Of a stretch of DNA of 64,000 nucleotides, positions 1-64,000 are shown piece by piece. A model generated the notes under the pieces. It ran no database searches. It worked only from the letters and a program-made list of their open reading frames with translations, and was not told the origin of the DNA. Source of the stretch: Geobacter sp. AOG1 (GTDB lineage Bacteria > Desulfobacterota > Desulfuromonadia > Geobacterales > Geobacteraceae); contig NZ_BLIZ01000001.1 in assembly GCF_019972315.1 (NCBI RefSeq), positions 2,038,513 through 2,102,512 of the forward strand. Reading direction: 5' to 3'. The position numbers were made by a program, and so were the translations under genes. Positions within the stretch are counted from its first letter, which is position 1, and each line of letters begins with the position of its first letter.

Positions 1-1
1 C

Positions 2-115
2 GCGAGAGAACTTGATATCCGTGGGACGCCGCAGGTCTACATTAACGGCAGACTTCTTAAGGACCGCTCCTTTCCCAGCTTCGTCGATGCCATCGACAAA
101 GAGCTGAAGAAATAG
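2..115 (+). CDS. 3' end of a thioredoxin-fold (DsbA-like) protein, partial
   Basis: The frame is open from the window edge and stops at TAG 113-115. The 37 visible residues include the G-T-P segment that carries the cis-proline of thioredoxin folds, followed by VYINGRLLKDR and a closing helix, as at the C-terminus of DsbA/DsbG-type thiol-disulfide proteins. The active-site CxxC would lie upstream of the window. The family assignment rests on this short tail only. Confidence 0.6.
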   Translation, partial: ARELDIRGTPQVYINGRLLKDRSFPSFVDAIDKELKK

Positions 116-119
116 ATAA

Positions 120-143
120 CCTCTGACATATCTCCGTCAGAGG
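120..143. repeat. 8-bp inverted repeat between two genes
   Basis: CCTCTGAC (120-127) and GTCAGAGG (136-143) are perfect inverted copies around an 8-nt loop. No T-tract follows, so it may be an operator or a weak terminator. Related cores (CACCTCTG 1624-1631 and CAGAGGTG 1695-1702) lie in the spacer after the next gene. Confidence 0.4.
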
Positions 144-163
144 CTCGCCTAGGAAGAGAGACG

Positions 164-1582
164 ATGAGATTGCGCTACGTAAGTGTCTATGTTTGCACCA
201 TCATCATCGTGATGATGACGATCCCGATGACACCTGCATCTGCCGAACCGGGAACAAATCTCCAACTCCCTTCATACCGGCTCAACCGTGCCGACGAGGA
301 CTATCGCTACCTGCGCGATCCCGCACGTCGTATCGACTTCTGGGACCCAGTGAAATATGTGCCGCTCGACGAGACCGGGGGCTGGTTCATCTCCATCGGC
401 GGGGAGGCGCGGGAGCGGTACGAATACTTCGGTCATCCCGGTTGGGGACAGAACCCCCAGGACCACGGCTATCTCCTCCAACGCTACTTCTTGCATGGCG
501 ATCTTCAGATGGGTGAGCACGTCCGCCTTTTCAGCCAGCTCCAGAGCAGTCTGGAAGATGGGCGAAAAGGTGGCCCACGAACATCTGACGAAAACGAGCT
601 TGATCTGCACCAGGCGTTCCTCGACCTGAAGCTGGATTTAGGCGGGGATTCATCGTTTACCCTGCGCTCGGGCCGGCAAGAGTTGGCGTATGGCACTCAG
701 CGTATCATCTCGGTGAGGGAAGGGCCAAACGTGCGTCAGAGCTTCGACGGTTTCCGGGGCATCTATCGGGGGGGAGATGTTCAGATAGATGGCTTTGCCA
801 CCAAGCCGGCGCAGACTAACCGCCATGTCTTCGACGACGGGCCGGATAATGCCAAGGCCCTCTGGGGGGCGTATGCAGTACTCCCCTTTCAGCTCCTCCC
901 CAAGGGGAATATTGATCTCTACTACATCGGCTTGTTCCGCCGCAATGCGAGCTTTGATCAGGGGACTGCCCGTGAGACGCGGCATTCGGTGGGAACCAGG
1001 TTGTGGCGCACCGCTGCCCCCCTCGATTACAACTTTGAGTTCCTCTACCAGTGGGGAAGCTTTGGCAGCGGTGATATCGCTGCCTGGACTGCCGCTTCCG
1101 ACACCGGCTACACCTTTGCGGCGCTTCCACTCCGCCCGCGCATCGGCCTGCGCGCGGACATAGCCAGTGGCGATAGGGACCCGGCCAACCCCGACCTACA
1201 GTCCTTCAATCCGCTTTTCCCCAAAGGGGCCTATTTCAGCGAGGCGGGCCTTATCGGTCCGGTCAACTTCATCGACCTGAACCCTTGCTTCGACCTCCAC
1301 GTTACCGACCGTCTCACCATTATCTTCGACTGGGATTTTTTCTGGCGGGAGAGCACCCACGACGGGCTTTACAGCAGTGCCATTGTTCGGGTCCGCTCCG
1401 GCACGGCGAGCGACGCCCGCTACATTGGCAGCATGCCACAGGCGCAATTGTTGTGGGATATCAATCGCCACCTTTCGTTTACGGCGATTTACGGCCATTT
1501 CATTGCCGGCCGTTTCCTGAAAGAGACCGGCCCCGGTGAGGATGTGAACTACGTGACGACGTGGCTAACCTACAAGTTCTGA
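164..1582 (+). CDS. alginate-export-type outer-membrane porin
   Basis: This is a 472-residue protein with an N-terminal signal peptide (hydrophobic run about residues 8-22, cleavage after ASA near residue 27). The rest alternates aromatic and polar residues, as in transmembrane beta strands, and ends in TWLTYKF with a terminal aromatic residue, the usual beta-barrel C-terminus. Segments such as GGEARERYEYFGHPGWGQ and RLFSQLQSSLEDGR match the alginate export (AlgE-like) family, whose members in Geobacter are porins of unproven substrate. It should sit in the outer membrane as a passive channel. It appears to be a single-gene unit. The substrate cannot be read from the sequence, and alginate itself is unlikely because no alginate genes are nearby. 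Confidence 0.8.
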   Translation: MRLRYVSVYVCTIIIVMMTIPMTPASAEPGTNLQLPSYRLNRADEDYRYLRDPARRIDFWDPVKYVPLDETGGWFISIGGEARERYEYFGHPGWGQNPQDHGYLLQRYFLHGDLQMGEHVRLFSQLQSSLEDGRKGGPRTSDENELDLHQAFLDLKLDLGGDSSFTLRSGRQELAYGTQRIISVREGPNVRQSFDGFRGIYRGGDVQIDGFATKPAQTNRHVFDDGPDNAKALWGAYAVLPFQLLPKGNIDLYYIGLFRRNASFDQGTARETRHSVGTRLWRTAAPLDYNFEFLYQWGSFGSGDIAAWTAASDTGYTFAALPLRPRIGLRADIASGDRDPANPDLQSFNPLFPKGAYFSEAGLIGPVNFIDLNPCFDLHVTDRLTIIFDWDFFWRESTHDGLYSSAIVRVRSGTASDARYIGSMPQAQLLWDINRHLSFTAIYGHFIAGRFLKETGPGEDVNYVTTWLTYKF

Positions 1583-1975
1583 CATAAGGCATACCAACGA
1601 GGCATTGACCGGGCAGTTGCGAGCACCTCTGTCAGAGCACATCTAAATACCGAATTACTCTTGCGGTGCGAACTGAAGTCTTTTGCCGAAGTAGTCAGAG
1701 GTGTTCTTTAGCCCCTCCAAGTAGTTTCCGTGGACCGCAGCCCAGATTTATTGAATTTACTGTAAGGATTTTCTGGAGGAACAGTGCAACCAGGAGGAAC
1801 GGTGGGCATTTAATTGTTGACTAGACTTAATCAAGACGATACAACATGTCAGAAAGATAGTAGATTATGGCATTTACATTTTTAGGATGTTTCTACGACG
1901 TCCCTGTATCTGCTGATCCCGTTATTGAATATTGATTGATAGTTGTTATTGAATTAATACATTTAGGTGGTGCAA
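1583..1975. other. AT-rich intergenic region
   Basis: About 390 nt without a convincing gene. The composition drops sharply in GC from about 1790 onward, marking the left edge of an AT-rich island that includes the next gene. Apart from inverted cores at 1624-1631 and 1695-1702, nothing recognisable was seen. Confidence 0.5.
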
Positions 1976-2605
1976 TTGAACCAACTTATTAAACAACTCA
2001 TAAAAAAAACCCCACTTTACCATCCTCTGAGGTCCTTGCTTGATTTGTGGGGGGAAAAAAGATGGGAAAGGGAGGGAAAACCAATTCCTCCACCTTACCT
2101 TATTAAACAATTAACACTCAAAACTTACGCAAAGAAGTTTAAGCTGAAGATTTTGATTGAGACTGGAACATATTATGGGGATATGATTGAAGAGATGAAG
2201 GATATATTTGATCGGATATACTCGATTGAGCTAAGTGACGAGTTATATGAAAAAGCAAGACTAAGATTCAAAAAGTATGAACACATAGAGTTGATTCACG
2301 GGAATAGTGGAATCGAACTCGAAAATTTAATACATAGTATACAGCAGCCCGCCCTTTTTTGGCTTGACAGCCATTTCTCATCAGGAGAAACTGCCAAGGG
2401 GGATAAAGACACTCCAATCTATGAAGAATTAGAGCACATACTTAATGCCCCAGATATGGGGCATGTAATTATTATTGACGACGCACGTTTCTTCGGGACA
2501 GACCCTGCTTATCCAACCATCGACGAACTTTGCGTTTTTGTTAGATCAAAGAGGCCTGAAATAAACATTCTTGTGCAGGATGACACTATAAGAATAACTC
2601 CATAA
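1976..2605 (+). CDS. class I SAM-methyltransferase-like protein, AT-rich
   Basis: About 209 residues. The centre reads ILIETGTYYGD, matching the glycine-rich motif I of Rossmann-fold methyltransferases, followed by IYSIELSDELYEKA, where the acidic residue would bind ribose hydroxyls, and later PALFWLDSHFSSG and HVIIIDDAR. Such proteins are common in polysaccharide and glycan loci. The substrate is unknown. Upstream GTG codons at 1967 and 1970 overlap the only ribosome-binding sequence (AGGTGG, 1965-1970), so TTG 1976 is the better start. Codon use and GC are much lower than in every neighbour, and there is no operon partner, which suggests horizontal acquisition. Confidence 0.65.
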   Translation: MNQLIKQLIKKTPLYHPLRSLLDLWGEKRWEREGKPIPPPYLIKQLTLKTYAKKFKLKILIETGTYYGDMIEEMKDIFDRIYSIELSDELYEKARLRFKKYEHIELIHGNSGIELENLIHSIQQPALFWLDSHFSSGETAKGDKDTPIYEELEHILNAPDMGHVIIIDDARFFGTDPAYPTIDELCVFVRSKRPEINILVQDDTIRITP

Positions 2606-2774
2606 TAATAATTCCAATCAAACACTTTCTGGCTACCTCTCACTTATCTGGTTATATTGAGGTATATTTAGTTAAATTCAGTGGACTTTGGACGAATGAG
2701 ATGCCGGGATAGACCAGGAGCTGGTTTGCCATTGTTTGGTCTGCTGCCGGAAAAGGGGACTGCTGAGTTTTAAA

Positions 2775-4073
2775 TTAAGACTTTCGTGAACCTGCCGCCA
2801 GATCCTGGCGAACAAACGTTTCCAGCGACGCATCCAGCATGGCCCGACGACAATCCACGCCGTCGATGGCCCCTGTTTGCAACTTGCGGAAGAAGCGGCA
2901 GCCGCCGAAGCAAAGCGGCAGGTAGGCGCATTCGAGGCATTCATCATTTTTCCAGACATCAAGATTGTGTGATTGGCGGTAATCGCAGATCCCTTTGGCC
3001 AACGTGCCAACCTTCAGCTCCTCCTGACCCATGAATACCGGGCATTTATAGAGACCACCGTCGTATCCCACCACCACGTCATTGGCAAACTCAATCATGC
3101 ATGCGCTCGGTTTGATCTTTGCCACCGGGAAGCCCCGCTTGATCACCTCTCCACGCAGGTAGACCGCAGCCTCGATGGCCCATGGTTCGGCGGTGCAGGC
3201 GCAGGTCGAGGCGCGGTCGCCGCTGACGCTGCCATCGGCCCTGGGCATAACCGGTGAAAAAGAGACCTCTTTCAAGCGGGCAGGCTCGATGCCAGCCGCG
3301 ATCATCATGTCCAGTAGTTCCGGAAAGCGGCGGTAATTGTCGCGGGTGTAGTTGCCACCCAGGTCGATGGCAACCAGCCTGTGCACCTCGACCAGGTTGG
3401 CCATGATAGTCGCAAAGCTCCCCTTGCCGGAGACGAACGGCCGCTGGGCATCGTGGATGTCGGGGGGGCCGTCAATGGTGAGGCGCACGGCAGAAAGGCC
3501 GAGCGGCAGCAGTTCCTCCACCACGCTCCGGGTTAGCAGGACCCCGTTTGAAAACATATTGAAGGTAAAACCGACGCCACGGCGGTCGGCGACGTCCCTC
3601 AGGCGTGAGGCGATCTCGTGCAACAGGTCGAGTCGCATCAAGGCTTCGCCGCCGTAAAAATCCACGGTTACATCCAACCCCTCGGCCATCCGCTCGGTCA
3701 GTCGCTGCACCAGCAGATCGGCGGTAGCAGCGTTCATCGCGAAACGCCCCCGGAATGGTTCTTCGTAACAGTAGGGACAGGCCAGGTTGCACTCCAACGT
3801 CAGAGTCACCGTCCCCTTGAAGCGCCGGCTCTCGCTGTTCAGCTTGTCGAAGGTTTCCCTCATCTCCTCCCGCTCCGCGTCCCGATCCGGGACCAGCACC
3901 CCCAGGCGGGCAAAAGTCTCCCGTTCCCGGTCGGACAGTTCGCCGCCATCCGCCAGCCGCTGCCAGAGGGACTCCGACAGTTCCAGCACCGCGCAGCGTC
4001 GGGTGGCGACCAATAGTATCCGTCCCGGTCTTTCGGGAGAGGAGTAGGTTTTCAGATACCTGGAAAGGTGCAT
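2775..4073 (-). CDS. geopeptide radical SAM/SPASM maturase
   Basis: A 432-residue enzyme. Residues 95-102 (CNLACPYC) give the CxxxCxxC motif that binds the radical-SAM 4Fe-4S cluster. The N-terminal 90 residues resemble a peptide-recognition (RRE/PqqD-like) region. The C-terminus is a SPASM domain with auxiliary-cluster cysteines, including CLECAYLPLCFGGC. Enzymes of this shape cleave SAM to a 5'-deoxyadenosyl radical and modify ribosomal peptides. It lies directly downstream of a 29-codon precursor gene (4250-4339), with a terminator between them, which matches the Geobacter geopeptide maturase arrangement. The chemistry installed is unknown. The assignment is family recognition plus context, and no export gene is obviously linked. 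Confidence 0.85.
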   Translation of the reverse strand: MHLSRYLKTYSSPERPGRILLVATRRCAVLELSESLWQRLADGGELSDRERETFARLGVLVPDRDAEREEMRETFDKLNSESRRFKGTVTLTLECNLACPYCYEEPFRGRFAMNAATADLLVQRLTERMAEGLDVTVDFYGGEALMRLDLLHEIASRLRDVADRRGVGFTFNMFSNGVLLTRSVVEELLPLGLSAVRLTIDGPPDIHDAQRPFVSGKGSFATIMANLVEVHRLVAIDLGGNYTRDNYRRFPELLDMMIAAGIEPARLKEVSFSPVMPRADGSVSGDRASTCACTAEPWAIEAAVYLRGEVIKRGFPVAKIKPSACMIEFANDVVVGYDGGLYKCPVFMGQEELKVGTLAKGICDYRQSHNLDVWKNDECLECAYLPLCFGGCRFFRKLQTGAIDGVDCRRAMLDASLETFVRQDLAAGSRKS

Positions 4074-4203
4074 GGCAGACCCTTGGTGATTACGTCAAAT
4101 AACAAAATGCAACCAACTGAAAGTGAAACTGATATCACAGCAATGCGTTTGTTGCTTTCAGGTGACAAGTTGTATGCAGAAACAGCCTCTTTAACCGGTA
4201 GAA

Positions 4204-4242
4204 AAACGTAGCGGGGAGCTATTATCACTCCCCGCTACGTTT
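4204..4242 (-). terminator. intrinsic terminator between geopeptide and maturase
   Basis: Perfect 15-bp arms at 4204-4218 and 4228-4242 with a 9-nt loop. Reading the minus strand, the stem ends in TTTTTC. It follows the precursor stop codon and precedes the maturase by about 130 nt, so it probably limits read-through. This would give much precursor and little enzyme. Confidence 0.85.
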
Positions 4243-4249
4243 CGTAAAG

Positions 4250-4339
4250 CTAAGCACTTCTGGCTGTATTACCTGAACAGCAACTCTGTACAGCACCCGC
4301 TTCCACCCCTTCCTCCAGAACGACCAATTCTTCTTCCAT
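4250..4339 (-). CDS. geopeptide precursor (29 residues)
   Basis: This short gene encodes a 29-residue peptide that starts MEEELVVLEEG and ends VQSCCSGNTARSA. The acidic, leader-like first half and the short Cys-Cys/Ser/Gly core are as expected of a RiPP precursor and resemble the Geobacter geopeptide family as I remember it. A strong ribosome-binding site (AAGGAGGTGAG) precedes the ATG at 4339. The gene has its own terminator (4204-4242), and the radical SAM maturase lies next on the same strand. The two adjacent cysteines and the following serine are the likely modification sites, which is inference. It also abuts a divergent TonB receptor gene, sharing a promoter region of about 70 nt. Confidence 0.85.
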   Translation of the reverse strand: MEEELVVLEEGVEAGAVQSCCSGNTARSA

Positions 4340-4411
4340 GGCTCTCACCTCCTTATTAAGTTCTGGACAACATAACCAGTAATCTGTTAATTAATATGCA
4401 TACTCAATGCC

Positions 4412-6310
4412 ATGATTTTCATTAACCGTTTATATAGCCTCCGGGCGTTATGTGCCGCCGTTGCATTGGTAGCCTTCCTCGTGCCCAGTCAGGTCCGCGC
4501 TGCGGGTGATGATGACAACACAGACATTCTGAGCCTGGGGGATAATCGTCAGGAACAGCTGCTTACCACCTCCCGCCCGCCACGGCCAACCTCCTACATC
4601 GCTGAAAACGTTACCGTCGTCACCAGCTCCGACATCGAGCGCCTCAATGCCCACACACTGGTCGAAGTGCTGCAGACCGTCCCCGGCATCCATTTCGATG
4701 TGATCCAGACCCCTGGCAACTCGGTCTTTTTCAGCCTGCAGGGGATAACCAACAGGCATGTCCTGGTCCAGATCGACGGCGTCCCCCAGAACTTCATAAG
4801 TTCAGACAATATCGCCGAACTCGGCGCCATCCCGGTGCAGATGATCGAACGGGTCGAGATCATCAAGGGGGCTGCCTCTTCGTCATGGGGCTCGGCCTTG
4901 GGTGGGGTTGTCAATATCATCACCAAGTCGCCAGACCCGGAGCGCAAGGCGGGCGGCATGGTGTCAGGCTCCATCGGCTCCAGCTATACGGCCGACAGCC
5001 GTGGGGAGATCAGCGGCACCGTCAACCGGTTCGGCTACTACCTGACTGGCGGCAATCTCCGCTCGGATGGCCTTGTCCCCGGAACCCAGGTACGTTTCAA
5101 TCACGGATTTGGCAAACTTACCTATGACCTGGGCACCAAAGGGAGCATAGCCCTGGGGTTTGACCTGCGGGACAAACGGACAGGCCTTGAGGATTCAATA
5201 GCCTATAATTACCATGACAGCAGCGACAGCCGCTATGCATCCGGCTATCTCAATCTGCGCTATGCCCTGGCCGATGACCTGAACCTGACCCTGAACAGCT
5301 ACGGCGGTCGTCGTTTCATGACTGCCAAATGGGGGGAGCTGACCAGTTCAACCCTCTGGAGAGACGGCTCGACCCGGGAGATTTACCGGGGAGCGAATCT
5401 GGGGCTTACCTGGGGCACCTCTGATAACAACCTGAGCGCCGGAGTCGAATACGAGCGCAATGACCTGCACAGTCGGGAGCTTGTCTGGCTTGACCCTGTT
5501 GACAATTTCGATATGTCCATGGACCGCTGGTCCGGTTACCTCAATGGAATCTGGACCATTGGCCGTCTCAGCATCCTCCCCGGCATCCGGTTTGACCACA
5601 CCAACCTGCTGGACGACGCTTACAGCTATTCCCTGGGCCTCACCTACCGGCTGACCGACAGCACCACCCTGCGGACCTATGCCGCAAGGGGCTATGGGAT
5701 GCCGGTTGTCAACAATCTGTCTTTTCTCAACGGCATACGCAGTAATCAGAACATCCAGACCGTGCAGGCCGGTTTCGAAACCACCTCCATCCCCTACCTC
5801 TGGCTGAAGGGCACCCTGTTCTACAACAACATCTGGAAGATCCAGGACTTTGATCTCAGCACAACTCCGGCAACTGTAACCCTGCACGACCAGGTGCGCC
5901 AGGGTGCGGAACTGGAACTGCGCACCTCGCCGCTGTATGGCCTCTCCATGTCTGGTGGCTATACGTATTCCGATTCGTGGGACAAGGCCACCAAGGCGGA
6001 GCTGACCAGTTCCAACAGCGGGCCGCGTCAGAATCTCAAGCTGGGGCTGAATTACGACAACAGCGATTTGGGGTTGCGGGGTACCCTGAACGGCAACTTC
6101 GTCAAGTGGAACGTGCCAGCCGACCAAAACCCCCATCTGTCGGCAATGATCTGGAATCTGCACCTGAACTGGAAGCCGTTCCAGAAGCATGAAAGTGCTC
6201 CGGAACTGTTCTTCTCGATCAACAACATCTTCAACGGCAGCCAGTATATAGTTGATTTCAAGCCGAATGCGCCTCGCTGGTTCGAGGGCGGAGTGAGGGT
6301 AAGGTTCTGA
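4412..6310 (+). CDS. TonB-dependent outer-membrane receptor
   Basis: A 632-residue protein with a signal peptide (hydrophobic about residues 10-25, cleavage near VRAA). A plug domain follows (about 55-170), with VVTSSDIERLNAHTLVEVLQ, LVQIDGVPQ, RVEIIKGAASSSWGS and ALGGVVNIITK, all classical plug signatures. The rest is a beta-barrel of the BtuB/FepA type ending in GGVRVRF. It should import a scarce ligand energised by TonB-ExbBD, which is not encoded here. It is divergent from the geopeptide gene and overlaps the next gene by 1 nt, so the two are translationally coupled. I see no clear Shine-Dalgarno sequence before ATG 4412. The ligand is unknown. Confidence 0.88.
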   Translation: MIFINRLYSLRALCAAVALVAFLVPSQVRAAGDDDNTDILSLGDNRQEQLLTTSRPPRPTSYIAENVTVVTSSDIERLNAHTLVEVLQTVPGIHFDVIQTPGNSVFFSLQGITNRHVLVQIDGVPQNFISSDNIAELGAIPVQMIERVEIIKGAASSSWGSALGGVVNIITKSPDPERKAGGMVSGSIGSSYTADSRGEISGTVNRFGYYLTGGNLRSDGLVPGTQVRFNHGFGKLTYDLGTKGSIALGFDLRDKRTGLEDSIAYNYHDSSDSRYASGYLNLRYALADDLNLTLNSYGGRRFMTAKWGELTSSTLWRDGSTREIYRGANLGLTWGTSDNNLSAGVEYERNDLHSRELVWLDPVDNFDMSMDRWSGYLNGIWTIGRLSILPGIRFDHTNLLDDAYSYSLGLTYRLTDSTTLRTYAARGYGMPVVNNLSFLNGIRSNQNIQTVQAGFETTSIPYLWLKGTLFYNNIWKIQDFDLSTTPATVTLHDQVRQGAELELRTSPLYGLSMSGGYTYSDSWDKATKAELTSSNSGPRQNLKLGLNYDNSDLGLRGTLNGNFVKWNVPADQNPHLSAMIWNLHLNWKPFQKHESAPELFFSINNIFNGSQYIVDFKPNAPRWFEGGVRVRF

Positions 6311-7158
6311 TGCGGCGCCTTCTCTTCGTCATAATCGCCCTGGCGACCCTGCTCCCCTCCCTGGCACAGGCCTACGACGTCCTGGTACTTCAGAGCAGCC
6401 ACAATACCGGCTACGAACAGGCGTTTAACGGCTTCCGGAGCGACTGCAAAGCCCCGCAGCGCGTGGTTGTGCTGTCTGACTACGTCGACGTTGACGTCGT
6501 CCGGATCGTGCGTGAGGAGCGCCCCCGGCTGATCCTGGCCATAGGGGACACAGCCCTGGCTGCGACACGCAAGATCACCCAGACGCCGGTGATTGCCGTG
6601 GTGGCGCTCGGCATCAACGCCAAGGCCAACCTGACCGGCGTAACGATGTTTGCCCCTCCCGAGAAATATTGTAATCTGTTCAAACAGTTGAAGGTGCATA
6701 ATGTCGGTGTCATTCATAATCCCGACAAGACCGGCTGGTATCTGGACAAGGCCCAGAAGGCGGCCGAGAAGGTCGGCATCAAGCTCATAGTTCGCAAGGT
6801 TGCGACCCCAAGAGAGACCCTGGCCCAGCTCGACTCGCTGGCCGGGAAAGTCGATACCCTCTGGATGCTCCCCGATACCACGGCGGTCACCCGCGAAACG
6901 GTTGAGGCCTATTTCCGTTTTGGCCAGCACCAGGCGGTACCGGTCGTTTCCTTTGCCTCGAGTTATCTGGGGTTGGGCGCTGCGGCGGCAGTTGACATTA
7001 ACTCCACCGAAATGGGACGGCAGGCCGGTGACATGGCCAATGCTCTCCTCCGTGGAGTTCGTATCGACGACATCCCCCGCCAGGCTCCACGCGGTACGAA
7101 GTACACGATCAACCCGAATGTCCTGGGAAAGCTTGATATTAATGATGCATCGGAGTAA
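6310..7158 (+). CDS. ABC-type periplasmic substrate-binding protein (ABC_sub_bind type)
   Basis: A 282-residue protein with a signal peptide (first about 21 residues, cleavage at AQA/YDVLV). The fold pattern (DVLVLQSS, LILAIGDTALAAT, PVIAVVALG, VGVIHNPDKTGWYLDKAQ, TLWMLPDTTAV, VPVVSFASSYLGLGA, DINSTEMGRQAGDMAN) matches the uncharacterised ABC substrate-binding family related to the YtrF/TM1100 group. There is no permease or ATPase gene alongside. With the TonB receptor upstream and a histidine kinase 26 nt downstream, a role in presenting a ligand to the sensor is as plausible as transport. It overlaps the upstream stop codon as TGATG. Confidence 0.8.
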   Translation: MRRLLFVIIALATLLPSLAQAYDVLVLQSSHNTGYEQAFNGFRSDCKAPQRVVVLSDYVDVDVVRIVREERPRLILAIGDTALAATRKITQTPVIAVVALGINAKANLTGVTMFAPPEKYCNLFKQLKVHNVGVIHNPDKTGWYLDKAQKAAEKVGIKLIVRKVATPRETLAQLDSLAGKVDTLWMLPDTTAVTRETVEAYFRFGQHQAVPVVSFASSYLGLGAAAAVDINSTEMGRQAGDMANALLRGVRIDDIPRQAPRGTKYTINPNVLGKLDINDASE

Positions 7159-7184
7159 CCTGCCAAAACAGTGAGGGACTACCC

Positions 7185-8588
7185 ATGTCACACTACCCGC
7201 TGCCAATACACTTCCGATCAAGTTTTCAGTACCGACTTTTCCGTGTTTTCACCCTCCTGACCTCGCTCATCGCACTTATCTTTTTAACCGTCTACATCAC
7301 GTTTGAAATCAGAAATCAGCGGGCACATATCTCCGCACAGCTCCACTTGCAGGCGCAACATCTGGCCGAAACCATCCGCCTGCCGCTCTATGCCGAGAAC
7401 CGGCCGGTCCTTCAGCAGCTTGCCGAGGGAGCGACTCACCAGATTCCCGAATTGCGGGGGGTGGTGATTACGGCGAGTAATGGAAAGGTACTGACTGATG
7501 TCCGGCTACCGAGAAGCGAAAATAACGCCGGTGTAATCGAGGAAACGGTAGAGGTCCGTAGCGACACCTTGGCCAGCTCTCCTGAATCGGCCATCAGCGG
7601 AGGAACTGAACCTGGCCCGACATTAATCGGAAGGGTCAGTCTGAAGCGGAGCACGGAAGACCTGCTCCTGATGTCTTACCGGCTTGTCGCGATTTCATGT
7701 GCCATGGCGGTAGGATTCTGGCTGACGGTTTCCCTGATCTGTTACCTTGTTCTCCGGCAGGTAACCAAATCTTTCAATGTCCTCATACAGGGGATTCATG
7801 CCATGCAGAGCGGTGATTTATCCGCCCGGATCAACGTTGTTTCCGACGACGAGCCGGGCAGGGCAGCCAATGCCGTCAATGACCTGGCAGACGCCCTTGC
7901 GGCACGGACCGTTGAACTCGAGAATGCCAATCGGGAACTGGAGGCGTTCAACTACTCGGTCTCCCACGATTTACGCAAGCCCTTGACGGTCATCTATTCT
8001 TATTGCCAGTTCATCCAGGAATTCTGCAGCCACAACCTGGATGCCCAGTGTCGTGAATATCTGCAAGAGATCAGTGACGGTAGCCAGCGCATGAACCAGC
8101 TCATCGGCACTCTACTCGAATTTGCCTCCCTCACCCGCACTGAACTTTACCGGTGCCATGTCGACCTGAGCGAGATTGCTCATACTACAGCCAAGGGACT
8201 GGTTGTGACAGAACCCAGCCGCAAGGTCACGCTCCGTATTGCTGAAGGCATTACCGTCAAGGGAGACAGGAATTTGCTCCAGGTAGTCATGGACAACCTC
8301 TTGAGCAACGCCTGGAAGTTCACCAGCAAGAAGGAAGATGCGCTGATTGAATTTGGCGTGCTGGAAGACGAAGGGATGCCGGCTTATTATGTCCGGGATA
8401 ACGGGAGCGGCTTCAACATGACGCATGCGGACAAACTGTTCATTCCTTTCCATCGTCTACCCGGAACAGGTGTTGATGGCCACGGCATCGGCCTTGCGAC
8501 GGTAGAGCGGATAATCAAGCGTCACGGTGGGCGGGTCTGGGCCGAGGGGGAGCCGGAAAAGGGAGCGACTTTCTATTTCACCCTTTGA
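7185..8588 (+). CDS. membrane sensor histidine kinase with HAMP domain
   Basis: A 467-residue protein. Transmembrane segments lie at about residues 17-37 and 163-187, flanking a roughly 120-residue periplasmic sensor region of the CHASE8-like size class. HAMP follows (about 188-240), then HisKA with phosphoacceptor His261 in SVSHDLRKP, then the ATPase domain (NAWKF, DNGSGFN, GHGIGLATVERI). It is the last gene of the TonB receptor / binding protein / kinase unit and ends before a strong terminator. No partner response regulator is adjacent; the NtrC-type regulator across the terminator is convergent. The ligand probably matches that of the two upstream genes, which is inference. Confidence 0.87.
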   Translation: MSHYPLPIHFRSSFQYRLFRVFTLLTSLIALIFLTVYITFEIRNQRAHISAQLHLQAQHLAETIRLPLYAENRPVLQQLAEGATHQIPELRGVVITASNGKVLTDVRLPRSENNAGVIEETVEVRSDTLASSPESAISGGTEPGPTLIGRVSLKRSTEDLLLMSYRLVAISCAMAVGFWLTVSLICYLVLRQVTKSFNVLIQGIHAMQSGDLSARINVVSDDEPGRAANAVNDLADALAARTVELENANRELEAFNYSVSHDLRKPLTVIYSYCQFIQEFCSHNLDAQCREYLQEISDGSQRMNQLIGTLLEFASLTRTELYRCHVDLSEIAHTTAKGLVVTEPSRKVTLRIAEGITVKGDRNLLQVVMDNLLSNAWKFTSKKEDALIEFGVLEDEGMPAYYVRDNGSGFNMTHADKLFIPFHRLPGTGVDGHGIGLATVERIIKRHGGRVWAEGEPEKGATFYFTL

Positions 8589-8644
8589 CCTTCCTCTGCA
8601 TTCATCGTAGCCATAAATCCGGCGTAAAAAACTGCGCCGGATGC

Positions 8645-8685
8645 AAAAAAGCCCCACAAATGCCCATGGCTTGTGGGGCTTTTTT
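8645..8685. terminator. bidirectional intrinsic terminator
   Basis: AAAAAAGCCCCACAA (8645-8659) pairs perfectly with 8671-8685, loop 11 nt, with T-tracts in both directions. It separates the convergent kinase and regulator genes. Confidence 0.9.
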
Positions 8686-8796
8686 TAAAGCTAACTGCTT
8701 CAAAACTGGAGGTTATGGAGTTCGCCGAGGAAGGGGATGCCGTTGTGGGAGAGGGCTCCCTGGCAGCGGTCAGCCGGGAGTCGATAACGCTCCTCG

Positions 8797-10158
8797 CTAC
8801 CGTTCCATTCCCAGTCGCCGCATCTTCTCCACCAGCGTCGTCCGGTTGAGATTGAGCATGGCTGCGGCTTTCGCCTTGACCCCGTTCGTGAGGCTCAGCG
8901 CCTCGAGGATCATCATTTTTTCTATTTCGGCAATGGTCTTGACCAGGTCAACCCCCCGTTCCGAGACCTTGGTCAATGCCATCTCGGATATCTTGCGGGG
9001 GAGATCGTTGAGGGTGATGACACTGTCTTCCGTGAGGGCGACGGTACGCTCCACGACGTTTTCCAGTTCCCGCACGTTGCCGGGCCAGCCGTACAGTTCC
9101 AGTGCCTCCATGGCATTTTTCGCGATGGTCATGAGGGGGCGCTTCATCTCCCGGCAGTTCTTCTCAAGGAAATACCTGACCAGCGGCAGGATATCCTCGA
9201 TCCGCTCCCGCAAAGGGGGGATGTGGAGGGGAATGACGTTCAATCTGTAGTAGAGGTCTTCCCGGAATGTCCCCTTTTGAACCTCCTCTTCCAGGTCCTG
9301 GTTGGTCGCCGAGATCACCCGCACGTCGATCTTGATCGGCCTGGTTGAGCCGACCCGCTCCACTTCCTGCTCCTGCAAGACCCGCAGCAGTTTTGTTTGG
9401 AGGTGCATCGGCATGGTGCCGATCTCGTCAAGCAGGATGGTGCCATGATTGGCCGCCTCGAACTTGCCGATCTTATCCTTCGCGGCGCCGGTGAAGGCCC
9501 CCCGGACGTAGCCGAACAGTTCACTTTCCAGCAGGTTTTCCGGGATCGCCCCGCAGTGGACGGCAATGAACGGTTTGTCCTTCCGACTGCCGTTGAAGTG
9601 GATCGCCTTGGCGACGACCTCCTTGCCGGTCCCCGATTCGCCAAGGATCAGGACCGTGGAATCGGTCTTGATAATCCGTTTCATCAGATTGAAGACCTTC
9701 TGCATGGCGGGGGAGTTGCCGACGATGTTGGCGAATTCGTACTTGTCGCGGAGCTGTTTCTTCAGGTAGACGTTCTCGGTGAGGAGCTGGTGTTTTTCCA
9801 CCGTCTTGGCGAGGATGATGCGAAGTTCGTCGATGTTGAGCGGTTTGGTGATGTAGTCGCAGGCCCCTTCCTTCATGGCCTGCACCGCGGTTTCCGCCGA
9901 CGCATAACCGGTGATGAGGATCACCTCGGTCAGGGGGGAGTCTTCCTTGACCTTTTTCAGGATGTCGATGCCGCTGGTATCCGGGAGGAGAAGGTCCGTG
10001 ATGACGATGTCGAACCGTTCACGCTGGAGGAGCAGAAAGGCTTCCTGCCCTGAACCGCAGCCGGTCAGCTGATAGTCACTGCTCTTCAGCAGCAGGATCA
10101 GGGCCTCGCGGCTGGCCGCTTCGTCGTCGATGAGAAGGATTTTGCTGCGCTCTTTCAT
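8797..10158 (-). CDS. sigma-54-dependent NtrC-family response regulator
   Basis: 453 residues from ATG 10158, which fits the AGGAG upstream better than the GTG at 10167. Domains are a receiver (KILLIDDEAAS, phospho-Asp in VITDLLLPD, Lys in ITKPLN), an AAA+ sigma-54 activator (Walker A GESGTGKE, the GAFTGA loop that contacts sigma-54, Walker B GTILLDEIG, arginine-finger region) and a C-terminal Fis-type helix-turn-helix (AKAAAMLNLNRTTLVEKMRRLG). It binds upstream activating sequences and remodels sigma-54 polymerase. No kinase is adjacent in the same direction. Several sigma-54-type promoters occur in this window, but nothing links them directly to this protein. Confidence 0.93.
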   Translation of the reverse strand: MKERSKILLIDDEAASREALILLLKSSDYQLTGCGSGQEAFLLLQRERFDIVITDLLLPDTSGIDILKKVKEDSPLTEVILITGYASAETAVQAMKEGACDYITKPLNIDELRIILAKTVEKHQLLTENVYLKKQLRDKYEFANIVGNSPAMQKVFNLMKRIIKTDSTVLILGESGTGKEVVAKAIHFNGSRKDKPFIAVHCGAIPENLLESELFGYVRGAFTGAAKDKIGKFEAANHGTILLDEIGTMPMHLQTKLLRVLQEQEVERVGSTRPIKIDVRVISATNQDLEEEVQKGTFREDLYYRLNVIPLHIPPLRERIEDILPLVRYFLEKNCREMKRPLMTIAKNAMEALELYGWPGNVRELENVVERTVALTEDSVITLNDLPRKISEMALTKVSERGVDLVKTIAEIEKMMILEALSLTNGVKAKAAAMLNLNRTTLVEKMRRLGMER

Positions 10159-10274
10159 GGCATCCACTCTCCTGAGGCGTTATACATAACATTATTACGC
10201 TGGAATGACAAGACCCCCTTTGACCGGGGAGCGGAAGGAGGTATACTTTCAACTGGATTGTTCACGGGGGTTCC

Positions 10275-11561
10275 ATGGGGCGCACCATTTTTTTCATCCT
10301 CTGCCTGCTGGTTTCAGCAGTCGGACTCAGTGCCGAACAGGACAGGATACGGGTCGTCGGCATCCATGATCCGATCACCCCCGTGACAGCGGCCTTCCTG
10401 CACCGTAACCTGCAGGAAGCGACGCGGGAGGGGGATCGACTGCTGTTGATCGAGCTCGATACCCCCGGCGGGCTCGATACCGCCATGCGTGCGATGGTGC
10501 AGGATATCTTCGCCAGTCCGGTACCGGTGGCGGTATTCGTAGCCCCCGCCGGTGCACGGGCCGCCTCGGCCGGTGCGATCATCGCCCTGTCCGCCGACGT
10601 CTGCGCCATGGCGCCCGGCACCAACATCGGCGCCGCCCATCCGGTGAGCATCGGCGAGAAACCGGACAAGGTGATGGAGGCGAAGATTGTCAACGATGCG
10701 GAGGCCTACGTGGAGGGGATTGCCCGCAAGCGAGGTCGGAACGAGGCACTGGCGCGGCAGATGGTGCGTGACAGCATCTCTCTCAGCGCGGACAAGGCGC
10801 TGGCGGGTCGGGTCATCGATCTTGTTGCGGCCAACCGCACCGACCTGTTCAGGCAGCTGGAGGGGCGCCGCATCAGCCGGGATGGGAAGGAACTGGTGCT
10901 GAAGCTGGCGGGGGCTGCGATAATGCCGGCGGAAATGGGGATGCGGGAGCGGATACTCAATGCCATCAGCAACCCGAACGTGGCCTATGTGCTGCTGATG
11001 ATCGGCATGCTCGGCCTCTTCTTCGAGCTTTCCAATCCTGGCGTCATTCTCCCCGGAGCGATCGGCGGGATATCTCTCATCCTGGCCTTTTTCGCCTTCC
11101 AGACCCTGCCGGTCAACTACGCCGGTGTGCTGCTGATCCTTCTGGCGCTGATTCTGTTCATCGCCGAGATCAAGATCGTTTCCCACGGAATGCTGACAGT
11201 CGGAGGGGTGATTGCCATGGTGCTCGGGTCGCTTCTGCTGTTCGAATCTCCGGAGCCCTACCTGCGGGTTTCCTGGAGCGTGATCCTGGTGACGGTGGCA
11301 GCGACGGTCGGTTTTTTTGTCGTTGCCGTCAGAAAGGCCCTGCAGGCCCACCGCAACCAGCCGACTACCGGCCGGGAGGGGCTGGTGGGCGAGGTGGGGG
11401 CCGCGGACGGAGATATCACCCCTGCGGGGGGGAAGGTCTTTGTTCGGGGAGAATACTGGGATGCGCGGAGTGATGCGCCGATCTCCGCCGGGGAACAGGT
11501 GGTGGTGGACGGGGTGGAAGGGATGAGACTCAAGGTGCGGAAGGCGGGGACCAGGGACTAG
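10275..11561 (+). CDS. NfeD-family membrane-bound serine protease (ClpP class)
   Basis: 428 residues: a signal peptide (about 1-20), then a ClpP/S49-like protease domain (about 25-230). The nucleophile is probably the Ser in RAASAGAII and the general-base Lys lies in the DKVMEAKIVNDAEAYV stretch. Four to five transmembrane helices follow (about 235-350), then a C-terminal OB-fold NfeD domain (GREGLVGEVGAADGDI to VVVDGVEGMRLKV). The long form corresponds to archaeal PH1510, which cleaves the C-terminus of its partner stomatin. The slipin gene starts about 84 nt downstream, giving the classic NfeD-stomatin pair. The function is membrane quality control or microdomain organisation, by family knowledge. 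Confidence 0.9.
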   Translation: MGRTIFFILCLLVSAVGLSAEQDRIRVVGIHDPITPVTAAFLHRNLQEATREGDRLLLIELDTPGGLDTAMRAMVQDIFASPVPVAVFVAPAGARAASAGAIIALSADVCAMAPGTNIGAAHPVSIGEKPDKVMEAKIVNDAEAYVEGIARKRGRNEALARQMVRDSISLSADKALAGRVIDLVAANRTDLFRQLEGRRISRDGKELVLKLAGAAIMPAEMGMRERILNAISNPNVAYVLLMIGMLGLFFELSNPGVILPGAIGGISLILAFFAFQTLPVNYAGVLLILLALILFIAEIKIVSHGMLTVGGVIAMVLGSLLLFESPEPYLRVSWSVILVTVAATVGFFVVAVRKALQAHRNQPTTGREGLVGEVGAADGDITPAGGKVFVRGEYWDARSDAPISAGEQVVVDGVEGMRLKVRKAGTRD

Positions 11562-11645
11562 GGGACCGGTTAAAGACTTTTCGAAATATGCCCAGAAGGG
11601 GAGGATGCTTTTTTATCCGGTCCCCCATATCAAGGAGGTTTGTTC

Positions 11646-12407
11646 ATGTTCGATGTTTTCAATTACGTGCCGGTGATCTTCGTCGCCATCCTTTGCATCA
11701 TGTTTGCCGCCAGCGCGGTGCGGATTCTCCCCGAATACGAACGGGGAGTGCTGTTCCGGCTCGGCCGGCTGGCGGGGGTGCGGGGGCCGGGACTGTTCTT
11801 CATCATCCCCGGCATCGACCGGATGGTGCGGGTGTCGCTCCGGACCGTCGCCTTCGACGTTCCTCCCCAGGACGTCATCACCCACGACAACGTGACGGTC
11901 AAGGTCTCGGCGGTCATCTACTTCCGGGTCATGGAACCCCAGAAGGCGATTGTCGAGGTGGAAAACTTCCTCTACGCCACGAGCCAGCTCTCCCAGACCA
12001 CCCTCCGGAGTGTCCTCGGTCAGGTGGATCTGGATGAACTTCTGGCCAACCGGGAGAAGATCAACAAGGAGTTGCAGGAGATACTCGACCGGCATACCGG
12101 GCCGTGGGGGGTGAAGGTCGCCAATGTGGAGGTGAAGAACATCGATCTCCCCCAGGAGATGCAACGGGCCATAGCCAAGCAGGCCGAGGCGGAGCGGGAA
12201 CGGCGCGCCAAGGTGATCCACGCCGAAGGGGAACTGCAGGCCTCGGAGAAACTGGCCCAGGCCGCCAAGGTGCTGGCAGTCGAACCGACGTCCCTCCAGC
12301 TCCGCTACCTCCAGACCCTGACGGAGATCGCCGCCGAAAAGAATTCCACCACCATCTTCCCGGTCCCTATCGACCTGATCAAGATGTTCCTGGAGAAAAA
12401 GCCGTGA
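11646..12407 (+). CDS. slipin / stomatin-like SPFH protein
   Basis: 253 residues from ATG 11646, preceded by AAGGAGG. It has an N-terminal hydrophobic anchor (about 5-25), then the SPFH/band-7 domain with [47 protein letters not shown] and VEVKNIDLP, then a charged helical region ([25 protein letters not shown]). It oligomerises at the inner membrane and is the partner or substrate of the NfeD protease encoded just upstream. The usual length of the family is 250-270 residues. The spacer before it contains an inverted GGGGACCGG / CCGGTCCCC pair (see the 7-nt repeats). Confidence 0.92.
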
Positions 12408-12489
12408 CCGGGAACCGGGAACCGGTAACCGCACCAGAGCGGAACCGGGCAGTCACCGGTCCCGAGTCCCGGGTCCCGGGTCCCGTCCT
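12408..12489. repeat. quasi-palindromic spacer with 7-nt periodic repeats
   Basis: The left half repeats GGGAACC with variants, and the right half repeats GGTCCCG four times with single-base changes (about 12456-12486). Together the halves can fold back. The same architecture with different base content occurs at 39358-39425 and 40772-40855. Confidence 0.7.
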
Positions 12490-14001
12490 ATGCTGATGGA
12501 GATGCATGCCCATACGTCCGAGCACTCCCCCTGTAGCAGCGTTTCCGCCGTGGAACTGGTGCGAAGGGTCTTCGCCAAGGGGTTGCAGGGAATCGTCCTG
12601 ACCGACCACCATTACCTGTGGGGTGCGGAGGAGTTGAAGGGGGTGCGACGGGCAGCCGAGGTCCCTGATCATTTTCTGCTCCTGGCCGGCCAGGAGGTCA
12701 GTTCCGCCGAGCTGGGGGACGTGCTCGTCTACGGCGCCACTGAATCCCTCCCCCTCGGTACGTCGCTCCTGGATATCCGTCGCCGTTTTCCCGACGTGGC
12801 CCTGGTATGGGCCCATCCCTACCGGGGGAGTCGCATCCCTGCTGACGAGGACCTGTGTGACCCCCTTCTGGACGGTGTGGAGATATTCAATTCCAACCAG
12901 TCGGTGCGGGGTAACAGCCAGGGGCTCCAGGACTGGCACCGCCTGCATTTCACCGCAATCGCCGGCACCGATACCCACGGCGCGAGTTATGCCGGGACCT
13001 ACCCGACCCAGTTCGACCATCCGCTCCGCACCATGTCCGATCTGGTGGAGGAACTCCGTCGGGGGCGCTGCCGTCCCTTCTTCAAGGAGATCCCCCGCGC
13101 CGGAGCCAACACCCGGGTGACGGAGGTAACCATCGGGACCAAGGGGGCGGACGAGTTCCGGGAGCGGATCATCATAAAGAGCATCGAAAACCGCCAGAAA
13201 TGGAAGAATGCCGATCGGGCCTACCATATCATGGAAACCCTGGCGGAGCACGGTTTTGGCGGCGGTCTGTTCCGGGTGCCGCGCCCCATCGACGAGGACC
13301 CGGCCTCCATGACCATCATCGAAGAGGGGCTGCGGGGAAAATCCCTGTTCGACAAGCTTTTGACCTCCTCTCTCGCCGATGGCCGCGAGTATCTCCAACT
13401 GGCGGCCCGCTGGCTCGCACGTCTCCACAACTGTCGACTGGTAATCACCCCACCCGACGACTTCCTCCCCCGGGAAGAGCTCCGGCTGGCCAGGTACCTG
13501 GAGCGCTTCACCGCAATCAATCACCGGCATACCCGCAAGGCCCGCGAGATCATGGAACTCGTGCAGGCTGAGGAGACACGGCTGGTGCAGGAGGACCCGA
13601 GTGCACTCGTGCAGGGTCATGGTGATTTCCATCCAAAAAACGTCTTCATCGGCCAGGACAACCAGGAAAACCGGGAGACCCTGTTCATAGCGGCCATCGA
13701 TTTCGAGAGCTCCCTCGTCCTGCCGCGGGCCTTCGATGTCGGCTGTTTCCTTGCCCAGTTCCGCAACCAGTTCTTTGCCCACCCCGCCATGCTGAAGGAG
13801 TTCCCCGAGTCCCTGTTTCTCGATGCTTACCTGCAGGAGGCCGGGATGGGAGATGGCGAGTTCCGGCGCCAGGTCGAGCTGTTCCGTGCCCGTACCAACT
13901 TGAGCATCGCCGCCTATCTCATCAAGCTCGGTCTGGGGGGGGGCGAGGACCTGTGGCGGGTGCTGGTGGAAGCGGAACAGGCGGTCAGCTGTCTTGGGTG
14001 A
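12490..14001 (+). CDS. PHP-domain phosphoesterase fused to an APH-type phosphotransferase
   Basis: 503 residues. Residues 1 to about 215 form a PHP domain, with metal ligands visible in MHAHTSEHSPC (HxH), TDHHYLW, AHPYRG and GTDTHGA. From about 225 to the end the fold is aminoglycoside-phosphotransferase-like, with TIIEEGLRGKSL, the catalytic-loop motif QGHGDFHPKN and the metal-binding IDFESS. PHP domains hydrolyse phosphoesters and APH-type domains phosphorylate small molecules, so one polypeptide may carry opposing activities on a related substrate; that is inference. It follows the slipin gene across a repeat-rich spacer, and no good Shine-Dalgarno sequence is seen, so the start (ATG 12490 or 12496) is approximate. 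Confidence 0.8.
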   Translation: MLMEMHAHTSEHSPCSSVSAVELVRRVFAKGLQGIVLTDHHYLWGAEELKGVRRAAEVPDHFLLLAGQEVSSAELGDVLVYGATESLPLGTSLLDIRRRFPDVALVWAHPYRGSRIPADEDLCDPLLDGVEIFNSNQSVRGNSQGLQDWHRLHFTAIAGTDTHGASYAGTYPTQFDHPLRTMSDLVEELRRGRCRPFFKEIPRAGANTRVTEVTIGTKGADEFRERIIIKSIENRQKWKNADRAYHIMETLAEHGFGGGLFRVPRPIDEDPASMTIIEEGLRGKSLFDKLLTSSLADGREYLQLAARWLARLHNCRLVITPPDDFLPREELRLARYLERFTAINHRHTRKAREIMELVQAEETRLVQEDPSALVQGHGDFHPKNVFIGQDNQENRETLFIAAIDFESSLVLPRAFDVGCFLAQFRNQFFAHPAMLKEFPESLFLDAYLQEAGMGDGEFRRQVELFRARTNLSIAAYLIKLGLGGGEDLWRVLVEAEQAVSCLG

Positions 14002-14094
14002 AAGGGGCTATGGCTTTGCCCTGGCGCTGTTACTATTTCGGGTTATAATGAAAAAACAGTGCGAACACCATTTTATCGAGGAGGGACCATCTGT

Positions 14095-14610
14095 ATGCTG
14101 AGCAAAAAAATGTACACCGCCCTGAACAAACACCTGAATACCGAACTGTTCTCGGCGCATCTCTACCTGAACATGTCGTCCTGTGCCAACGCCATGGGGC
14201 TCAAGGGGACTGCCAGCTGGTTCATGGTGCAGTACCAGGAGGAGATGGTCCACTTCATGAAATTTTACACCTATCTCAACAGCCAGGGAGAGCCGGCGCT
14301 CGTCGAGGCCATGGCGGCCCCGGCCAGCACGTTCACGTCGTTCCTCTCCCTGTTCGAGCAGACCCTCAAACACGAGCAGTACATTACCTCGTGCATCAAT
14401 AACCTGGCCGACCTGGCGTTCAAGGAAAAGGACCATGCCAGCGGTATATTTCTCCAGTGGTTCATAACCGAGCAGATCGAGGAGGAGGAGAACGACCGGG
14501 AGATCATTGGCAAGCTGAAGCTGATCGGCGACAACGGTCAGGGGCTACTCATGCTCGACAACGAACTGGCTGCGCGGGTGTTTACCCCGCCGCCGGCAAC
14601 CGCAGCGTAA
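14095..14610 (+). CDS. ftn: ferritin (iron-storage protein)
   Basis: 171 residues from ATG 14095, which sits 9 nt after GAGGAGG; the longer open frame from 14059 lacks such a site. The four-helix pattern with MYTALNKHLNTELFSAHLYLNMSSC, YQEEMVHFMKFYTYLN and WFITEQIEEEEN shows the ferroxidase ligands (Glu, ExxH) of bacterial FtnA. It oxidises Fe(II) and stores the ferric mineral in a 24-mer cytoplasmic shell, which suits an iron-reducing organism. The next gene begins 4 nt downstream, so the two are probably co-transcribed. Confidence 0.93.
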   Translation: MLSKKMYTALNKHLNTELFSAHLYLNMSSCANAMGLKGTASWFMVQYQEEMVHFMKFYTYLNSQGEPALVEAMAAPASTFTSFLSLFEQTLKHEQYITSCINNLADLAFKEKDHASGIFLQWFITEQIEEEENDREIIGKLKLIGDNGQGLLMLDNELAARVFTPPPATAA

Positions 14611-14614
14611 GGCC

Positions 14615-14893
14615 GTGAACGTGAAAGTCCGGTTCTGCGAAAACAACAAGGGGAAATCCCAGGTCTTCCGGCGGTTGCAGGAGGAATTCCCCGACATTGA
14701 TGCCAAGATCAAGAAATGTCTCGGGCAGTGCGGCAGCTGCGCGGAACAGCCCATTGCCATGGTCGGGGGGAAAAAGGTCAAGGGGAAGGATGTGGAGGGT
14801 CTTTACCGGAACATCGTGGCAGCCCTTCGGGAAGGCGTCGGCACGGAACAGAAGAAGGATAAGAAGAAAAAGAACGAGAAGAACAACCGATAA
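14615..14893 (+). CDS. DUF1450 (YuzB-like) small cysteine protein
   Basis: 92 residues from GTG 14615 (an alternative GTG lies at 14621). The pattern VRFCENNKG, then KKCLGQCGSCAEQPIAMVGGKKV, matches the DUF1450 family of small thioredoxin-like/ferredoxin-like proteins whose function is unknown. The four cysteines could bind a metal or cluster. The C-terminus is an unusually basic tail rich in Lys/Glu/Asn. It starts 4 nt after the ferritin stop, so a role linked to iron is possible but unproven. A bidirectional terminator follows. Confidence 0.75.
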   Translation: MNVKVRFCENNKGKSQVFRRLQEEFPDIDAKIKKCLGQCGSCAEQPIAMVGGKKVKGKDVEGLYRNIVAALREGVGTEQKKDKKKKNEKNNR

Positions 14894-14914
14894 AAGGTAC
14901 AGGTACGTTTAACG

Positions 14915-14942
14915 AAAAAAGCCCGCTTCTGCGGGCTTTTTT
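14915..14942. terminator. bidirectional intrinsic terminator
   Basis: Six A residues, GCCCGC, loop TTCT, GCGGGC and six T residues. It lies between convergent genes and serves both strands. Confidence 0.93.
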
Positions 14943-14963
14943 CATGTCACAAACGGTGTAAAA

Positions 14964-15992
14964 CTAAATTTTTTCGATCTTCGCCTTGCTCCGGAGGTCT
15001 TTCAGCAGCGCATCGATATCTTTCTGTATTTTCTGGTTTTTCAGGTAATCGGAGATCTTACCCTTCACGTCCTCGTACTTGAGGGTCTCGGCCGCTTTTT
15101 TGTCGGTCAGCTTGATGATGTGGTAGCCGAACTGGGTTTCCACGACGCCGCTCACTTCACCCGGTTTGAGGGCAAAGGCGGCATCCTCGAAGGGCTTGAC
15201 CATCTGGCCGTGGCCGAAGAAGCCGAGATCGCCACCCTGTGCGCTGCTCGGGCAGGTGGAGTCGGACTTGGCGATGGCGGCGAAATCTTCGCCGGCCTTG
15301 ATTTTTTTCAGGAGGGCTTCCGCCTTCTCGCGGGCGTTCTGCTTCGCCTCAGGTCCTGCCTTCTCGTCGACACCGCACAGAATATGGCTGGCACGGACAG
15401 ATTCGCTCTGCTTGAACTTGTCCTGGTTATCGTCATAGAACTTCTTCGCTTCGGCATCCGTGACCGTGACTTTTCCCGCTATCTCCTTTTCGATATAGCC
15501 GTTGATCACCAGATCCTTGAGGGTGAGCACTTTCAATTCCGCCTCGGTCAGGTCGGCTGATTTGAGGGCAGCGGCGAATTCTTCGGGTTTGCCGAATTTG
15601 GCCCGGCTCTGGGCGATCTTTTCCTCGACCTGTTTGTCAATGTCCTTGATTTCGACCTTCTTGCCTGCCTGGTAGAGGAGTTCCGCCGAGATAAGCTGCT
15701 CGACGGTGGCCTCCTCGGCCTGGGTCCTGACTTCGGCGGGAAGTTGGTCGAGGGTCATATTCCGCTGGGAGAGCAGGACCTTCATGGCCCGGTCGACTTC
15801 GCCGCGGGTGATCGCCTCGCCGTTGACCTTCACGACGATGTCGCCGGGGGATTTACGTGCCGTTGATTCCTGTTTTGCGGGAGCAGGTTGCGCCTCCTTT
15901 GTCTCGGCGCCGAATACGGATCCTCCCTGTAGTATGGTGCCGGCAAGCATGGCGCAGAGTGCACTGGTTGCAAGTTTTGCGGGGAATTTCAT
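14964..15992 (-). CDS. periplasmic parvulin-type peptidyl-prolyl isomerase (PrsA/SurA-like)
   Basis: 342 residues from ATG 15992, preceded by AAGGAG (complement of 16001-16006); the upstream ATG at 16031 is less likely. There is a signal peptide (about 1-25), then a SurA_N-type chaperone region (VVKVNGEAITRGEVDRAMKVLLSQ), then a parvulin domain (about 200-300: RASHILCGVDEKAG, AIAKSDSTCPSSAQGGDLGFFGHGQMVKPFEDAAFALKPGEVSGVVETQFGYHII shows the active-site pattern). It assists folding of exported proteins. Single gene, with the AT-rich pyc promoter region on its other side. Confidence 0.88.
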   Translation of the reverse strand: MKFPAKLATSALCAMLAGTILQGGSVFGAETKEAQPAPAKQESTARKSPGDIVVKVNGEAITRGEVDRAMKVLLSQRNMTLDQLPAEVRTQAEEATVEQLISAELLYQAGKKVEIKDIDKQVEEKIAQSRAKFGKPEEFAAALKSADLTEAELKVLTLKDLVINGYIEKEIAGKVTVTDAEAKKFYDDNQDKFKQSESVRASHILCGVDEKAGPEAKQNAREKAEALLKKIKAGEDFAAIAKSDSTCPSSAQGGDLGFFGHGQMVKPFEDAAFALKPGEVSGVVETQFGYHIIKLTDKKAAETLKYEDVKGKISDYLKNQKIQKDIDALLKDLRSKAKIEKI

Positions 15993-16091
15993 CGAACGTT
16001 CTCCTTGTCGAATGGTGTGTGACAGGTACACTTATATATCACCTTTGTCAGGTTTATCAAAGTGGAAAGGTAGTAGGTATGTATACAGAGT

Positions 16092-16108
16092 GTTATATAC
16101 CATATAAC
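16092..16108. promoter_or_regulatory. inverted repeat in the pyc upstream region
   Basis: GTTATAT-ACC-ATATAAC, 7-bp arms around 3 nt, in the AT-rich divergent spacer between the parvulin gene and pyc. It lies just upstream of the proposed pyc promoter, so it may be an operator. The regulator is not identifiable. Confidence 0.35.
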
Positions 16109-16120
16109 GCCATTATAGTG

Positions 16121-16149
16121 TTGACATGTAGGGTTGAATCTGGTTTTAT
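16121..16149 (+). promoter_or_regulatory. candidate sigma-70 promoter of pyc
   Basis: TTGACA at 16121-16126 and TTTTAT at 16144-16149 with 17-nt spacing. It is about 120 nt ahead of the pyc start, in an AT-rich leader. Confidence 0.45.
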
Positions 16150-16272
16150 GTGCAGTACTGGTAATTCGGTGTAACCATTCAAAATAACTAAATAAATTTA
16201 GCATTACTAAAGTTTTTATTAATATTGTAACTGTTTTATTTATCATAAAATACGCCATTTCTGGAGGTTTCA

Positions 16273-19200
16273 ATGGATAGAAGGACGTTCCGTAAAGTCA
16301 TGGCCGCAAACCGCGGCGAAATAGCCATCCGCATCTTCCGCGCCTGCACCGAACTGGGTATCGGCACGGTGGCACTCTATTCCGAAGAGGACAAGCTCTC
16401 CCTCCATCGCTACAAGGCGGACGAAGCCTATCTGATCGGCAAGGGGAAGAGCCCCATCGACGCCTATCTCGGGATCGACGAGATCATTGCCCTGGCGCTG
16501 AAGGCGGATGTGGACGCCATTCATCCCGGCTACGGTTTCTTGGCCGAAAATGCCGAATTTGCCGAAAAGTGCGAGGCTAACGGTATTGCCTTTATCGGTC
16601 CCACGGCCGAGATGCAGCGCGCACTGGGAGACAAGGTCGCGGCGCGGAAGGTGGCCATGGCTGCAGGCGTGCCGACCGTCCCCGGTACGGAAGATCCGAT
16701 CGAGAAAGAAGAGGAGGCGCTCAAGTTCGCCAAGGAGAACGGCTACCCGATCATCATCAAGGCCGCCGCGGGTGGCGGCGGACGCGGCATGCGCGTGGCA
16801 CACAACAAAAAAGAGCTGCTGGAAGGGCTGGTGGCGGCCGGCAGCGAGGCCAAGGCGGCTTTCGGCAATGCGGCCGTGTTCCTTGAGCGTTATCTGGAGA
16901 ATCCCAAGCATATTGAGGTTCAGGTAATGGGGGACAACTACGGCAACCTGGTTCACTTCTACGAGCGCGACTGCTCGATCCAGCGACGCCATCAGAAGGT
17001 GGTAGAGTTTGCTCCCTCTCTCTCCCTGACCCAGAAGATCCGAGAGGAGCTTTGCACCGCGGCGCTCAAGATTGCCGGGGAGGTCAAATACCGTAATGCC
17101 GGGACGGTCGAATTCCTGCTGGATAAGGAGGGAAACTGGTATTTCATCGAGATGAATCCGCGCATTCAGGTGGAGCACACGGTGACCGAGATGATCACGG
17201 GGCGCAACCTGGTGCAGGATCAGATTCTGATTGCCTGTGGTCACAAGCTCTCCGACCCGGAAATCAACATACCGTCGCAATCCGCCATCGACATGCGCGG
17301 CTATGCCATCCAGTGTCGCATCACCACCGAGGATCCGACAAATAATTTTGCCCCGGATTTCGGGACGCTCACTACTTATCGTTCCGCAGCCGGCTGCGGC
17401 ATCCGTCTTGACGCGGGCAATGCCTTCACCGGCGCCAAAATCACTCCGCACTACGACTCGCTGCTGGTGAAGGTCAGTTCCTGGGGGCTTACCTTCCAGG
17501 CAGCGGCCAACATCATGAATCGCGCGTTGCAAGAGTTCCGGGTGCGGGGGGTCAAGACCAACATCGGCTTCCTGGAGAACGTCGTTACCCATTCGGTCTT
17601 CCTCAAGGGCAAATGCGACACCTCGTTCATCGAGAAGCATCCCGAACTGCTGGTCATCCGCGAGAAGAAGGACCGCGCCAGCAAGGTTCTGACCTTCCTG
17701 GGGGATGTCATCGTCAATGGCGCCCCCGGCGTTGCCAAGCCGCTCAAGTCGGCAGACCTGATCGAGGCCCGCGTGCCGGAGGTTGATTATACTATGCCAC
17801 GGCCATCCGGCAGTCGTGATCTGTTCATGACCCTGGGTGCCGAGGGGCTCAGCAAGTGGATAGTGGAGCAAAAAAAGCTGCTCCTGACTGACACCACCAT
17901 GCGCGACGCCCACCAGTCCAACCTGGCTACCCGCGTGCGCACCTACGACCTGCTCAAGATCGCTGAACCTACTTCGTACCTGGCCTCGGACATCTTCTCC
18001 CTGGAGATGTGGGGCGGTGCCACCTTCGACGTTTCAATGCGCTTTCTGAAAGAGGACCCCTGGCAGCGCCTCCACAAGCTCTCCGAGGCGGTTCCCAACA
18101 TCCTGTTCCAGATGCTGTTACGTGGCTCCAATGCCGTGGGGTATACCAACTATCCGGACAACGTGGTGGAAAAGTTTGTCGAAGAGGCTGCCAATTCGGG
18201 TATCGATATCTTCCGCGTGTTCGACTCACTCAACTGGACCACCGGCATGAAGGTGGCCATGGAAGCGGTGCGCAAATCGGGCAAGGTCTGTGAGGCAGCC
18301 ATCTGCTATACCGGCGACATCACCGATCCCAAACGGGACAAATACCCGCTGGAGTACTACGTCAACATGGCCAAAGAGCTGGAGAAGATGGGTGCCCATA
18401 TCCTGGCCATCAAGGATATGGCCGGCCTGCTCAAGCCGCTGGCGGCCTACAAGCTGGTCAAGGCGCTCAAGGAAAATATCGGCATCCCGGTCCACCTGCA
18501 TACCCATGATACCTCCAGCAACGGCAGCGCCACGCTGCTCAAGGCCAGCGAAGCCGGTGTGGATATCGTTGATGCCGCTCTGTCGTCCTTGTCCGGCCTG
18601 ACCGCGCAGCCTAATCTGAATGCTTTGGTGGCGGCGCTGGAGGGGAGCGAGCGCGACCCGCAGGTCAATGCCCGCGGGCTGCAGAAACTGGCCAACTACT
18701 GGGAGACGGTGCGCGACTACTACGCCCCCTTCGAGTCGGGTCTGAAGAGCGGCACGGCCGAGGTGTATCACCACGAGATTCCCGGCGGCCAGTATTCCAA
18801 CTACAAGCCGCAGGTGGCCGGGCTTGGCCTCATCGAGCGCTGGGACGAATGCAAGGAGATGTACCACAAGGTCAACCTGCTGTTTGGAGACATCGTCAAG
18901 GTGACCCCCTCATCCAAGGTGGTGGGGGACATGGCCATGTTCCTGGTCAAGAACAACCTGGAGCCGGAGGATATCTTCACCTCCAGGGAGGAACTGGCTT
19001 TCCCCGAATCGGTAGTCGGCATGTTCAAGGGGATGCTGGGCCAGCCTTACCAGGGGTGGCCGGAAGAGCTGCAGAAGATCGTCCTCAAGGGTGAACAGCC
19101 CATCACCTGCCGTCCCGGTGAACTGCTGGAGCCGGTGGACTTCCTGGAGGAGAAGCTCCTCCTTGAGGAAAGGCTTGGCCACAAGGTGGACGACAGGGCG

Positions 19201-19719
19201 CTCCTCTCCCATATCCTCTATCCCAACGTCTATCCGGAATTCGACCGTCATCGCCAGGAGTTTTCCGATACCTCGGTCATTCCGACTCCGATATTTTTCT
19301 ACGGCCTAGAGCCGGGGCAGGAGACCTCGCTGGATATCGAGCCGGGCAAGACCCTGATCATCAAGCTCAACGCCATCGGCAAGGTTCAGAAGGACGGCAC
19401 CCGGGCCGTTTACTTCGAGCTGAACGGCAATAACCGGTCGGTGGTGATCCGCGATCAGTCTGTCCAGACCGATGAAAAGGTGAACGAGAAGGCTGACAAG
19501 GGGAATCCGAACCACATCGGTGCCCCCATGCCGGGCAAGGTGCTCAAGGTCAACGTCAAGCCAGGTGACGAGGTCAAGGCGGGAGACGTACTTATGGTGA
19601 CCGAGGCGATGAAGATGGAAACCAACATCAAGGCCAAGGCCGACGGAAAGGTCGTCGAGGTGAAGTTCAAGGAAGGGGAAAAGGTGGAAAAGGAGGATCT
19701 GGCCTTCGTGCTGGCCTGA
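16273..19719 (+). CDS. pyc: pyruvate carboxylase
   Basis: A 1148-residue full-length, single-chain enzyme. It has a biotin carboxylase domain (about 1-460; ANRGEIAIRIFRACTELGI, the ATP-grasp glycine loop AAGGGGRGMR, FIEMNPRIQVEH), a carboxyltransferase domain (about 540-1000; LLTDTTMRDAHQSNLATRVRT with metal-binding Asp, HTHDTSSNG) and a C-terminal biotinyl domain with the lysine in EAMKMET. It makes oxaloacetate from pyruvate, bicarbonate and ATP, the anaplerotic entry for acetate-grown Geobacter. The ribosome-binding site is TGGAGG before ATG 16273. It appears monocistronic, with a terminator at 19747-19769. Confidence 0.98.
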   Translation: MDRRTFRKVMAANRGEIAIRIFRACTELGIGTVALYSEEDKLSLHRYKADEAYLIGKGKSPIDAYLGIDEIIALALKADVDAIHPGYGFLAENAEFAEKCEANGIAFIGPTAEMQRALGDKVAARKVAMAAGVPTVPGTEDPIEKEEEALKFAKENGYPIIIKAAAGGGGRGMRVAHNKKELLEGLVAAGSEAKAAFGNAAVFLERYLENPKHIEVQVMGDNYGNLVHFYERDCSIQRRHQKVVEFAPSLSLTQKIREELCTAALKIAGEVKYRNAGTVEFLLDKEGNWYFIEMNPRIQVEHTVTEMITGRNLVQDQILIACGHKLSDPEINIPSQSAIDMRGYAIQCRITTEDPTNNFAPDFGTLTTYRSAAGCGIRLDAGNAFTGAKITPHYDSLLVKVSSWGLTFQAAANIMNRALQEFRVRGVKTNIGFLENVVTHSVFLKGKCDTSFIEKHPELLVIREKKDRASKVLTFLGDVIVNGAPGVAKPLKSADLIEARVPEVDYTMPRPSGSRDLFMTLGAEGLSKWIVEQKKLLLTDTTMRDAHQSNLATRVRTYDLLKIAEPTSYLASDIFSLEMWGGATFDVSMRFLKEDPWQRLHKLSEAVPNILFQMLLRGSNAVGYTNYPDNVVEKFVEEAANSGIDIFRVFDSLNWTTGMKVAMEAVRKSGKVCEAAICYTGDITDPKRDKYPLEYYVNMAKELEKMGAHILAIKDMAGLLKPLAAYKLVKALKENIGIPVHLHTHDTSSNGSATLLKASEAGVDIVDAALSSLSGLTAQPNLNALVAALEGSERDPQVNARGLQKLANYWETVRDYYAPFESGLKSGTAEVYHHEIPGGQYSNYKPQVAGLGLIERWDECKEMYHKVNLLFGDIVKVTPSSKVVGDMAMFLVKNNLEPEDIFTSREELAFPESVVGMFKGMLGQPYQGWPEELQKIVLKGEQPITCRPGELLEPVDFLEEKLLLEERLGHKVDDRALLSHILYPNVYPEFDRHRQEFSDTSVIPTPIFFYGLEPGQETSLDIEPGKTLIIKLNAIGKVQKDGTRAVYFELNGNNRSVVIRDQSVQTDEKVNEKADKGNPNHIGAPMPGKVLKVNVKPGDEVKAGDVLMVTEAMKMETNIKAKADGKVVEVKFKEGEKVEKEDLAFVLA

Positions 19720-19746
19720 TACGCTCTCCCTTGACTGATGTTATGG

Positions 19747-19772
19747 AAGGCCCTCCTATGGCGGGCCTTTCG
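19747..19772 (+). terminator. terminator after pyc
   Basis: AAGGCCCTCC-TAT-GGCGGGCCTT with one mismatch, followed by TCGTTT. It is a stem with a weak U-tract, of the same style as the hairpins at 21802 and 26229. Confidence 0.65.
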
Positions 19773-19802
19773 TTTACGAATGTGATCCACCCGGAGATAT
19801 TC

Positions 19803-20582
19803 ATGGCATTTCGAGATTTCAAGCTTTTCGACACCCACCTGCACATTATCGACAGCCGTTTCCCCTTGGTTCCGAACAACGGGTATCTACCCGATGAGTT
19901 TACCTGCGAAGGTTATCTCGACCGGATGAGAGGGTATAACCTGGCGGGGGGAGCCATAGTGTCTGGCTCGTTCCAGGCATTTGACCAGACCTACCTGGTC
20001 GATGCCCTCAAGAGACTCGGCCCGGCCTTCGTGGGGGTAACCCAGTTGCCGGCGACCGTGTCGGATGGGGAGGTGATCGATCTGAACAGCGCGGGGGTCC
20101 GTGCCGTCCGGTTCAATCTCAAACGGGGTGGCTCGGAGGATGTGAGGCATCTCGACAGTCTGGCACGGCGGGTCCACGAACTGGTGGGGTGGCATGCGGA
20201 ACTGTACGTGGACTCCCGGGAGCTGGCCGGGCTGTACGACACGCTGGTGGCCCTTCCCGCCGTCAGTATCGATCATCTCGGGCTTTCCCGGGAGGGCTTC
20301 GGAACGCTTCTCAAGCTGGTCGAGCGTGGTGTCCGGGTGAAGGCCACCGGTTTCGGCCGGGTCGACTTCGACGTGCGGACGGCCCTTCAGGATCTCTGTG
20401 CCGCTAATTCGGATGCACTGATGTTCGGTACCGACCTTCCTTCCACCCGCGCCCCCCGCCCCTACGAAGATGGCGATTTCGATCTCGTCGTCGAAACCCT
20501 GGGAAGCGAAAAAGCCCGCAAGGTTTTTCATGAGAACGCGATTGCGTTTTACTCGCCTCCCTCTCTCGCAAAACCTTCCTGA
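19803..20582 (+). CDS. amidohydrolase-superfamily TIM-barrel hydrolase
   Basis: 259 residues from ATG 19803, where CGGAG lies just upstream; the open frame extends to 19731 but runs through the pyc terminator. FDTHLHI near the N-terminus is the HxH metal motif, with further candidates in VSIDHLGLSREG (His) and MFGTDLPSTR (Asp). This is the pattern of the amidohydrolase 2 / 2-pyrone-4,6-dicarboxylate lactonase-like group. The substrate is unknown and the neighbours give no clue. It is flanked by the pyc terminator and an independent actin-like gene. Confidence 0.8.
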   Translation: MAFRDFKLFDTHLHIIDSRFPLVPNNGYLPDEFTCEGYLDRMRGYNLAGGAIVSGSFQAFDQTYLVDALKRLGPAFVGVTQLPATVSDGEVIDLNSAGVRAVRFNLKRGGSEDVRHLDSLARRVHELVGWHAELYVDSRELAGLYDTLVALPAVSIDHLGLSREGFGTLLKLVERGVRVKATGFGRVDFDVRTALQDLCAANSDALMFGTDLPSTRAPRPYEDGDFDLVVETLGSEKARKVFHENAIAFYSPPSLAKPS

Positions 20583-20724
20583 GACACTCCCCCTATCCTG
20601 CGGAAATACGGCGGGAAATCATATTGACATCGGTTAAAGCAGGGTGCTATCCTTCCCGCCGATGTGGCGCGGAACCTTTCTTTGTACCCTGCCGTCTATT
20701 TTGATCAGCCAGAAGGAGTCAGAC

Positions 20725-21771
20725 ATGGAGATTATTGGAATCGATATCGGTTTTGGATTCACCAAGGCGACAAACGGGACGCGCACCATCGTCTTCAAAT
20801 CGATCCTCGGCGAAGCGACCGATATCCAGTTCAAGGGGGGGATCCTGGGGGAAACCTCTCCCGATGAAAACATCCAGATAGAGGTGGATGGACGCTGTTA
20901 TTTCGTCGGCGAGATGGCCGAACGGCAGAGTAACGTCCGCTCATTCACCCTTGACCAGTCCCAGTTTTTCAGCGCCTTTGCCAAGCAGCTGGCGCTGGCG
21001 GCGGCGTCTCGCCTGGTCGGTACCTTCATGCCAATCGGTCTGGTGACCGGCCTTCCTATTGGCTATTTCAAGGAATACAAGGACGAACTGGCGAAGCTCC
21101 TCAAGGGGGACCACAAGGTGGTCCTGATCAATAACGACGGCAAGCGGGAAGAAAAAGTCATCAAGATCAACGAAGTGAGGGTGATTCCCCAGCCGTTCGG
21201 CTCGCTCTTCAACCTGATGCTGAATGACGTGGGAGAGCTGGGGGACAAGCGCTACGTGCGCGAGAAGGTCGGCATCATCGACGTCGGTTTCAAGACTGCC
21301 GACTTTACCGTCTCTGACAAGATGCGCTATTCGGAGCGGGGGAGTCGGACCACCGATACGGGCATTTCCCGCGCCTTCGGCATGATTGCCGGCAAGCTGC
21401 GGGAGAAAACCAGTGTCAATGTGGAGCTCTATCGCCTCTACGAAGCGGTGGAGAGGGGGAACATCAAGATTCGAGGCAAGGAATTCGACCTGAAGGGGCC
21501 GACCGAGCAGGTCTACGGCCAGCTGGCGACGGCCATTGCCAATGAGGTCGACCGGCTCTGGACCGATGACTGGGACATTGAGACCATCGTGCTGACCGGC
21601 GGCGGTGGTGCGGCACTGGCAAAGTATCTTCAGCCGCTGCTTAACGGCCAGGTTGTTGCCGCCGATGACGCCAAGGATGCCCGTCTCTGCAATGTCCAAG
21701 GGTACTGGAAATTCGGCAAGCATATCTGGGCTCGGGGCATCGTCACCCCTCCGACCACTCCGCCCGCGTAA
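20725..21771 (+). CDS. actin-like ATPase (ParM/Alp family)
   Basis: 348 residues from ATG 20725, preceded by AGAAGGAG; an upstream in-frame ATG at 20644 has no such site. MEIIGIDIGFGFTKATNG is the phosphate-1 loop of actin-fold ATPases, VGIIDVGFKTADF the phosphate-2 loop and IVLTGGGGAALAKYL the adenosine motif, with the split N-terminal domain typical of ParM/StbA and archaeal actin relatives. Plasmid ParM segregates DNA with ParR, but no ParR or centromere-like repeats are seen here, so this chromosomal copy probably has another filament-forming role. Confidence 0.85.
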   Translation: MEIIGIDIGFGFTKATNGTRTIVFKSILGEATDIQFKGGILGETSPDENIQIEVDGRCYFVGEMAERQSNVRSFTLDQSQFFSAFAKQLALAAASRLVGTFMPIGLVTGLPIGYFKEYKDELAKLLKGDHKVVLINNDGKREEKVIKINEVRVIPQPFGSLFNLMLNDVGELGDKRYVREKVGIIDVGFKTADFTVSDKMRYSERGSRTTDTGISRAFGMIAGKLREKTSVNVELYRLYEAVERGNIKIRGKEFDLKGPTEQVYGQLATAIANEVDRLWTDDWDIETIVLTGGGGAALAKYLQPLLNGQVVAADDAKDARLCNVQGYWKFGKHIWARGIVTPPTTPPA

Positions 21772-21801
21772 TTCCCGTCCAGATATACACATGAACCACC
21801 C

Positions 21802-21831
21802 AATGGCCTGCTCACGCGGGCCATTGTCGTT
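21802..21831 (+). terminator. terminator after the actin-like gene
   Basis: A 10-bp stem (21802-21811 with 21816-21825), loop TCAC, followed by GTCGTTT. It is nearly identical in sequence to the hairpin at 26229-26252, including the flanking CCC and TTGTCGTT. Confidence 0.7.
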
Positions 21832-21855
21832 TCCACTCCCTTTCCCCTGATCGCA

Positions 21856-22092
21856 CTATTCCCACAAAAGCGAGCGTTCGTCGTCATATCCATGTGCCGT
21901 ATCGGTAATGAGTTCCAGGGTGGTGGGAGCCGTGGCCAGATCGGTGGCCAGTCGTCCGGTCAGGATCATGCCGAGCAGGAACGGCATAGCACGGTAGCAG
22001 AGATAGAGGTTACACGTGGGACAGTAAGGGGACTCGCGGTTCGAGAGTGGTTCGCCGCAGTAATGGCAATGGAGGTAATAGAGATGGGACAT
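21856..22092 (-). CDS. small double zinc-ribbon protein
   Basis: 78 residues from ATG 22092 (an upstream ATG in frame is possible). The sequence HCHYCGEPL followed by YCPTCNLYLCYR gives two CxxC knuckles about 16 residues apart, a typical zinc ribbon. A hydrophobic stretch (AMPFLLGMILTG) and an acidic C-terminus follow. Function unknown; such proteins often act as adaptors or nucleic-acid-binding factors. It stands alone between two plus-strand genes. Confidence 0.65.
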   Translation of the reverse strand: MSHLYYLHCHYCGEPLSNRESPYCPTCNLYLCYRAMPFLLGMILTGRLATDLATAPTTLELITDTAHGYDDERSLLWE

Positions 22093-22378
22093 GGTGTCCA
22101 CCCTTTCTCCCTCCATCGGTGCATGGCATGACAGCAGAATCGGGACGCATCTCGATGTGCTCCCTGTTTTTACTATACTCTTTTCCTCTCCGGAAATGTG
22201 CAGGTTATTTCTGGATACACGATTTCCCTGCCCAGCGGAATCATCTTTAGGAGCATCCTTTGACATTTCTGGGGAATTATAATATAACTAAACAATATTT
22301 GCAGCTGATCCTCTGGCACCTCCCGTGTGTCAGGTGGGCTCAGAACGTCTGTGGCAGCATTTTCCCTGAATTTCACGG

Positions 22379-24487
22379 ATGGACATGCTCAAGCGAATAA
22401 CGACAAGACTGGTCAGGGTATGGCGAGGGCAGAGCCCTTTGCAGCGTTTCGCGCTCTTTGTGCTGCTCCTGATTCTCTGCGCCAACATTGGCCTCTCTGA
22501 CTGGTTTTCAACCCGGACGCGGGAGACCTCCGTCGATGAGGTTGTGCAGAAGGCCTATGTCATTTCCCGCATGATCAGTGACACCGCGGCGCGTTCCCTT
22601 GACAGAGGTGAAATGTCCGGTCTCGACAGTGCTACCGATGAAGCGCTCAAGGACCGGAACCTGATTTCCATAACTGTTCGCGACAAGAAAGGGAAGGTTA
22701 TCCTGGAAAAAGCCAAGGACAACCCTTCCGCGCAGCTTAATACCTTTCAGACCCCTATCCGGCGCGACGGCCGGGAGATGGGGATAGTAATTACCCACTT
22801 TTCCGTGACGGGCGAGGATGGGCGGCTCATCGCCCGCTTACGCCATACGGCAGCCTTCCAATGGGGGCTGTTTGCTCTTGTTGCCGTTGTTCTGGTGGCG
22901 GGCTGGCTATGGGAGAACCGGCCCCGCGAAACTGTAGCAACCCGCGAAGAAGGAGCTCCCCTGCATGGCATGACCGATGGCCAGGGAAAAACGGACACGC
23001 TACCGGCGGTATGCCGGCCGCTACCTCTCCCCATGGTTCCCCTCCTGACGAGGTACTCGTCAGTTCTCACAACTATGCCTGCCGACCCGGCGATAGCCGA
23101 TGCCGCCGCTCCCGATGACTCCAGCCCTCCGGTTTCAGATATGCCCCCCGCTTACGACATTTCCCCTCCCCTTGCCGTGCAGTGGAAATCATTCCCCTCC
23201 CTTGCCCGAGATCTGTGTGATGTCAGCAGTGCGCTCCAGGCAGCCCTTTCGGCGTTGTCCGCCGAAGAGGGACTTCGCCGGCGTGGGACGGAGCATATGC
23301 ATCTTTTCCGCGAGAGGGTTGGCCAGTTGCAGCGACAGGCCGCGAATGTGGCGGGTCGTGCCGGCGAACTGATTACCGTGGGGGGGAATATAGTAGAAAC
23401 GGTACTGGAGGGGTGTGAGTCCCCCACGTTGTCCGGTGCGCAGGTCGGGGATTTTCAGTCTCTGGCCGGGAGGGTTGCCGATTCCGCCGACCCGGTGCGA
23501 GAGGCTTTTGAGGTCGTCGGGCGTGTCAGGGCAGAACTGCAACGGCTGAAGATACCCGCTGCCGTTCCCCCCTGTCTGCATGACGATTTGTTGTCGGCCA
23601 CCAGAATGGCGGAGGAGTGTTCCACCGTGATGCGGGAACGCGTCCTCCCTGCCCTTACCGCGGCGCGTGATGACGAGAATGCGGTTGCCGAAAGGGTCGC
23701 CTCCCTTGCCCGACTTCTGGAGGAGTTGGATGGGCGTGCCCACGACATTGCCCGGAGCAGTGCGGCGGTGCTCGACATGGCCGATATGGCCCGGTCCCTC
23801 GGCCGGTCCAGTGGTTCTGGTGCAGCGGGAAGCGAGGGCGACCTCCTGGCGGCACGGATGGAGGAGCTTGCCTGGAGCATGACGGGTGATATCCAGGCGT
23901 TCCGTGCGCTGGTCGGCAAGGCTGTCGGCGTTAGCGGCACCGTTACGGATGCGGCCCAGATGGCACGATCAATGGTGGGATGGGCCGGCACTGCAGTGGA
24001 GGATACCGCTGCCGCTTCCGTCCTGGAGGGCGAACTGCTGCGCCGTGCCCTTTCTCTGTCGGGCCAGCAAGGTGGCGATGCTGATCGCATTGCCGGGGAG
24101 ATCGCCGTCCTGGCAGAGGAGCTCCAGGGAGTACAGAAACCACTGGACGGCCATGTAACCTTGATGAGGGAACTGGTCGATCATGCGTCGGAGCTGAAGG
24201 ATGCGATGGTGAAGCAGCAGTCACAGACCCAGGAATATACGGGGTCGCTGGCAGTTGCCGGAGGGACCCTCCGTCTGGCAGGCACGTTCCTGGCGGAGTT
24301 GATGGCCGAAGCCTCGCAGTTGGCAGAACTATCGCGGGAAACGGGATATCTTGCCGGCGGAATACAGCAGAAGGAGGGAGAGGGTGATCTGGAGGAGTTC
24401 ATCCGTCATGCCCATGAACGGATTACCAATCTTCTCGTCAACTATGGGCAGGGGGAGGGCGCACCTGACCAGAAGAGTGAAATGTGA
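22379..24487 (+). CDS. membrane-anchored coiled-coil protein, chemoreceptor-like layout
   Basis: 702 residues (ATG 22379 or 22385). Transmembrane helices lie at about residues 24-40 and 161-178, flanking a roughly 120-residue periplasmic sensor-like region (ISITVRDKKGKVILEK). A Pro/Ala-rich linker follows, and then about 450 residues of mostly helical, Ala/Leu/Glu/Arg-rich sequence. The order resembles a methyl-accepting chemotaxis protein, but the highly conserved signalling hairpin tip is not recognisable, and no HAMP is obvious. It may be a diverged receptor, a scaffold, or an unrelated helical protein. It is a single gene ending at a bidirectional terminator. Confidence 0.6.
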   Translation: MDMLKRITTRLVRVWRGQSPLQRFALFVLLLILCANIGLSDWFSTRTRETSVDEVVQKAYVISRMISDTAARSLDRGEMSGLDSATDEALKDRNLISITVRDKKGKVILEKAKDNPSAQLNTFQTPIRRDGREMGIVITHFSVTGEDGRLIARLRHTAAFQWGLFALVAVVLVAGWLWENRPRETVATREEGAPLHGMTDGQGKTDTLPAVCRPLPLPMVPLLTRYSSVLTTMPADPAIADAAAPDDSSPPVSDMPPAYDISPPLAVQWKSFPSLARDLCDVSSALQAALSALSAEEGLRRRGTEHMHLFRERVGQLQRQAANVAGRAGELITVGGNIVETVLEGCESPTLSGAQVGDFQSLAGRVADSADPVREAFEVVGRVRAELQRLKIPAAVPPCLHDDLLSATRMAEECSTVMRERVLPALTAARDDENAVAERVASLARLLEELDGRAHDIARSSAAVLDMADMARSLGRSSGSGAAGSEGDLLAARMEELAWSMTGDIQAFRALVGKAVGVSGTVTDAAQMARSMVGWAGTAVEDTAAASVLEGELLRRALSLSGQQGGDADRIAGEIAVLAEELQGVQKPLDGHVTLMRELVDHASELKDAMVKQQSQTQEYTGSLAVAGGTLRLAGTFLAELMAEASQLAELSRETGYLAGGIQQKEGEGDLEEFIRHAHERITNLLVNYGQGEGAPDQKSEM

Positions 24488-24517
24488 TATTCGAACGGTT
24501 CCTGTCAGAGAGAAATG

Positions 24518-24549
24518 AAAAAGGGTCTGCAAAAGCAGACCCTTTTTTT
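24518..24549. terminator. bidirectional intrinsic terminator
   Basis: AAAAAGGGTCTGC, loop AAAA, GCAGACC and seven T residues. It separates the convergent coiled-coil and IclR genes. Confidence 0.93.
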
Positions 24550-24569
24550 GTGCGTGGAAGAGGTCGCTC

Positions 24570-25367
24570 CTAGGTGAGTCGGTCGAGGGCCTCTTTTACA
24601 TTGGTAACCAGGTTCAGGAGGCGTGGGCCGATATCGTCTTCCAGCATGTGCCGACGGAGCTGGAAGGCGGCGCCGACGCAGCTGAAGACGAGGATGCGGG
24701 AACCGTCGGCCGGGACGAGGGGGGTGGCGACGGCATGGACATCTTTTTTCCAGTCGCCGAGAGAGAGGCAGAAGCCAAAGTGCTCATAGTCCTTGAGGGC
24801 CTGCTCGATGCCGGCGCTGATGCGTGGCCATTCCGCCTCGTTGCGAATGCGGATCTGCTCCATGAGTCTTGCCCGCGCCGGTTCCGGCAGTGCGCAGAGA
24901 AGCGCCCGCCCCATGGAGGTGGTGGCGATGGGGATCTGTGACCCGGCGCCCAAGGTCAGGGTGACCGTGGCGCTGCTCCGGTACGCCTCCACATAGAGCA
25001 TGTTGAGCCGGTCCTGGACGCCGACGGCAACCGACGCCTGCGCGTATTCTGCCAATTCCTCCATGTAGGGGCGGGCGACACCGCGGACATCCAGATTGGC
25101 GAGGAAGGAGTAGCCAAGGGCGAGGACGGCCGAGTCCAGGTGGTATTTGCCGAACTTCTCCGTGTAGCTCAGGTAGCCGAGCTTGGTCAGCGTGTGGGTG
25201 AGGCGGGAGATCGTCGGCTTGGGGAGCCCGGTGCGTGCCGCAAGTTCCTGGTTTCCCAGGTAGCGATCACCCGGCTTGAAGCAGCGCAGTACCTCCAGCC
25301 CCCGCTCCAGGGAGCGGATCGACTGGCGATCGGTCTCTTCGCCGTTCCCATTCTGTTCTTTTCCCAT
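24570..25367 (-). CDS. IclR-family transcriptional regulator (PcaR/PobR type)
   Basis: 265 residues from ATG 25367, with GAGGGG upstream; the GTG at 25376 overlaps that site. The N-terminal winged helix reads SIRSLERGLEVLRCF, NQELAARTGLPKPTISRLTHTLTKLGYL, and the C-terminal effector domain has VGVQDRLNMLYVEAYRS, TSMGRALLCAL and HAVATPLVP. The subfamily contains regulators of aromatic catabolism such as PcaR, PcaU and PobR. No aromatic-degradation operon is adjacent, so the target is unknown. The AT-rich region upstream (25380-25650) probably contains its promoter. Confidence 0.9.
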   Translation of the reverse strand: MGKEQNGNGEETDRQSIRSLERGLEVLRCFKPGDRYLGNQELAARTGLPKPTISRLTHTLTKLGYLSYTEKFGKYHLDSAVLALGYSFLANLDVRGVARPYMEELAEYAQASVAVGVQDRLNMLYVEAYRSSATVTLTLGAGSQIPIATTSMGRALLCALPEPARARLMEQIRIRNEAEWPRISAGIEQALKDYEHFGFCLSLGDWKKDVHAVATPLVPADGSRILVFSCVGAAFQLRRHMLEDDIGPRLLNLVTNVKEALDRLT

Positions 25368-25664
25368 CTCTGACACCCCTCTGTTTCATTCTGCGAAATT
25401 GATTCAAGGTTTGCATATCTTTTCTGAGAAGTCAATTGCTATTTGCCAGAAATTAGTTTTGATGTGCGGAACAACCAGCCACTCTTTACAGCCGTTGGTC
25501 GGATTGCCTTGCATGCCAAGACAGCTTTAAGAATGGCTTTTAATGGGACATTAAAATCAAAACGTTGGTAAAATTTAAGTTTACATCTATCAGGGCATGG
25601 ATTATAAATAGGGCTAATTTAGAAATTATATTTTGCAGAGCGAAACTGCAGATTGGATGTCGCC

Positions 25665-25841
25665 ATGGGGGCCGTGAAAAAGAATCCTCGCTACAATGTG
25701 GTGTCGTTACGGATCAGTGACGCGGAAAAGAAAACTCTCACCGAGATTGCCCGCCGGATGGACCGGAGCATTTCGGACGTCATGCGGGAAGCGGTGGGGC
25801 TTGTCCAGGTGCAGATGGGGAAGGGTGTATCTTCCCGGTAG
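25665..25841 (+). CDS. ribbon-helix-helix (Arc/CopG-like) small protein
   Basis: 58 residues from ATG 25665; a TTG in frame at 25653 is an alternative. The segment NVVSLRISDAEKKTLTEIARRMDRSISDVMREAV has the short beta strand followed by two helices of ribbon-helix-helix DNA-binding proteins. No toxin gene follows, so it may be an orphan antitoxin-like or stand-alone regulator. The next small gene, about 50 nt downstream, is also a DNA-binding-type protein. Confidence 0.7.
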   Translation: MGAVKKNPRYNVVSLRISDAEKKTLTEIARRMDRSISDVMREAVGLVQVQMGKGVSSR

Positions 25842-25893
25842 CCGGCGTCCGATTACCTTGCTAGTATCTCAATAGGTGTACGGGAGAGGCGAA

Positions 25894-26187
25894 ATGCTGA
25901 AGCAAAAATGCGTACAGACGGTGCAGACCACGAAAAAGACGCTGGAACTTCTCGATATCCTGTCCAATGGTGACGAAAACTTGCACATCGGCGACCTGGC
26001 TCGTAAGCTGGGGATCGGCCGCGAAGAGGCGCTTCTTCTGCTCGTTACCATGGAGAGCCATGGGATGGTTGCCTGGGACGACCGGGAGAAAATTTACCGG
26101 CCAGGCTGGAAATCGGAAAAAATGGCCCGCCAGTTCCTTCATCTGAATGAGGGAACTTCCACAAGGCGGCTGTTCCGGGACGCCTGA
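25894..26187 (+). CDS. small winged-helix protein resembling an isolated IclR DNA-binding domain
   Basis: 97 residues from ATG 25894, preceded by GGGAGAGG. TTKKTLELLDILSNGDENLHIGDLARKLGIGREEALLLLVTMESHGMVAWDDREKIYRPGWKSEKMARQF follows the helix-turn-helix plus wing of IclR-type regulators, but no effector domain is present. It is probably a single-domain transcription factor. It lies after the RHH gene and before a hairpin terminator (26229-26252). Confidence 0.68.
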   Translation: MLKQKCVQTVQTTKKTLELLDILSNGDENLHIGDLARKLGIGREEALLLLVTMESHGMVAWDDREKIYRPGWKSEKMARQFLHLNEGTSTRRLFRDA

Positions 26188-26228
26188 TTCCTCTCCCCTC
26201 AAGTCCTCTTTGAATATCCTGCCCACCC

Positions 26229-26259
26229 AATGGCCTGCATATGCAGGCCATTGTCGTTC
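26229..26259 (+). terminator. perfect-palindrome terminator
   Basis: A perfect 24-nt palindrome at 26229-26252, folding as 10-bp arms around a 4-nt loop, followed by GTCGTT. It is the twin of the hairpin at 21802. Confidence 0.7.
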
Positions 26260-26389
26260 ACGTGTCTTTTATCCGCAGAAGCTCTATCCATTTCTTTGCT
26301 CGTACTGCGCCGGTGAACTGCAGTCCCATTCCCATACTTCTTGTCAAACGGGAGATTCCCGGTTAAAGTCTCCATGCGGGGGAGGGGAG

Positions 26390-29300
26390 ATGACGGGGAA
26401 CGAAGCTGGAAAGGACCGGGGAAGGGTAAGGAAAGTGCTGGCAGGGGCGGTGCTGGCGGTGCTGCTCATCTGCGCCGTGGCGACCGTTTCCCTGAAACTC
26501 TATCTGGCTACTCCCGATGCAGCCGGCCGGCTTTCCCGCTTGGCGTCAGCCCGTCTTCACCAGCCCGTCAGGGTGGCCGGCCTTCGCTTGGCGGGAGACA
26601 CCCTGTATATTCAGGGGGTGACCGTCGCGAACACGCCCGGGTTCACCGGCAGCCTGGCTGCCGTTGATTCCCTGGCCATTTCTCCCCGCTGGCCGGATCT
26701 GCTCCGGGGAGAAGTGAACTTCCGCCGTATCGCTCTGGAGGGGGTGAAACTCGACCTTCGGAGCGACAGCACCGGCACCTGGAATTTTGCGCCTCTCAGG
26801 CAGAGCTTCGCTGGGGGGAAACCCTCTGCCAAAGGGGTGACCATCCACGACCTGACCGTCAAGAGGGGGACGATCCTGGTGAACGGCCGGGGGGTGGAGG
26901 ATGTCTCGCTGCGACTCTCCGACCTGGCGACTCGCGGCGGAGGGGACGCGCCGGTTACCTTGGACTTCGGGGATCAGGCGGGGAACAGGTACCGGGTCGA
27001 AGGGAAGGTCCGTCCCGGCAGTGATCCCGCTTTCTACCTGACGTTGACCGCACCGTCCCTTTCTCTTGCGCCGTTTGTGAACAAGGTCAGGGGGGGAAAC
27101 CTGTTCAAGGGTGGGCGTGGTTCCCTCACCTTGACGGCGGTTCTCAGGGAGGGGAAGCTTCGGACCACGGGGCACGCCGGTGTGGACGGACTCCATCTGG
27201 TCGCTGGCAATGGGGCGACCCCTCTGGCGGGAACCCTTGACATCGATGCCGGTTACGACATGAAGCGCGGCGAGGTCAGGCTGGAGAAACTGGCGCTGAG
27301 CCTCAACGACATGCTCAGGGTACGGGCCACAGGGACGGTAGGCGACCTCCGTGGGGCACAGCTGCTCACGCTGGATCTGTTAATGGACGAGATGGACCTG
27401 GGACGGGTGAGCCCCTTTGTTCCGGCGCTTGCCAAAAGCGGCGTCTCCCTCGGCGGGAAACTCGCCGCTCAGGGAATCCGGCTTGCCGGGAATAAGGCCC
27501 AGGGGGTGATATCCGCAGGGGGAACCCTTTCCCTCCGTGACGGGAAAGTCGCACGAGGAGAGCTGCTGCTGGCGAACGGCCTGGCGGGGAACGCCACCCT
27601 TGCCGGAGATGGGAAAGGCATTCGTGTCAAGGGCCGCCTGTCCCAGCCCCATGCAGGCGGGACCCCCCTGCTGGAGACCCTCGACGCCCCTTTCTCGGTC
27701 ATCCTTTCCGCGCGTTTCAAGCCGCTTCTGGCGGAGATACCCTCACTCGCGGCGCGAATCATGGGGCTTCCCATTACGGGGCGGGCCGCATTCGCTCCGT
27801 CGGCTGCCGAGCCATTCACCGTCGCACTCCAGCTTCCCCCCAGCCCGCTCGCTGCCTTCAACCCCTTTCTCGACCGGTTTGGCCTGAAGAATCTTGCCGG
27901 TAACGCCTCCCTTGCCGTGACGGCTGGAGGGCGAACTCCCCGGGAGTTCAACGGCACGGCCCAGGTTCGACTGACCTCCCTCAAGGGGAGTCGTGGTACC
28001 ACATCCTTCGCGCTCGGCGATGGCACCGCCGATGCCCGCTTCGGCCGAAGCGCCGGGGACTTTACCGTCACCGGTACGGCCCGCCTCGACGGCGTGGCGG
28101 TTGGGAGAAAGAAGGGTGAAGGGCGTTTCGGTTTCCGGTTTGCGGACGGTGTGGCCACCGTGGAAAAAGGTGCATTCCAGGGGGAAGGGATTTCTCTGGC
28201 AGTGGAACGGGCCACCTGCCGGCTGTCGGCAGGGGATGTCGGGTCGCCTGGCCGTCGTCCCCTCGCGGTCGATCTCACCGGCGTCGATCTGCACCGGGGT
28301 GATCTCGACGTGGCCGGCCTTGCCGCCACCCTGCGAGGGCTCTATGCTGCCGACGACCGGGGAAAGTGGCTGGAGGGGACCGCCGCCGTGGCGGCCGGGA
28401 AGGTTTTGTTTCGTGGAAAAGAAGTGGCGTCACCGTCTGTCCGCCTCTTTCTGGCGCGGCCGGGGTGGCGGGGAGAGTTGGGAGGGACACTGCTGGGGGG
28501 TGGAGTGAACGGTACCGTTACCCTCAATCCTTTTGACCGGGAAGAGGGATACCGGTTCCAGGTGGGAGTGCAGGGTGGGCAGCTGGCTAAGGTGGGAGCA
28601 CTGCTTCCCGCACGGGAAGCGGTGACCCTTGCGGGGGGGGAGTTCTCCGTTACCGGCAAAGGGAGCTATTCGACCCGTGGTGGGCTCGCATGTGGGTTCG
28701 ATTCAAAGGGGGAGAATATCTCCCTGACCGGTAAAGGGGGGAAGAGTCTGCTGGCGGGGGGCGGAATCCGTCTAGCGGGGGAAATCGGGGGGCGGACCCT
28801 GTCGCTGAACGAAGGGGTCATTACCGTCGGCGAAGGGGTGATCCTCACGACGAAAGGGTCATTGGCGAATTTTACCTCTCCCGAACGGGAGGGGCGCTTC
28901 ACCTGCGTACTGGCCCGGACTACTCTGAATCGACTCATCGACCCCTTCGTCAATATCCTTCCCCGGGCGCTCCAGGAGGCAACAACGGAAGGGGAGCTGG
29001 CGGCGGAGGGGACTATCCAACTCCATGCCGGAGAAAAACTGGTGAACGGGACGCTTCTTCTGAATGGCGTCCGTCTGGAGGTGGCGTCCCAGAAACTTGC
29101 CGTGGCCGACGTCAGCGGCAAGGTCCCCTTCTCCCTCGATTTTTCCAAGGGAGCCCCGCCCCGTCCCGCTGATTCTCCCAGCTTCAGCCGGGAAAACTAC
29201 CCCCAACTCCTCGCACGATTTAACAAGAGTGCCGGTTCCCCGGATGTCACCATCGGCTCGGTCCATTTCGGCCCTCTCTCCCTAGGGAGGACCACCCTGG

Positions 29301-29923
29301 AGCTAAGGGCGGGGAACGGCCTCACCGAGATCGTCTCCCTTCGGTCATCCCTCTACGAAGGGGCGATTCTCGGCAGGGGGTTCGTCGCGGTGAAGGGAGG
29401 GGCCGCTTACGGCGGCGATCTCCTGATCAACGACCTGAGCCTGAGGCAGTTCTGTGATGCTATTCCCAAAATCAAGGGGTATATTCTGGGCAAGGTGGAC
29501 GGGATCGTCAGCCTCTATGGTGAGGGGAAAGGAATAGGAGGGCTCACGGGATTTGTCGACCTCTGGGCGCGGGAGGGGAAGGGGGAAAAGATGCTTGTCA
29601 GCAAGGAGTTCCTCCAAAAGCTGGCAGGGAAAAAGTTGCGCGGCTATTTCTTCCGCGACGACCGTCCCTATGATCAGGCGGAGATCAGTGCCGAACTGGA
29701 AGAGGGGTTCCTGACCTTCGAGACCCTGGACATCTCCCATACGAATCTCATCGGTATCCGCGACTTGTCCGTGTCGGTTGCCCCGATACAGAACCGGATA
29801 GCTCTGGACCATCTACTTGAAGCGGTGAAGCAGGCGGCGGCCCGGGGGAAGGCGGCAACGGCGACGGGAGAGCCGCCCCCCGCGGAGGCCCCGGCCAGCC
29901 AGGAATTCAAGTGGGAGGAGTGA
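26390..29923 (+). CDS. AsmA-like giant periplasmic protein (possible YdbH-type lipid bridge)
   Basis: 1177 residues from ATG 26390, preceded by GGAGGGGAG; the open frame continues upstream to 26147 but runs through the palindromic terminator. There is one N-terminal transmembrane helix (about 18-38), then an AsmA N-terminal domain (LHQPVRVAGLRLAGDTLYIQGVTV, FRRIALEGVKLDLR). A very long series of repeated beta-rich segments follows, ending in an AsmA_2-like C-terminal region. AsmA-like proteins form grooved beta-taco structures that carry phospholipids between the membranes. The neighbouring gene encodes a YdbL-like lipoprotein, which supports the YdbH-type identity over AsmA or TamB, though sequence alone does not settle it. 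Confidence 0.75.
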   Translation: MTGNEAGKDRGRVRKVLAGAVLAVLLICAVATVSLKLYLATPDAAGRLSRLASARLHQPVRVAGLRLAGDTLYIQGVTVANTPGFTGSLAAVDSLAISPRWPDLLRGEVNFRRIALEGVKLDLRSDSTGTWNFAPLRQSFAGGKPSAKGVTIHDLTVKRGTILVNGRGVEDVSLRLSDLATRGGGDAPVTLDFGDQAGNRYRVEGKVRPGSDPAFYLTLTAPSLSLAPFVNKVRGGNLFKGGRGSLTLTAVLREGKLRTTGHAGVDGLHLVAGNGATPLAGTLDIDAGYDMKRGEVRLEKLALSLNDMLRVRATGTVGDLRGAQLLTLDLLMDEMDLGRVSPFVPALAKSGVSLGGKLAAQGIRLAGNKAQGVISAGGTLSLRDGKVARGELLLANGLAGNATLAGDGKGIRVKGRLSQPHAGGTPLLETLDAPFSVILSARFKPLLAEIPSLAARIMGLPITGRAAFAPSAAEPFTVALQLPPSPLAAFNPFLDRFGLKNLAGNASLAVTAGGRTPREFNGTAQVRLTSLKGSRGTTSFALGDGTADARFGRSAGDFTVTGTARLDGVAVGRKKGEGRFGFRFADGVATVEKGAFQGEGISLAVERATCRLSAGDVGSPGRRPLAVDLTGVDLHRGDLDVAGLAATLRGLYAADDRGKWLEGTAAVAAGKVLFRGKEVASPSVRLFLARPGWRGELGGTLLGGGVNGTVTLNPFDREEGYRFQVGVQGGQLAKVGALLPAREAVTLAGGEFSVTGKGSYSTRGGLACGFDSKGENISLTGKGGKSLLAGGGIRLAGEIGGRTLSLNEGVITVGEGVILTTKGSLANFTSPEREGRFTCVLARTTLNRLIDPFVNILPRALQEATTEGELAAEGTIQLHAGEKLVNGTLLLNGVRLEVASQKLAVADVSGKVPFSLDFSKGAPPRPADSPSFSRENYPQLLARFNKSAGSPDVTIGSVHFGPLSLGRTTLELRAGNGLTEIVSLRSSLYEGAILGRGFVAVKGGAAYGGDLLINDLSLRQFCDAIPKIKGYILGKVDGIVSLYGEGKGIGGLTGFVDLWAREGKGEKMLVSKEFLQKLAGKKLRGYFFRDDRPYDQAEISAELEEGFLTFETLDISHTNLIGIRDLSVSVAPIQNRIALDHLLEAVKQAAARGKAATATGEPPPAEAPASQEFKWEE

Positions 29924-30065
29924 CCTCTCGGCGATGGCAGGAGGAGAAAGAAGTATTCATTTTCTTCTCTTGTGAGCAGGTGATTTTATGAGTAGACTTA
30001 AGGCTGACGAGGCAGGTGCCCGTTGGTTGAGAGTTTTCAGCACATCAATAATTCCGGAGGTGGGT

Positions 30066-30743
30066 ATGAAAATGAGAATCATCAAGTGGCTCCTGGCGGG
30101 GGGATGCGGTCTCCTGACCGCCTGTGCCATCATAACGGTCAACGTCTACTTTCCCGAGAAGGCGGTCAAGGAAGCCTACAAGTCCCTGGACGAGATGCTC
30201 CTGAAGAAGAGCGGGGAAAAGGGTGCGGAGGAGAAGCCTGCGGGGGGGCAGCCGCCGGCTGAAGAGCAGAAGGCGCCGGAGACCAAGCCCCAGAGCCGTC
30301 TCTTCGACGAGCTCCCGTCCCTTTCCCTGGTTGCCACGGCCCATGCCGCCGACGACTATGCCGACAATCTTGCGATCGAGCTTTCCGGCAATACTGAGGT
30401 GCTGAAGGCTTATGATGAAATGAGCCAGCGGCTGCCGAAGCTGAAAACCCTCTATGATGCGGGGACGGTCGGGCTCACCAACCAGGGACTCTTGTCGGTG
30501 CGGGACAAGACGAAAGTCACCCCCCAGGACGACGCGCTGGTAAAGGCGGAAAACGCGAGCCGCAAGACGGTCGTGATCAACATGGCGAAGGCGATCCTGA
30601 AAATCAACAAACAGCAGGAGTCAAAAGCGGCGCTGGCCCAGGTGCAGGGAAAAGCAGCGGCCACCTATGCGGAGACCAAGCGGGATGAAGCGAAGCCGGG
30701 ATGGTGGATACAGCTTCCGAACGGCCGCTGGGTCCAGAAGTAA
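30066..30743 (+). CDS. lipoprotein with YnbE-like N-terminus and YdbL-like (DUF1318) C-terminus
   Basis: 225 residues from ATG 30066, preceded by CCGGAGGTG. A lipoprotein signal ends at LLTAC (lipidated Cys at about residue 21), followed by AIITVNVYFPEKAVKEAYKSLDEML and a charged Pro/Glu linker. The C-terminal half (DAGTVGLTNQGLLSVRDKT to IQLPNGRWVQK) matches E. coli YdbL in motif order, including the ending NGRW-QK versus NGKWLRK. In E. coli, YdbH, YnbE and YdbL are encoded together and act in outer-membrane lipid homeostasis. Here one polypeptide may combine the YnbE and YdbL parts. It follows the AsmA-like gene by about 140 nt. Confidence 0.75.
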   Translation: MKMRIIKWLLAGGCGLLTACAIITVNVYFPEKAVKEAYKSLDEMLLKKSGEKGAEEKPAGGQPPAEEQKAPETKPQSRLFDELPSLSLVATAHAADDYADNLAIELSGNTEVLKAYDEMSQRLPKLKTLYDAGTVGLTNQGLLSVRDKTKVTPQDDALVKAENASRKTVVINMAKAILKINKQQESKAALAQVQGKAAATYAETKRDEAKPGWWIQLPNGRWVQK

Positions 30744-30769
30744 CGGCGCAAGAATAGTAACGTACATAA

Positions 30770-30833
30770 GGTCACCCATGAAAAAAGGTGCCCCCATTTC
30801 ATCGAATGGGGGCGCCTTTTTTCATGGGTGACC
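30770..30833. terminator. long-hairpin bidirectional terminator
   Basis: Arms of 29 bp (30770-30798 and 30805-30833) with a single mismatch and a 6-nt loop. The inner part is a normal terminator with A6 and T6 tracts, and the outer 11 bp (GGTCACCCATG) extend the palindrome well beyond need. Confidence 0.85.
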
Positions 30834-30900
30834 AGTTTTCGGGAACTGCCGAACGTGTGAGGTAGCCTGAAATTTTCACTTTTGCAAATCTCCATCCGTT

Positions 30901-30918
30901 TTTTGCATTTCTGCAAAA
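30901..30918. promoter_or_regulatory. palindrome TTTTGCA-N4-TGCAAAA, candidate enhancer site
   Basis: Perfect 7-bp arms around TTTC. A second copy with two changes lies at 31004-31021 (TTTTGCA-TTTC-TACAAAT), and a partial copy near 30880. They sit about 240 and 130 nt ahead of the predicted transcript start of the OFA gene, the usual range for sigma-54 activator sites. Confidence 0.55.
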
Positions 30919-30942
30919 CAGGACTTCTACCATTTCTACTCC

Positions 30943-30956
30943 TTCAACATGTTGAA
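30943..30956. promoter_or_regulatory. 14-bp perfect palindrome
   Basis: TTCAACATGTTGAA lies between the two TTTTGCA palindromes in the OFA upstream region. It is a possible binding site for a dimeric regulator, not assigned. Confidence 0.3.
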
Positions 30957-31003
30957 ATTTCGTCTATATTCAATTTGAAGTTCGATTCCACGCCTCGAAA
31001 TGT

Positions 31004-31021
31004 TTTTGCATTTCTACAAAT
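31004..31021. promoter_or_regulatory. second TTTTGCA palindrome
   Basis: TTTTGCA-TTTC-TACAAAT shares 16 of 18 positions with the palindrome at 30901. It is probably a second binding site of the same activator. Confidence 0.5.
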
Positions 31022-31114
31022 CGGTACTCCCGAGCAAATTCTCCTCCGAAACCATATGGATTGTAACTATCAGATTTTACTGTGAATAAAATTGTTTACA
31101 AAAAATATAAAACG

Positions 31115-31131
31115 TTGGTATGCAAGTTGCT
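31115..31131 (+). promoter_or_regulatory. candidate sigma-54 promoter of the OFA transporter
   Basis: TTGGTATGCAAGTTGCT has GG at 31117-31118 and GC at 31129-31130, exactly 10 nt apart as required for -24/-12 elements. The predicted start is near 31142, leaving a 37-nt leader. Confidence 0.55.
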
Positions 31132-31178
31132 CTTTCAACATCAGATTCCAGAACATTAACCACGGAGGTGAGACTATC

Positions 31179-32477
31179 ATGTCAGAAACATCAACTAACA
31201 AGGGTTGGCAAGTGACCATGGCCGGGCTTGGCATCAACCTGGCGCTCGGGGTGCTGTATGCATGGAGTATCTTCAAGGGAGCGATAAAGGCGTCCATCGA
31301 AAAGGGTGGCCCCGATGCTTTCCAGTGGAATCTCACCTCCATCAACGATCCCTATGCTGTATGCTGCCTTGCGTTTGCGTTTTCCATGATTCTTGCCGGC
31401 AAGTGCCAGGATAAGATCGGCCCTGCGCGCACCGCCCTTATCGGCGGCCTGCTGGTCGGGTGCGGTTTCACCCTGATGTCTTTTTCAAACAGCTACATTG
31501 CGTGGATAATGGGCTTTGGCATCCTCGCCGGCTCGGGGTTCGGCTTCGGCTATGCAGCGGCTACCCCTCCCGCCCTTAAATGGTTCTCTTCCACCAAGAC
31601 CGGGGTGATCGCCGGGACGGTTGTCGCCGGTTTCGGACTCGCTCCCGTCTACATTGCTCCCCTTTCCAGCTATCTTCTGGGTATCTACGGGATACAGAAA
31701 TCCATGCTTTTCCTGGGATGCGGTTTTACGGCCCTGGTGTGCGGCCTCTCCTTCCTCCTGGTTAATCCCCCCCAAGGGTACGTACCTGCCGAGCCGGCCA
31801 GGAAGGCCGGCGACAAGCCCGCTGCCAAGCCGGCATACAATGCCAACGTCAGCGAGATGATGCGCTCGCCCAAGTTCTACCTCCTCTGGACGAATTTCTT
31901 CATCGGTGCCGGCGCAGGTCTCATGGTAATCGGCAGTGTCGCCGTCCTCGCGAAGAAGAGCATGGGACCGATGGCATTTGTCGCAGTGGCCATCATGGCA
32001 ATAGGTAACGCAGGTGGCCGGGTTGTTGCCGGAATTCTTTCCGACAAGATCGGCCGCAGGGCGACCCTCACCATCATGCTTGCCTTCCAGGCAGTCCTGA
32101 TGTTCGCAGCGATTCCGATCGTCGGTTCCGGCAGCGCAGTACTGTTGGTCATTATGGCGACCTTTATCGGATTCAACTACGGTTCCAACCTCTGTCTCTT
32201 CCCCTCTTTTGCTAAAGACTACTGGGGCTTCAAGAACTACGGCCTGAACTATGGCGTCCTTTTCACCGCATGGGGCGTGGGCGGGTTCGTCATGGGGCGC
32301 GTTTCCGAGATGCTCAATGCCGTGCCGGGCGGCCTGAACAAGTCCTTCATCCTGGCCGGTACCCTGTGTGCTACCGGTACGGTTCTTACCGTCTTCCTCC
32401 GCGAGAAGAAAAAGGTCGAAGTCGAAGCACCGATTGCCGTCGGCGAGCCGGTTGCCGTCCTGGAAAAATCCGTGTAG
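31179..32477 (+). CDS. OFA-family MFS transporter (oxalate/formate antiporter-like)
   Basis: 432 residues from ATG 31179, with CGGAGGTGA upstream; an earlier in-frame ATG (31092) has none. Twelve hydrophobic segments are evident. The opening GWQVTMAGLGINLALGVLYAWSIFKGAI and GILAGSGFGFGYAAATPPALKWF are signatures of the oxalate:formate antiporter group, and RVVAGILSDKIGRR is the MFS inter-helix loop. Family members move small carboxylates such as oxalate, formate, lactate or acetate. The substrate cannot be told from sequence. The upstream region suggests sigma-54 control. Confidence 0.88.
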   Translation: MSETSTNKGWQVTMAGLGINLALGVLYAWSIFKGAIKASIEKGGPDAFQWNLTSINDPYAVCCLAFAFSMILAGKCQDKIGPARTALIGGLLVGCGFTLMSFSNSYIAWIMGFGILAGSGFGFGYAAATPPALKWFSSTKTGVIAGTVVAGFGLAPVYIAPLSSYLLGIYGIQKSMLFLGCGFTALVCGLSFLLVNPPQGYVPAEPARKAGDKPAAKPAYNANVSEMMRSPKFYLLWTNFFIGAGAGLMVIGSVAVLAKKSMGPMAFVAVAIMAIGNAGGRVVAGILSDKIGRRATLTIMLAFQAVLMFAAIPIVGSGSAVLLVIMATFIGFNYGSNLCLFPSFAKDYWGFKNYGLNYGVLFTAWGVGGFVMGRVSEMLNAVPGGLNKSFILAGTLCATGTVLTVFLREKKKVEVEAPIAVGEPVAVLEKSV

Positions 32478-32503
32478 TTTGTAATGAGTGGTACGTGTCG
32501 AAC

Positions 32504-32543
32504 AATTAAGGGTCATGCCTTTCCGCATGGCCCTTAATTTGTT
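32504..32543 (+). terminator. terminator after the OFA gene
   Basis: AATTAAGGGTCATGC (32504-32518) pairs with 32525-32539, with one G-U-type mismatch and loop CTTTCC. The following TTTGTT is a weak U-tract. Confidence 0.7.
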
Positions 32544-32602
32544 CCACTATGCAAAAAACCGGGTATAATCTGCAGCTATACAATTGCAGTGAGGGAGCAG
32601 GA

Positions 32603-33793
32603 ATGGACGATAGGGAAAGACCGGAAGCGGACGACGACGAAGAAACCGGCATGGATACCACCTATGTGGGGATCATGACGGTGGTCTTCCTTGTCGTGGC
32701 TGCTCTTGCAGTGGATATTGGTTATATGTACGTCAGCGAGGAAGATTTGAAGGGGGCTGCGGAGACATCGGCCCTTGCCGGTGCACAGGCGATCAAGCAG
32801 CGAATTCAGACCCAGATCCAGACCGACCAGTCAAAGCTGAAAGATGTCCTCAGTGATGAGGAGCAATCGACCGCGAAGGGTGTCGCGGTCGAGGCCGTTA
32901 CGGGGAAGCACAAGGCGGTCGCCCTGATCGATGCGCTCAACGGCAACACCAACAAATTGACGGCGGATAATGACGTGACGGTCGGATTCTGGAATATGAG
33001 CACCCACACCTACACTCCTGGCGGGACCCCAGTCAATGCCATGCAGGTCAGGACGAGGCGTACGGCGGAAAGTGAAACCATCGGCATGGGGGCACTGGGG
33101 AACTTCATCGCCAAGATTTCGGGCGACCAGAATTTCAACTATACACCCGACGCAATCGCCGCCTTTCCGGCACGGGCGAGTGCAAACATCGCGCTCTGCG
33201 TCGATGCCTGCGACCGTGGCTGCACCTATCCCAACGTTTGCTCCATCCCGGAACGAAAGATGACCCACGAGCCCCTGAATGGCGGTTCGGCGGCAAACCG
33301 TTACGCATACACGTCGCTCAAGTATCAACCGACAGGGGCGACGACCCTGTCCGACCTGATCTGCATGGAAATGCCCCCTCAGGAAGTCTGTGGGAAACAG
33401 ATTTTCACCATCCAGAGCTCAAGCAACGATGCCCTGCGCGACATCGAATCGATGATGTACAATCCGAACGCCGACAAGACGAACAAGGAATACGACAAGG
33501 CGACGGGGAAACTGCGCGGGTGGTGGGTCATTGCCCCTGTTACGGGGTGCTCTCCCGCGCAACGGGGAGATGAAGCCGAACGGCAGACGGTTACCCGATA
33601 CGCCCTTGTCAGGATCAGCAGAATATGCGTGGAAGGGGCAACGGGGTGCAAGCAGAACAACACGGCTTTCGATGCACCGGCATCGGTATGCGGTGGTGAC
33701 AATGGGCTCTACATTGACCGTATCGCGTGCCTCGATTGCGGAAGCCAGGCCATGCTCCAGTTTCCTGGGCTCCATCCGGTTCTTGTCAAGTAG
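32603..33793 (+). CDS. TadG/TadE-like membrane-anchored protein (Tad domain)
   Basis: 396 residues from ATG 32603, preceded by GGGAGCAGGA. After an acidic N-terminus (ERPEADDDEET), a hydrophobic helix (about 20-40: TYVGIMTVVFLVVAALAVDIGYMYV) leads into SEEDLKGAAETSALAGAQA. This is the signature of Tad domains at the start of TadG-like proteins of Flp-pilus systems (VDxGxxxxxRxxLQxAADAAALAGA). The rest is a cysteine-containing exported domain with RTRRTAESETIGM. No other tad genes are nearby, so it may be an orphan or part of a dispersed system. Confidence 0.72.
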   Translation: MDDRERPEADDDEETGMDTTYVGIMTVVFLVVAALAVDIGYMYVSEEDLKGAAETSALAGAQAIKQRIQTQIQTDQSKLKDVLSDEEQSTAKGVAVEAVTGKHKAVALIDALNGNTNKLTADNDVTVGFWNMSTHTYTPGGTPVNAMQVRTRRTAESETIGMGALGNFIAKISGDQNFNYTPDAIAAFPARASANIALCVDACDRGCTYPNVCSIPERKMTHEPLNGGSAANRYAYTSLKYQPTGATTLSDLICMEMPPQEVCGKQIFTIQSSSNDALRDIESMMYNPNADKTNKEYDKATGKLRGWWVIAPVTGCSPAQRGDEAERQTVTRYALVRISRICVEGATGCKQNNTAFDAPASVCGGDNGLYIDRIACLDCGSQAMLQFPGLHPVLVK

Positions 33794-33889
33794 CTTGTTG
33801 ATTACGCGCAGATTTCCTGCATCTACCACTGGTCGCTGAATTTTATGAGAAGGTAGAAGCAGCCCACCCCACCGACTCCCATCAGCAGG

Positions 33890-34501
33890 TCACGGGCCCA
33901 AGGAATGGGCTGGTCGAGCAACATCGTCGCGGGACAACTCCCTGACCTCATTGTGGCGATGGCAGGCGATTGTGTGGTCATTCACCATGCCGACGGCCTG
34001 CATAAACGCATAGCAGATCGTCGAGCCGACGAATTTGAACCCCCGTTTTTTCAGTTCCTTGCTCATCAGATCGGACTGTCCCGTCCGGGGAGGGATCTCC
34101 GCGAGGGATGTCCATCTGTTCTGTTTGGGGGTGTGGTCGACGTAGCGCCAGACAAAGGCATCGAACGAACCGTATTCCCGCTGGATGTCCAGGACTCCGC
34201 GGGCATTTTTTATGGCCGATTCTATCTTGAGGCGGTTGCGCACGATGCCGGCATCGGCGAGCAGTCGTTGCACGTCGCCGTCGGAATAGGCAGCGACCTT
34301 TCCAATGTCGAAGTTGTCGAAAGCACATCGGTACTGTTTCCGCTTCCTCAGGATCGTAAGCCAGCTAAGCCCTGCTTGTGCCCCTTCCAGGACGAGCATC
34401 TCGAACAGGTGCCGGTCGTCGTGCGCCGGGACCCCCCACTCGTCGTCGTGGTATGCAACATACAAGGGATCGCTGCCACACCATTCGCATCGGTTTTTCA
34501 T
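33890..34501 (-). CDS. tag: DNA-3-methyladenine glycosylase I
   Basis: 203 residues from ATG 34501, with GAGGA upstream. MKNRCEWCGSDPLYVAYHDDEWGVPAHDDRHLFEMLVLEGAQAGLSWLTIL is the canonical Tag N-terminus, with the zinc-ligand Cys and His, and MVNDHTIACHRH supplies the C-terminal zinc ligands. The enzyme removes 3-methyladenine from DNA in base excision repair. It is slightly longer than E. coli Tag (187 residues). Convergent with the Tad-like gene. Confidence 0.96.
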   Translation of the reverse strand: MKNRCEWCGSDPLYVAYHDDEWGVPAHDDRHLFEMLVLEGAQAGLSWLTILRKRKQYRCAFDNFDIGKVAAYSDGDVQRLLADAGIVRNRLKIESAIKNARGVLDIQREYGSFDAFVWRYVDHTPKQNRWTSLAEIPPRTGQSDLMSKELKKRGFKFVGSTICYAFMQAVGMVNDHTIACHRHNEVRELSRDDVARPAHSLGP

Positions 34502-34806
34502 CGTGTCCTCGGCGTGAAATATCAAGAAAATAACTCCCCTTTTCAACCGTGTTATATCACAGGTTTGCATTTAATCACTATCAATGTGTCAGGCCGTTCA
34601 CGGGCATGGGGGGTGTCGGAATGGGAGGGGTTGTCATGGGGACGAGTTTCCTGGATTAGCGTGTACATAATGGCTGTCAGCGCCACTGTTTGCAAAGATA
34701 GACAGCATGTGGTCTGTAAAAAATGATATCCATTTTCAATGAATATGGTAAAATTAATGTACAAGAGCAGAAAAATTCTGAGCACCCGGAGAAGGGGGGT
34801 GCAGTT

Positions 34807-34995
34807 ATGAAAGGCACAAGAGAAAACCTCGGCATGAAAGAGGGGACAAAATCCAAAGGCCGGAGCGTTGGCCGTGTGACAACCGGTAAAGGGTTGAGTG
34901 CTACTACCGGTAAGAAAATCGGTCATCTTGAAAGCGGCCACGGTACCTTGCAGAGTAGCCGGACGACAGGTACCAGAAAAAGCGGAACCAAATAA
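34807..34995 (+). CDS. small highly basic Gly/Thr/Ser/Lys-rich protein
   Basis: 62 residues from ATG 34807, with AAGGGGGGTG 6-7 nt ahead. About a quarter of residues are Lys or Arg, with repeated GT, TTG and SG pieces (RVTTGKGLSATTGKKIG, SSRTTGTRKSGTK) and no cysteine. It is likely to be unstructured and nucleic-acid-binding or protective, by composition only. It is preceded by a long AT-rich stretch and followed by a T7-tract terminator (35051-35081), so it appears to be an independent small gene. I do not recognise the family. Confidence 0.6.
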   Translation: MKGTRENLGMKEGTKSKGRSVGRVTTGKGLSATTGKKIGHLESGHGTLQSSRTTGTRKSGTK

Positions 34996-35050
34996 CGGTT
35001 CCCTGAACATGTTTCTGTCCCTTAGGGGGACGGATACGCGAAGCGAAAAA

Positions 35051-35081
35051 GACCCCGCTGAAGAGAGCGCGGGTTTTTTTG
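35051..35081 (+). terminator. terminator after the small basic gene
   Basis: ACCCCGC and GCGCGGGT pair with one bulged base, followed by seven T residues. Confidence 0.8.
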
Positions 35082-35088
35082 TCCGTTG

Positions 35089-36024
35089 TCAGCCCAGCGG
35101 TCGTGTGCCGTGAGAGCCGGCAAGGCCGGAGAAGAGGGGGGAAAGGTGGAGCAGCCGCTCTGCCAGGCGGGTGGTTTCATCCAGTACTTTCGGGTCGAGC
35201 CTTTTCAGCCAGCGCCGCGGCACCTGCTCCATTCCGTAGTAGGCCCCCGCCAGCATCCCGGCGATGGCGCCGGTGGTGTCCGCATCACCCCCCTGGTTCA
35301 CCGTCGCCACCACGCACTCCTCGAAACCGGCCGTCCTGAAGAAATGATGGAATACCGTCTGCATGGTGTCAACCACGTAGCCGCTGGCAAGCCCCCGGTA
35401 GGTGTCGAACCCGAAGGTCGGCTGTTCGGCGACGAGTCGGTCCACCTCGCGGCGCAACCGGTTCTTGGAGCGCCCCTGGATCGCCAAATGGACGAGACGG
35501 CCGAGATAGATGCAGGCGGTGTCGGAAAGGGGATGGTTATGGGTGAGGCGGGCCTGGGTTACGGCGCAATCGCTCAAGAGATCGTCGTCTCCCAGGGTGA
35601 AGAGGGACACCGGGGCCATCCGCATGGCTGCGCCATTTCCTGCGTCCCATTGATTGAACGGGGTTTCCAGCATCCCTTTAAGCATGTAGTTGCGGATGCT
35701 GCGACGGCAGGTGTCTCCCACGTCTACCGGCTTGGTTCGGAGCCAGGCTGCGAAGTTGTCGGCAATCCCTTTCAGGTCCCATCCCTGACGTGCATCGAGT
35801 GCCCGGGCGATGCAGAACGCCATTTCCGTGTCGTCGGTCACCTGGCCCGGTTTTAGCCGCAGCCAACCGCCGCCGACGAGGTCGCGGAGCACGCCGTACT
35901 TCGCCCGGATCTCGTGGCTGGTCATGAACTCCACCGGCGCGCCGAGGGCGTCCCCTATTGCCAGGCCGACGAACGCTCCCCGGCTCCGGGAGAGGATGTC
36001 GTGTATGTCAGGGGGAATGGTCAC
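35089..36024 (-). CDS. draG: ADP-ribosylglycohydrolase, DraG-like
   Basis: 311 residues from GTG 36024. The open frame continues to 36141, but that part passes through a 7-nt repeat region and is unlike the family. ILSRSRGAFVGLAIGDALGAPVEFMT, VTDDTEMAFCIARAL and NQGGDADTTGAIAGMLAGAYYG supply the dinuclear-metal aspartates of ADP-ribosylglycohydrolases. DraG removes ADP-ribose from nitrogenase reductase (NifH) to reactivate it. The adjacent divergent nifB supports that role. No DraT gene is in the window. Confidence is high for the family and moderate for the nitrogenase substrate. Confidence 0.8.
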   Translation of the reverse strand: MTIPPDIHDILSRSRGAFVGLAIGDALGAPVEFMTSHEIRAKYGVLRDLVGGGWLRLKPGQVTDDTEMAFCIARALDARQGWDLKGIADNFAAWLRTKPVDVGDTCRRSIRNYMLKGMLETPFNQWDAGNGAAMRMAPVSLFTLGDDDLLSDCAVTQARLTHNHPLSDTACIYLGRLVHLAIQGRSKNRLRREVDRLVAEQPTFGFDTYRGLASGYVVDTMQTVFHHFFRTAGFEECVVATVNQGGDADTTGAIAGMLAGAYYGMEQVPRRWLKRLDPKVLDETTRLAERLLHLSPLFSGLAGSHGTRPLG

Positions 36025-36262
36025 GGGAAGAGAGATGCAATAAACGGACCCCGCGAAGCCCTGATGGACAGGTATTGGCGATCGGGGACCGGTAAGGGCC
36101 GTTTCCCTTCTACAATTCACCATGCGCCCTTCACTGTTCACCGTGTTATTCTGCCCACAAAATAAGCATTGTCCGGAAAATGAGGCAGCGGTCTACCCTT
36201 CATTCCCTCTGGCAGGTTCTGCAACCCAGCTGCTGGTGGGCCTTGGGAACTTAATGAGGTTC

Positions 36263-36278
36263 TGGCACGGATAATGAT
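36263..36278 (+). promoter_or_regulatory. candidate sigma-54 promoter of nifB
   Basis: TGGCACGGATAATGAT has a perfect -24 TGGCACGG and the right spacing, but GA in place of GC at the -12 element. The predicted start is near 36289, directly before the first leader hairpin. Confidence 0.55.
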
Positions 36279-36295
36279 AGGGAGATTGGCAGCAC

Positions 36296-36313
36296 CGGTA
36301 CAAGGAAGTATCG
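36296..36313 (+). promoter_or_regulatory. ANTAR-type hairpin P1 in nifB leader
   Basis: CGGTAC-AAGGAA-GTATCG: a 6-bp stem (one G-U) with a hexaloop that has A at position 1 and G at position 4, as in ANTAR-protein RNA targets. Confidence 0.6.
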
Positions 36314-36315
36314 AA

Positions 36316-36335
36316 CCAGAGGCAACGAAGCCCGG
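36316..36335 (+). promoter_or_regulatory. ANTAR-type hairpin P2 in nifB leader, overlapping terminator 1
   Basis: GGC-AACGAA-GCC plus three further pairs past two bulged A residues. The hexaloop AACGAA has A1 and G4. Its 3' arm (36330-36335) is the 5' arm of terminator 1, so the two folds exclude each other. Confidence 0.6.
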
Positions 36336-36361
36336 CGGGAAGCAGTCCCTCCGGGCTTTTT
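36329..36361 (+). terminator. leader terminator 1 before nifB
   Basis: AGCCCGG (36329-36335) pairs with CCGGGCT (36351-36357), with an inner GGGA/TCCC pairing and a T5 tract. It lies 80 nt before nifB in the untranslated leader, so it acts as an attenuator. Confidence 0.85.
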
Positions 36362-36368
36362 ATTCGGC

Positions 36369-36403
36369 AAAGGCGCTGACCGTAACGGTCGAGCGCCTTT
36401 TTT
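36369..36403 (+). terminator. leader terminator 2 before nifB
   Basis: AAAGGCGCT (36369-36377) pairs with 36392-36400, with an inner GACCG/CGGTC stem and six T residues. A competing hairpin UCGGC-AAAGGC-GCUGA (36364-36379), again with an A1/G4 hexaloop, overlaps its 5' arm. Confidence 0.9.
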
Positions 36404-36440
36404 AGTTGCGGGGAGTGACCCCGCGGGAAGGGAGACAGAG

Positions 36441-37307
36441 ATGGCCACATCGTGCGGCGGACGGAAGAATATCCAGGGGCACCCCTGTTTCGGCGGCAAC
36501 CACCACAAGAACGGCCGGATGCACCTGGCGGTGGCGCCCAAGTGCAACATCAAGTGCGGCTACTGCTCCCGCCGCCACGATTGCGCCAACGAGTCGCGCC
36601 CGGGGGTTACGAGCCAGCTTCTCACTCCCGGGGAGGCAATCGTCAAGGTGCGGGAGGTGATGGCAAGCGAGATCCTCGGCCCGATCATCAAGGTGATCGG
36701 CATTGCCGGGCCGGGGGACCCCCTGGCAAATGAGGAGACCTTCGAAACCTTCCGCCTGGTGAGGAAAGAGTTTCCCCATCTCATAACGTGCATGAGCACC
36801 AACGGCCTCCTCTTGCCGGAGAAGATCGACCTCCTCCAGGAACTTGACCTCCACAGCCTCACCGTGACGGTCAACGCGCTGGACCCGGAAATCGGTGCCA
36901 GGATTTACAGCCACATCCTCTATCACGGCAAAAAATTTACCGGACCGGAAGCGGCGGCCATCCTCAGCGCCAACCAGCTGGAAGGTATCAGGCGGGCAGC
37001 CGACTACGGCATGACCATCAAGGTGAACACCGTCTACATCCCCGGCGTGAACGAGAGCCAGGTGCCGCTCATCGGCACGAAGGTGAAGGAGTTGGGTGCG
37101 TCTGTCATGAACGTCATGCCCCTCATCCCCCAGGCCGACTTCGCCCATGTGGTTCCGCCGACTCAGGAGTTGCTGGAGAATGTGCGGCAGGCCAACGAGC
37201 GGATCATTGGCCAGTTCAAGCACTGCCGCCAGTGCCGGGCGGACGCAGTCGGGCTGATCGGGCGGGATGTGGCACGGGTGGATGCCGGGTGTGTGACAGG
37301 GAGTTGA
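36441..37307 (+). CDS. nifB: NifB-type radical SAM protein (FeMo-cofactor core synthesis)
   Basis: 288 residues. HPCFGGNHHKNGRMHLAVAP, CNIKCGYCSRRHDCANESRPG (radical-SAM cysteines C35, C39, C42), IAGPGDPLANEETF, STNGLLLPEKI and HCRQCRADAVGLIGRD are diagnostic of NifB. It builds the NifB-co 8Fe-9S-C precursor of nitrogenase cofactors. It is the short, single-domain form without the NifX-like C-terminal domain found in Azotobacter. A GNAT gene follows 2 nt after the stop codon. It is preceded by two leader terminators and ANTAR-like hairpins, so expression is probably controlled by antitermination under sigma-54. Confidence 0.95.
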   Translation: MATSCGGRKNIQGHPCFGGNHHKNGRMHLAVAPKCNIKCGYCSRRHDCANESRPGVTSQLLTPGEAIVKVREVMASEILGPIIKVIGIAGPGDPLANEETFETFRLVRKEFPHLITCMSTNGLLLPEKIDLLQELDLHSLTVTVNALDPEIGARIYSHILYHGKKFTGPEAAAILSANQLEGIRRAADYGMTIKVNTVYIPGVNESQVPLIGTKVKELGASVMNVMPLIPQADFAHVVPPTQELLENVRQANERIIGQFKHCRQCRADAVGLIGRDVARVDAGCVTGS

Positions 37308-37309
37308 AC

Positions 37310-38188
37310 ATGCCATCAGGACCGATGGCACCGGGGATGGATTGGCCGGAAGCAGCCGGTAGCAGGAAGGCAATGGGGATTGGCCGGTTCCGTCGCGGCG
37401 ACATCGATCCTTTCCTGCAGTTGGCTGCTAAGGAGAGATGGCTGTGCGACCGCTGGGAGCTGGAGTTCATGCTCCGTTCCTTTCCCGATGGGTGCTTCGT
37501 GGTCCGGCAAGACGGTGCACCGGTGGCCTTCGCCACCACGGTGAAATACGGCACCAGCGGATGGATCGGCAACCTCCTGGTTCGGCATGACCTGCGTGGC
37601 CGCGGTCTCGGGATGGCACTCATGTCCCGGGCCATCACTGCCCTCGATCGGGCGGGGGCGAAGACCATCTGGCTCACCGCATCTCCTGCCGGCCGCCCGC
37701 TCTATGAAGGACTCGGCTTCAGGGCAATCGACGGGATCAAGCGCTTGACCGGTACCGGCGTGGAGTGGGCGGGAACGGCTGCGGGAGAAAGACTGATTCA
37801 CGCGGCCGACATGGTTTCTCCGGACTTTTCCGGATGGGGCGACGACCGTCGTCTTCTCCTCGCCGCAGTGGCAGAGCGGGGGGAGGTGTACGGTGCATCT
37901 GGTGGATTTCTCGTCATGCAGCGCTGGCCAACGGGGATGCAGCTGGGGCCATGGAGCGTTCGCGACCGCGACCTGGCGGCCGGTCTCCTCGACAAGGCTA
38001 TGGTGAGGGCCGGTGGCGGGTGCCGGCTGTTTCTGGATGTGCCGCTACGCAATCTCACAGCCGCCACCCTGCTTGCCGAACGGGGATTCACCGTGTCGGG
38101 CACGACTACTCTCATGTTCCGTGGAGAGGTGCCCGATTACGATCCCGGGGCTGTATTCGCCCTTGCCAGTATGGGAAGCATGGGGTGA
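37310..38188 (+). CDS. tandem-domain GNAT acetyltransferase
   Basis: 292 residues from ATG 37310, with GGGAG spanning the nifB end. The first domain holds the acetyl-CoA loop (NLLVRHDLRGRGLGMALMSRAI) and ASPAGRPLYEGLGF. The second, degenerate domain from about residue 155 (RLLLAAVAERGEVYGASGGFLVMQR, TAATLLAERGFTVSG) resembles the YitI-like GNAT C-terminal domain. The acyl acceptor is unknown. Tight linkage to nifB suggests a small-molecule or protein modification during diazotrophy, which is inference only. Confidence 0.8.
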   Translation: MPSGPMAPGMDWPEAAGSRKAMGIGRFRRGDIDPFLQLAAKERWLCDRWELEFMLRSFPDGCFVVRQDGAPVAFATTVKYGTSGWIGNLLVRHDLRGRGLGMALMSRAITALDRAGAKTIWLTASPAGRPLYEGLGFRAIDGIKRLTGTGVEWAGTAAGERLIHAADMVSPDFSGWGDDRRLLLAAVAERGEVYGASGGFLVMQRWPTGMQLGPWSVRDRDLAAGLLDKAMVRAGGGCRLFLDVPLRNLTAATLLAERGFTVSGTTTLMFRGEVPDYDPGAVFALASMGSMG

Positions 38189-38541
38189 TGAGCCTGTCTG
38201 TATAGCTTTGTGGAGTGCCATGCGTTGTAATGGTGCCGATATTTGGTACTGTTAGATACGATTTCTCTTCGTCAGAGTTACCGGGTGTCTGGTGAAACGT
38301 TCCTGATACCAGGCAATTACAGCCAGAGTAAAAACAATTGATTAGAAATTAAGCACAGAAGTGATTGCCAAGGCCGGCAAATTTGATTATTATCCACTGC
38401 GGATTAAAAAATAGACACTGGGAGGCCTTCCTGAACGGGCAAATGGTGCCGTTTTGACCCAGGTCAAGGATTTCCCACTCCGCCCATGCAACGCTTAATC
38501 ATCGCCATTCGCTGTAAATCAACCATCCGCGAGGTTTTACC
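38189..38541. other. AT-richer intergenic region upstream of etfB
   Basis: 353 nt with no gene. It probably holds the etf promoter. The only clear element is a palindrome at 38454-38467. Confidence 0.5.
38454..38467. promoter_or_regulatory. CRP/FNR-type palindrome upstream of etfB
   Basis: TTGACCCAGGTCAA is a perfect inverted repeat (TTGACC-CA-GGTCAA) in the TTGAY-N4-RTCAA format of the CRP/FNR family. It is 74 nt upstream of the etfB start. Confidence 0.55.
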
Positions 38542-39354
38542 ATGCAGATAGTCGCCTGCATCAAGCAGGTCCCCGATACGACCCAGGTGCAGATCGATCC
38601 GGTGACGAACACCCTGGTGCGGGAAGGGATACCGTTCATTGTCAACCCGTACGACACCCATGCCCTTGAAGAGGCGCTCCGTCTCAAGGACCGTTTCGGC
38701 TGCCGGGTGGCGGCCATCTCCATGGGGCCCCCCAACGCCGAGGCAACGCTAAGGAAGGCCCTGGCCCTGGGGGTTGACGAAGCGATCCTCCTCTCCGATC
38801 GGGTCTTCGGCGGAGCCGATACCCTGGCCACCAGCAATGTCCTGGCGGCGGCAATCCGCAAACTCCATGAGCAGGATGAGGTGGGAATCGTCCTCTGCGG
38901 CAAGCAGACCATCGACGGCGACACCGCCCAGGTCGGGCCGGGGATTGCCACGCGGCTGGGCTACACCCAACTCACCCTCGTCGACCGGATCGAGCATATC
39001 GACCTGGAGAAACGGGTCATCCGGGTGCGCCGCAAGCTGGAAGGGCGGCACGAGATCGTCGAGGCCCCCCTGCCGGTCTTGCTGACCGTGGTCCGCGAAC
39101 TGAACCGTCCCCGTTATCCCACCGTCCCCCGGCGCCTGGAATCGGCAGACGCCGAGGTCAAGACCTGGAACAACCAGGTCATGCAGCTTCCCGAGCCGAC
39201 CATCGGTCTCAAAGGCTCTCCCACCTGGGTGAGCCGGATATTCTCCCCCGAGCGGGATAAGGGAGAAATCATCGGCGATGGAGTACACGACCCGGAAGGA
39301 ACGGCGAATCTGCTCATCGACAAGCTGCTCAGTAAAGACTTGCTGGCGTTGTAA
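38542..39354 (+). CDS. etfB: electron transfer flavoprotein beta subunit
   Basis: 270 residues. QIVACIKQVPDTTQVQIDP and KQTIDGDTAQVGPGIATRLGYTQLTLVDRIE are EtfB signatures, and the C-terminal arm ends KLLSKDLLAL. With EtfA it forms the FAD-containing ETF that accepts electrons from acyl-CoA dehydrogenases or similar flavoproteins. It is the first gene of the etfB-etfA-oxidoreductase operon. A second, AMP or bifurcating FAD site cannot be decided here. The spacer to etfA holds 7-nt repeats. Confidence 0.95.
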   Translation: MQIVACIKQVPDTTQVQIDPVTNTLVREGIPFIVNPYDTHALEEALRLKDRFGCRVAAISMGPPNAEATLRKALALGVDEAILLSDRVFGGADTLATSNVLAAAIRKLHEQDEVGIVLCGKQTIDGDTAQVGPGIATRLGYTQLTLVDRIEHIDLEKRVIRVRRKLEGRHEIVEAPLPVLLTVVRELNRPRYPTVPRRLESADAEVKTWNNQVMQLPEPTIGLKGSPTWVSRIFSPERDKGEIIGDGVHDPEGTANLLIDKLLSKDLLAL

Positions 39355-39357
39355 AGA

Positions 39358-39425
39358 AAACGTGAAAGGTAAAAGGTAAATAGATAGAGAGTCTTTTCAC
39401 TTTTCACTTTTCACCGTTCACCAAG
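39358..39425. repeat. quasi-palindromic spacer with 7-nt periodic repeats (etfB-etfA)
   Basis: GTGAAAG, GTAAAAG, GTAAATA on the left and TTTTCAC three times plus CGTTCAC on the right. The left and right halves are approximate inverted complements with a 7-nt period. Confidence 0.75.
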
Positions 39426-39445
39426 ATTCTACCAAGGACCCATCC

Positions 39446-40771
39446 ATGACCGAACCGAAGAAACCGCTGAAGAAACCCCGCGGCAAGGCGTGCCTGCTGG
39501 AAGGGAAATGCATTGCCTGCGGCGCCCGCTGCCAGAGTGCCTGCCCGGTGGATGCCATCGAGATGAACGAGGCGGGCGAGCCGATCATCGACGTCGAGAA
39601 ATGCATCGGCTGCGTCAAGTGCGTCAAGGTCTGCCCGGTCCAGGCCATCGAGATGTTCTTCACCCCCGAGGAACAGAAGATCCTGGACGAAATCATGAAG
39701 CAGGGGGAGGCCCACGTTCCGGAGGTGGACGAGGAAGCCGCCGCCCTGGCGAAAACACTTGCCGCCTACAAGGGGGTCTGGGTCTTCGTCGAGCAGACGG
39801 AAGGGGAGCCGGCCAAGGTTTCCTGGGAGCTGTTAGGGAAGGGGAAAGAGCTGGCCAGGGCTCTCGATGTGGAACTCGCCGCCATCGTCATCGGCGAAAA
39901 TGTGGAACACCTCTGCCGCGAAGCCTTCGCCCACGGGGCGGAAAAGGCCTACCTCATTGACGCCCCCGTGTTTCGCTACTACCGTACCCAGGCCTACCTC
40001 AAGGCGGTAAGCCACCTGGTGGACACCTACAAGCCCGAAGTCATCCTCATGGGGGCTACCGGCCTTGGCCGCGACCTGGCCGGCGCCGTTGCCACCGTCG
40101 TCGGGACCGGCCTCACCGCCGACTGCACCGGGCTCGCCATCGACGACAAGCGAAACCTCATGCAGACCCGCCCCGCCTTCGGCGGCAACATCATGGCCAC
40201 CATCATGTGCGACAAGTTCCGCCCCCAGATGGCCACCGTCCGCCCCCACGTCATGCCCATGCCGGAGCGGATCGAAGGGGCGAGCGGCGAGATCGTCCGG
40301 GAGAGCTGCCCGGTGGCCGAGGAGGACATCCTCGTCAAGGTGCTGGAGATCATCAGCGACCGGAAAAAGGACCAGGTGGACGTGGCGGGGGCCGATTTCA
40401 TCGTCTCCGGGGGCCGGGGTCTTATGGGGAAAGAGAACTTTGCCATGCTCCAGGACCTGGCGGACGAACTGGGGGGAGTGGTGGGGGCGTCTCGCTCTGC
40501 CGTCGATGCCGGCTGGATGCCCCAGGAGCGCCAGGTGGGACAGACGGGGAAGACGGTGCGTCCCAAGATATACATCGCCTGCGGCATCAGCGGCGCCATC
40601 CAGCACCTGGTCGGGATGCAGGATTCGGACGTGGTCATCGCCATCAACCGGGACAAGGATGCCCCCATCTTCGAAGTGGCCACCTACGGCATCGTCGGCG
40701 ACCTGTTCAGGATCATCCCCGCCATAACAAAGCGGCTGCAGGAACTGAAACAGCAGAAAGTCAGGGGCTAG
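39446..40771 (+). CDS. etfA: ETF alpha subunit with N-terminal two-cluster ferredoxin domain
   Basis: 441 residues. Residues 15-70 hold two 4Fe-4S motifs, the first with an atypical spacing (CIACGARCQSACP) and the second normal (CIGCVKCVKVCP). The ETF alpha domain follows from about 105, with VGTGLTADCTGL and the FAD-binding C-terminus containing GGRGLMGKENF, RSAVDAGWMP, GQTGKTVRPKIYIACGISGA and DAPIFEVATYGIVGD. The ferredoxin extension is typical of anaerobe ETFs that pass electrons onward to iron-sulfur partners. Overlap with the 7-nt repeat spacers on both sides is striking. Confidence 0.93.
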   Translation: MTEPKKPLKKPRGKACLLEGKCIACGARCQSACPVDAIEMNEAGEPIIDVEKCIGCVKCVKVCPVQAIEMFFTPEEQKILDEIMKQGEAHVPEVDEEAAALAKTLAAYKGVWVFVEQTEGEPAKVSWELLGKGKELARALDVELAAIVIGENVEHLCREAFAHGAEKAYLIDAPVFRYYRTQAYLKAVSHLVDTYKPEVILMGATGLGRDLAGAVATVVGTGLTADCTGLAIDDKRNLMQTRPAFGGNIMATIMCDKFRPQMATVRPHVMPMPERIEGASGEIVRESCPVAEEDILVKVLEIISDRKKDQVDVAGADFIVSGGRGLMGKENFAMLQDLADELGGVVGASRSAVDAGWMPQERQVGQTGKTVRPKIYIACGISGAIQHLVGMQDSDVVIAINRDKDAPIFEVATYGIVGDLFRIIPAITKRLQELKQQKVRG

Positions 40772-40855
40772 ATTAGGAGTCAGTGACTAGGGGCCAGGGG
40801 TTGATTTGCCTCTAGTCCCTAGCCCCCAGTCCCTAGCCCCTAATCCAGATACGAG
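40772..40855. repeat. quasi-palindromic spacer with 7-nt periodic repeats (etfA-oxidoreductase)
   Basis: Left half: GATTAGG, AGTCAGT, GACTAGG, GGCCAGG. Right half: CTAGTCC, CTAGCCC, CCAGTCC, CTAGCCC, CTAATCC. The halves are mutually inverted with a period of 7. Confidence 0.78.
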
Positions 40856-40862
40856 GTTTTTC

Positions 40863-42857
40863 ATGGCTTCCAATCCCTCCCTATTCGCTCCCATGCTCAT
40901 TGCCGCCGGCATCTTTTTCGTCTGGAGCTGCTACCGGCGTTTCAGCCTCGTGACCCTTGGCCGGCCCGAGGACCGCTTCCAGCGCCTCGACGTCAGGATC
41001 CGGGAGATGCTTCTCTATGCCTTCGGCCAGAAACGGGTGGTGGCCAAACCGTTCGGCATCAACCACTTCGTCATCTTCTGGTCCTTCATGGTCCTGCTCC
41101 TCGCCAACGGCGAGTTCCTCGTCAAGGGGGTCGTTCCGACCCTGTCCCTGGCGCTCCTCCCCGCTCCCCTCTACCACGGCCTGCTGCTCGCCTTCGATGT
41201 GGTGTCCATCCTGACCCTCTTCGCCATCCTACTCGCCTTTGCCCGCCGAATCTTCTTCCCGCCGGCATACATGAGTACCGACTACGTCAAGGCGCGGAGC
41301 GTGGAGGGGTTTCTCATCCTCGCCTTCATCGCCCTTCTCATGCTTGCCTCCCTCGGCCTGCACGGGGCGGAGATCGCCCTGGGGAGCGAGCCTGCCGCCG
41401 CATTCATGCCGGTCTCCAGCCTATTCGCCACTATGCTGTCAAATTCTCCCCTTGCCCAGAGCCTCGTGCCCATTGCCTCGCTCTGCTGGTGGCTCCATGC
41501 ACTCGTCCTGCTGGCCTTCATCTGTTTCCTTCCCCACAGCAAGCACATGCACATCCTTACCGCCATCCCCAATTGCTTCTTCGCCTCCCTGGAGAAACCG
41601 AATACCCAGCCACGGGAGGAATTCGTCAAGGGGGGGGAGTTCGGCGTGGACAGGGTGGACAGCTTCACCTGGAAAGACCTGTTCGACAGCTTCTCCTGCA
41701 CTGAGTGCGGCCGCTGCCAGAACGCCTGCCCGGCGACTACCACCGGCAAGTCCCTCAACCCCCGCCAGGTGATCCATGCCATCAAGACCAACCTGCTTGC
41801 CAACGGTCCGCTCCTGCAGAAGGGGGGAGCGCCGGTCATCCCGCTCATTGGCGAAGAGGGGGAGGGGAGCAGCACGGAGGAGACCATCTGGGCCTGCACC
41901 ACCTGCGGCGCCTGCATGGAAGCCTGTCCGGTCCTTATCGAGCATATGCCGAAGATCGTCAAGATGCGGCGGCACCTGGTGGAGATGGAAAGTCGGTTTC
42001 CCGAGGAGTTGCTCAATCTCTTCGAGAACATGGAGCAGCGCTCCAACCCATGGGGGATCGCCCCTTCCGAGCGGACCAAGTGGTGCTCCACCATGGAGAT
42101 CAAGCCGTTCGAAAAAGGGGTGACGGAATACCTCTTCTACATCGGCTGTGCCGGCACCTTCGACTCCCGGAGCAAGCAGGTGACCGTGGCGCTGGCCACC
42201 ATCCTGGACGCTGCTGGCGTCTCCTGGGGGATCCTGGGGAAAGAAGAGAAGTGCTGCGGCGACAGCGTCCGACGGTTGGGGAACGAGTTCGTGTTCGACA
42301 AGATGGCGAAGGAGAACGTCCAGCTCTTCAGGGAGAAGGGTATCACCAAGGTAATCGTCCAGTGTCCCCACTGCTTCTCGACCCTGAAAAACGACTACCG
42401 GCAGTACGGTCTGGAACTGGAGGTGATCCACCACGGCGAGTTGCTCGATCAGCTCCTGGCGTCGGGCCGACTGAAACTGAACCGGCAGGTAAGCGATCTG
42501 GGGGGCGTCCTCTTCCATGACTCCTGCTACCTGGGGCGTCACAACGACGTTTACGAGGCGCCCCGGCATGCTATCCACTCCGCCACCGGCCAGGCACCGC
42601 TGGAGATGGAGCGTAGCCGTTCCAACTCCTTCTGCTGCGGCGCGGGGGGGGGACGGATGTGGATGGAGGAGCACAGCGGCGAGCGGATCAACCTGAACCG
42701 GGTCGACGAGGCGCTCCGTTCGAGCCCGGACACCATCTGCACCGCCTGCCCTTACTGCATGACCATGTTCGAGGATGGGCTCAAGGACCGGCAGGCGGGC
42801 CAGACCAGGGTGCGGGACATCGCGGAAGTCGTGGCTGAAGGGCTCAGACCGGTGTGA
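40863..42857 (+). CDS. membrane Fe-S oxidoreductase (ETF:quinone oxidoreductase-like, HdrD-type)
   Basis: 664 residues from ATG 40863; the open frame upstream passes through the repeat spacer. The N-terminal half has about five transmembrane helices, resembling nitrate reductase gamma / HdrE cytochrome b. Two 4Fe-4S motifs follow (CTECGRCQNACP, CTTCGACMEACP), then two CCG domains (EKCCGDSVRR and FCCGAGGGRMW) like heterodisulfide reductase D. Such proteins oxidise ETF and reduce menaquinone. Encoded with etfBA, it is the natural membrane partner. A terminator follows at 42905-42932. Confidence 0.9.
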   Translation: MASNPSLFAPMLIAAGIFFVWSCYRRFSLVTLGRPEDRFQRLDVRIREMLLYAFGQKRVVAKPFGINHFVIFWSFMVLLLANGEFLVKGVVPTLSLALLPAPLYHGLLLAFDVVSILTLFAILLAFARRIFFPPAYMSTDYVKARSVEGFLILAFIALLMLASLGLHGAEIALGSEPAAAFMPVSSLFATMLSNSPLAQSLVPIASLCWWLHALVLLAFICFLPHSKHMHILTAIPNCFFASLEKPNTQPREEFVKGGEFGVDRVDSFTWKDLFDSFSCTECGRCQNACPATTTGKSLNPRQVIHAIKTNLLANGPLLQKGGAPVIPLIGEEGEGSSTEETIWACTTCGACMEACPVLIEHMPKIVKMRRHLVEMESRFPEELLNLFENMEQRSNPWGIAPSERTKWCSTMEIKPFEKGVTEYLFYIGCAGTFDSRSKQVTVALATILDAAGVSWGILGKEEKCCGDSVRRLGNEFVFDKMAKENVQLFREKGITKVIVQCPHCFSTLKNDYRQYGLELEVIHHGELLDQLLASGRLKLNRQVSDLGGVLFHDSCYLGRHNDVYEAPRHAIHSATGQAPLEMERSRSNSFCCGAGGGRMWMEEHSGERINLNRVDEALRSSPDTICTACPYCMTMFEDGLKDRQAGQTRVRDIAEVVAEGLRPV

Positions 42858-42904
42858 GATCTCGGTGAATAGTGAAAAGTTGCAGTCTGAATGCGGAAAT
42901 GAAG

Positions 42905-42932
42905 AAGGGCGGACCAGCCGGTTCGCCTTTTT
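42905..42932 (+). terminator. terminator of the etf operon
   Basis: An 11-bp stem (42905-42915 with 42920-42930, two G-U pairs), loop AGCC, and a T5 tract. Confidence 0.85.
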
Positions 42933-42983
42933 CGCTGGTAATGTCGTATAGGTGATATAGTCCCGATTTCAGAGGAGATACCC

Positions 42984-43682
42984 GTGCTGATTGTCGTCCA
43001 GAACGACCCGGAAGTTCCCCTCGGCACCTACGCCGGATACCTGGAGGAGTCGGCGGTCCCGTACCGCACCGTTCAGCCCTACCGTGGGGAGATGCTGCCG
43101 GAGGCGGAAGGTGTGGCCGCTGCCATCGTCCTCGGCGGTGCCATGGGGGTGCATGACACCGACCGTCACCCCTTTCTCCACGATGTGAAGCGCTTCATCG
43201 CGGGGATGGTGGCCCGGGAGGTGCCGTTCCTCGGTATCTGCCTGGGGGGGCAACTCCTGGCTGACGTGCTCGGCGCCACGGTCACGTACAACTCCCCCCA
43301 CCGCGAAAAGGGGACCTTGCCGGTCACCCTCACGGAAGAGGGGATGGGCGACCCCCTGTTCGCCGGGGTGGTGCGGGAGTTCGTGAGCTTCCAGTGGCAC
43401 AATGACAGCTTCCTCGTTCCCGAAGGGGGAATCCATCTCGCTTCGTCACCCGCCTGTCCCGGTCAGGCGTTTCGTTACGGCCCCGTGGCCTACGGCACCC
43501 AGTTCCACCCCGAGGTGGACCGGCAGATCATCGCCGACTGGAGCAGCTGGCGCCCTTCAACGGCAGCACGTACCGAACAGTTCCTGTCCGACTTCGCTGC
43601 CCGGCGGACGGAGTACGACGCAGCCTCCCATATGATACTGCTCAATTTTCTCCGCATCGCCCGCCTTGTCGCTCCACGCTGA
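42984..43682 (+). CDS. class I glutamine amidotransferase (GMP synthase-like domain)
   Basis: 232 residues from GTG 42984, with GAGGAG upstream. The triad is visible: nucleophile Cys86 in GICLGGQ, then His175 and Glu177 in FHPEV. It follows the pattern of stand-alone class I amidotransferases such as the GuaA N-terminal domain, YfeJ-like or gamma-glutamyl hydrolase relatives. It hydrolyses glutamine or a glutamyl bond. The partner or substrate is not evident. It lies after the etf terminator and before the selenoprotein peroxiredoxin. Confidence 0.85.
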
Positions 43683-43744
43683 TTGTTTTTATCGCCACGG
43701 GTGATACCCTTAATGAGCATTCAAAAAAATATTCCGGAGGTGGT

Positions 43745-44257
43745 ATGCGCAAATCCGTCGTCAAGGGACTCTTTACCTCGGCGCTCGTGGCCCTGGAGAG
43801 CATCGGCGCCCACTCCCCGGAAGCGGGGGAAAAGGCCCCGCTGTTCGAGGCTGTTTCTACGAAGGGGCCGATTCGGTTGGCCGACTACCTGGGGAAGTGG
43901 AATGTGGTGCTGGTATTTTACTTCGCCGATTTCACCCCGGTCTGAACGGGGGAAATGCAGGCTTTTCAAAGGGATCTTGAAAAATTTGAAAAGCTCAACG
44001 CCCAGGTCCTGGGCGTCAGTCCCGACAGCATTGCGACCCACGAGGAATTCAGTACGAAGAATGGCCTCCAGTACCCCCTCGTAGCCGACGAGGCGGGGGA
44101 GATACGGAAACAGTATGCCCCCGGCCGGGTCACCTATGTCATCGACAAGACAGGCATGGTTCGGTTCATCCAGCAGGGGGTGCCGGACAATGGGGTGCTA
44201 CTTAAGGAGCTGGAAAAGCTTGAGAAGAGAACAGAGAAAACCAACGAGCCACCATGA
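43745..44257 (+). CDS. selenocysteine peroxiredoxin (AhpC/TSA family), UGA read-through
   Basis: 170 residues if TGA 43943-43945 is read as Sec67. The frame before it ends FYFADFTPV and continues [29 protein letters not shown], reproducing the peroxiredoxin active site FTPVCTGE with Cys replaced by Sec. The rest ([30 protein letters not shown]) is full-length BCP/AhpC type. The start has GGAGGTGG before ATG. A SECIS-like hairpin lies at 43963-43983. It would reduce peroxides with a selenolate, as in PrxU of other anaerobes. No selenocysteine machinery gene lies in the window. Confidence 0.88.
43963..43983 (+). promoter_or_regulatory. bacterial SECIS-like hairpin
   Basis: TTTTCAA (43963-43969), loop AGGGATC, TTGAAAA (43977-43983): a perfect 7-bp stem with GG in the loop, 17 nt after the UGA codon, in the range for SelB-binding bacterial SECIS elements. 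It lies inside the coding sequence. Confidence 0.7.
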
Positions 44258-44307
44258 TACAAGATGTCCCGATCAGCAATGACCAAGCGGTCTCTCCCCA
44301 GTCTTTC

Positions 44308-44709
44308 TTACTTCTTGCAGACCGCTTTGGTCAGAGCATCTTCCGGTGAACCTTGCAGGGCAATCTTTCGTTTCAGTTGGGAACTCTTTTCTGTGAATAT
44401 TTTGTTGCCGTTGCTGTCAAATGCAGTGGTCTGCTCGACGGAATAACTACCTTCAGCGCAGTCGAGTAGGTAGGTCTGCACTATGTTGGATACCCCGCTG
44501 ATCCCCAGTTCCCTGAAGAGAGCCTCTTCCCCTTTCTCCGAATAGACCTTTTTTACCAGCACCTTCAGGTCCCCATGGCGGGTTGCCTCTATAGTCGATG
44601 CATCATACTGGGCCACAAAGTCCGAAGTCCTGCTGTAGAAAAGCATTTCGGCGCTTGCAGGTGTGGCAACAGTCGAAAGTAGTACCATCAGTGCCAGCAT
44701 TTTGTACAT
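44308..44709 (-). CDS. small exported protein, surface-adhesin E-like
   Basis: 133 residues from ATG 44709, preceded by AGGAGGAAAT. A signal peptide (MYKMLALMVLLSTVATPASA) precedes EMLFYSRTSDFVAQYDASTIEATRHGDLKVLVKKVYSEKG, matching the order of the surface-adhesin E family (a residue-rich tyrosine and short beta repeats). Two conserved-looking cysteines (LLDCAEGSYSV and AVCKK) could form a disulfide. Periplasmic or surface location, role unknown. It follows the KimA-like gene by 16 nt in the same direction, so the two may be co-transcribed. Confidence 0.6.
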   Translation of the reverse strand: MYKMLALMVLLSTVATPASAEMLFYSRTSDFVAQYDASTIEATRHGDLKVLVKKVYSEKGEEALFRELGISGVSNIVQTYLLDCAEGSYSVEQTTAFDSNGNKIFTEKSSQLKRKIALQGSPEDALTKAVCKK

Positions 44710-44725
44710 ATTTCCTCCTGGGCTG

Positions 44726-46711
44726 TCAGACCCTGACCCGGATGGGGAGGATGACCGTGGTGATGCCGTCCCACTGGAGGCGGCGCTGGATGGCAAAGGC
44801 GGTCTCGTTGTGGAGCATCTTGTGGTAGAACTTTTCCAGCCGGAAGGTAAGCTGACCGGTGAAGACCGTCGAGCGGGGGAATTCGCCGGCGATCTCTTTG
44901 CAGAGATGCATGGCGCTTTCAACCACATCGGTCGCCACCTCCATCCGGTAGTCGGCGGCGAAGCCGAGGCGGCGGGCCAGGTCAACATACCGTTCGAGCC
45001 CCTTCCTGACCGAATCCTCCAGCGCTACCACCTCCTGCGCCCCCTTGAAGGAGCCGGAGTCGATCACCGCCACCGAGACGAAGATAATGTTCTTGTAGGT
45101 CTTGGGGAAGGTGGTGAGGATGGAGAGCAGCGTATGGACGCCAAAGCCGCTGTAGCCGGAGACGAGCTGGATGGCGGTGGTTTCGTTCGGGTCGAGGGGG
45201 GCGTCGTTGACCGGCCCGGTCGTGGGGAAATCGAGGAGTGTCTCGTCCAGTTGGGCAATCCCCTTGCGCACCTTGACGTAATGGTTTTTGATGAGGTAGC
45301 AGAGGTAGATCACCACCGAGGTGATGACAATGGTCATCCATCCCCCTTCGGCAAATTTTTCCACCGTCGTGATGACGAGAATGGTAACGCAGAGGGTCAG
45401 CCCCACCAGGTGGACGGCGAGGTGCTGCATCCATTTTGGGTCTTCGTGGCGCCGCTTGAGGAAGAAACGGGACATCCCCAGTTGGGAGAGGGAGAAGGTG
45501 ACGAAGACGTTGATGGAGTACATGACCACCAGGGCCGACACCGATCCGCGGGTATAGAGGAGGAGGCCGATGGCGGCCGCCCCCATGAGCACGATGCCGT
45601 TACGCATGGTGAGCCGCTCGGAGAGGGCGGCGAAGCGGTGGGGAAACCAGGAGTCAACCGCCATGTTGGCCATGACCCGCGGGCCGTCCACGAAGCCGGT
45701 CTGGGCCGCAACAAGGAGCAGTGCCCCTTCGGAGAAGATGGTGATGAACGCGACCATCCCCCCCATAGGCCAGTCCGCAAAAAGCCCGTCGGCCAGGACG
45801 GCGTTGAGGGTTTTTCCTTCCACCGGCTTTACATCGAGCAGGGCATAGCAAAGGAACAGTACGCCGGCGGTGAAGGCGAGGGACCCGGCCATGTAGAGCA
45901 TAGTCCGCTTGCCGGTCTGCACCCGTGGCTCCCGCATGATCTGCAGGCCGTTAGAGACCGCCTCGATCCCCGTATAGGTCCCACCCCCCAGTGAGTAGGC
46001 GCGCATGAAGAGGAGGAGAATGCCGAAGAAGCCTATGGTGGAGAGATCCTGGTGAATTCCGGTCTGGAAACCACTTGCCAGCGGGGCGAACCGGGCGGTG
46101 TGGGTGAAGATTCCGTCCAGCAGCATGAGGAGGTGGGTGACCACGAAGACGATGAAGATCGGCGCCATGACAGTGATGGATTCCTTCACCCCGCGGATGT
46201 TGAGGACGATGAGGACAAGGGCAAGAAAACAGGCGAAGGGGACCTTGTAGTGGGCGGCGGCGAGGGGAAGGTAGCTGAACACCGCGTCGACGCAGGCGGC
46301 GATGGAGACGGTGATGGTCAGTATGTAGTCCACCAGGAGGGCGCTACCGGAGACGACCCCCGCCTTCTCCCCGAGCATGTGGGTAGCGACGATGTATCCG
46401 CCGCCGCCGTGGGGAAAGTGTTCGATGATCCTCGAATAGGCGTAGGAGATGATGAAGACCGTCAAAGCCGTGGCCAGCCCGAGCATGACGGCGAGGTAGG
46501 CATGCGACCCCAAAGCCCGGAAGGCTTCTTCGGGGCCGTAGGCGGATGACGACAGGCCGTCGGCGCCGAGCCCGATCCAGGCGAGCACCGGAATCAGGGA
46601 CATCTTGTGGAACAGATGGGGGTCCTTGATCTGTTTGGGGGCGCCGATGATGGCGCGCCAGATACGGACGAAGATGCCGGGTTGTTCTTCTACAGGGTCA
46701 TTCGCGTTCAT
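44726..46711 (-). CDS. KimA-like potassium transporter (APC superfamily)
   Basis: 661 residues with about 12 transmembrane helices in the first 450 residues (GLGADGLSSSAYGPEEAFRALG, YIVATHMLGEKAG, LVDYILTITVSIAACVDAV) and a roughly 190-residue cytosolic C-terminal domain. The pattern and size fit the KimA (YdaO) family of proton-coupled potassium importers, which bind c-di-AMP in their cytosolic domain. A c-di-AMP riboswitch with a terminator lies directly upstream, and kdp genes follow on the same strand. The ribosome-binding site is GGAGG before ATG 46711. The identity as a K+ importer is inference from the family, the riboswitch and the kdp context. Confidence 0.82.
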   Translation of the reverse strand: MNANDPVEEQPGIFVRIWRAIIGAPKQIKDPHLFHKMSLIPVLAWIGLGADGLSSSAYGPEEAFRALGSHAYLAVMLGLATALTVFIISYAYSRIIEHFPHGGGGYIVATHMLGEKAGVVSGSALLVDYILTITVSIAACVDAVFSYLPLAAAHYKVPFACFLALVLIVLNIRGVKESITVMAPIFIVFVVTHLLMLLDGIFTHTARFAPLASGFQTGIHQDLSTIGFFGILLLFMRAYSLGGGTYTGIEAVSNGLQIMREPRVQTGKRTMLYMAGSLAFTAGVLFLCYALLDVKPVEGKTLNAVLADGLFADWPMGGMVAFITIFSEGALLLVAAQTGFVDGPRVMANMAVDSWFPHRFAALSERLTMRNGIVLMGAAAIGLLLYTRGSVSALVVMYSINVFVTFSLSQLGMSRFFLKRRHEDPKWMQHLAVHLVGLTLCVTILVITTVEKFAEGGWMTIVITSVVIYLCYLIKNHYVKVRKGIAQLDETLLDFPTTGPVNDAPLDPNETTAIQLVSGYSGFGVHTLLSILTTFPKTYKNIIFVSVAVIDSGSFKGAQEVVALEDSVRKGLERYVDLARRLGFAADYRMEVATDVVESAMHLCKEIAGEFPRSTVFTGQLTFRLEKFYHKMLHNETAFAIQRRLQWDGITTVILPIRVRV

Positions 46712-46794
46712 GGTGCCTCCCGGTGCTGCAACTATACGGCGAGAATTTTTCTTTGCAAACCGGGCGGCAGGGTGGCTTCAATGAACATATGACG

Positions 46795-46826
46795 AAAAAA
46801 AGCCGCCGGCACAAAGACCGGCGGCT
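46795..46826 (-). terminator. riboswitch expression-platform terminator
   Basis: AGCCGCCGG and CCGGCGGCT (46801-46809 and 46818-46826), followed on the minus strand by seven T residues (46795-46801). It ends the riboswitch leader before the KimA-like gene. Confidence 0.9.
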
Positions 46827-46839
46827 CGAAGTCGCTGTC

Positions 46840-46987
46840 ACTTGCCCTTCCACACGCCTACGAGGTTAGCTGACGGGCTAGGACTTGAAAGTATCCTTTT
46901 CAGGTTCCTCACGACGCTGGGAGGTCACTGAAATTCGCCCCAAAAACTTGGGTCCCCCGCACCTGCTCTTCGTTGAGCGGGTCTCGG
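46840..46987 (-). promoter_or_regulatory. c-di-AMP (ydaO-yuaA) riboswitch aptamer
   Basis: The minus strand shows the ydaO-yuaA hallmarks in order: GCGGGGGACCCAAG, TTTTTGGGGCGAATT, then CCGTCAGCTAACCTCGTAGG with CGTGTGGAAGG. These are the most conserved parts of this riboswitch class. In most known examples c-di-AMP binding promotes termination. It lies just upstream of the terminator and the KimA-like transporter. I recognise it from motif memory; no alignment was run. Confidence 0.9.
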
Positions 46988-47029
46988 CTGCATAATTATC
47001 GAATAATACTTGTTCGCAAACTCTAAGAG

Positions 47030-47058
47030 TAATATGCCCAGTATAAAGAAAGTATCAA
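47030..47058 (-). promoter_or_regulatory. candidate promoter of the riboswitch unit
   Basis: Reading the minus strand, TTGATA (complement of 47053-47058) is followed after about 17-18 nt by ATATTAC-like sequence. It sits some 45 nt before the aptamer. Weak evidence. Confidence 0.3.
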
Positions 47059-47108
47059 GATGTGGGGGGAAGGTGTAAAGATTCCATTAAGATGGATGGA
47101 GCGCATCG

Positions 47109-47819
47109 CTACGTTTCGGCCTTCAGACGATACCCTACGCCAGGTTCGGTCAGGATATACCGCGGTCGGGAAGGGTCTCTCTCTAACTTGTGGCGCAGAT
47201 TGCTAATATTTACTCGCAGCACGTGAGGTTGTTCAACGTAGGCTACTCCCCATATCTGCCTGAGGATCTGGCGGTGTGTCATCACTTTTCCTGCATGGAT
47301 TACCAGGAGACGCAGGAGATCGTACTCGGTCGGGGTAAGCTGCACATCTTCGCCGTGCACTAGAACCCGCCGGCGCGCCAGGTCGACCTCCAGTTCATCA
47401 ACCGTGAAGACCGGTTCCGGGGCTTGCTGAAGGGAACGTCGCAGGGCAACCCGCATCCGTGCAAGCAGTTCCGCAACACCGAACGGCTTGGTCAGATAGT
47501 CGTCGGCACCGGCATCCAGGGCCTTTACCTTGTCGTCTTCCCGTTCTCGCACCGACAGCACGATAATCGGCACCTGGGACCATTCCCTGACCCGCCGAAT
47601 CACCTCTACACCGTCCATGTCCGGCAGGCCGAGATCGAGGAGGATGATGTCCGGTTTTACCGCCACGGCCGCAGCCAGTGCGGCATGGCCGGTCTCCGCC
47701 CGGTGGATGGAAAACTCACCCGTATCCAGGGCTGTGTGAAGGAAGCGCTGAATTGCCGCCTCATCGTCAACGATCAGGATGCGTGGCAGGTTAGTGCCGC
47801 TATTCTTTTCATTTGCCAT
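47109..47819 (-). CDS. kdpE: KdpE response regulator
   Basis: 236 residues from ATG 47819, with GGGGGTGA upstream; a GTG at 47828 overlaps it. It has a receiver (ILIVDDEAAIQRF, phospho-Asp in IILLDLGLPD, TKPFGVAELLARM) and an OmpR-type winged helix (VQLTPTEYDLLRLLVIHAGKVMTHRQILRQIWG, RYILTEPGVGYRL). It activates kdp transcription when phosphorylated by KdpD. It is separated from kdpD by a 213-nt spacer, which is unusual because many kdpDE genes overlap. Together they sit 3' of kdpABC on the same strand. Confidence 0.95.
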   Translation of the reverse strand: MANEKNSGTNLPRILIVDDEAAIQRFLHTALDTGEFSIHRAETGHAALAAAVAVKPDIILLDLGLPDMDGVEVIRRVREWSQVPIIVLSVREREDDKVKALDAGADDYLTKPFGVAELLARMRVALRRSLQQAPEPVFTVDELEVDLARRRVLVHGEDVQLTPTEYDLLRLLVIHAGKVMTHRQILRQIWGVAYVEQPHVLRVNISNLRHKLERDPSRPRYILTEPGVGYRLKAET

Positions 47820-48041
47820 GTAAATCACCCCCGACTCTTTAAGCTGAATCTGTGTGAGCAGCGTGCCCCTTGGTGCGAATGTGCCTGAACTCCAATTGTT
47901 GTATGCGAAATCGTGCAGAGATGGCCGATCGTGTCTGAACCTCTCAGGGTGAGTTGACCGGCCGGCGCGAGATATGCCTTGCAGCGGCGGAACGAGGGAA
48001 GCCTGAGCGCAACGGGATGCACTGGACTCACCAATTCACGC

Positions 48042-50720
48042 TTAATAAAGCGGCAGGGTAATTATCACCCTGAGCCCCCCGGTGGCCCGGTTTTCCGCCC
48101 GGATCGTCCCGCCATGTGCCTCCACGATCCCCTTGCAGATGGCAAGCCCTAGGCCGGTCCCACCGGCCCCCTCGGGAACCGGTATCCGGTAGAATTTGTC
48201 GAAGACCCTCTTCAGGTCGGGCACGGGGACGCCCGGTCCACGGTCGCAGACCTCCAGGGTCAGTTTTCCCTTATCCATCCGGGCATTGATCTCCAGACCG
48301 GCATCGGGAGGCGAATACTTCAATGCGTTGTCCAGTAGATTCACCATCACCTGGGTCATGAGGACCATGTCCAACTTGACCGGTGGCAGGTCGGCGGGGA
48401 TATGCGTTTCAACGTTTCTCGTGCCGATCTGCTTGTCGAGGGCCACCAGTGCACAGCCGACCAGGTCCTGGATGTCGCTCTGTTCCTTCCGGAGATCGAC
48501 CCTCCCCGCCTCCAGACGGGTCATGTCCAGCAGGTTGCCCACGAACCGGTTCAGACGCTCCGCTTCTTCCCGGGCGGTATCGAGAAGCTCTTTCCGGGCC
48601 TCGCCATCCAGCTTGTACCCCTTGTCCATAAGGGTGTCCAAAGCCCCAGTTATGGTAACCAAGGGGGTCCGCAGATCATGAGAGATGGAGTTGAGCAGGG
48701 CGCGTTCCAGCCCCTCCCGGGCCTGGAGAATCTGGGCGTGTTCTGCCTGCTTGACGAGTTGCACCCGCTCGATGGCCAGGGTTGCCTGTGCGGCAAAAGC
48801 CTGGAGAAGCCGACGCTGCTCAGGGAAGCCATAACCGGCATCGTCCGTCAGCTTTACCCCCAGAACGCCAAGAACTCCTGCGGTGGTCTGTAACGGCAGA
48901 TAGAGCAGGTCGGCCGAACCGAGCGTTTCAGTCCCGCGACCGGCAGGTTGATGGTTCCGGAATGCCCAGTCTGCTACCGCAAGCTCTTTCATATCAAGCT
49001 GTAAGTGCTCGCTTGCAGTCTTCACTTCCAGGCGCTCCCCCTCCGCCAGGAGGATGGCCACACACGCATCGAGGCTATCCCTGATGTTCTTGTGGATTGC
49101 CTCCAGGATGGACTGAATGCTGACGGCGGCGGCAAGGTCTCTACTCAGGTAATAAAGGCTGGCCGTCTGGACTTCACGCACCCTTATCGCCTCGGCCCGC
49201 TCACGGGCCTGGGAAACCAGGGTGCTGATGACCACACCGACGGTAAAGAGTGCTATGAAGGTGAGCAGGTATTGGGTGTCGGCGACGGCGAACGTAAAGC
49301 GGGGGGGGACGAAGAAAAAATCGAAGGCCATCACGCTCAGAAAGGCGGTGAGTATTGCCGGCCTGAGCCCCAGTCGCGTGGCCGCCAGGACCACCGCCAG
49401 AAGGTAAATCATGACCAGGTTGGTCGGGGCAAGCAATGGACGGACCAGTTCGCATACTGTCGAGGCTGCCATGACCAGAACCAGGCTTTTCATATAGCCA
49501 GGCCAGGGTTCCGCCTTTCTTGGCAGCACAATCCCCGACGCGGGCTTTCTCGCAGCCTCAGCTATGCTGACGACATAGACATCGATGGTGCCACTCAGCC
49601 GGATGATCCGGTCAACCAGTGGCGGGCTCAGGAATTCCCGCCAGCGGGGCTTGGTCGGCTTCCCGACGACTATCTTGGTGACATTGTGCTTGACGGCATA
49701 GTCGATGAGGGCCTGGGTAACATTGGTCCCGGTCAGCGTCGTCACCTCGGCCCCGAGGCTTTCCGCCAGGCGCAGATAACGCCAGACCTGCTCGCGGTTT
49801 TCCCGAAGATGCCTGCCGCCGCCAGGAGTTTCGATGTAGACCGTGTGCCAGCGGGACTTCGTTTCATCGGCCAGACGGCGAGTCGTGCGGATCAACTGTT
49901 CGCTGAAAGGGCTGCCGCTGATACAGACCAGCAGCTTTTCCGCTGTGGGCCATGGGCCGGCGATCGAACGCGACTCCATGTAGGCCCGCATTTGGTCGTC
50001 CACCCGGGAAGCTGCCCGGCGCATCGACAGTTCGCGCAGGGCCATCAGGTTGCCTGGCTTGAAAAATTTCTCCGTGGCCTGGGCAGCCTGAGCCGGGATA
50101 TAGACCTTTCCCTCGTGCAGGCGTTGCAGCAACTCCTCCGGGGGGATATCTACCAGGCGTATCTCGAATGCCTGGTCGAGCAGGCCGTCGGGCACGGTCT
50201 CGCGGACGACAATGCCGGTAATCTGCGCCACCACATCATTAAGGCTCTCAAAGTGCTGGACGTTGACCGTGGTATAGACGTCAATGCCGGCCGCCAGAAG
50301 CTCCTCCACGTCCTGCCACCGTTTTTCGTGCCGTGAGCCGGGGGCATTGGTGTGGGCAAGCTCATCCACCAGGGCAATCTGCGGCCTTCTGTCCAGCACC
50401 GCATCGATGTCCATTTCCGGGAGGGTTACTCCCATGTACTCGACCTGGGCCTTCGGAATAATCTCGATCTCTGAAAACGAAAGGAGTGAATCGGTCTCGA
50501 ACCGCCCATGGGACTCCACATAGGCCGCAACCACGTCCCTGTGCTCCAGCTTTCGCTGCCACGCAGCTTCCAGCATGGCGTAGGTCTTCCCCACACCCGC
50601 GGCGTAGCCGAGGAATATCTTGAGTCTTCCCAGCCCCTGATCCACCTCTGCTTCTTCGGCCTGGGCCAGTTTGAGCAGGGCTTCAGGGGAGGGACGTTTG
50701 TCATTGCCGTTTGTGACCAT
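48042..50720 (-). CDS. kdpD: KdpD potassium sensor kinase
   Basis: 892 residues. The KdpD N-terminal domain (1-245) has Walker A (GYAAGVGKTYAML, about 39-50) and VDELAHTNAPG. A UspA-like domain (about 258-380) contains SGS268-270, 20 residues, then WHTVY. Four transmembrane helices follow (about 400-490), a GAF-like region, HisKA (SHDLRTPLVTITGA) and the ATPase (NLLDNALKYSPP, GTGLGLAICKGIVEAHGG). It phosphorylates KdpE at low potassium or turgor. The SxS-X20-xxxxY pattern resembles the c-di-AMP-binding motif in S. aureus KdpD. Confidence 0.97.
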   Translation of the reverse strand: MVTNGNDKRPSPEALLKLAQAEEAEVDQGLGRLKIFLGYAAGVGKTYAMLEAAWQRKLEHRDVVAAYVESHGRFETDSLLSFSEIEIIPKAQVEYMGVTLPEMDIDAVLDRRPQIALVDELAHTNAPGSRHEKRWQDVEELLAAGIDVYTTVNVQHFESLNDVVAQITGIVVRETVPDGLLDQAFEIRLVDIPPEELLQRLHEGKVYIPAQAAQATEKFFKPGNLMALRELSMRRAASRVDDQMRAYMESRSIAGPWPTAEKLLVCISGSPFSEQLIRTTRRLADETKSRWHTVYIETPGGGRHLRENREQVWRYLRLAESLGAEVTTLTGTNVTQALIDYAVKHNVTKIVVGKPTKPRWREFLSPPLVDRIIRLSGTIDVYVVSIAEAARKPASGIVLPRKAEPWPGYMKSLVLVMAASTVCELVRPLLAPTNLVMIYLLAVVLAATRLGLRPAILTAFLSVMAFDFFFVPPRFTFAVADTQYLLTFIALFTVGVVISTLVSQARERAEAIRVREVQTASLYYLSRDLAAAVSIQSILEAIHKNIRDSLDACVAILLAEGERLEVKTASEHLQLDMKELAVADWAFRNHQPAGRGTETLGSADLLYLPLQTTAGVLGVLGVKLTDDAGYGFPEQRRLLQAFAAQATLAIERVQLVKQAEHAQILQAREGLERALLNSISHDLRTPLVTITGALDTLMDKGYKLDGEARKELLDTAREEAERLNRFVGNLLDMTRLEAGRVDLRKEQSDIQDLVGCALVALDKQIGTRNVETHIPADLPPVKLDMVLMTQVMVNLLDNALKYSPPDAGLEINARMDKGKLTLEVCDRGPGVPVPDLKRVFDKFYRIPVPEGAGGTGLGLAICKGIVEAHGGTIRAENRATGGLRVIITLPLY

Positions 50721-50755
50721 TATCTATGCCCGGAGATGTTCATTGGGGGAGGGAG

Positions 50756-51322
50756 TCACTTCAGGGCGTCTAACTTCAGGTTCAACACTAACACATTCAC
50801 CCGTGGCTCGCCAAATATACTTAATCGACGTTCTTCGGTGGCTTGCGTGACGAGCTTTGTGACCCTCTCTTCACTCATCCCGCGGGCTTTGGCAACCCGG
50901 GCAATCTGTACGTTCGCAGCTTCCTGCGTAATGTGCGGATCGAGGCCGCTGGCCGAGGCCTGTATCAGGTCGGACGGCACCGGGCCGGAAACACCGGAGT
51001 CGCGGAGAGTCTTGACCCTGCTGGCCACCATCTTCAGGTAATCGGGATTTGTGGGGCCGGAATTGGAGCCGCCGGAGCCCATCGAGTTATAGCCGAAATC
51101 GGTGGCGGCTGAAGGGCGGGGCCAGAAATATTTCGGATCAGAAAATGGCTGGCCGATCAGTGCCGAACCTATCTCCTTCCCGCTTTTGTCGGTAATGAAG
51201 CTCCCCTTGGCTTCTTTCGGGAATATCGCATAGGAAATGCCGGTGACAACGGCCGGATAGATACCGCCGCAGATGGCGGAGAACATGATTAACATCAAAA
51301 TAGCTGGACGAATCTCTTTCAT
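50756..51322 (-). CDS. kdpC: KdpC subunit of the K+-transporting ATPase
   Basis: 188 residues from ATG 51322 with GAGGAA upstream; a longer frame to 51439 lacks a site and runs into kdpB. MKEIRPAILMLIMFSAICGGIYPAVVTGI is the single membrane helix. GSALIGQPFSDPKYFWPRPSA and SGSGGSNSGPTN-like sequence are hallmark KdpC motifs. It stabilises ATP binding in the KdpFABC complex. It lies between kdpB and kdpD on the same strand. Confidence 0.97.
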   Translation of the reverse strand: MKEIRPAILMLIMFSAICGGIYPAVVTGISYAIFPKEAKGSFITDKSGKEIGSALIGQPFSDPKYFWPRPSAATDFGYNSMGSGGSNSGPTNPDYLKMVASRVKTLRDSGVSGPVPSDLIQASASGLDPHITQEAANVQIARVAKARGMSEERVTKLVTQATEERRLSIFGEPRVNVLVLNLKLDALK

Positions 51323-51374
51323 GGCTAGTTCCTCTCGAGGTGAGACAGCATGCCGTCCCTCCATACAAATGCGG

Positions 51375-53444
51375 TTACACAAACATCCCCACCACCATAT
51401 CGATCGCCTTGATCCCGACGAACGGCGCGATGATCCCACCCACCCCGTAGATGAGGAGGTTATGGATCAGGAGCTTCTCGGCTGGCATGGGGCGGAACTT
51501 GGTCCCCTTGAGGGCAAGTGGCACCAGGAGCGGGATAATGACGGCGTTGAAGATGACTGCCGACAGGATAGCACTAAGCGGAGTTGCCAGGTGCATGATG
51601 TTGAGCAACCCCAGTTGGGGATAGATGGAGAGCAGCATTGCCGGAATGATGGCGAAGTACTTGGCCACGTCGTTGGAGATGCTGAAGGTGGTCAGGTTCC
51701 CCCGGGTCATGAGAATCTGTTTTCCGACTTCGACGATATCTAGGAGCTTGGTGGGGTTCGAGTCGAGGTCGATGATGTTGGCCGCCTCTCGGGCCGGCTG
51801 AGTGCCTGTGTTCATGGCGACCGCCACGTCCGCCTGGGCCAGGGCCGGGGCGTCGTTGGTGCCATCGCCGGTCATGGCAACCATATAGCCGGCCTCCTGG
51901 TTTTCCCTGATGAGACGGAGCTTGTCCTCGGGCTTGGCTTGGGCCAGGAAGTCGTCTACCTGGGCCTCGGCGGCGATGGCGGCGGCGGTCAAGGGATTGT
52001 CGCCGGTGATCATGATCGTCTTGATCCCCATGCTGCGCAACTGCTGGAATCGCTCCTGGATGCCCCCCTTGACGATGTCCTTCAGGTTGATGACCCCCAA
52101 GATTTCTGCATCGCAGCTGACCACCAACGGCGTTGCCCCGGCCCGGGCGATCTTGTCTACCACGTCCTCCAGGTTGCTCGGGATGGTCTTTGCGCCAAGG
52201 GTTTTGACGAACGCGACCGTCGAGTCGGCAGCCCCCTTGCGGTACTGCTTTCCCCCGGCATTGACCCCGGATAGACGGGTGTCGGCGCTGAAGGCGATGG
52301 TTTCCGCATCGGGGAGGAGCGATTCCTGCTTCATGCCGTACTGCTGCTTCGCCAGCACCACGACGCTTCGCCCTTCCGGAGTTTCGTCGGTGAGCGACGC
52401 CATCAGGGCAGCCTCGGCCAGTTCCTGTTCGCTGTGCCCTCCCACCGGGACGAAGGCGACCGCCTCACGGTTCCCCAGGGTGATGGTGCCGGTCTTGTCG
52501 AGCAGGAGCACGTTCACGTCCCCGGCTGCCTCGATGGCCCGTCCCGACAGGGCGATGACGTTCTTCTGGAAGAGCCGGTCCATGCCGGCAATGCCGATGG
52601 CGGGGAGGAGCGCGGCGATGGTGGTGGGGGCCAGACAGACGAAGAGCGCTACCAGGATGGTGAGTGATACCGGCGTTCCCTGGCCGGCGGCCTTGACGCT
52701 GTAGATGGAGAGGGGGCTGATATTGGCGCAGACAAGCAGGAAGACCAGAGTCAGGGCGATGAGGAGCACCTCCAGGGCTATCTCGTTGGGGGTCTTGCGC
52801 CGCTTGGCGCCTTCGATCAGGGAGATCATCCGGTCGAGGAAGGTCTCCCCTGGATTAGCGGTGATCCTGACGATGATGGCGTTGGCGATGACCGTGGTGC
52901 CGCCGGTGACAGCGCTCCGGTCGCCACCCGACTCCCGCACCACCGGTGCCGATTCTCCGGTAACCGCCGCTTCGTTCACCAGCGCCGCGCCGGCGATGAC
53001 GTCACCGTCCCCCGCGATCAGCTCTCCCGCCTCAACCAGGATATAGTCATCCTTGCGGAGCTGGTTTGCGCCGACCAGGGTGTAGTCGCTGCCGAATTTC
53101 GGCTTGTTGAGACGTTTTGCCGTCACGTCGGTGCGGGTCTTTCGCAAGCTGGCCGCACGGGCCTTACCGCGCCCTTCCGCCAGTGCCTCGGCGAAGGTGG
53201 CGAAGATGACCGTCAGCCAGAGCCAGACGGAGACGGTGCCGGTAAACCAGGCAGGTTCCCGGTTCGCTCCGGTGAGCGACATGCCGAAGGTCACCAGGGT
53301 GATGGCGCTGGCGATCTCCACGCAGAACATGACCGGGTTGCGCCAGAGAATGCGGGGGTCGAGCTTCTTGAAGGAATCGAGCAGGGCGGGTCCCATGATC
53401 CGTGCGTCGAACATGGAAATCGGTTCGGGTGCATGTTTCGACAT
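51375..53444 (-). CDS. kdpB: KdpB catalytic subunit (P-type ATPase)
   Basis: 689 residues. It has the phosphorylation site Asp316 in DKTGT, the actuator motif TGES (162-165, whose Ser is the inhibitory phosphorylation site in E. coli), [12 protein letters not shown] and [21 protein letters not shown]. Seven membrane helices are expected. It hydrolyses ATP to drive K+ uptake through KdpA. GGGAGGTAA before the start lies in the kdpA end, and only 2 nt separate the two genes. Confidence 0.98.
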
Positions 53445-53446
53445 TT

Positions 53447-55231
53447 TTATTTACCTCCCAACATGGTCAACTGTTCGACGATCGGTCCCAGGGAGAGGGC
53501 CGGGAAAAAGGTCAAGGCGCCTACGATCAGGATCACCAGCGTCAGCCAGAGGGCAAACGGCACCTTGTCAGTCGGGAGGGTCCCCAAGCTGGGGGGGACG
53601 TACTTCTTCTCCGCCAGCGACCCGGCCATGGCGAGCACCGCCACCGCCGGCACGTAACGACCGAGTATCATGGCGAGGGAGCCGAGAATGTTATAGAAGT
53701 TGACGTTGGCATTCAGACCCGCAAACGCACTGCCGTTGTTGTTGGCCATGGATGCGAAGGCGTAGAGTACCTCCGAAAGGCCATGGGCACCAGGGTTGGC
53801 CATGGATGCCGCGGCGGGTGGGGTGATCATGGCGATTCCCGAAAGGATCAGAACCACGATCCCGGCGGTGAGTATCGTAATGATCGACATCCACATCTCC
53901 CGCACTTCGATCTTCTTCCCCAGGTACTCCGGTGTCCGCCCGATCATGAGGCCGGAGACAAAGACCGCTATAACCGCGAAGGCGAGCATGGTGTAAAGAC
54001 CGGAGCCGACCCCGCCGAAGACGATTTCCCCGAGGAGTATAAGGGAGAGCGGGATCATGCCCCCCATGGGGGTGAGAGAGTCGTGCATGGCGGCCACCGC
54101 ACCGCAGGAGGTGCCGGTGGTGGCCACCGTAAAGAGATTGGTGCCGGCGAGGCTGAAGCGGAGCTCCTTCCCCTCCAGGTTGGCTCCCTGCACCCCCAGT
54201 TTGGCCAAAAGCGGATTGCCGCTTACCTCGACTCCCTGCAGTACGGCGAAGGAAGCGATCAACAGGAGGAGCATTACCCCCAGGAGCGCCCATCCCTGCC
54301 GCGGGTTACCCACCATGACGCCGAAGGTGTAGGTGAGGGCGCCGGGGATCAGGAGGATCAGGAGGATCTCCAAAAAATGGGAAAGGGGGGTCGGATTTTC
54401 AAAGGGATGGGCCGAGTTGGCGTTGAAGAAGCCACCGCCGTTGGTCCCCAACTCCTTGATCACCTCCTGGGAGGCGACCGGCCCCATGGGTATGGTGACC
54501 TCCTTCGCCGTCACGCTCTCGGTGACCGGGTTTCCCTTGGCATCTTTGAGCGGGTTCCCCTTGTCGTCCAGCTTCGGTTTGTCATACGTGATTGCCTGCA
54601 CGAGCGGCACTGTCTTGTAGGCGCTGAAGTTCTGGATCACCCCCTGGGAGACCAGGAAAATGGCGCCGATGAGGGACAGCGGCAAGAGAATGTAGAGGGT
54701 GCCGCGGGTCATGTCCACCCAGAAGTTCCCCAGCATCGAGGTCTTGCGCCGCGCGAAGCCGCGGATCAGCGCAATCACGATGGCCATCCCCGTGGCCGCA
54801 GAGACGAAGTTGTGCACCGCGAGCCCTACCATCTGGGTGAAGTAGCTGGCGGCCGTCTCACCGCTGTAAGCCTGCCAGTTGGTGTTGGTGACGAAGCTGA
54901 TCGCCGTGTTGAGCGCCAGTTGCCAGGAAAAGGCCGGGAACTTTTGCGGGTTGAGTGGAAGGAGGTGCTGCAGCATCAGGATGGCGAAGAGCGCCACGAA
55001 GAGGACCAGGTTGAAGAGGACCATGGCCCAGGCATAGCGCTTCCAGTCCATCTCATCGTCCTTCTCCACCCCGCAGATCCGGTAGAGGAGATTCTCGCCG
55101 GGGGCGAGGAGGGGCGACAGAAAGGTCCGTTCCCCCTGGTAGACCCTGGCCATGAAGATGCCCAACGGCTTGACCAGGACCAACAGGACGACGAAAAAGA
55201 AAATTATTTCCACCCATTCATACATGTTCAT
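53447..55231 (-). CDS. kdpA: KdpA potassium-channel-like subunit
   Basis: 594 residues with about ten membrane helices and the four-fold M1PM2 layout. [52 protein letters not shown] and [12 protein letters not shown] are the four selectivity-filter-type loops. It is the K+-binding subunit of KdpFABC and lies upstream of kdpB on the same strand. No KdpF-type 29-residue gene was seen in front of it, but a small soluble ORF lies there. Confidence 0.98.
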
Positions 55232-55277
55232 GATTCAGCCTCGCTTGTCGGCGTTCGCTGGTAAACTTTACCACGTA

Positions 55278-55505
55278 TCAAAACTGCTTCAATGAAGGGA
55301 TGACAGGCGTCAGGCAGCTTATACCGCAAACTTCCCAGCGCTGCTCAACGGTCTTGAAGACCGGTATCTGGTCCGGTCCGACCTGTGGGGGAGCTATAGT
55401 CGTTGAGGCGGGAGGCGGCGCGAAGACACCACGATGGGGTGTCTCGTCGGCAAAGTCTTCTCCCAGGTAAGCGCCGGTGTCGGGGTTGAAAAGATAGATT
55501 TTCAT
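55278..55505 (-). CDS. small soluble protein upstream of kdpA
   Basis: 75 residues from ATG 55505, with CGGAGGTATTGTT upstream, a strong ribosome-binding site. It reads MKIYLFNPDTGAYLGEDFADE and then VFAPPPASTTIAPPQVGPDQIPVF, which resembles the first part of phage tail-fibre assembly-type or YD-like small proteins. It could be a phage-derived fragment or an accessory of the Kdp operon. There are two cysteines near the C-terminus. It is 46 nt before kdpA, in the same direction. Function unknown. Confidence 0.5.
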   Translation of the reverse strand: MKIYLFNPDTGAYLGEDFADETPHRGVFAPPPASTTIAPPQVGPDQIPVFKTVEQRWEVCGISCLTPVIPSLKQF

Positions 55506-55739
55506 AACAATACCTCCGCTCTGGTGTTTCTCTCAATATCACTCTATCCGAAATACCGTAAAGACGGGCTCAAAACAGAGGGGAACGGCATCAAGAACGT
55601 GTCAAAGAGGTGCTTGTATCGGTTATGTCGGGTTGCAGGGTCTCTTGATCTCCCATGGCAGAGGCAAGGGTTGCCTAAGAAGAAGGCAGAAACGTCGCAT
55701 GCCGTCGCCAATCTACCTGCGGTATGCCATTCAGTGGGC

Positions 55740-55755
55740 TGGCTCGGCATGTGCT
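55740..55755 (+). promoter_or_regulatory. candidate sigma-54 promoter before the nifV remnant
   Basis: TGGCTCGGCATGTGCT has GG and GC exactly 10 nt apart and differs from the promoter at 58817 at only two positions. The predicted start is near 55766. Confidence 0.5.
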
Positions 55756-55781
55756 TGATGAAAAACGGTAACTGGGATTCA

Positions 55782-55828
55782 GGGCAACGGGGCTCCGCGT
55801 GCATTGGCATGTGGGGGCCTTGTCGTTT
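55782..55828 (+). terminator. leader terminator overlapping an A1/G4 hexaloop hairpin (nifV remnant)
   Basis: The hairpin GGGC-AACGGG-GCTC (55782-55795) has A1 and G4 in its loop. Its 3' arm forms the 5' arm of a 12-bp terminator stem (55791-55802 with 55807-55819), followed by TTGTCGTTT. This is the same arrangement as before nifB and the outer-membrane protein. Confidence 0.6.
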
Positions 55829-55842
55829 CGAGGGAGGTAACT

Positions 55843-56010
55843 ATGGAAAATCTAACCCAGAGGGAAATCATCATCTACGACACAACCCTGCGGGACGGTG
55901 AGCAGACTGCCGGGGTGCTTTTCAGCCGGCGGGAGAAGCTGGCCATCGCCCGGATGCTGGACAACATCGGCGTTCGGGAGGTGGAATGAGGCATCCCCGC
56001 CATGGGGGGA
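55843..56010 (+). pseudogene. nifV: homocitrate synthase remnant (nifV-like), truncated
   Basis: ATG 55843 with GGGAGGT upstream opens 48 codons ending at TGA 55987. They read [40 protein letters not shown], the N-terminal active-site strand of homocitrate/isopropylmalate synthase-family NifV. Directly after the stop the same frame still encodes GIPAMG, the next conserved block, and then homology is lost. A nonsense change plus deletion of the 3' part is the simplest reading. Homocitrate is the organic ligand of FeMo-co. Confidence 0.8.
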
Positions 56011-56054
56011 AAAGGGAGACTGGCAGTGGGAACCTGGGAGTGCCGTCCGTTTTT

Positions 56055-56083
56055 TTGCATTTGGCCTGGTACTGTGCTATAAA
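56055..56083 (+). promoter_or_regulatory. candidate sigma-70 promoter of modABC
   Basis: TTGCAT at 56055-56060 and TATAAA at 56078-56083 with 17-nt spacing, about 55 nt before modA. Confidence 0.45.
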
Positions 56084-56137
56084 ACCTCGTGGTTCACCGG
56101 ATCAGGGAACGTCTATGGCCGGGAGGGGAGGGTGATT

Positions 56138-56890
56138 ATGAAGCGTGCAGTGCTCGCGGGTGTCCTTTGTTTTGCCCTTGCCGTGCTTCCTGGCATGGCC
56201 GCCGCGGGAGAAATCAGCCTGTTTGCGGCGGCAAGTCTGAAGGAAGTGCTTAACGAACTGGGGGATGGGTACACCAGGACCCACACCGGTGTGAAGATAC
56301 TCAGAAACTTCGGTGGGTCAGGGGCGCTGGCCATGCAGACCGAAAACGGCGCTCCGGCGGATATCTTCATTTCCGCCAGCCAGGACTGGCTGGATTACCT
56401 GGATGGCAAGAAGCTTATTGACAAGGCCAGCATCGGTATTTTTGCCAGGAATGTGCTGGTGTTCGTCGGCGATGGTCATGTGAAAGTAAACGGGATGCAG
56501 GACCTGCCGAAACTGAAGAGAATCGCCATTGGCAGCCCGAAGAGTGTGCCGGCCGGCGAATACGCCATGAAAGCCCTGGAACACGCCTTCCTGGCTCCAC
56601 AACTTACCAACAGGCTGGTCATGGCCAAAGACGTGCGCGCATGCCTCATGTACGCCGAACGGGGTGAAGTGGACGGCGCCTTTGTCTACAAAACCGACGC
56701 ACTCCTGGCAAAGCGGGCTCACATCATGTTCACCGTCCCCCAGGGACTCTATCCTCCGGTCACCTATCCCATGGGACTGACCCCGGCTGGTGCGCAGAAG
56801 AAGGATGCGGTGGCCTTTTACCGGTATCTCCAGTCTGCCTCGGCACGGAAGGTTCTTGCCCGCTACGGTTTTATCCTGGGACAGGAATAG
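56138..56890 (+). CDS. modA: molybdate ABC transporter substrate-binding protein
   Basis: 250 residues from ATG 56138, preceded by GGGAGGGGAGG. It has a signal peptide (about 1-23), then EISLFAAASLKEVLNEL, FGGSGALAMQTENGAPADIFISAS and IAIGSPKSVPAGEYAMKALE, the ModA oxyanion-binding motifs. It captures molybdate or tungstate in the periplasm. It is the first gene of modABC. Molybdenum is needed for the FeMo cofactor, matching the neighbouring nif-type genes. Confidence 0.95.
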   Translation: MKRAVLAGVLCFALAVLPGMAAAGEISLFAAASLKEVLNELGDGYTRTHTGVKILRNFGGSGALAMQTENGAPADIFISASQDWLDYLDGKKLIDKASIGIFARNVLVFVGDGHVKVNGMQDLPKLKRIAIGSPKSVPAGEYAMKALEHAFLAPQLTNRLVMAKDVRACLMYAERGEVDGAFVYKTDALLAKRAHIMFTVPQGLYPPVTYPMGLTPAGAQKKDAVAFYRYLQSASARKVLARYGFILGQE

Positions 56891-56895
56891 CGCAC

Positions 56896-57579
56896 GTGTC
56901 CATTTTCTCCCCCACAGACCTGGATGCCATAGGCTTATCGGCCAGAGTCGCCCTGGTGGCGACCCTGGTGTCGCTCCCCTTTGGCTTTGCCATGGCCTAC
57001 GTCATGACATTTCGCCGGTTCCGGGGGAAGGTGCTGCTGGAGGTTGCCGTGAACCTCCCCCTCACCTTGCCGCCGGTGGTGATCGGTTATCTGCTCCTGC
57101 TCCTTCTGGGGAAAAACGGCTGGCTCGGCCATCTGCTGGCCCAGGCGGGGATCAGGCTCATCTTCACCTGGCAGGCGGCGGTGGTGGCTTCGGCGGTGGT
57201 CGGTTTTCCGCTCTTGGTCAGGTCGATCCGGATCGGGATGGAGTCCATCGACCAGCGGCTCATCCATGCCTCCCGGACCCTGGGGGCCCGCTGGTACGAC
57301 ACCCTTTTCACCGTCATCGTCCCTCTCTCCCTCCAGGGGATACTGGCCGGCTCATCCCTCATGTTTGCCCGCAGCCTGGGGGAGTTCGGCGCCACCATCA
57401 TCGTGGCGGGTAACATCCCCGGCGTCACCCAGACCATTCCCCTTGCGATTTTCGACTATGCCAGCTCGCCGGGTGGGGAGCGGATGGCCCTCGCGCTCTG
57501 CATGACGGCCATCGTTCTTTCCCTGCTGGTTCTCTTCCTGCACGAGCATTTCGGCAGGAAACTGGCGAGGAGAGACTGA
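56896..57579 (+). CDS. modB: molybdate ABC transporter permease
   Basis: 227 residues from GTG 56896. It has five to six transmembrane helices and the EAA loop (ASRTLGARWYDTLFTVIVPLSLQGILAGSSLMFARSLGEFGATIIVAGNIPGVTQT), which contacts ModC. It forms a dimer in the inner membrane. It starts 5 nt after modA and stops 1 nt before modC, a tight operon. Confidence 0.95.
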   Translation: MSIFSPTDLDAIGLSARVALVATLVSLPFGFAMAYVMTFRRFRGKVLLEVAVNLPLTLPPVVIGYLLLLLLGKNGWLGHLLAQAGIRLIFTWQAAVVASAVVGFPLLVRSIRIGMESIDQRLIHASRTLGARWYDTLFTVIVPLSLQGILAGSSLMFARSLGEFGATIIVAGNIPGVTQTIPLAIFDYASSPGGERMALALCMTAIVLSLLVLFLHEHFGRKLARRD

Positions 57580-57580
57580 C

Positions 57581-58636
57581 ATGGAATTGCAGATGGGGGT
57601 GAGCAAAAGTTATGGCCCGTTTCGCCTGGACGCAGATTTCAGCGTGAAAGGGGACCGGGTGGGCATCTTCGGCGAGTCGGGGAGCGGCAAGTCGACGCTG
57701 ATCGGGATGCTTGCCGGGCTGGTGGAACCGGATGACGGAACCATCTGCCTCGATGGGGAGACCCTCTACAGCCGGAGTGCGGGTGTCGCCATTCCCACTG
57801 AGCGGCGCCGGATCGCCATGGTCTTCCAGCAGCCGAGCCTGTTCCCCCATCTCTCCGTCCGAAACAACCTCCTTTACGGCTACCGGCGCTGCGCCCCCCA
57901 GCACCGCCGGGTGGAATTCGAGCCGCTCGTGCAGGTGCTGAAACTGGAAGGGCTCCTGGACCGCGGCGTGAACAACCTGTCCGGCGGGGAGCAGCAACGG
58001 GTTGCCATCGGCCGGGCGGTATTGGCCAGCCCCCGGCTCCTCGTCATGGATGAACCTCTCTCGGCACTGGACGACGCCCTGAAGTTCCAGATCATTCCGT
58101 ACCTGACCGGGGTCTGCGGCCGGTTCGGCATCCCCTTTCTCTTCATCTCCCACTCCCTTTTGGAGATGCGGCTCATGACCGATACGGTCCTCATGTTCGA
58201 CAAGGGGCGCCTGGTGGAGCAGGGAAATGCGGACGAACTGGCGCGTCGGCGGATGGGACTGGGGCAGGTTGGGTACATCAACCTTCTTCGCCTCGGCCGG
58301 CCGGCGGTGAGCAATGGCCTGCACACCTTTGTGTGGGGCGATCGGCAGCTATTCATTTCGGCGGCACCGAAGAGCGAGGCCGGCCTCTACGAACTGTCGT
58401 CCCGGGATATCATTCTTTTCAAGCAGCACCCCGAGGCGATCAGCGCCCGCAACCTGCTCAAGGGGCGCGTCGTCACTACCTTCGAGAGCGGCGGCAAGAC
58501 GGGGGTGGAGCTGGAATGCGGCGGTGACCGACTCATCGCCGAAGTGGTGCACGAGGCGGCTGTTGAACTCGATATCCGGCCAGGCGGGGAGCTCTATGCG
58601 GCCATAAAGGCTTCGGCGTTCCGTCCCCTCGGCTGA
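57581..58636 (+). CDS. modC: molybdate ABC transporter ATPase with TOBE domain
   Basis: 351 residues. Walker A GESGSGKST, signature LSGGEQQRVAIGRAV, Walker B LLVMDEPLSALDD. The C-terminal part (from about 285: SARNLLKGRVVTTFESGGKTGVELECGGDRLIAEV) is the molybdate-sensing Mop/TOBE domain. It energises molybdate uptake and is inhibited by bound oxyanion in homologues. Last gene of modABC, followed by a terminator at 58712-58741. Confidence 0.95.
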   Translation: MELQMGVSKSYGPFRLDADFSVKGDRVGIFGESGSGKSTLIGMLAGLVEPDDGTICLDGETLYSRSAGVAIPTERRRIAMVFQQPSLFPHLSVRNNLLYGYRRCAPQHRRVEFEPLVQVLKLEGLLDRGVNNLSGGEQQRVAIGRAVLASPRLLVMDEPLSALDDALKFQIIPYLTGVCGRFGIPFLFISHSLLEMRLMTDTVLMFDKGRLVEQGNADELARRRMGLGQVGYINLLRLGRPAVSNGLHTFVWGDRQLFISAAPKSEAGLYELSSRDIILFKQHPEAISARNLLKGRVVTTFESGGKTGVELECGGDRLIAEVVHEAAVELDIRPGGELYAAIKASAFRPLG

Positions 58637-58711
58637 CCGGCGCGATGGGGAGCGTGGCACACGTTGCCGGCTGATGATGACGTAACCAGCTGCACAATTT
58701 ATAGTCAGAAC

Positions 58712-58741
58712 GAGGGGGGAACGGGACCGTTACCCCCTTTT
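58712..58741 (+). terminator. terminator of modABC
   Basis: GGGGG, one mismatch, AACGG, loop GA, CCGTT and ACCCCC, followed by TTTTCT. Two-part stem of ten pairs. Confidence 0.75.
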
Positions 58742-58816
58742 CTGTTGTCCCCTGCCGGTCGTAGGTTTTTAGCTAACGTTCCGGGATCACACCGGATATG
58801 TATTTCATGAATCAGC

Positions 58817-58832
58817 TGGCACGGCTTGTGCT
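58817..58832 (+). promoter_or_regulatory. sigma-54 promoter of the outer-membrane protein gene
   Basis: TGGCACGGCTTGTGCT has a perfect TGGCACGG -24 element and GC at the -12 position (10-nt spacing). The predicted start is near 58843. Confidence 0.75.
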
Positions 58833-58883
58833 AAAAGGTTCGCAGCTGATACGCACGATGACGTGCGCATAAACTGGATTCGT

Positions 58884-58901
58884 AAAGGCAAAGGCGCCTT
58901 T
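58884..58901 (+). promoter_or_regulatory. ANTAR-type antiterminator hairpin
   Basis: AAAGGC-AAAGGC-GCCTTT: a perfect 6-bp stem with an A1/G4 hexaloop. It overlaps the 5' arm of the following terminator (58890-58899), so only one can form. The loop equals that of the second nifB leader hairpin. Confidence 0.65.
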
Positions 58902-58935
58902 CACCCCCCTCTCAGGGGGTGGAGGCGCCTTTTTT
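58890..58935 (+). terminator. leader terminator before the outer-membrane protein gene
   Basis: AAAGGCGCCT (58890-58899) pairs perfectly with 58923-58932, with an inner CACCCCC/GGGGGTG stem and a T6 tract. It lies between the sigma-54 promoter and the gene. Confidence 0.92.
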
Positions 58936-58980
58936 GTTAGTGATTCATGCAGGAAAAAATACATTACAAAGGAGTAAGAG

Positions 58981-59784
58981 ATGACGAAGATGACAAGAAT
59001 CGCAGGCATGGCAATGGCGCTGTTCGTGGCAACCACCGGTGTTGCTCTCGCGACCCCCTCCACCCAGATTTGGATCCCGTCCACCGATATCCAGCCCTAC
59101 AAAGTGGTCCACCTCGGTATCGACAACTACTTCCGCGCCTCCGGGGTTCCGAAAGCCACCAGCGCTACCCGGGACGCCAACGTCATGGACATCGGTCCGA
59201 CCGTCGGCATCCTCCCCTTCGATAAAGTGCAGATGGAAGTCGGCTTCGACTACCTCGCCATCGCCAACGATCCGAACGACAACCATCCGTTCAGCGGAAA
59301 CTTCAAGATCGGCACCCCTGAAGACTCCATCTTCAAATATTCCCCGGCCATTGCGGTCGGTATGTACAACGTTGGACCGTCCCAGGGAGCTAACGCCCCG
59401 GGAATCGTCTCAGGACAGAACATCGCCTATGCGCTGATCGCCAAGACCCTCCCCGAAATGGGCAAGATTCCCTCCCTCGGCAGGATATCCGCCGGCTACT
59501 ATCGCGGTGCCAAGGGCGCCCTGGTGGATGCGAACAATTTCAATAAAGCCGCGAACGACGGCGTCCTCCTCTCCTGGGACCGGACCATGAGCGAGATCTC
59601 CGACAAGCTCTGGATGGCGGTCGACTACATGGGGGGAAACAACGTGGACGGCGCGTTGAACCTCGGTTTCTCCTGGGCGTTTTCCAAGAACGTCTCCGTG
59701 ATCTTTGCCTATGACATCTATAAAGAGAAGGCGCTGGCCGGTAACAACACCTTTACTACCCAGCTGGACATCAACTTCCCCTGA
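58981..59784 (+). CDS. nitrogen-regulated outer-membrane beta-barrel protein
   Basis: 267 residues from ATG 58981, preceded by AAAGGAGTAAG. A signal peptide (cleavage at ALA) and alternating beta strands with aromatic ends characterise it (MEVGFDYLAIANDPND, RISAGYYRGAKGALVD, VSVIFAYDIYKEKALAGNNT), with terminal residues QLDINFP. The barrel is small. It resembles uncharacterised outer-membrane proteins of Geobacter. The leader (sigma-54 promoter, terminator with ANTAR-type hairpin) and the adjacent glnK-amtB suggest synthesis under nitrogen limitation, perhaps as a nutrient porin. The substrate is unknown. Confidence 0.72.
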   Translation: MTKMTRIAGMAMALFVATTGVALATPSTQIWIPSTDIQPYKVVHLGIDNYFRASGVPKATSATRDANVMDIGPTVGILPFDKVQMEVGFDYLAIANDPNDNHPFSGNFKIGTPEDSIFKYSPAIAVGMYNVGPSQGANAPGIVSGQNIAYALIAKTLPEMGKIPSLGRISAGYYRGAKGALVDANNFNKAANDGVLLSWDRTMSEISDKLWMAVDYMGGNNVDGALNLGFSWAFSKNVSVIFAYDIYKEKALAGNNTFTTQLDINFP

Positions 59785-59893
59785 CCTGAAACTGCTTAAT
59801 TAGTAAGCATGCAAAGGTTCATAAACGCGACAGATAGATTGAAATAGGAAAGCAACGGTTTATAATAGTCCGTAATTATTGGTATTTACAGAT

Positions 59894-59909
59894 TGGCACG
59901 GCCGATGCT
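59894..59909 (+). promoter_or_regulatory. sigma-54 promoter of glnK-amtB
   Basis: TGGCACGGCCGATGCT with exact GG-N10-GC spacing. No terminator lies between it and glnK, so this unit is probably under direct activator control. Confidence 0.72.
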
Positions 59910-59931
59910 CTCATCCTTTACAGCAGCATGA

Positions 59932-60306
<375 letters not shown>

Positions 60307-60345
60307 CAAGGAATTATCCAACAAGCTCAAAGTGGAGGTTATTGT

Positions 60346-61821
60346 ATGAAAGCTCGACTCACATTGATAAAACTGTTGCTGGCCGTCAGCACCCTGCTGG
60401 TCCCGGTGGCGGTCCTTGCGGAAGAGACCAAGGCTCCGGCGGCTCCCGCCGCCGCATCGGCTGTGACCGCCCCATCCGTTGACGCTTCTGCGCCGGCTGC
60501 CGCTCCTGTCACGGCGGCCCCTGCCGAGGCTCCCAAGCCGAAAAACGTCGATCCGGTGCTCAACACCGGTGATACTGCCTGGATGCTGGTTTCCTCGGCG
60601 CTCGTTCTGTTCATGATCCCCGGCCTGGCCTTCTTCTATGGCGGCATGGTCCGCGGCAAAAACGTCCTTTCCACCATGATGCACTCCTTTGTCGCCATGG
60701 GTATCGTCGGTGTGCAGTGGGCGGTGATCGGCTACTCGCTCTCCTTCGGTCCCGATGCGGTTGGTGGCCTGATCGGTAACTTTTCCAAGATGATGCTCAA
60801 CGGCCTCATCACCTTCGGCAAGGACGGCAATCCGGTCTATGCCCTGTTCCAGAACGTATCCACCGAGCCCGGTTCCATACCCGAACTGGTATTCGCGATG
60901 TACCAGGCGATGTTCGCCATGATCACCGTCGCCCTCATCTCCGGTGCCCTGGCCGAGCGGGTGAAGTTTTCCGCCTACTGTGTCTTCGTTCTTCTCTGGA
61001 CCACCCTGGTCTATGATCCTCTGGCCCACTGGGTCTGGATGACCGATGGCTGGCTCTTCAAGAAAGGGGCCCTCGACTTCGCCGGCGGCACGGTCGTTCA
61101 CCTTTCCTCCGGTATCTCGGCGCTCGCCTTCCTCGTGTTCCTCGGCAAGCGGCATGGTTTCCCCCATGAACGTATGGCTCCCCACAGCCTCCCCCTGACC
61201 ATGCTCGGCGTCGGGATGCTCTGGTTCGGCTGGTTCGGCTTCAATGCGGGTTCCGCCATTGTTGGCGCCAATTGCTCCGATGCGGCTGGAGGGCTTGCCG
61301 GTCTCGCCTTCGCAACCACCACCATAGCGCCAGCCGCTGCCGGCCTTTCCTGGATGATCGCCGAATGGATGCATTCCGGCAAACCCTCCGCTCTCGGTTT
61401 CGGTTCCGGCGTCGTGGCAGGGTTGGTCGTGATCACGCCAGCAGCCGGTTTCGTGCAGCCCGGTGCCGCTCTCATCATGGGGGTCGCCGCCGGTCTCGTC
61501 TGCTACGGCGGGATCATGCTCAAAGCCAAGCTGAAATATGACGACTCCCTCGACGCCTTTGGTGTTCACGGTGTTGGTGGTACCTTCGGTGCCCTTGCAA
61601 CCGGCGTATTTGCCACCGTAGGTGCCAAGGGGCTCCTGGCGGGCGACATGAAACAGTTCATGACTCAGGTGATCGCCGTAGTTGCTGCCGGTGCCTACGC
61701 CTTCATCGTCACCCTCGTCATCTCTTTTGTTCTCGACAAGACCATCGGCCTGCGGGTGGAAAAGGAAGACGAGATCATGGGGCTCGACCAGACCCAGCAT
61801 TCCGAGAGTGCCTACAACTGA
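60346..61821 (+). CDS. amtB: ammonium transporter AmtB
   Basis: 491 residues. It has an N-terminal signal-like segment, an Ala/Pro-rich region (residues 25-65), then 11 membrane helices with FFYGGMVRGKN, FDFAGGTVVHLSSG and the DSLDAFGVHGVGGTFGALATGVFA signature containing the twin-His pore residues. It conducts ammonium and is gated by GlnK. The Ala/Pro-rich extension before the membrane core is unusual compared with E. coli AmtB (428 residues). It ends before a strong terminator. Confidence 0.96.
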   Translation: MKARLTLIKLLLAVSTLLVPVAVLAEETKAPAAPAAASAVTAPSVDASAPAAAPVTAAPAEAPKPKNVDPVLNTGDTAWMLVSSALVLFMIPGLAFFYGGMVRGKNVLSTMMHSFVAMGIVGVQWAVIGYSLSFGPDAVGGLIGNFSKMMLNGLITFGKDGNPVYALFQNVSTEPGSIPELVFAMYQAMFAMITVALISGALAERVKFSAYCVFVLLWTTLVYDPLAHWVWMTDGWLFKKGALDFAGGTVVHLSSGISALAFLVFLGKRHGFPHERMAPHSLPLTMLGVGMLWFGWFGFNAGSAIVGANCSDAAGGLAGLAFATTTIAPAAAGLSWMIAEWMHSGKPSALGFGSGVVAGLVVITPAAGFVQPGAALIMGVAAGLVCYGGIMLKAKLKYDDSLDAFGVHGVGGTFGALATGVFATVGAKGLLAGDMKQFMTQVIAVVAAGAYAFIVTLVISFVLDKTIGLRVEKEDEIMGLDQTQHSESAYN

Positions 61822-61844
61822 TCACCGGCTGCAGGTTTGTAACT

Positions 61845-61880
61845 ACAGAAAAGCCGTCCCTAGGGGCGGCTTTTCTGTTT
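61845..61880 (+). terminator. terminator of glnK-amtB
   Basis: A 16-bp stem (61845-61860 with 61863-61878, one G-U pair) with a TA loop and a T-rich 3' arm. Confidence 0.85.
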
Positions 61881-61908
61881 GGTGTAGTGCCCTATTCATG
61901 GGCATTTG

Positions 61909-61927
61909 TTGCCTGTTAATTGGGCAA
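61909..61927. promoter_or_regulatory. inverted repeat TTGCC-N9-GGCAA
   Basis: It lies about 65 nt upstream of the sigma-54 -24 element of the following kinase gene. A possible activator binding site; the sequence overlaps a second IR GGCA-N5-TGCC. Confidence 0.35.
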
Positions 61928-61989
61928 TAATCGTCATGCAACTTCCGGTTTTTTTATGGAAAAGCAATGAATTCAATGGCATATCTTTA

Positions 61990-62005
61990 TGGCACAGCTT
62001 ATGCC
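61990..62005 (+). promoter_or_regulatory. sigma-54 promoter of the histidine kinase gene
   Basis: TGGCACAGCTTATGCC has GG at 61991-61992 and GC at 62003-62004, 10 nt apart. Confidence 0.7.
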
Positions 62006-62071
62006 TGTGATGTATCGGGTGAAAAGTATTGTGCCGAGTATTCCGGCACTACACCGTAGCCAGGACAGGAA

Positions 62072-62821
62072 ATGCTGATGAGCCATCCCCTTGCCAAATA
62101 CGTGAACGATGGTGGCCCTATCCCGGAGGAGCTGCTGGAGCAGCTCGCCTTCAGCGAAAAGATGGCGGAGATCGGCCAACTGGCCGCAGGGATGATCCAC
62201 GAGCTCAACACCCCCCTCTCGGTGATTGTCTCCGCTGCCCAGATGATCATGCGCGAAGAGGAGCTGCCGGAGTTCGTCCGGGAGATGGTGGAACGGATCG
62301 ATCAGGAGGCCCAGCGCCTCTCCCAGTTCACCAAGGGGCTCCTGACCTTTGCCCGTCGTGATGATGACGCCGGACGGGATGCCGACATCAACCAGGTGCT
62401 CCGGGAGGTGATGACGTTCCTAAAATACGAGGCGCAGAAACGCTCCATCACGGTCGTCGAGGAGCTGGATTTCCATCTTCCCTCCGTGGCTGCCGATGGG
62501 AACCGCCTGAAGCAGGTTTTTATCAACCTGGTGATGAATGCCCTGCAGGCGATGGAGCAGGGTGGGACGCTGCTGGTGCGGACCGCCATTGCTCCGGACG
62601 GTTCGGTGGAGGCGCAGATCGCAGATACCGGACCGGGGATCGTACCGGCGGTGCTGCCGCGTATTTTCGAGCCGTTCTATTCCACCAAGGCTGCCGGTGA
62701 GGGGACCGGCCTCGGTCTCTTCATCACTCGGACCATCGTGGAACTGATGGGGGGGCGGATCATGGTGCGGAGCGTCGAGGGAGAAGGGACAACCTTTACC
62801 ACCATCATCCCTTCCGCCTGA
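62072..62821 (+). CDS. soluble NtrB-like histidine kinase, possibly GnfK-type
   Basis: 249 residues from ATG 62072 (or 62078), with AGGA upstream. No transmembrane helix and no PAS domain are visible. HisKA carries GMIHELNTPLSVI, and the ATPase domain has NLVMNALQAMEQGG, DTGPGI, FEPFYSTKAAGEGTGLGLFITR. It is a short cytosolic kinase without a linked response regulator in the window. Its sigma-54-type promoter and position after amtB suggest a nitrogen role. In G. sulfurreducens GnfK phosphorylates the antiterminator GnfR and is itself sigma-54 activated; this identity is inference. Confidence 0.8.
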   Translation: MLMSHPLAKYVNDGGPIPEELLEQLAFSEKMAEIGQLAAGMIHELNTPLSVIVSAAQMIMREEELPEFVREMVERIDQEAQRLSQFTKGLLTFARRDDDAGRDADINQVLREVMTFLKYEAQKRSITVVEELDFHLPSVAADGNRLKQVFINLVMNALQAMEQGGTLLVRTAIAPDGSVEAQIADTGPGIVPAVLPRIFEPFYSTKAAGEGTGLGLFITRTIVELMGGRIMVRSVEGEGTTFTTIIPSA

Positions 62822-63287
62822 ACTCGCCAATTCGACCAGTATGGATCCGTTGTATTTTGTTCCCTTCGATGCATCAACATACCTTCCTTCTTCTCTACTC
62901 TTTGAGAATCCGAACGTCTTCCTGGATAACTCCCCGTTTCTGGCTATGCCGGGCGGGAACGGGGCTCTCCTTCCGAAAAGAGTCAAGCGTCACCGTCCGT
63001 CTCTCTCGCAAACTTTCTGGTTGTCTCCGCCGCCTTCCCTGTAAATTTCATTCGGTGGTTTCTTGCAGGACTCTTTTCTCCAGGAAAGCCCCGCTCCCTT
63101 CATCTGGAAATTTGATGAGCACCGGTCTTTCACCCGTATTTTCCTGGAGGGAGTTATGTGAAGAGGATTTGCCCCTTGATTTTTAGGGAGTAAACCGTTT
63201 AGCATGACCTGTCCGAATAATGAAGCAGGTTTTGGGGTGTACTTACCTCTACCCCTACCCATTACCTGTATTCCAAGAGGTGTTCCC
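62822..63287. other. intergenic region
   Basis: About 466 nt with no convincing gene, terminator or promoter. The composition is average, and the open frames in it lack ribosome-binding sites. Confidence 0.5.
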
Positions 63288-64000
63288 GTGAAGGTCCTGT
63301 TTGTTCACCCCCATGGCAAGAACTGGATGGGGTCCATGAAGGATATCAGCACCATCTTTAACCTGATGCCGCCGCTGGGGATGATGAGCATCGCCGCGTT
63401 TCTTGAGCGACAGGGGGTTGAAATAGAGCTCCTGGACTGTTACGCTCACCCCGCGCCCCTGGAGGAACTGGTGGCGTCCATCGTCCGGCGGGCTCCCGAC
63501 GTGGTCGGCTTTTCCACCACCACTTCGTCATTCCTGGAGGGATACCAGATCGCCGAACGCCTGAAGGAAGAGGCGCCGCAGACCAGGATTGTATTCGGCG
63601 GCGCCCATGCCTGCTCCGTCGGGGTTTCGCTTCTCGATAGCTTTCCGGCCATCGACTACCTGGTCATTGGCGAGGGAGAGCGGACCTTTTACGAGCTGGT
63701 CAACGCCAACTTCCAAGGTGTGGAGGCCATTCCCGGCGTCGGCTACCGCCGGGACGGAAATGGTGTGCTGTCGGCGGTTCGGGAGAACATCGCCGACCTG
63801 GACACCATTCCTTTTCCCGCCTACCATCGACTCCCCGATTTCCCGCGGCGCTACAACCTCCCCCTCTTCAGCTATCCCAAGGCCCCCAACACGAGCATCA
63901 TCTCCAGCCGGGGGTGCCCCTACAACTGCAGTTACTGCGACCGGTCGGTGTTCAACCGGGGGTTCCGCTTCAATTCCCCCGGCTACATCCACGAGCACCT
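63288..64000 (+). CDS. B12-binding radical SAM protein, partial (runs off window)
   Basis: The frame is open from GTG 63288 (AAGAGGTG upstream) to the window end, giving 237 residues. The N-terminus is a cobalamin-binding-type domain (MKVLFVHPHGKN, MPPLGMMSIAAFLERQGVEIELLDCY, DVVGFSTTTSSFLEGY, VFGGAHACSV, DYLVIGEGERTFYEL). The radical-SAM motif follows as SSRGCPYNCSYCDRSVF (CxxxCxxC). These enzymes methylate or otherwise modify carbon centres, or act in lipid and cofactor pathways. The substrate is unknown. Confidence 0.88.
   Translation, partial: MKVLFVHPHGKNWMGSMKDISTIFNLMPPLGMMSIAAFLERQGVEIELLDCYAHPAPLEELVASIVRRAPDVVGFSTTTSSFLEGYQIAERLKEEAPQTRIVFGGAHACSVGVSLLDSFPAIDYLVIGEGERTFYELVNANFQGVEAIPGVGYRRDGNGVLSAVRENIADLDTIPFPAYHRLPDFPRRYNLPLFSYPKAPNTSIISSRGCPYNCSYCDRSVFNRGFRFNSPGYIHEH

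Follow-up and report, generated by a model that had tools for sequence, protein, structure and literature searches.

In Geobacter sulfurreducens a subset of nif genes is reportedly controlled by GnfK/GnfR antitermination, which Ueki and Lovley are said to have described in 2010. For the ANTAR protein EutV, excerpts of a study name R142, K143, K147, Y164 and M172 as RNA contacts and state that antitermination needs both hexaloops, though the binding unit is one hexaloop; a passage of its discussion calls for bioinformatics on single-hexaloop sites (PMC8934654). The linker between the two hexaloop hairpins is given as 5–12 nt for eut (PMC3369931, in part) and as 2–25 nt for ANTAR hairpins (PMC8164766, in part). 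Excerpts of PMC3369931 also list a predicted nif ANTAR regulon of Pelobacter carbinolicus with three transcription units for nitrogenase function, and at least 13 serial ANTAR attenuators in six transcription units of Desulfotomaculum acetoxidans. In the literature titles and abstracts listed, a scope outside which most subscription journals fall, we found no description of a single-hexaloop antiterminator or of an ANTAR nifB leader. The sole paper matching both ANTAR and nifB deals, according to the part available, with plant-growth bacteria (PMC12169014).

The window analysed here is a stretch of 64,000 nt from Geobacter sp. AOG1, with nifB at 36441–37307 on the forward strand, as are all parts of the leaders described below. 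The nifB frame matches positions 7–281 of the 441 positions of TIGR01290 with 322 bits, slightly below the cut-off of 343.65 bits. A first-pass annotation had placed a sigma-54-type promoter, two hairpins (P1, P2), a terminator (T1), a third hairpin (P3) and a second terminator (T2) ahead of this gene, and each of them was found there. The sigma-54-type site TGGCACGGATAATGAT (36263–36278) carries a degenerate −12 element, TGA instead of TGC, and its predicted +1 is 36289. With up to two mismatches the sigma-54 pattern matches 34 times in the whole window, not above chance (shuffle mean 28.0), and support for the site therefore comes from its regular spacing to P1 and P2 in relatives. A scan of 35900–36700 for sigma-70-type promoters gave none, and a simple terminator scan of the same interval reported only a five-pair piece of T1 and missed T2. 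An Rfam search of 35800–36600 yielded three matches, every one below the gathering score, leaving the leader without an Rfam family at that score. The only such match of the window is a c-di-AMP riboswitch elsewhere (RF00379, 80.8 bits, 46840–46999, reverse strand), which precedes a 661-aa ORF (44726–46711) with a weak amino acid transporter match.

P1 (CGGUAC-AAGGAA-GUAUCG, 36296–36313) and P2 (GGC-AACGAA-GCC, 36321–36332) are adjacent hairpins of six and three base pairs, and each exposes a six-base loop with A1 and G4. The pair thus shows the anatomy of ANTAR dual-hexaloop RNA, that is neighbouring hexaloop hairpins with stems of 3 bp or more, and the 7-nt linker (36314–36320) lies within the published ANTAR range. 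P2 is the predicted antiterminator of T1 (36328–36361; helix 36328–36358, U-tract 36357–36361), whose 5′ arm takes in the 3′ arm of P2 together with loop positions 5 and 6. In the same manner the 3′ arm of P3 (UCGGC-AAAGGC-GCUGA, 36364–36379; 5 bp, A1/G4 hexaloop) falls inside the 5′ arm of T2 (36370–36403; helix 36370–36399, U-tract 36398–36403). Both overlaps had been claimed before and are borne out by the letters and by folding. The isolated hairpins have energies of −4.9 (P1), −2.8 (P2), −21.8 (T1), −4.9 (P3) and −20.3 kcal mol−1 (T2), and 36263–36460 folds with z=−3.2 versus shuffles. Folding with and without P2 makes P2 and T1 mutually exclusive on paper. The free fold of −53.9 kcal mol−1 rises to −44.3 kcal mol−1 with P1 and P2 forced and to −33.1 kcal mol−1 with P3 forced in addition. 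From these costs of 9.6 and 20.8 kcal mol−1 it follows that a protein would have to act co-transcriptionally, before the terminators fold. Under the P1 and P2 constraints, what is left of T1 forms a short hairpin (36333–36353) that ends about 10 nt ahead of P3, so that the step from P2 to P3 resembles that from P1 to P2.

For comparison across relatives, the best 80 of 184 loci from a NifB search of the genome collection were kept. After omission of L067 and L081, where nifB begins at the contig end, 78 of them and the window formed a sample of 79 leaders, mostly from metagenome-assembled genomes of Geobacter-like bacteria. Fixed strict criteria for P2 plus terminator, which ask for an A1/G4 hexaloop hairpin with its 3′ arm inside a terminator, were passed by 64 of 75 real leaders compared to a mean of 0.0 in 100 shuffles each, by none of 5000 dinucleotide shuffles of the window leader (last 200 nt before nifB) and by none of the four paralogous nifB leaders; a stricter dual-hairpin criterion was passed by 19 of the 75. 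Only P2/T1 is counted in this way. A bulge in its stem makes P3/T2 fail the criteria, and support for that unit comes from conservation instead. The second-copy nifB leaders L022, L029, L079 and L080 lack the ANTAR motif; by eye they show a small CCAG/CTGG hairpin with an A-rich loop abutting a terminator of the type AGG...CCTTTT, possibly another attenuator.

P2 could be extracted by pattern in 69 of the 79 leaders, 54 of which were aligned. Since this pattern fixes A1 and G4, the search was repeated with any six-base loop. A terminator-overlapping hairpin then appeared in 65 of 75 leaders, and 56 of the loops had A1 and G4. By reading, the remaining nine are out-of-register picks, and ten leaders have no hairpin under those criteria. 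In L078 the first loop position of P2 is G. The T1 helix (11 pairs) contains 99 cells changed on both sides compared to a shuffle mean of 34.6. Loop position 6 of P2 pairs inside T1 (A-U 19, C-G 16, U-A 6; unpaired in 7 of 53) and covaries with the base after the 3′ arm of T1, showing that hexaloop and terminator stem are interlocked. Those loop positions that the terminator uses show paired variation, in contrast to positions 1 and 4. Similarly, the P1 stem has 22 two-sided cells in 23 aligned leaders (shuffle mean 6.5). By reading, 22 of these keep G4 in its loop (L020 has A), and the loop begins with A in 18 and with G in five (L004, L005, L009, L010, L055). The first-pass annotation had tied its proposal of ANTAR antitermination to conserved A1/G4 loops in orthologous leaders and to the presence of an ANTAR regulator in the genome. 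The P2 loop is indeed kept and one ANTAR response regulator is encoded, and, along with the rarity of P2 plus terminator in shuffles and the covariation of T1 and P1, this supports the proposal.

Anchored on the sigma-54-type site, the distance from start to P2 could be scored in 66 of the 79 leaders; four of the 13 unscored ones belong to paralogous nifB copies without the motif, and a doubtful promoter match underlies the value for L023. The predicted +1 lies 4–8 nt before P2 in 30 leaders, 12–14 nt in two, 27–33 nt in twenty-six, 41–49 nt in seven and 67 nt in one. The order of sigma-54-type site, hexaloop/terminator unit and start codon is the same in all 66. In the class of 27–33 nt, 24 of 26 leaders have a hairpin of at least 4 bp at the place of P1, and L007 and L008 have one of 3 bp. 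The two large classes mean that the spacing is mostly either too short for P1 or fitting P1, and 4–8 nt before P2 leaves no room for P1. A dual-motif model (R2), applied to 42 sources, revealed no hidden P1 further upstream in the short class. The best short-class nifB leader, L021, reached 22.4 bits with promoter letters used as an arm, and the others stayed at or below 16 bits compared to 45–47 bits for three true dual leaders. L215–L217, matching at 17–20 bits, are nifH leaders with the P1 loop GCTGCA. By eye, TGCA-type repeats recur on the 5′ side of the sigma-54-type sites, for example in L028, L053 and L061; they lie about 100–200 nt ahead of the start codon region and are possibly an activator site.

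A single ANTAR protein was detected in the genome. It has 190 aa and consists of a receiver and an ANTAR domain; its best PDB matches are Rv1626 (2.5e-48) and EutV (2.6e-33). Judging from the alignment, it carries the RNA-contact residues: R142, K143, K147, Y164 and M172 of EutV correspond to R, K, R, F and M, that is with Arg for K147 and Phe for Y164. Over 60 proteins (one counted twice) R142, K143 and M172 do not vary, the position of K147 has K in 51 and R in 9, and that of Y164 has F in 32 and Y in 28. In 10 of 60 regulators of relatives the alignment shows no Asp at the phosphoacceptor position. Tyr in 28 of 30 genomes with short- or long-spaced leaders and Phe in 30 of 30 of family f1 (a tally that includes one place twice, as L116 and L142) was considered as an explanation and rejected, as the residue follows family lines; the P1-less leader L073, which by its coordinates sits in an f1 genome, also argues against such a link.

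A survey of 141 genomes of the order, with strict filters and thus not exhaustive, gave the P2+T1 element in 97 and an ANTAR protein in 129. The protein is present in 95 of the 97 element-positive genomes, and 34 of the 129 ANTAR-positive genomes have no P2+T1 match at E 1e-4. Two near-complete genomes with P1, P2 and T1, G094 and G095 (by coordinates those of L014, Geobacter argillaceus, and of L013), gave no PF03861 match. When they were searched with the AOG1 regulator, the best of the matches listed had E 1.9e-15 and 28–36% identity, mainly across the receiver; a few extend to residues 180–182, and two frames examined are a receiver-kinase and a receiver-AAA protein. An ANTAR protein occurs in all 36 tested genomes with short- or long-spaced nifB leaders; the test covered 28 of the 30 leaders with 4–8 nt, the two with 12–14 nt and six of the seven with 41–49 nt. 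Within 2.5 kb 5′ of nifB its gene is found at 28 of 79 loci, namely 22 of the short class, five of the long class and the unscored L034 (a weak match).

With the P2+T1 model (R1) two strong full-length matches were obtained in the AOG1 genome, the nifB leader with 50.5 bits and a nifV leader with 37.1 bits. Because the window leader contributed to R1 and R2, their scores for it are not independent. A third model (R3), made from 27 P1-less short-class leaders only and run over 108 kb, nevertheless marks both leaders, that of nifB at 36321–36362 with 34.1 bits and that of nifV with 41.3 bits. A further R3 match, L175 (34.2 bits), which R1 had also picked up, is a false positive, an ordinary terminator after an unrelated gene with GGCA followed by AAGCCC and no hexaloop. 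The R1 matches L180 and L183 were dropped after reading, and half-matches of R1 (positions 8–39) were left out. R2 showed no further site clearly above background over the genome; this search missed the second leader of the window, described below, and is hence not exhaustive. From 20 family matches taken by place, eight nifV leaders and one nifH leader were used. L219, L221, L224–L229 and L232–L234, mostly ends of unrelated genes, were not; L219 has no gene within its 762 nt, and L221 contains a NifB/NifV chimera-like frame.

The nif cluster of AOG1 comprises nifV, nifH, nifD, nifK, fused nifEN and nifX, with nifE and nifN joined in one 918-aa frame (ORF 1235686–1238440, NF011047; L239). In its 32 kb the nifV leader has the sole forward sigma-54-type match close before any nif gene. 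It is P1-less, with 17 nt from the predicted start to its only hexaloop. The nifV leaders of eight other genomes have 13–32 nt before the hexaloop and no clear A1/G4 hexaloop P1, though in L218 a hairpin of six pairs and a loop of seven bases can form. In the nifV-nifH gap of AOG1 (G000, L239) a GGC-AAAGGC-GCC hexaloop is left, next to a terminator that looks decayed, and a sigma-54-type match is absent; relatives carry a dual nifH leader at the place of this remnant. Upstream of the cluster, at about 1222000–1228000 of G000:C1 (L239), lies a CRISPR-like array with repeats of the type GGTTCATCCCCGCTCGTGCGGGGAACAC.

A second dual-hexaloop leader, as read from the sequence, is located in the same window at 58817–58935 before a porin-like gene. 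Behind a sigma-54-type site TGGCACGGCTTGTGCT (58817–58832; predicted +1 58843) follow P1 (CGCAC-GATGAC-GTGCG, 58852–58867), a hexaloop with G1 and G4, then P2 (GGC-AAAGGC-GCC, 58887–58898; A1/G4) and a terminator that starts inside P2 (58890–58935). Since G1 and C6 can pair, the free fold of this P1 prefers a tetraloop. R2 marks 58851–58898 with 14.9 bits, 34 nt behind the first base of the sigma-54-type site, and the folding z is −4.66. An exact match to GGCAAAGGCGCC-N(8-38)-GGCGCCTTTT is present in 37 of 48 family genomes and absent from the reversed control. The 30 loci with a leader of this type hold a relative of the porin-like protein (16), nifH (9) or neither (5), and an ANTAR-regulator gene lies upstream of the nifH leader in 3 of the 30. 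The protein itself (267 aa, 58981–59784) has an apparent signal peptide and is porin-like by eye only, with no Pfam or NCBIfam match. Leader and gene sit between modABC-like genes and glnK-amtB. Behind amtB, a histidine kinase (62072–62821, own sigma-54-type site at 61990) is by position only a candidate for GnfK, the partner kinase of the ANTAR regulator. This leader, the P1-less relatives and the conservation of P3/T2 in close relatives go beyond the first-pass annotation.

Taken together, the nifB leader is very probably a nitrogen-regulated ANTAR-type transcription attenuator. Sigma-54 RNA polymerase would start near 36289. As long as no regulator is active, T1 would form in the nascent RNA, with T2 as a backup, and transcription would stop before nifB. 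Under nitrogen limitation a GnfR-type ANTAR dimer, presumably phosphorylated by a GnfK-type kinase, would bind the hexaloops, load on P1 and then hold P2, so that the base of T1 could not form; holding P3 in turn would keep T2 from forming. Some features weigh against this reading, namely the energy cost of forcing the hexaloop hairpins, the absence of a detectable ANTAR protein from G094 and G095, the degenerate −12 element, the P2 of only 3 bp, the Asp not aligned in some of the regulators, the ANTAR-positive genomes without a P2+T1 match and a P3 without a P1 of its own nearby. If T1 and T2 were constitutive terminators, for instance at the end of a short sRNA or as a brake for nifB, the hexaloops would be by-products of the terminator-stem sequences. 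The 3′ arms of P2 and P3 and loop positions 5–6 do lie inside these stems, and G094 and G095 retain the leader. We consider this improbable, as loop positions 1–4 and the 5′ arm GGC of P2, as well as P1 and the TTCGGC before P3, are conserved or covary outside the terminator stems, and the unit lies between sigma-54-type site and start codon in the 66 scored leaders. That a regulator other than GnfR reads the hexaloops, for which the same two genomes could speak, is less probable still and hardly to be expected, with the A1/G4 hexaloop as the published ANTAR signature (excerpts of PMC3369931 and PMC8934654) and an ANTAR protein in each of the 36 tested genomes with short- or long-spaced nifB leaders, in many of them near nifB.

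The extent of ANTAR control is less clear-cut. GnfR could act through P1, P2 and T1 only, with P3/T2 as a plain backup terminator beyond its action. In accordance with this, no P1 precedes P3 at a distance in the published range, and among 80 leaders scanned a second terminator behind T1 occurs only in the window, L002–L006 and L084. Yet in six of these seven TTCGGC-AA(A/G)GGC-GCTGAC is kept, with A1, G4 and an arm, TTCGGC, that lies outside the T2 stem (L006 has the loop only, without stem), and the P3 loop AAAGGC recurs as that of P2 in the family's nifH and porin-like leaders. Part of the P3 conservation follows from letters common with T2. A terminator that cannot be relieved would, moreover, hold nifB low unless leaky. 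We therefore rate a plain backup as unlikely, though less so than the two explanations above. The broader proposal goes further: one hexaloop would suffice for ANTAR antitermination, as suggested by a predicted start 4–17 nt before the sole hexaloop in 30 of 66 scored nifB leaders and likewise ahead of nifV in AOG1, and the ANTAR dimer would pass from P1 via P2 to P3 and so clear two serial terminators. We put this forward tentatively, at somewhat less than even chances. The 30 short nifB leaders, the nifV leader and P3/T2 lack a P1 of their own before the antiterminator hairpin. We accordingly do not count them among the dual-hexaloop kind and regard them as a variant with possibly the same mode of action. 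If the single-hexaloop reading is true, the published requirement for two hexaloops would not hold for P1-less leaders, and it is these relatives that would surprise a specialist. The leaders of Geobacterales look like natural one-, two- and three-hexaloop versions before the same gene, in genomes that mostly encode just one ANTAR protein, and this makes the role of P1 directly testable. The nifB leader also offers a defined leader for studying the control of nitrogen fixation in these bacteria.

Compared to known systems, the reported GnfK/GnfR pair of the relative G. sulfurreducens likewise places an ANTAR response regulator over a subset of nif genes; of its parts, a receiver-ANTAR regulator is present here, and the histidine kinase named above is a candidate partner by position only. 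With EutV/eutP of Enterococcus faecalis the locus has in common two A1/G4 hexaloop hairpins, a P2 overlapping the terminator and a receiver-ANTAR protein, as far as excerpts of PMC3369931 and PMC8934654 describe that system. It differs in the third hexaloop over a second terminator, in serving nitrogen fixation instead of ethanolamine use and in the aromatic contact, which is Phe here and Tyr in EutV. The predicted nif regulon of P. carbinolicus likewise consists of ANTAR RNAs (PMC3369931, in part). D. acetoxidans also has more than one ANTAR attenuator per unit; according to the excerpt, these were found with a dual-hairpin model, whereas P3 stands here without a P1. The match to published dual-hexaloop RNAs, the reported control of nif genes by GnfR and the predicted P. 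carbinolicus regulon make the core of the nifB leader one of a known kind, to which an extra hexaloop-terminator unit is added.
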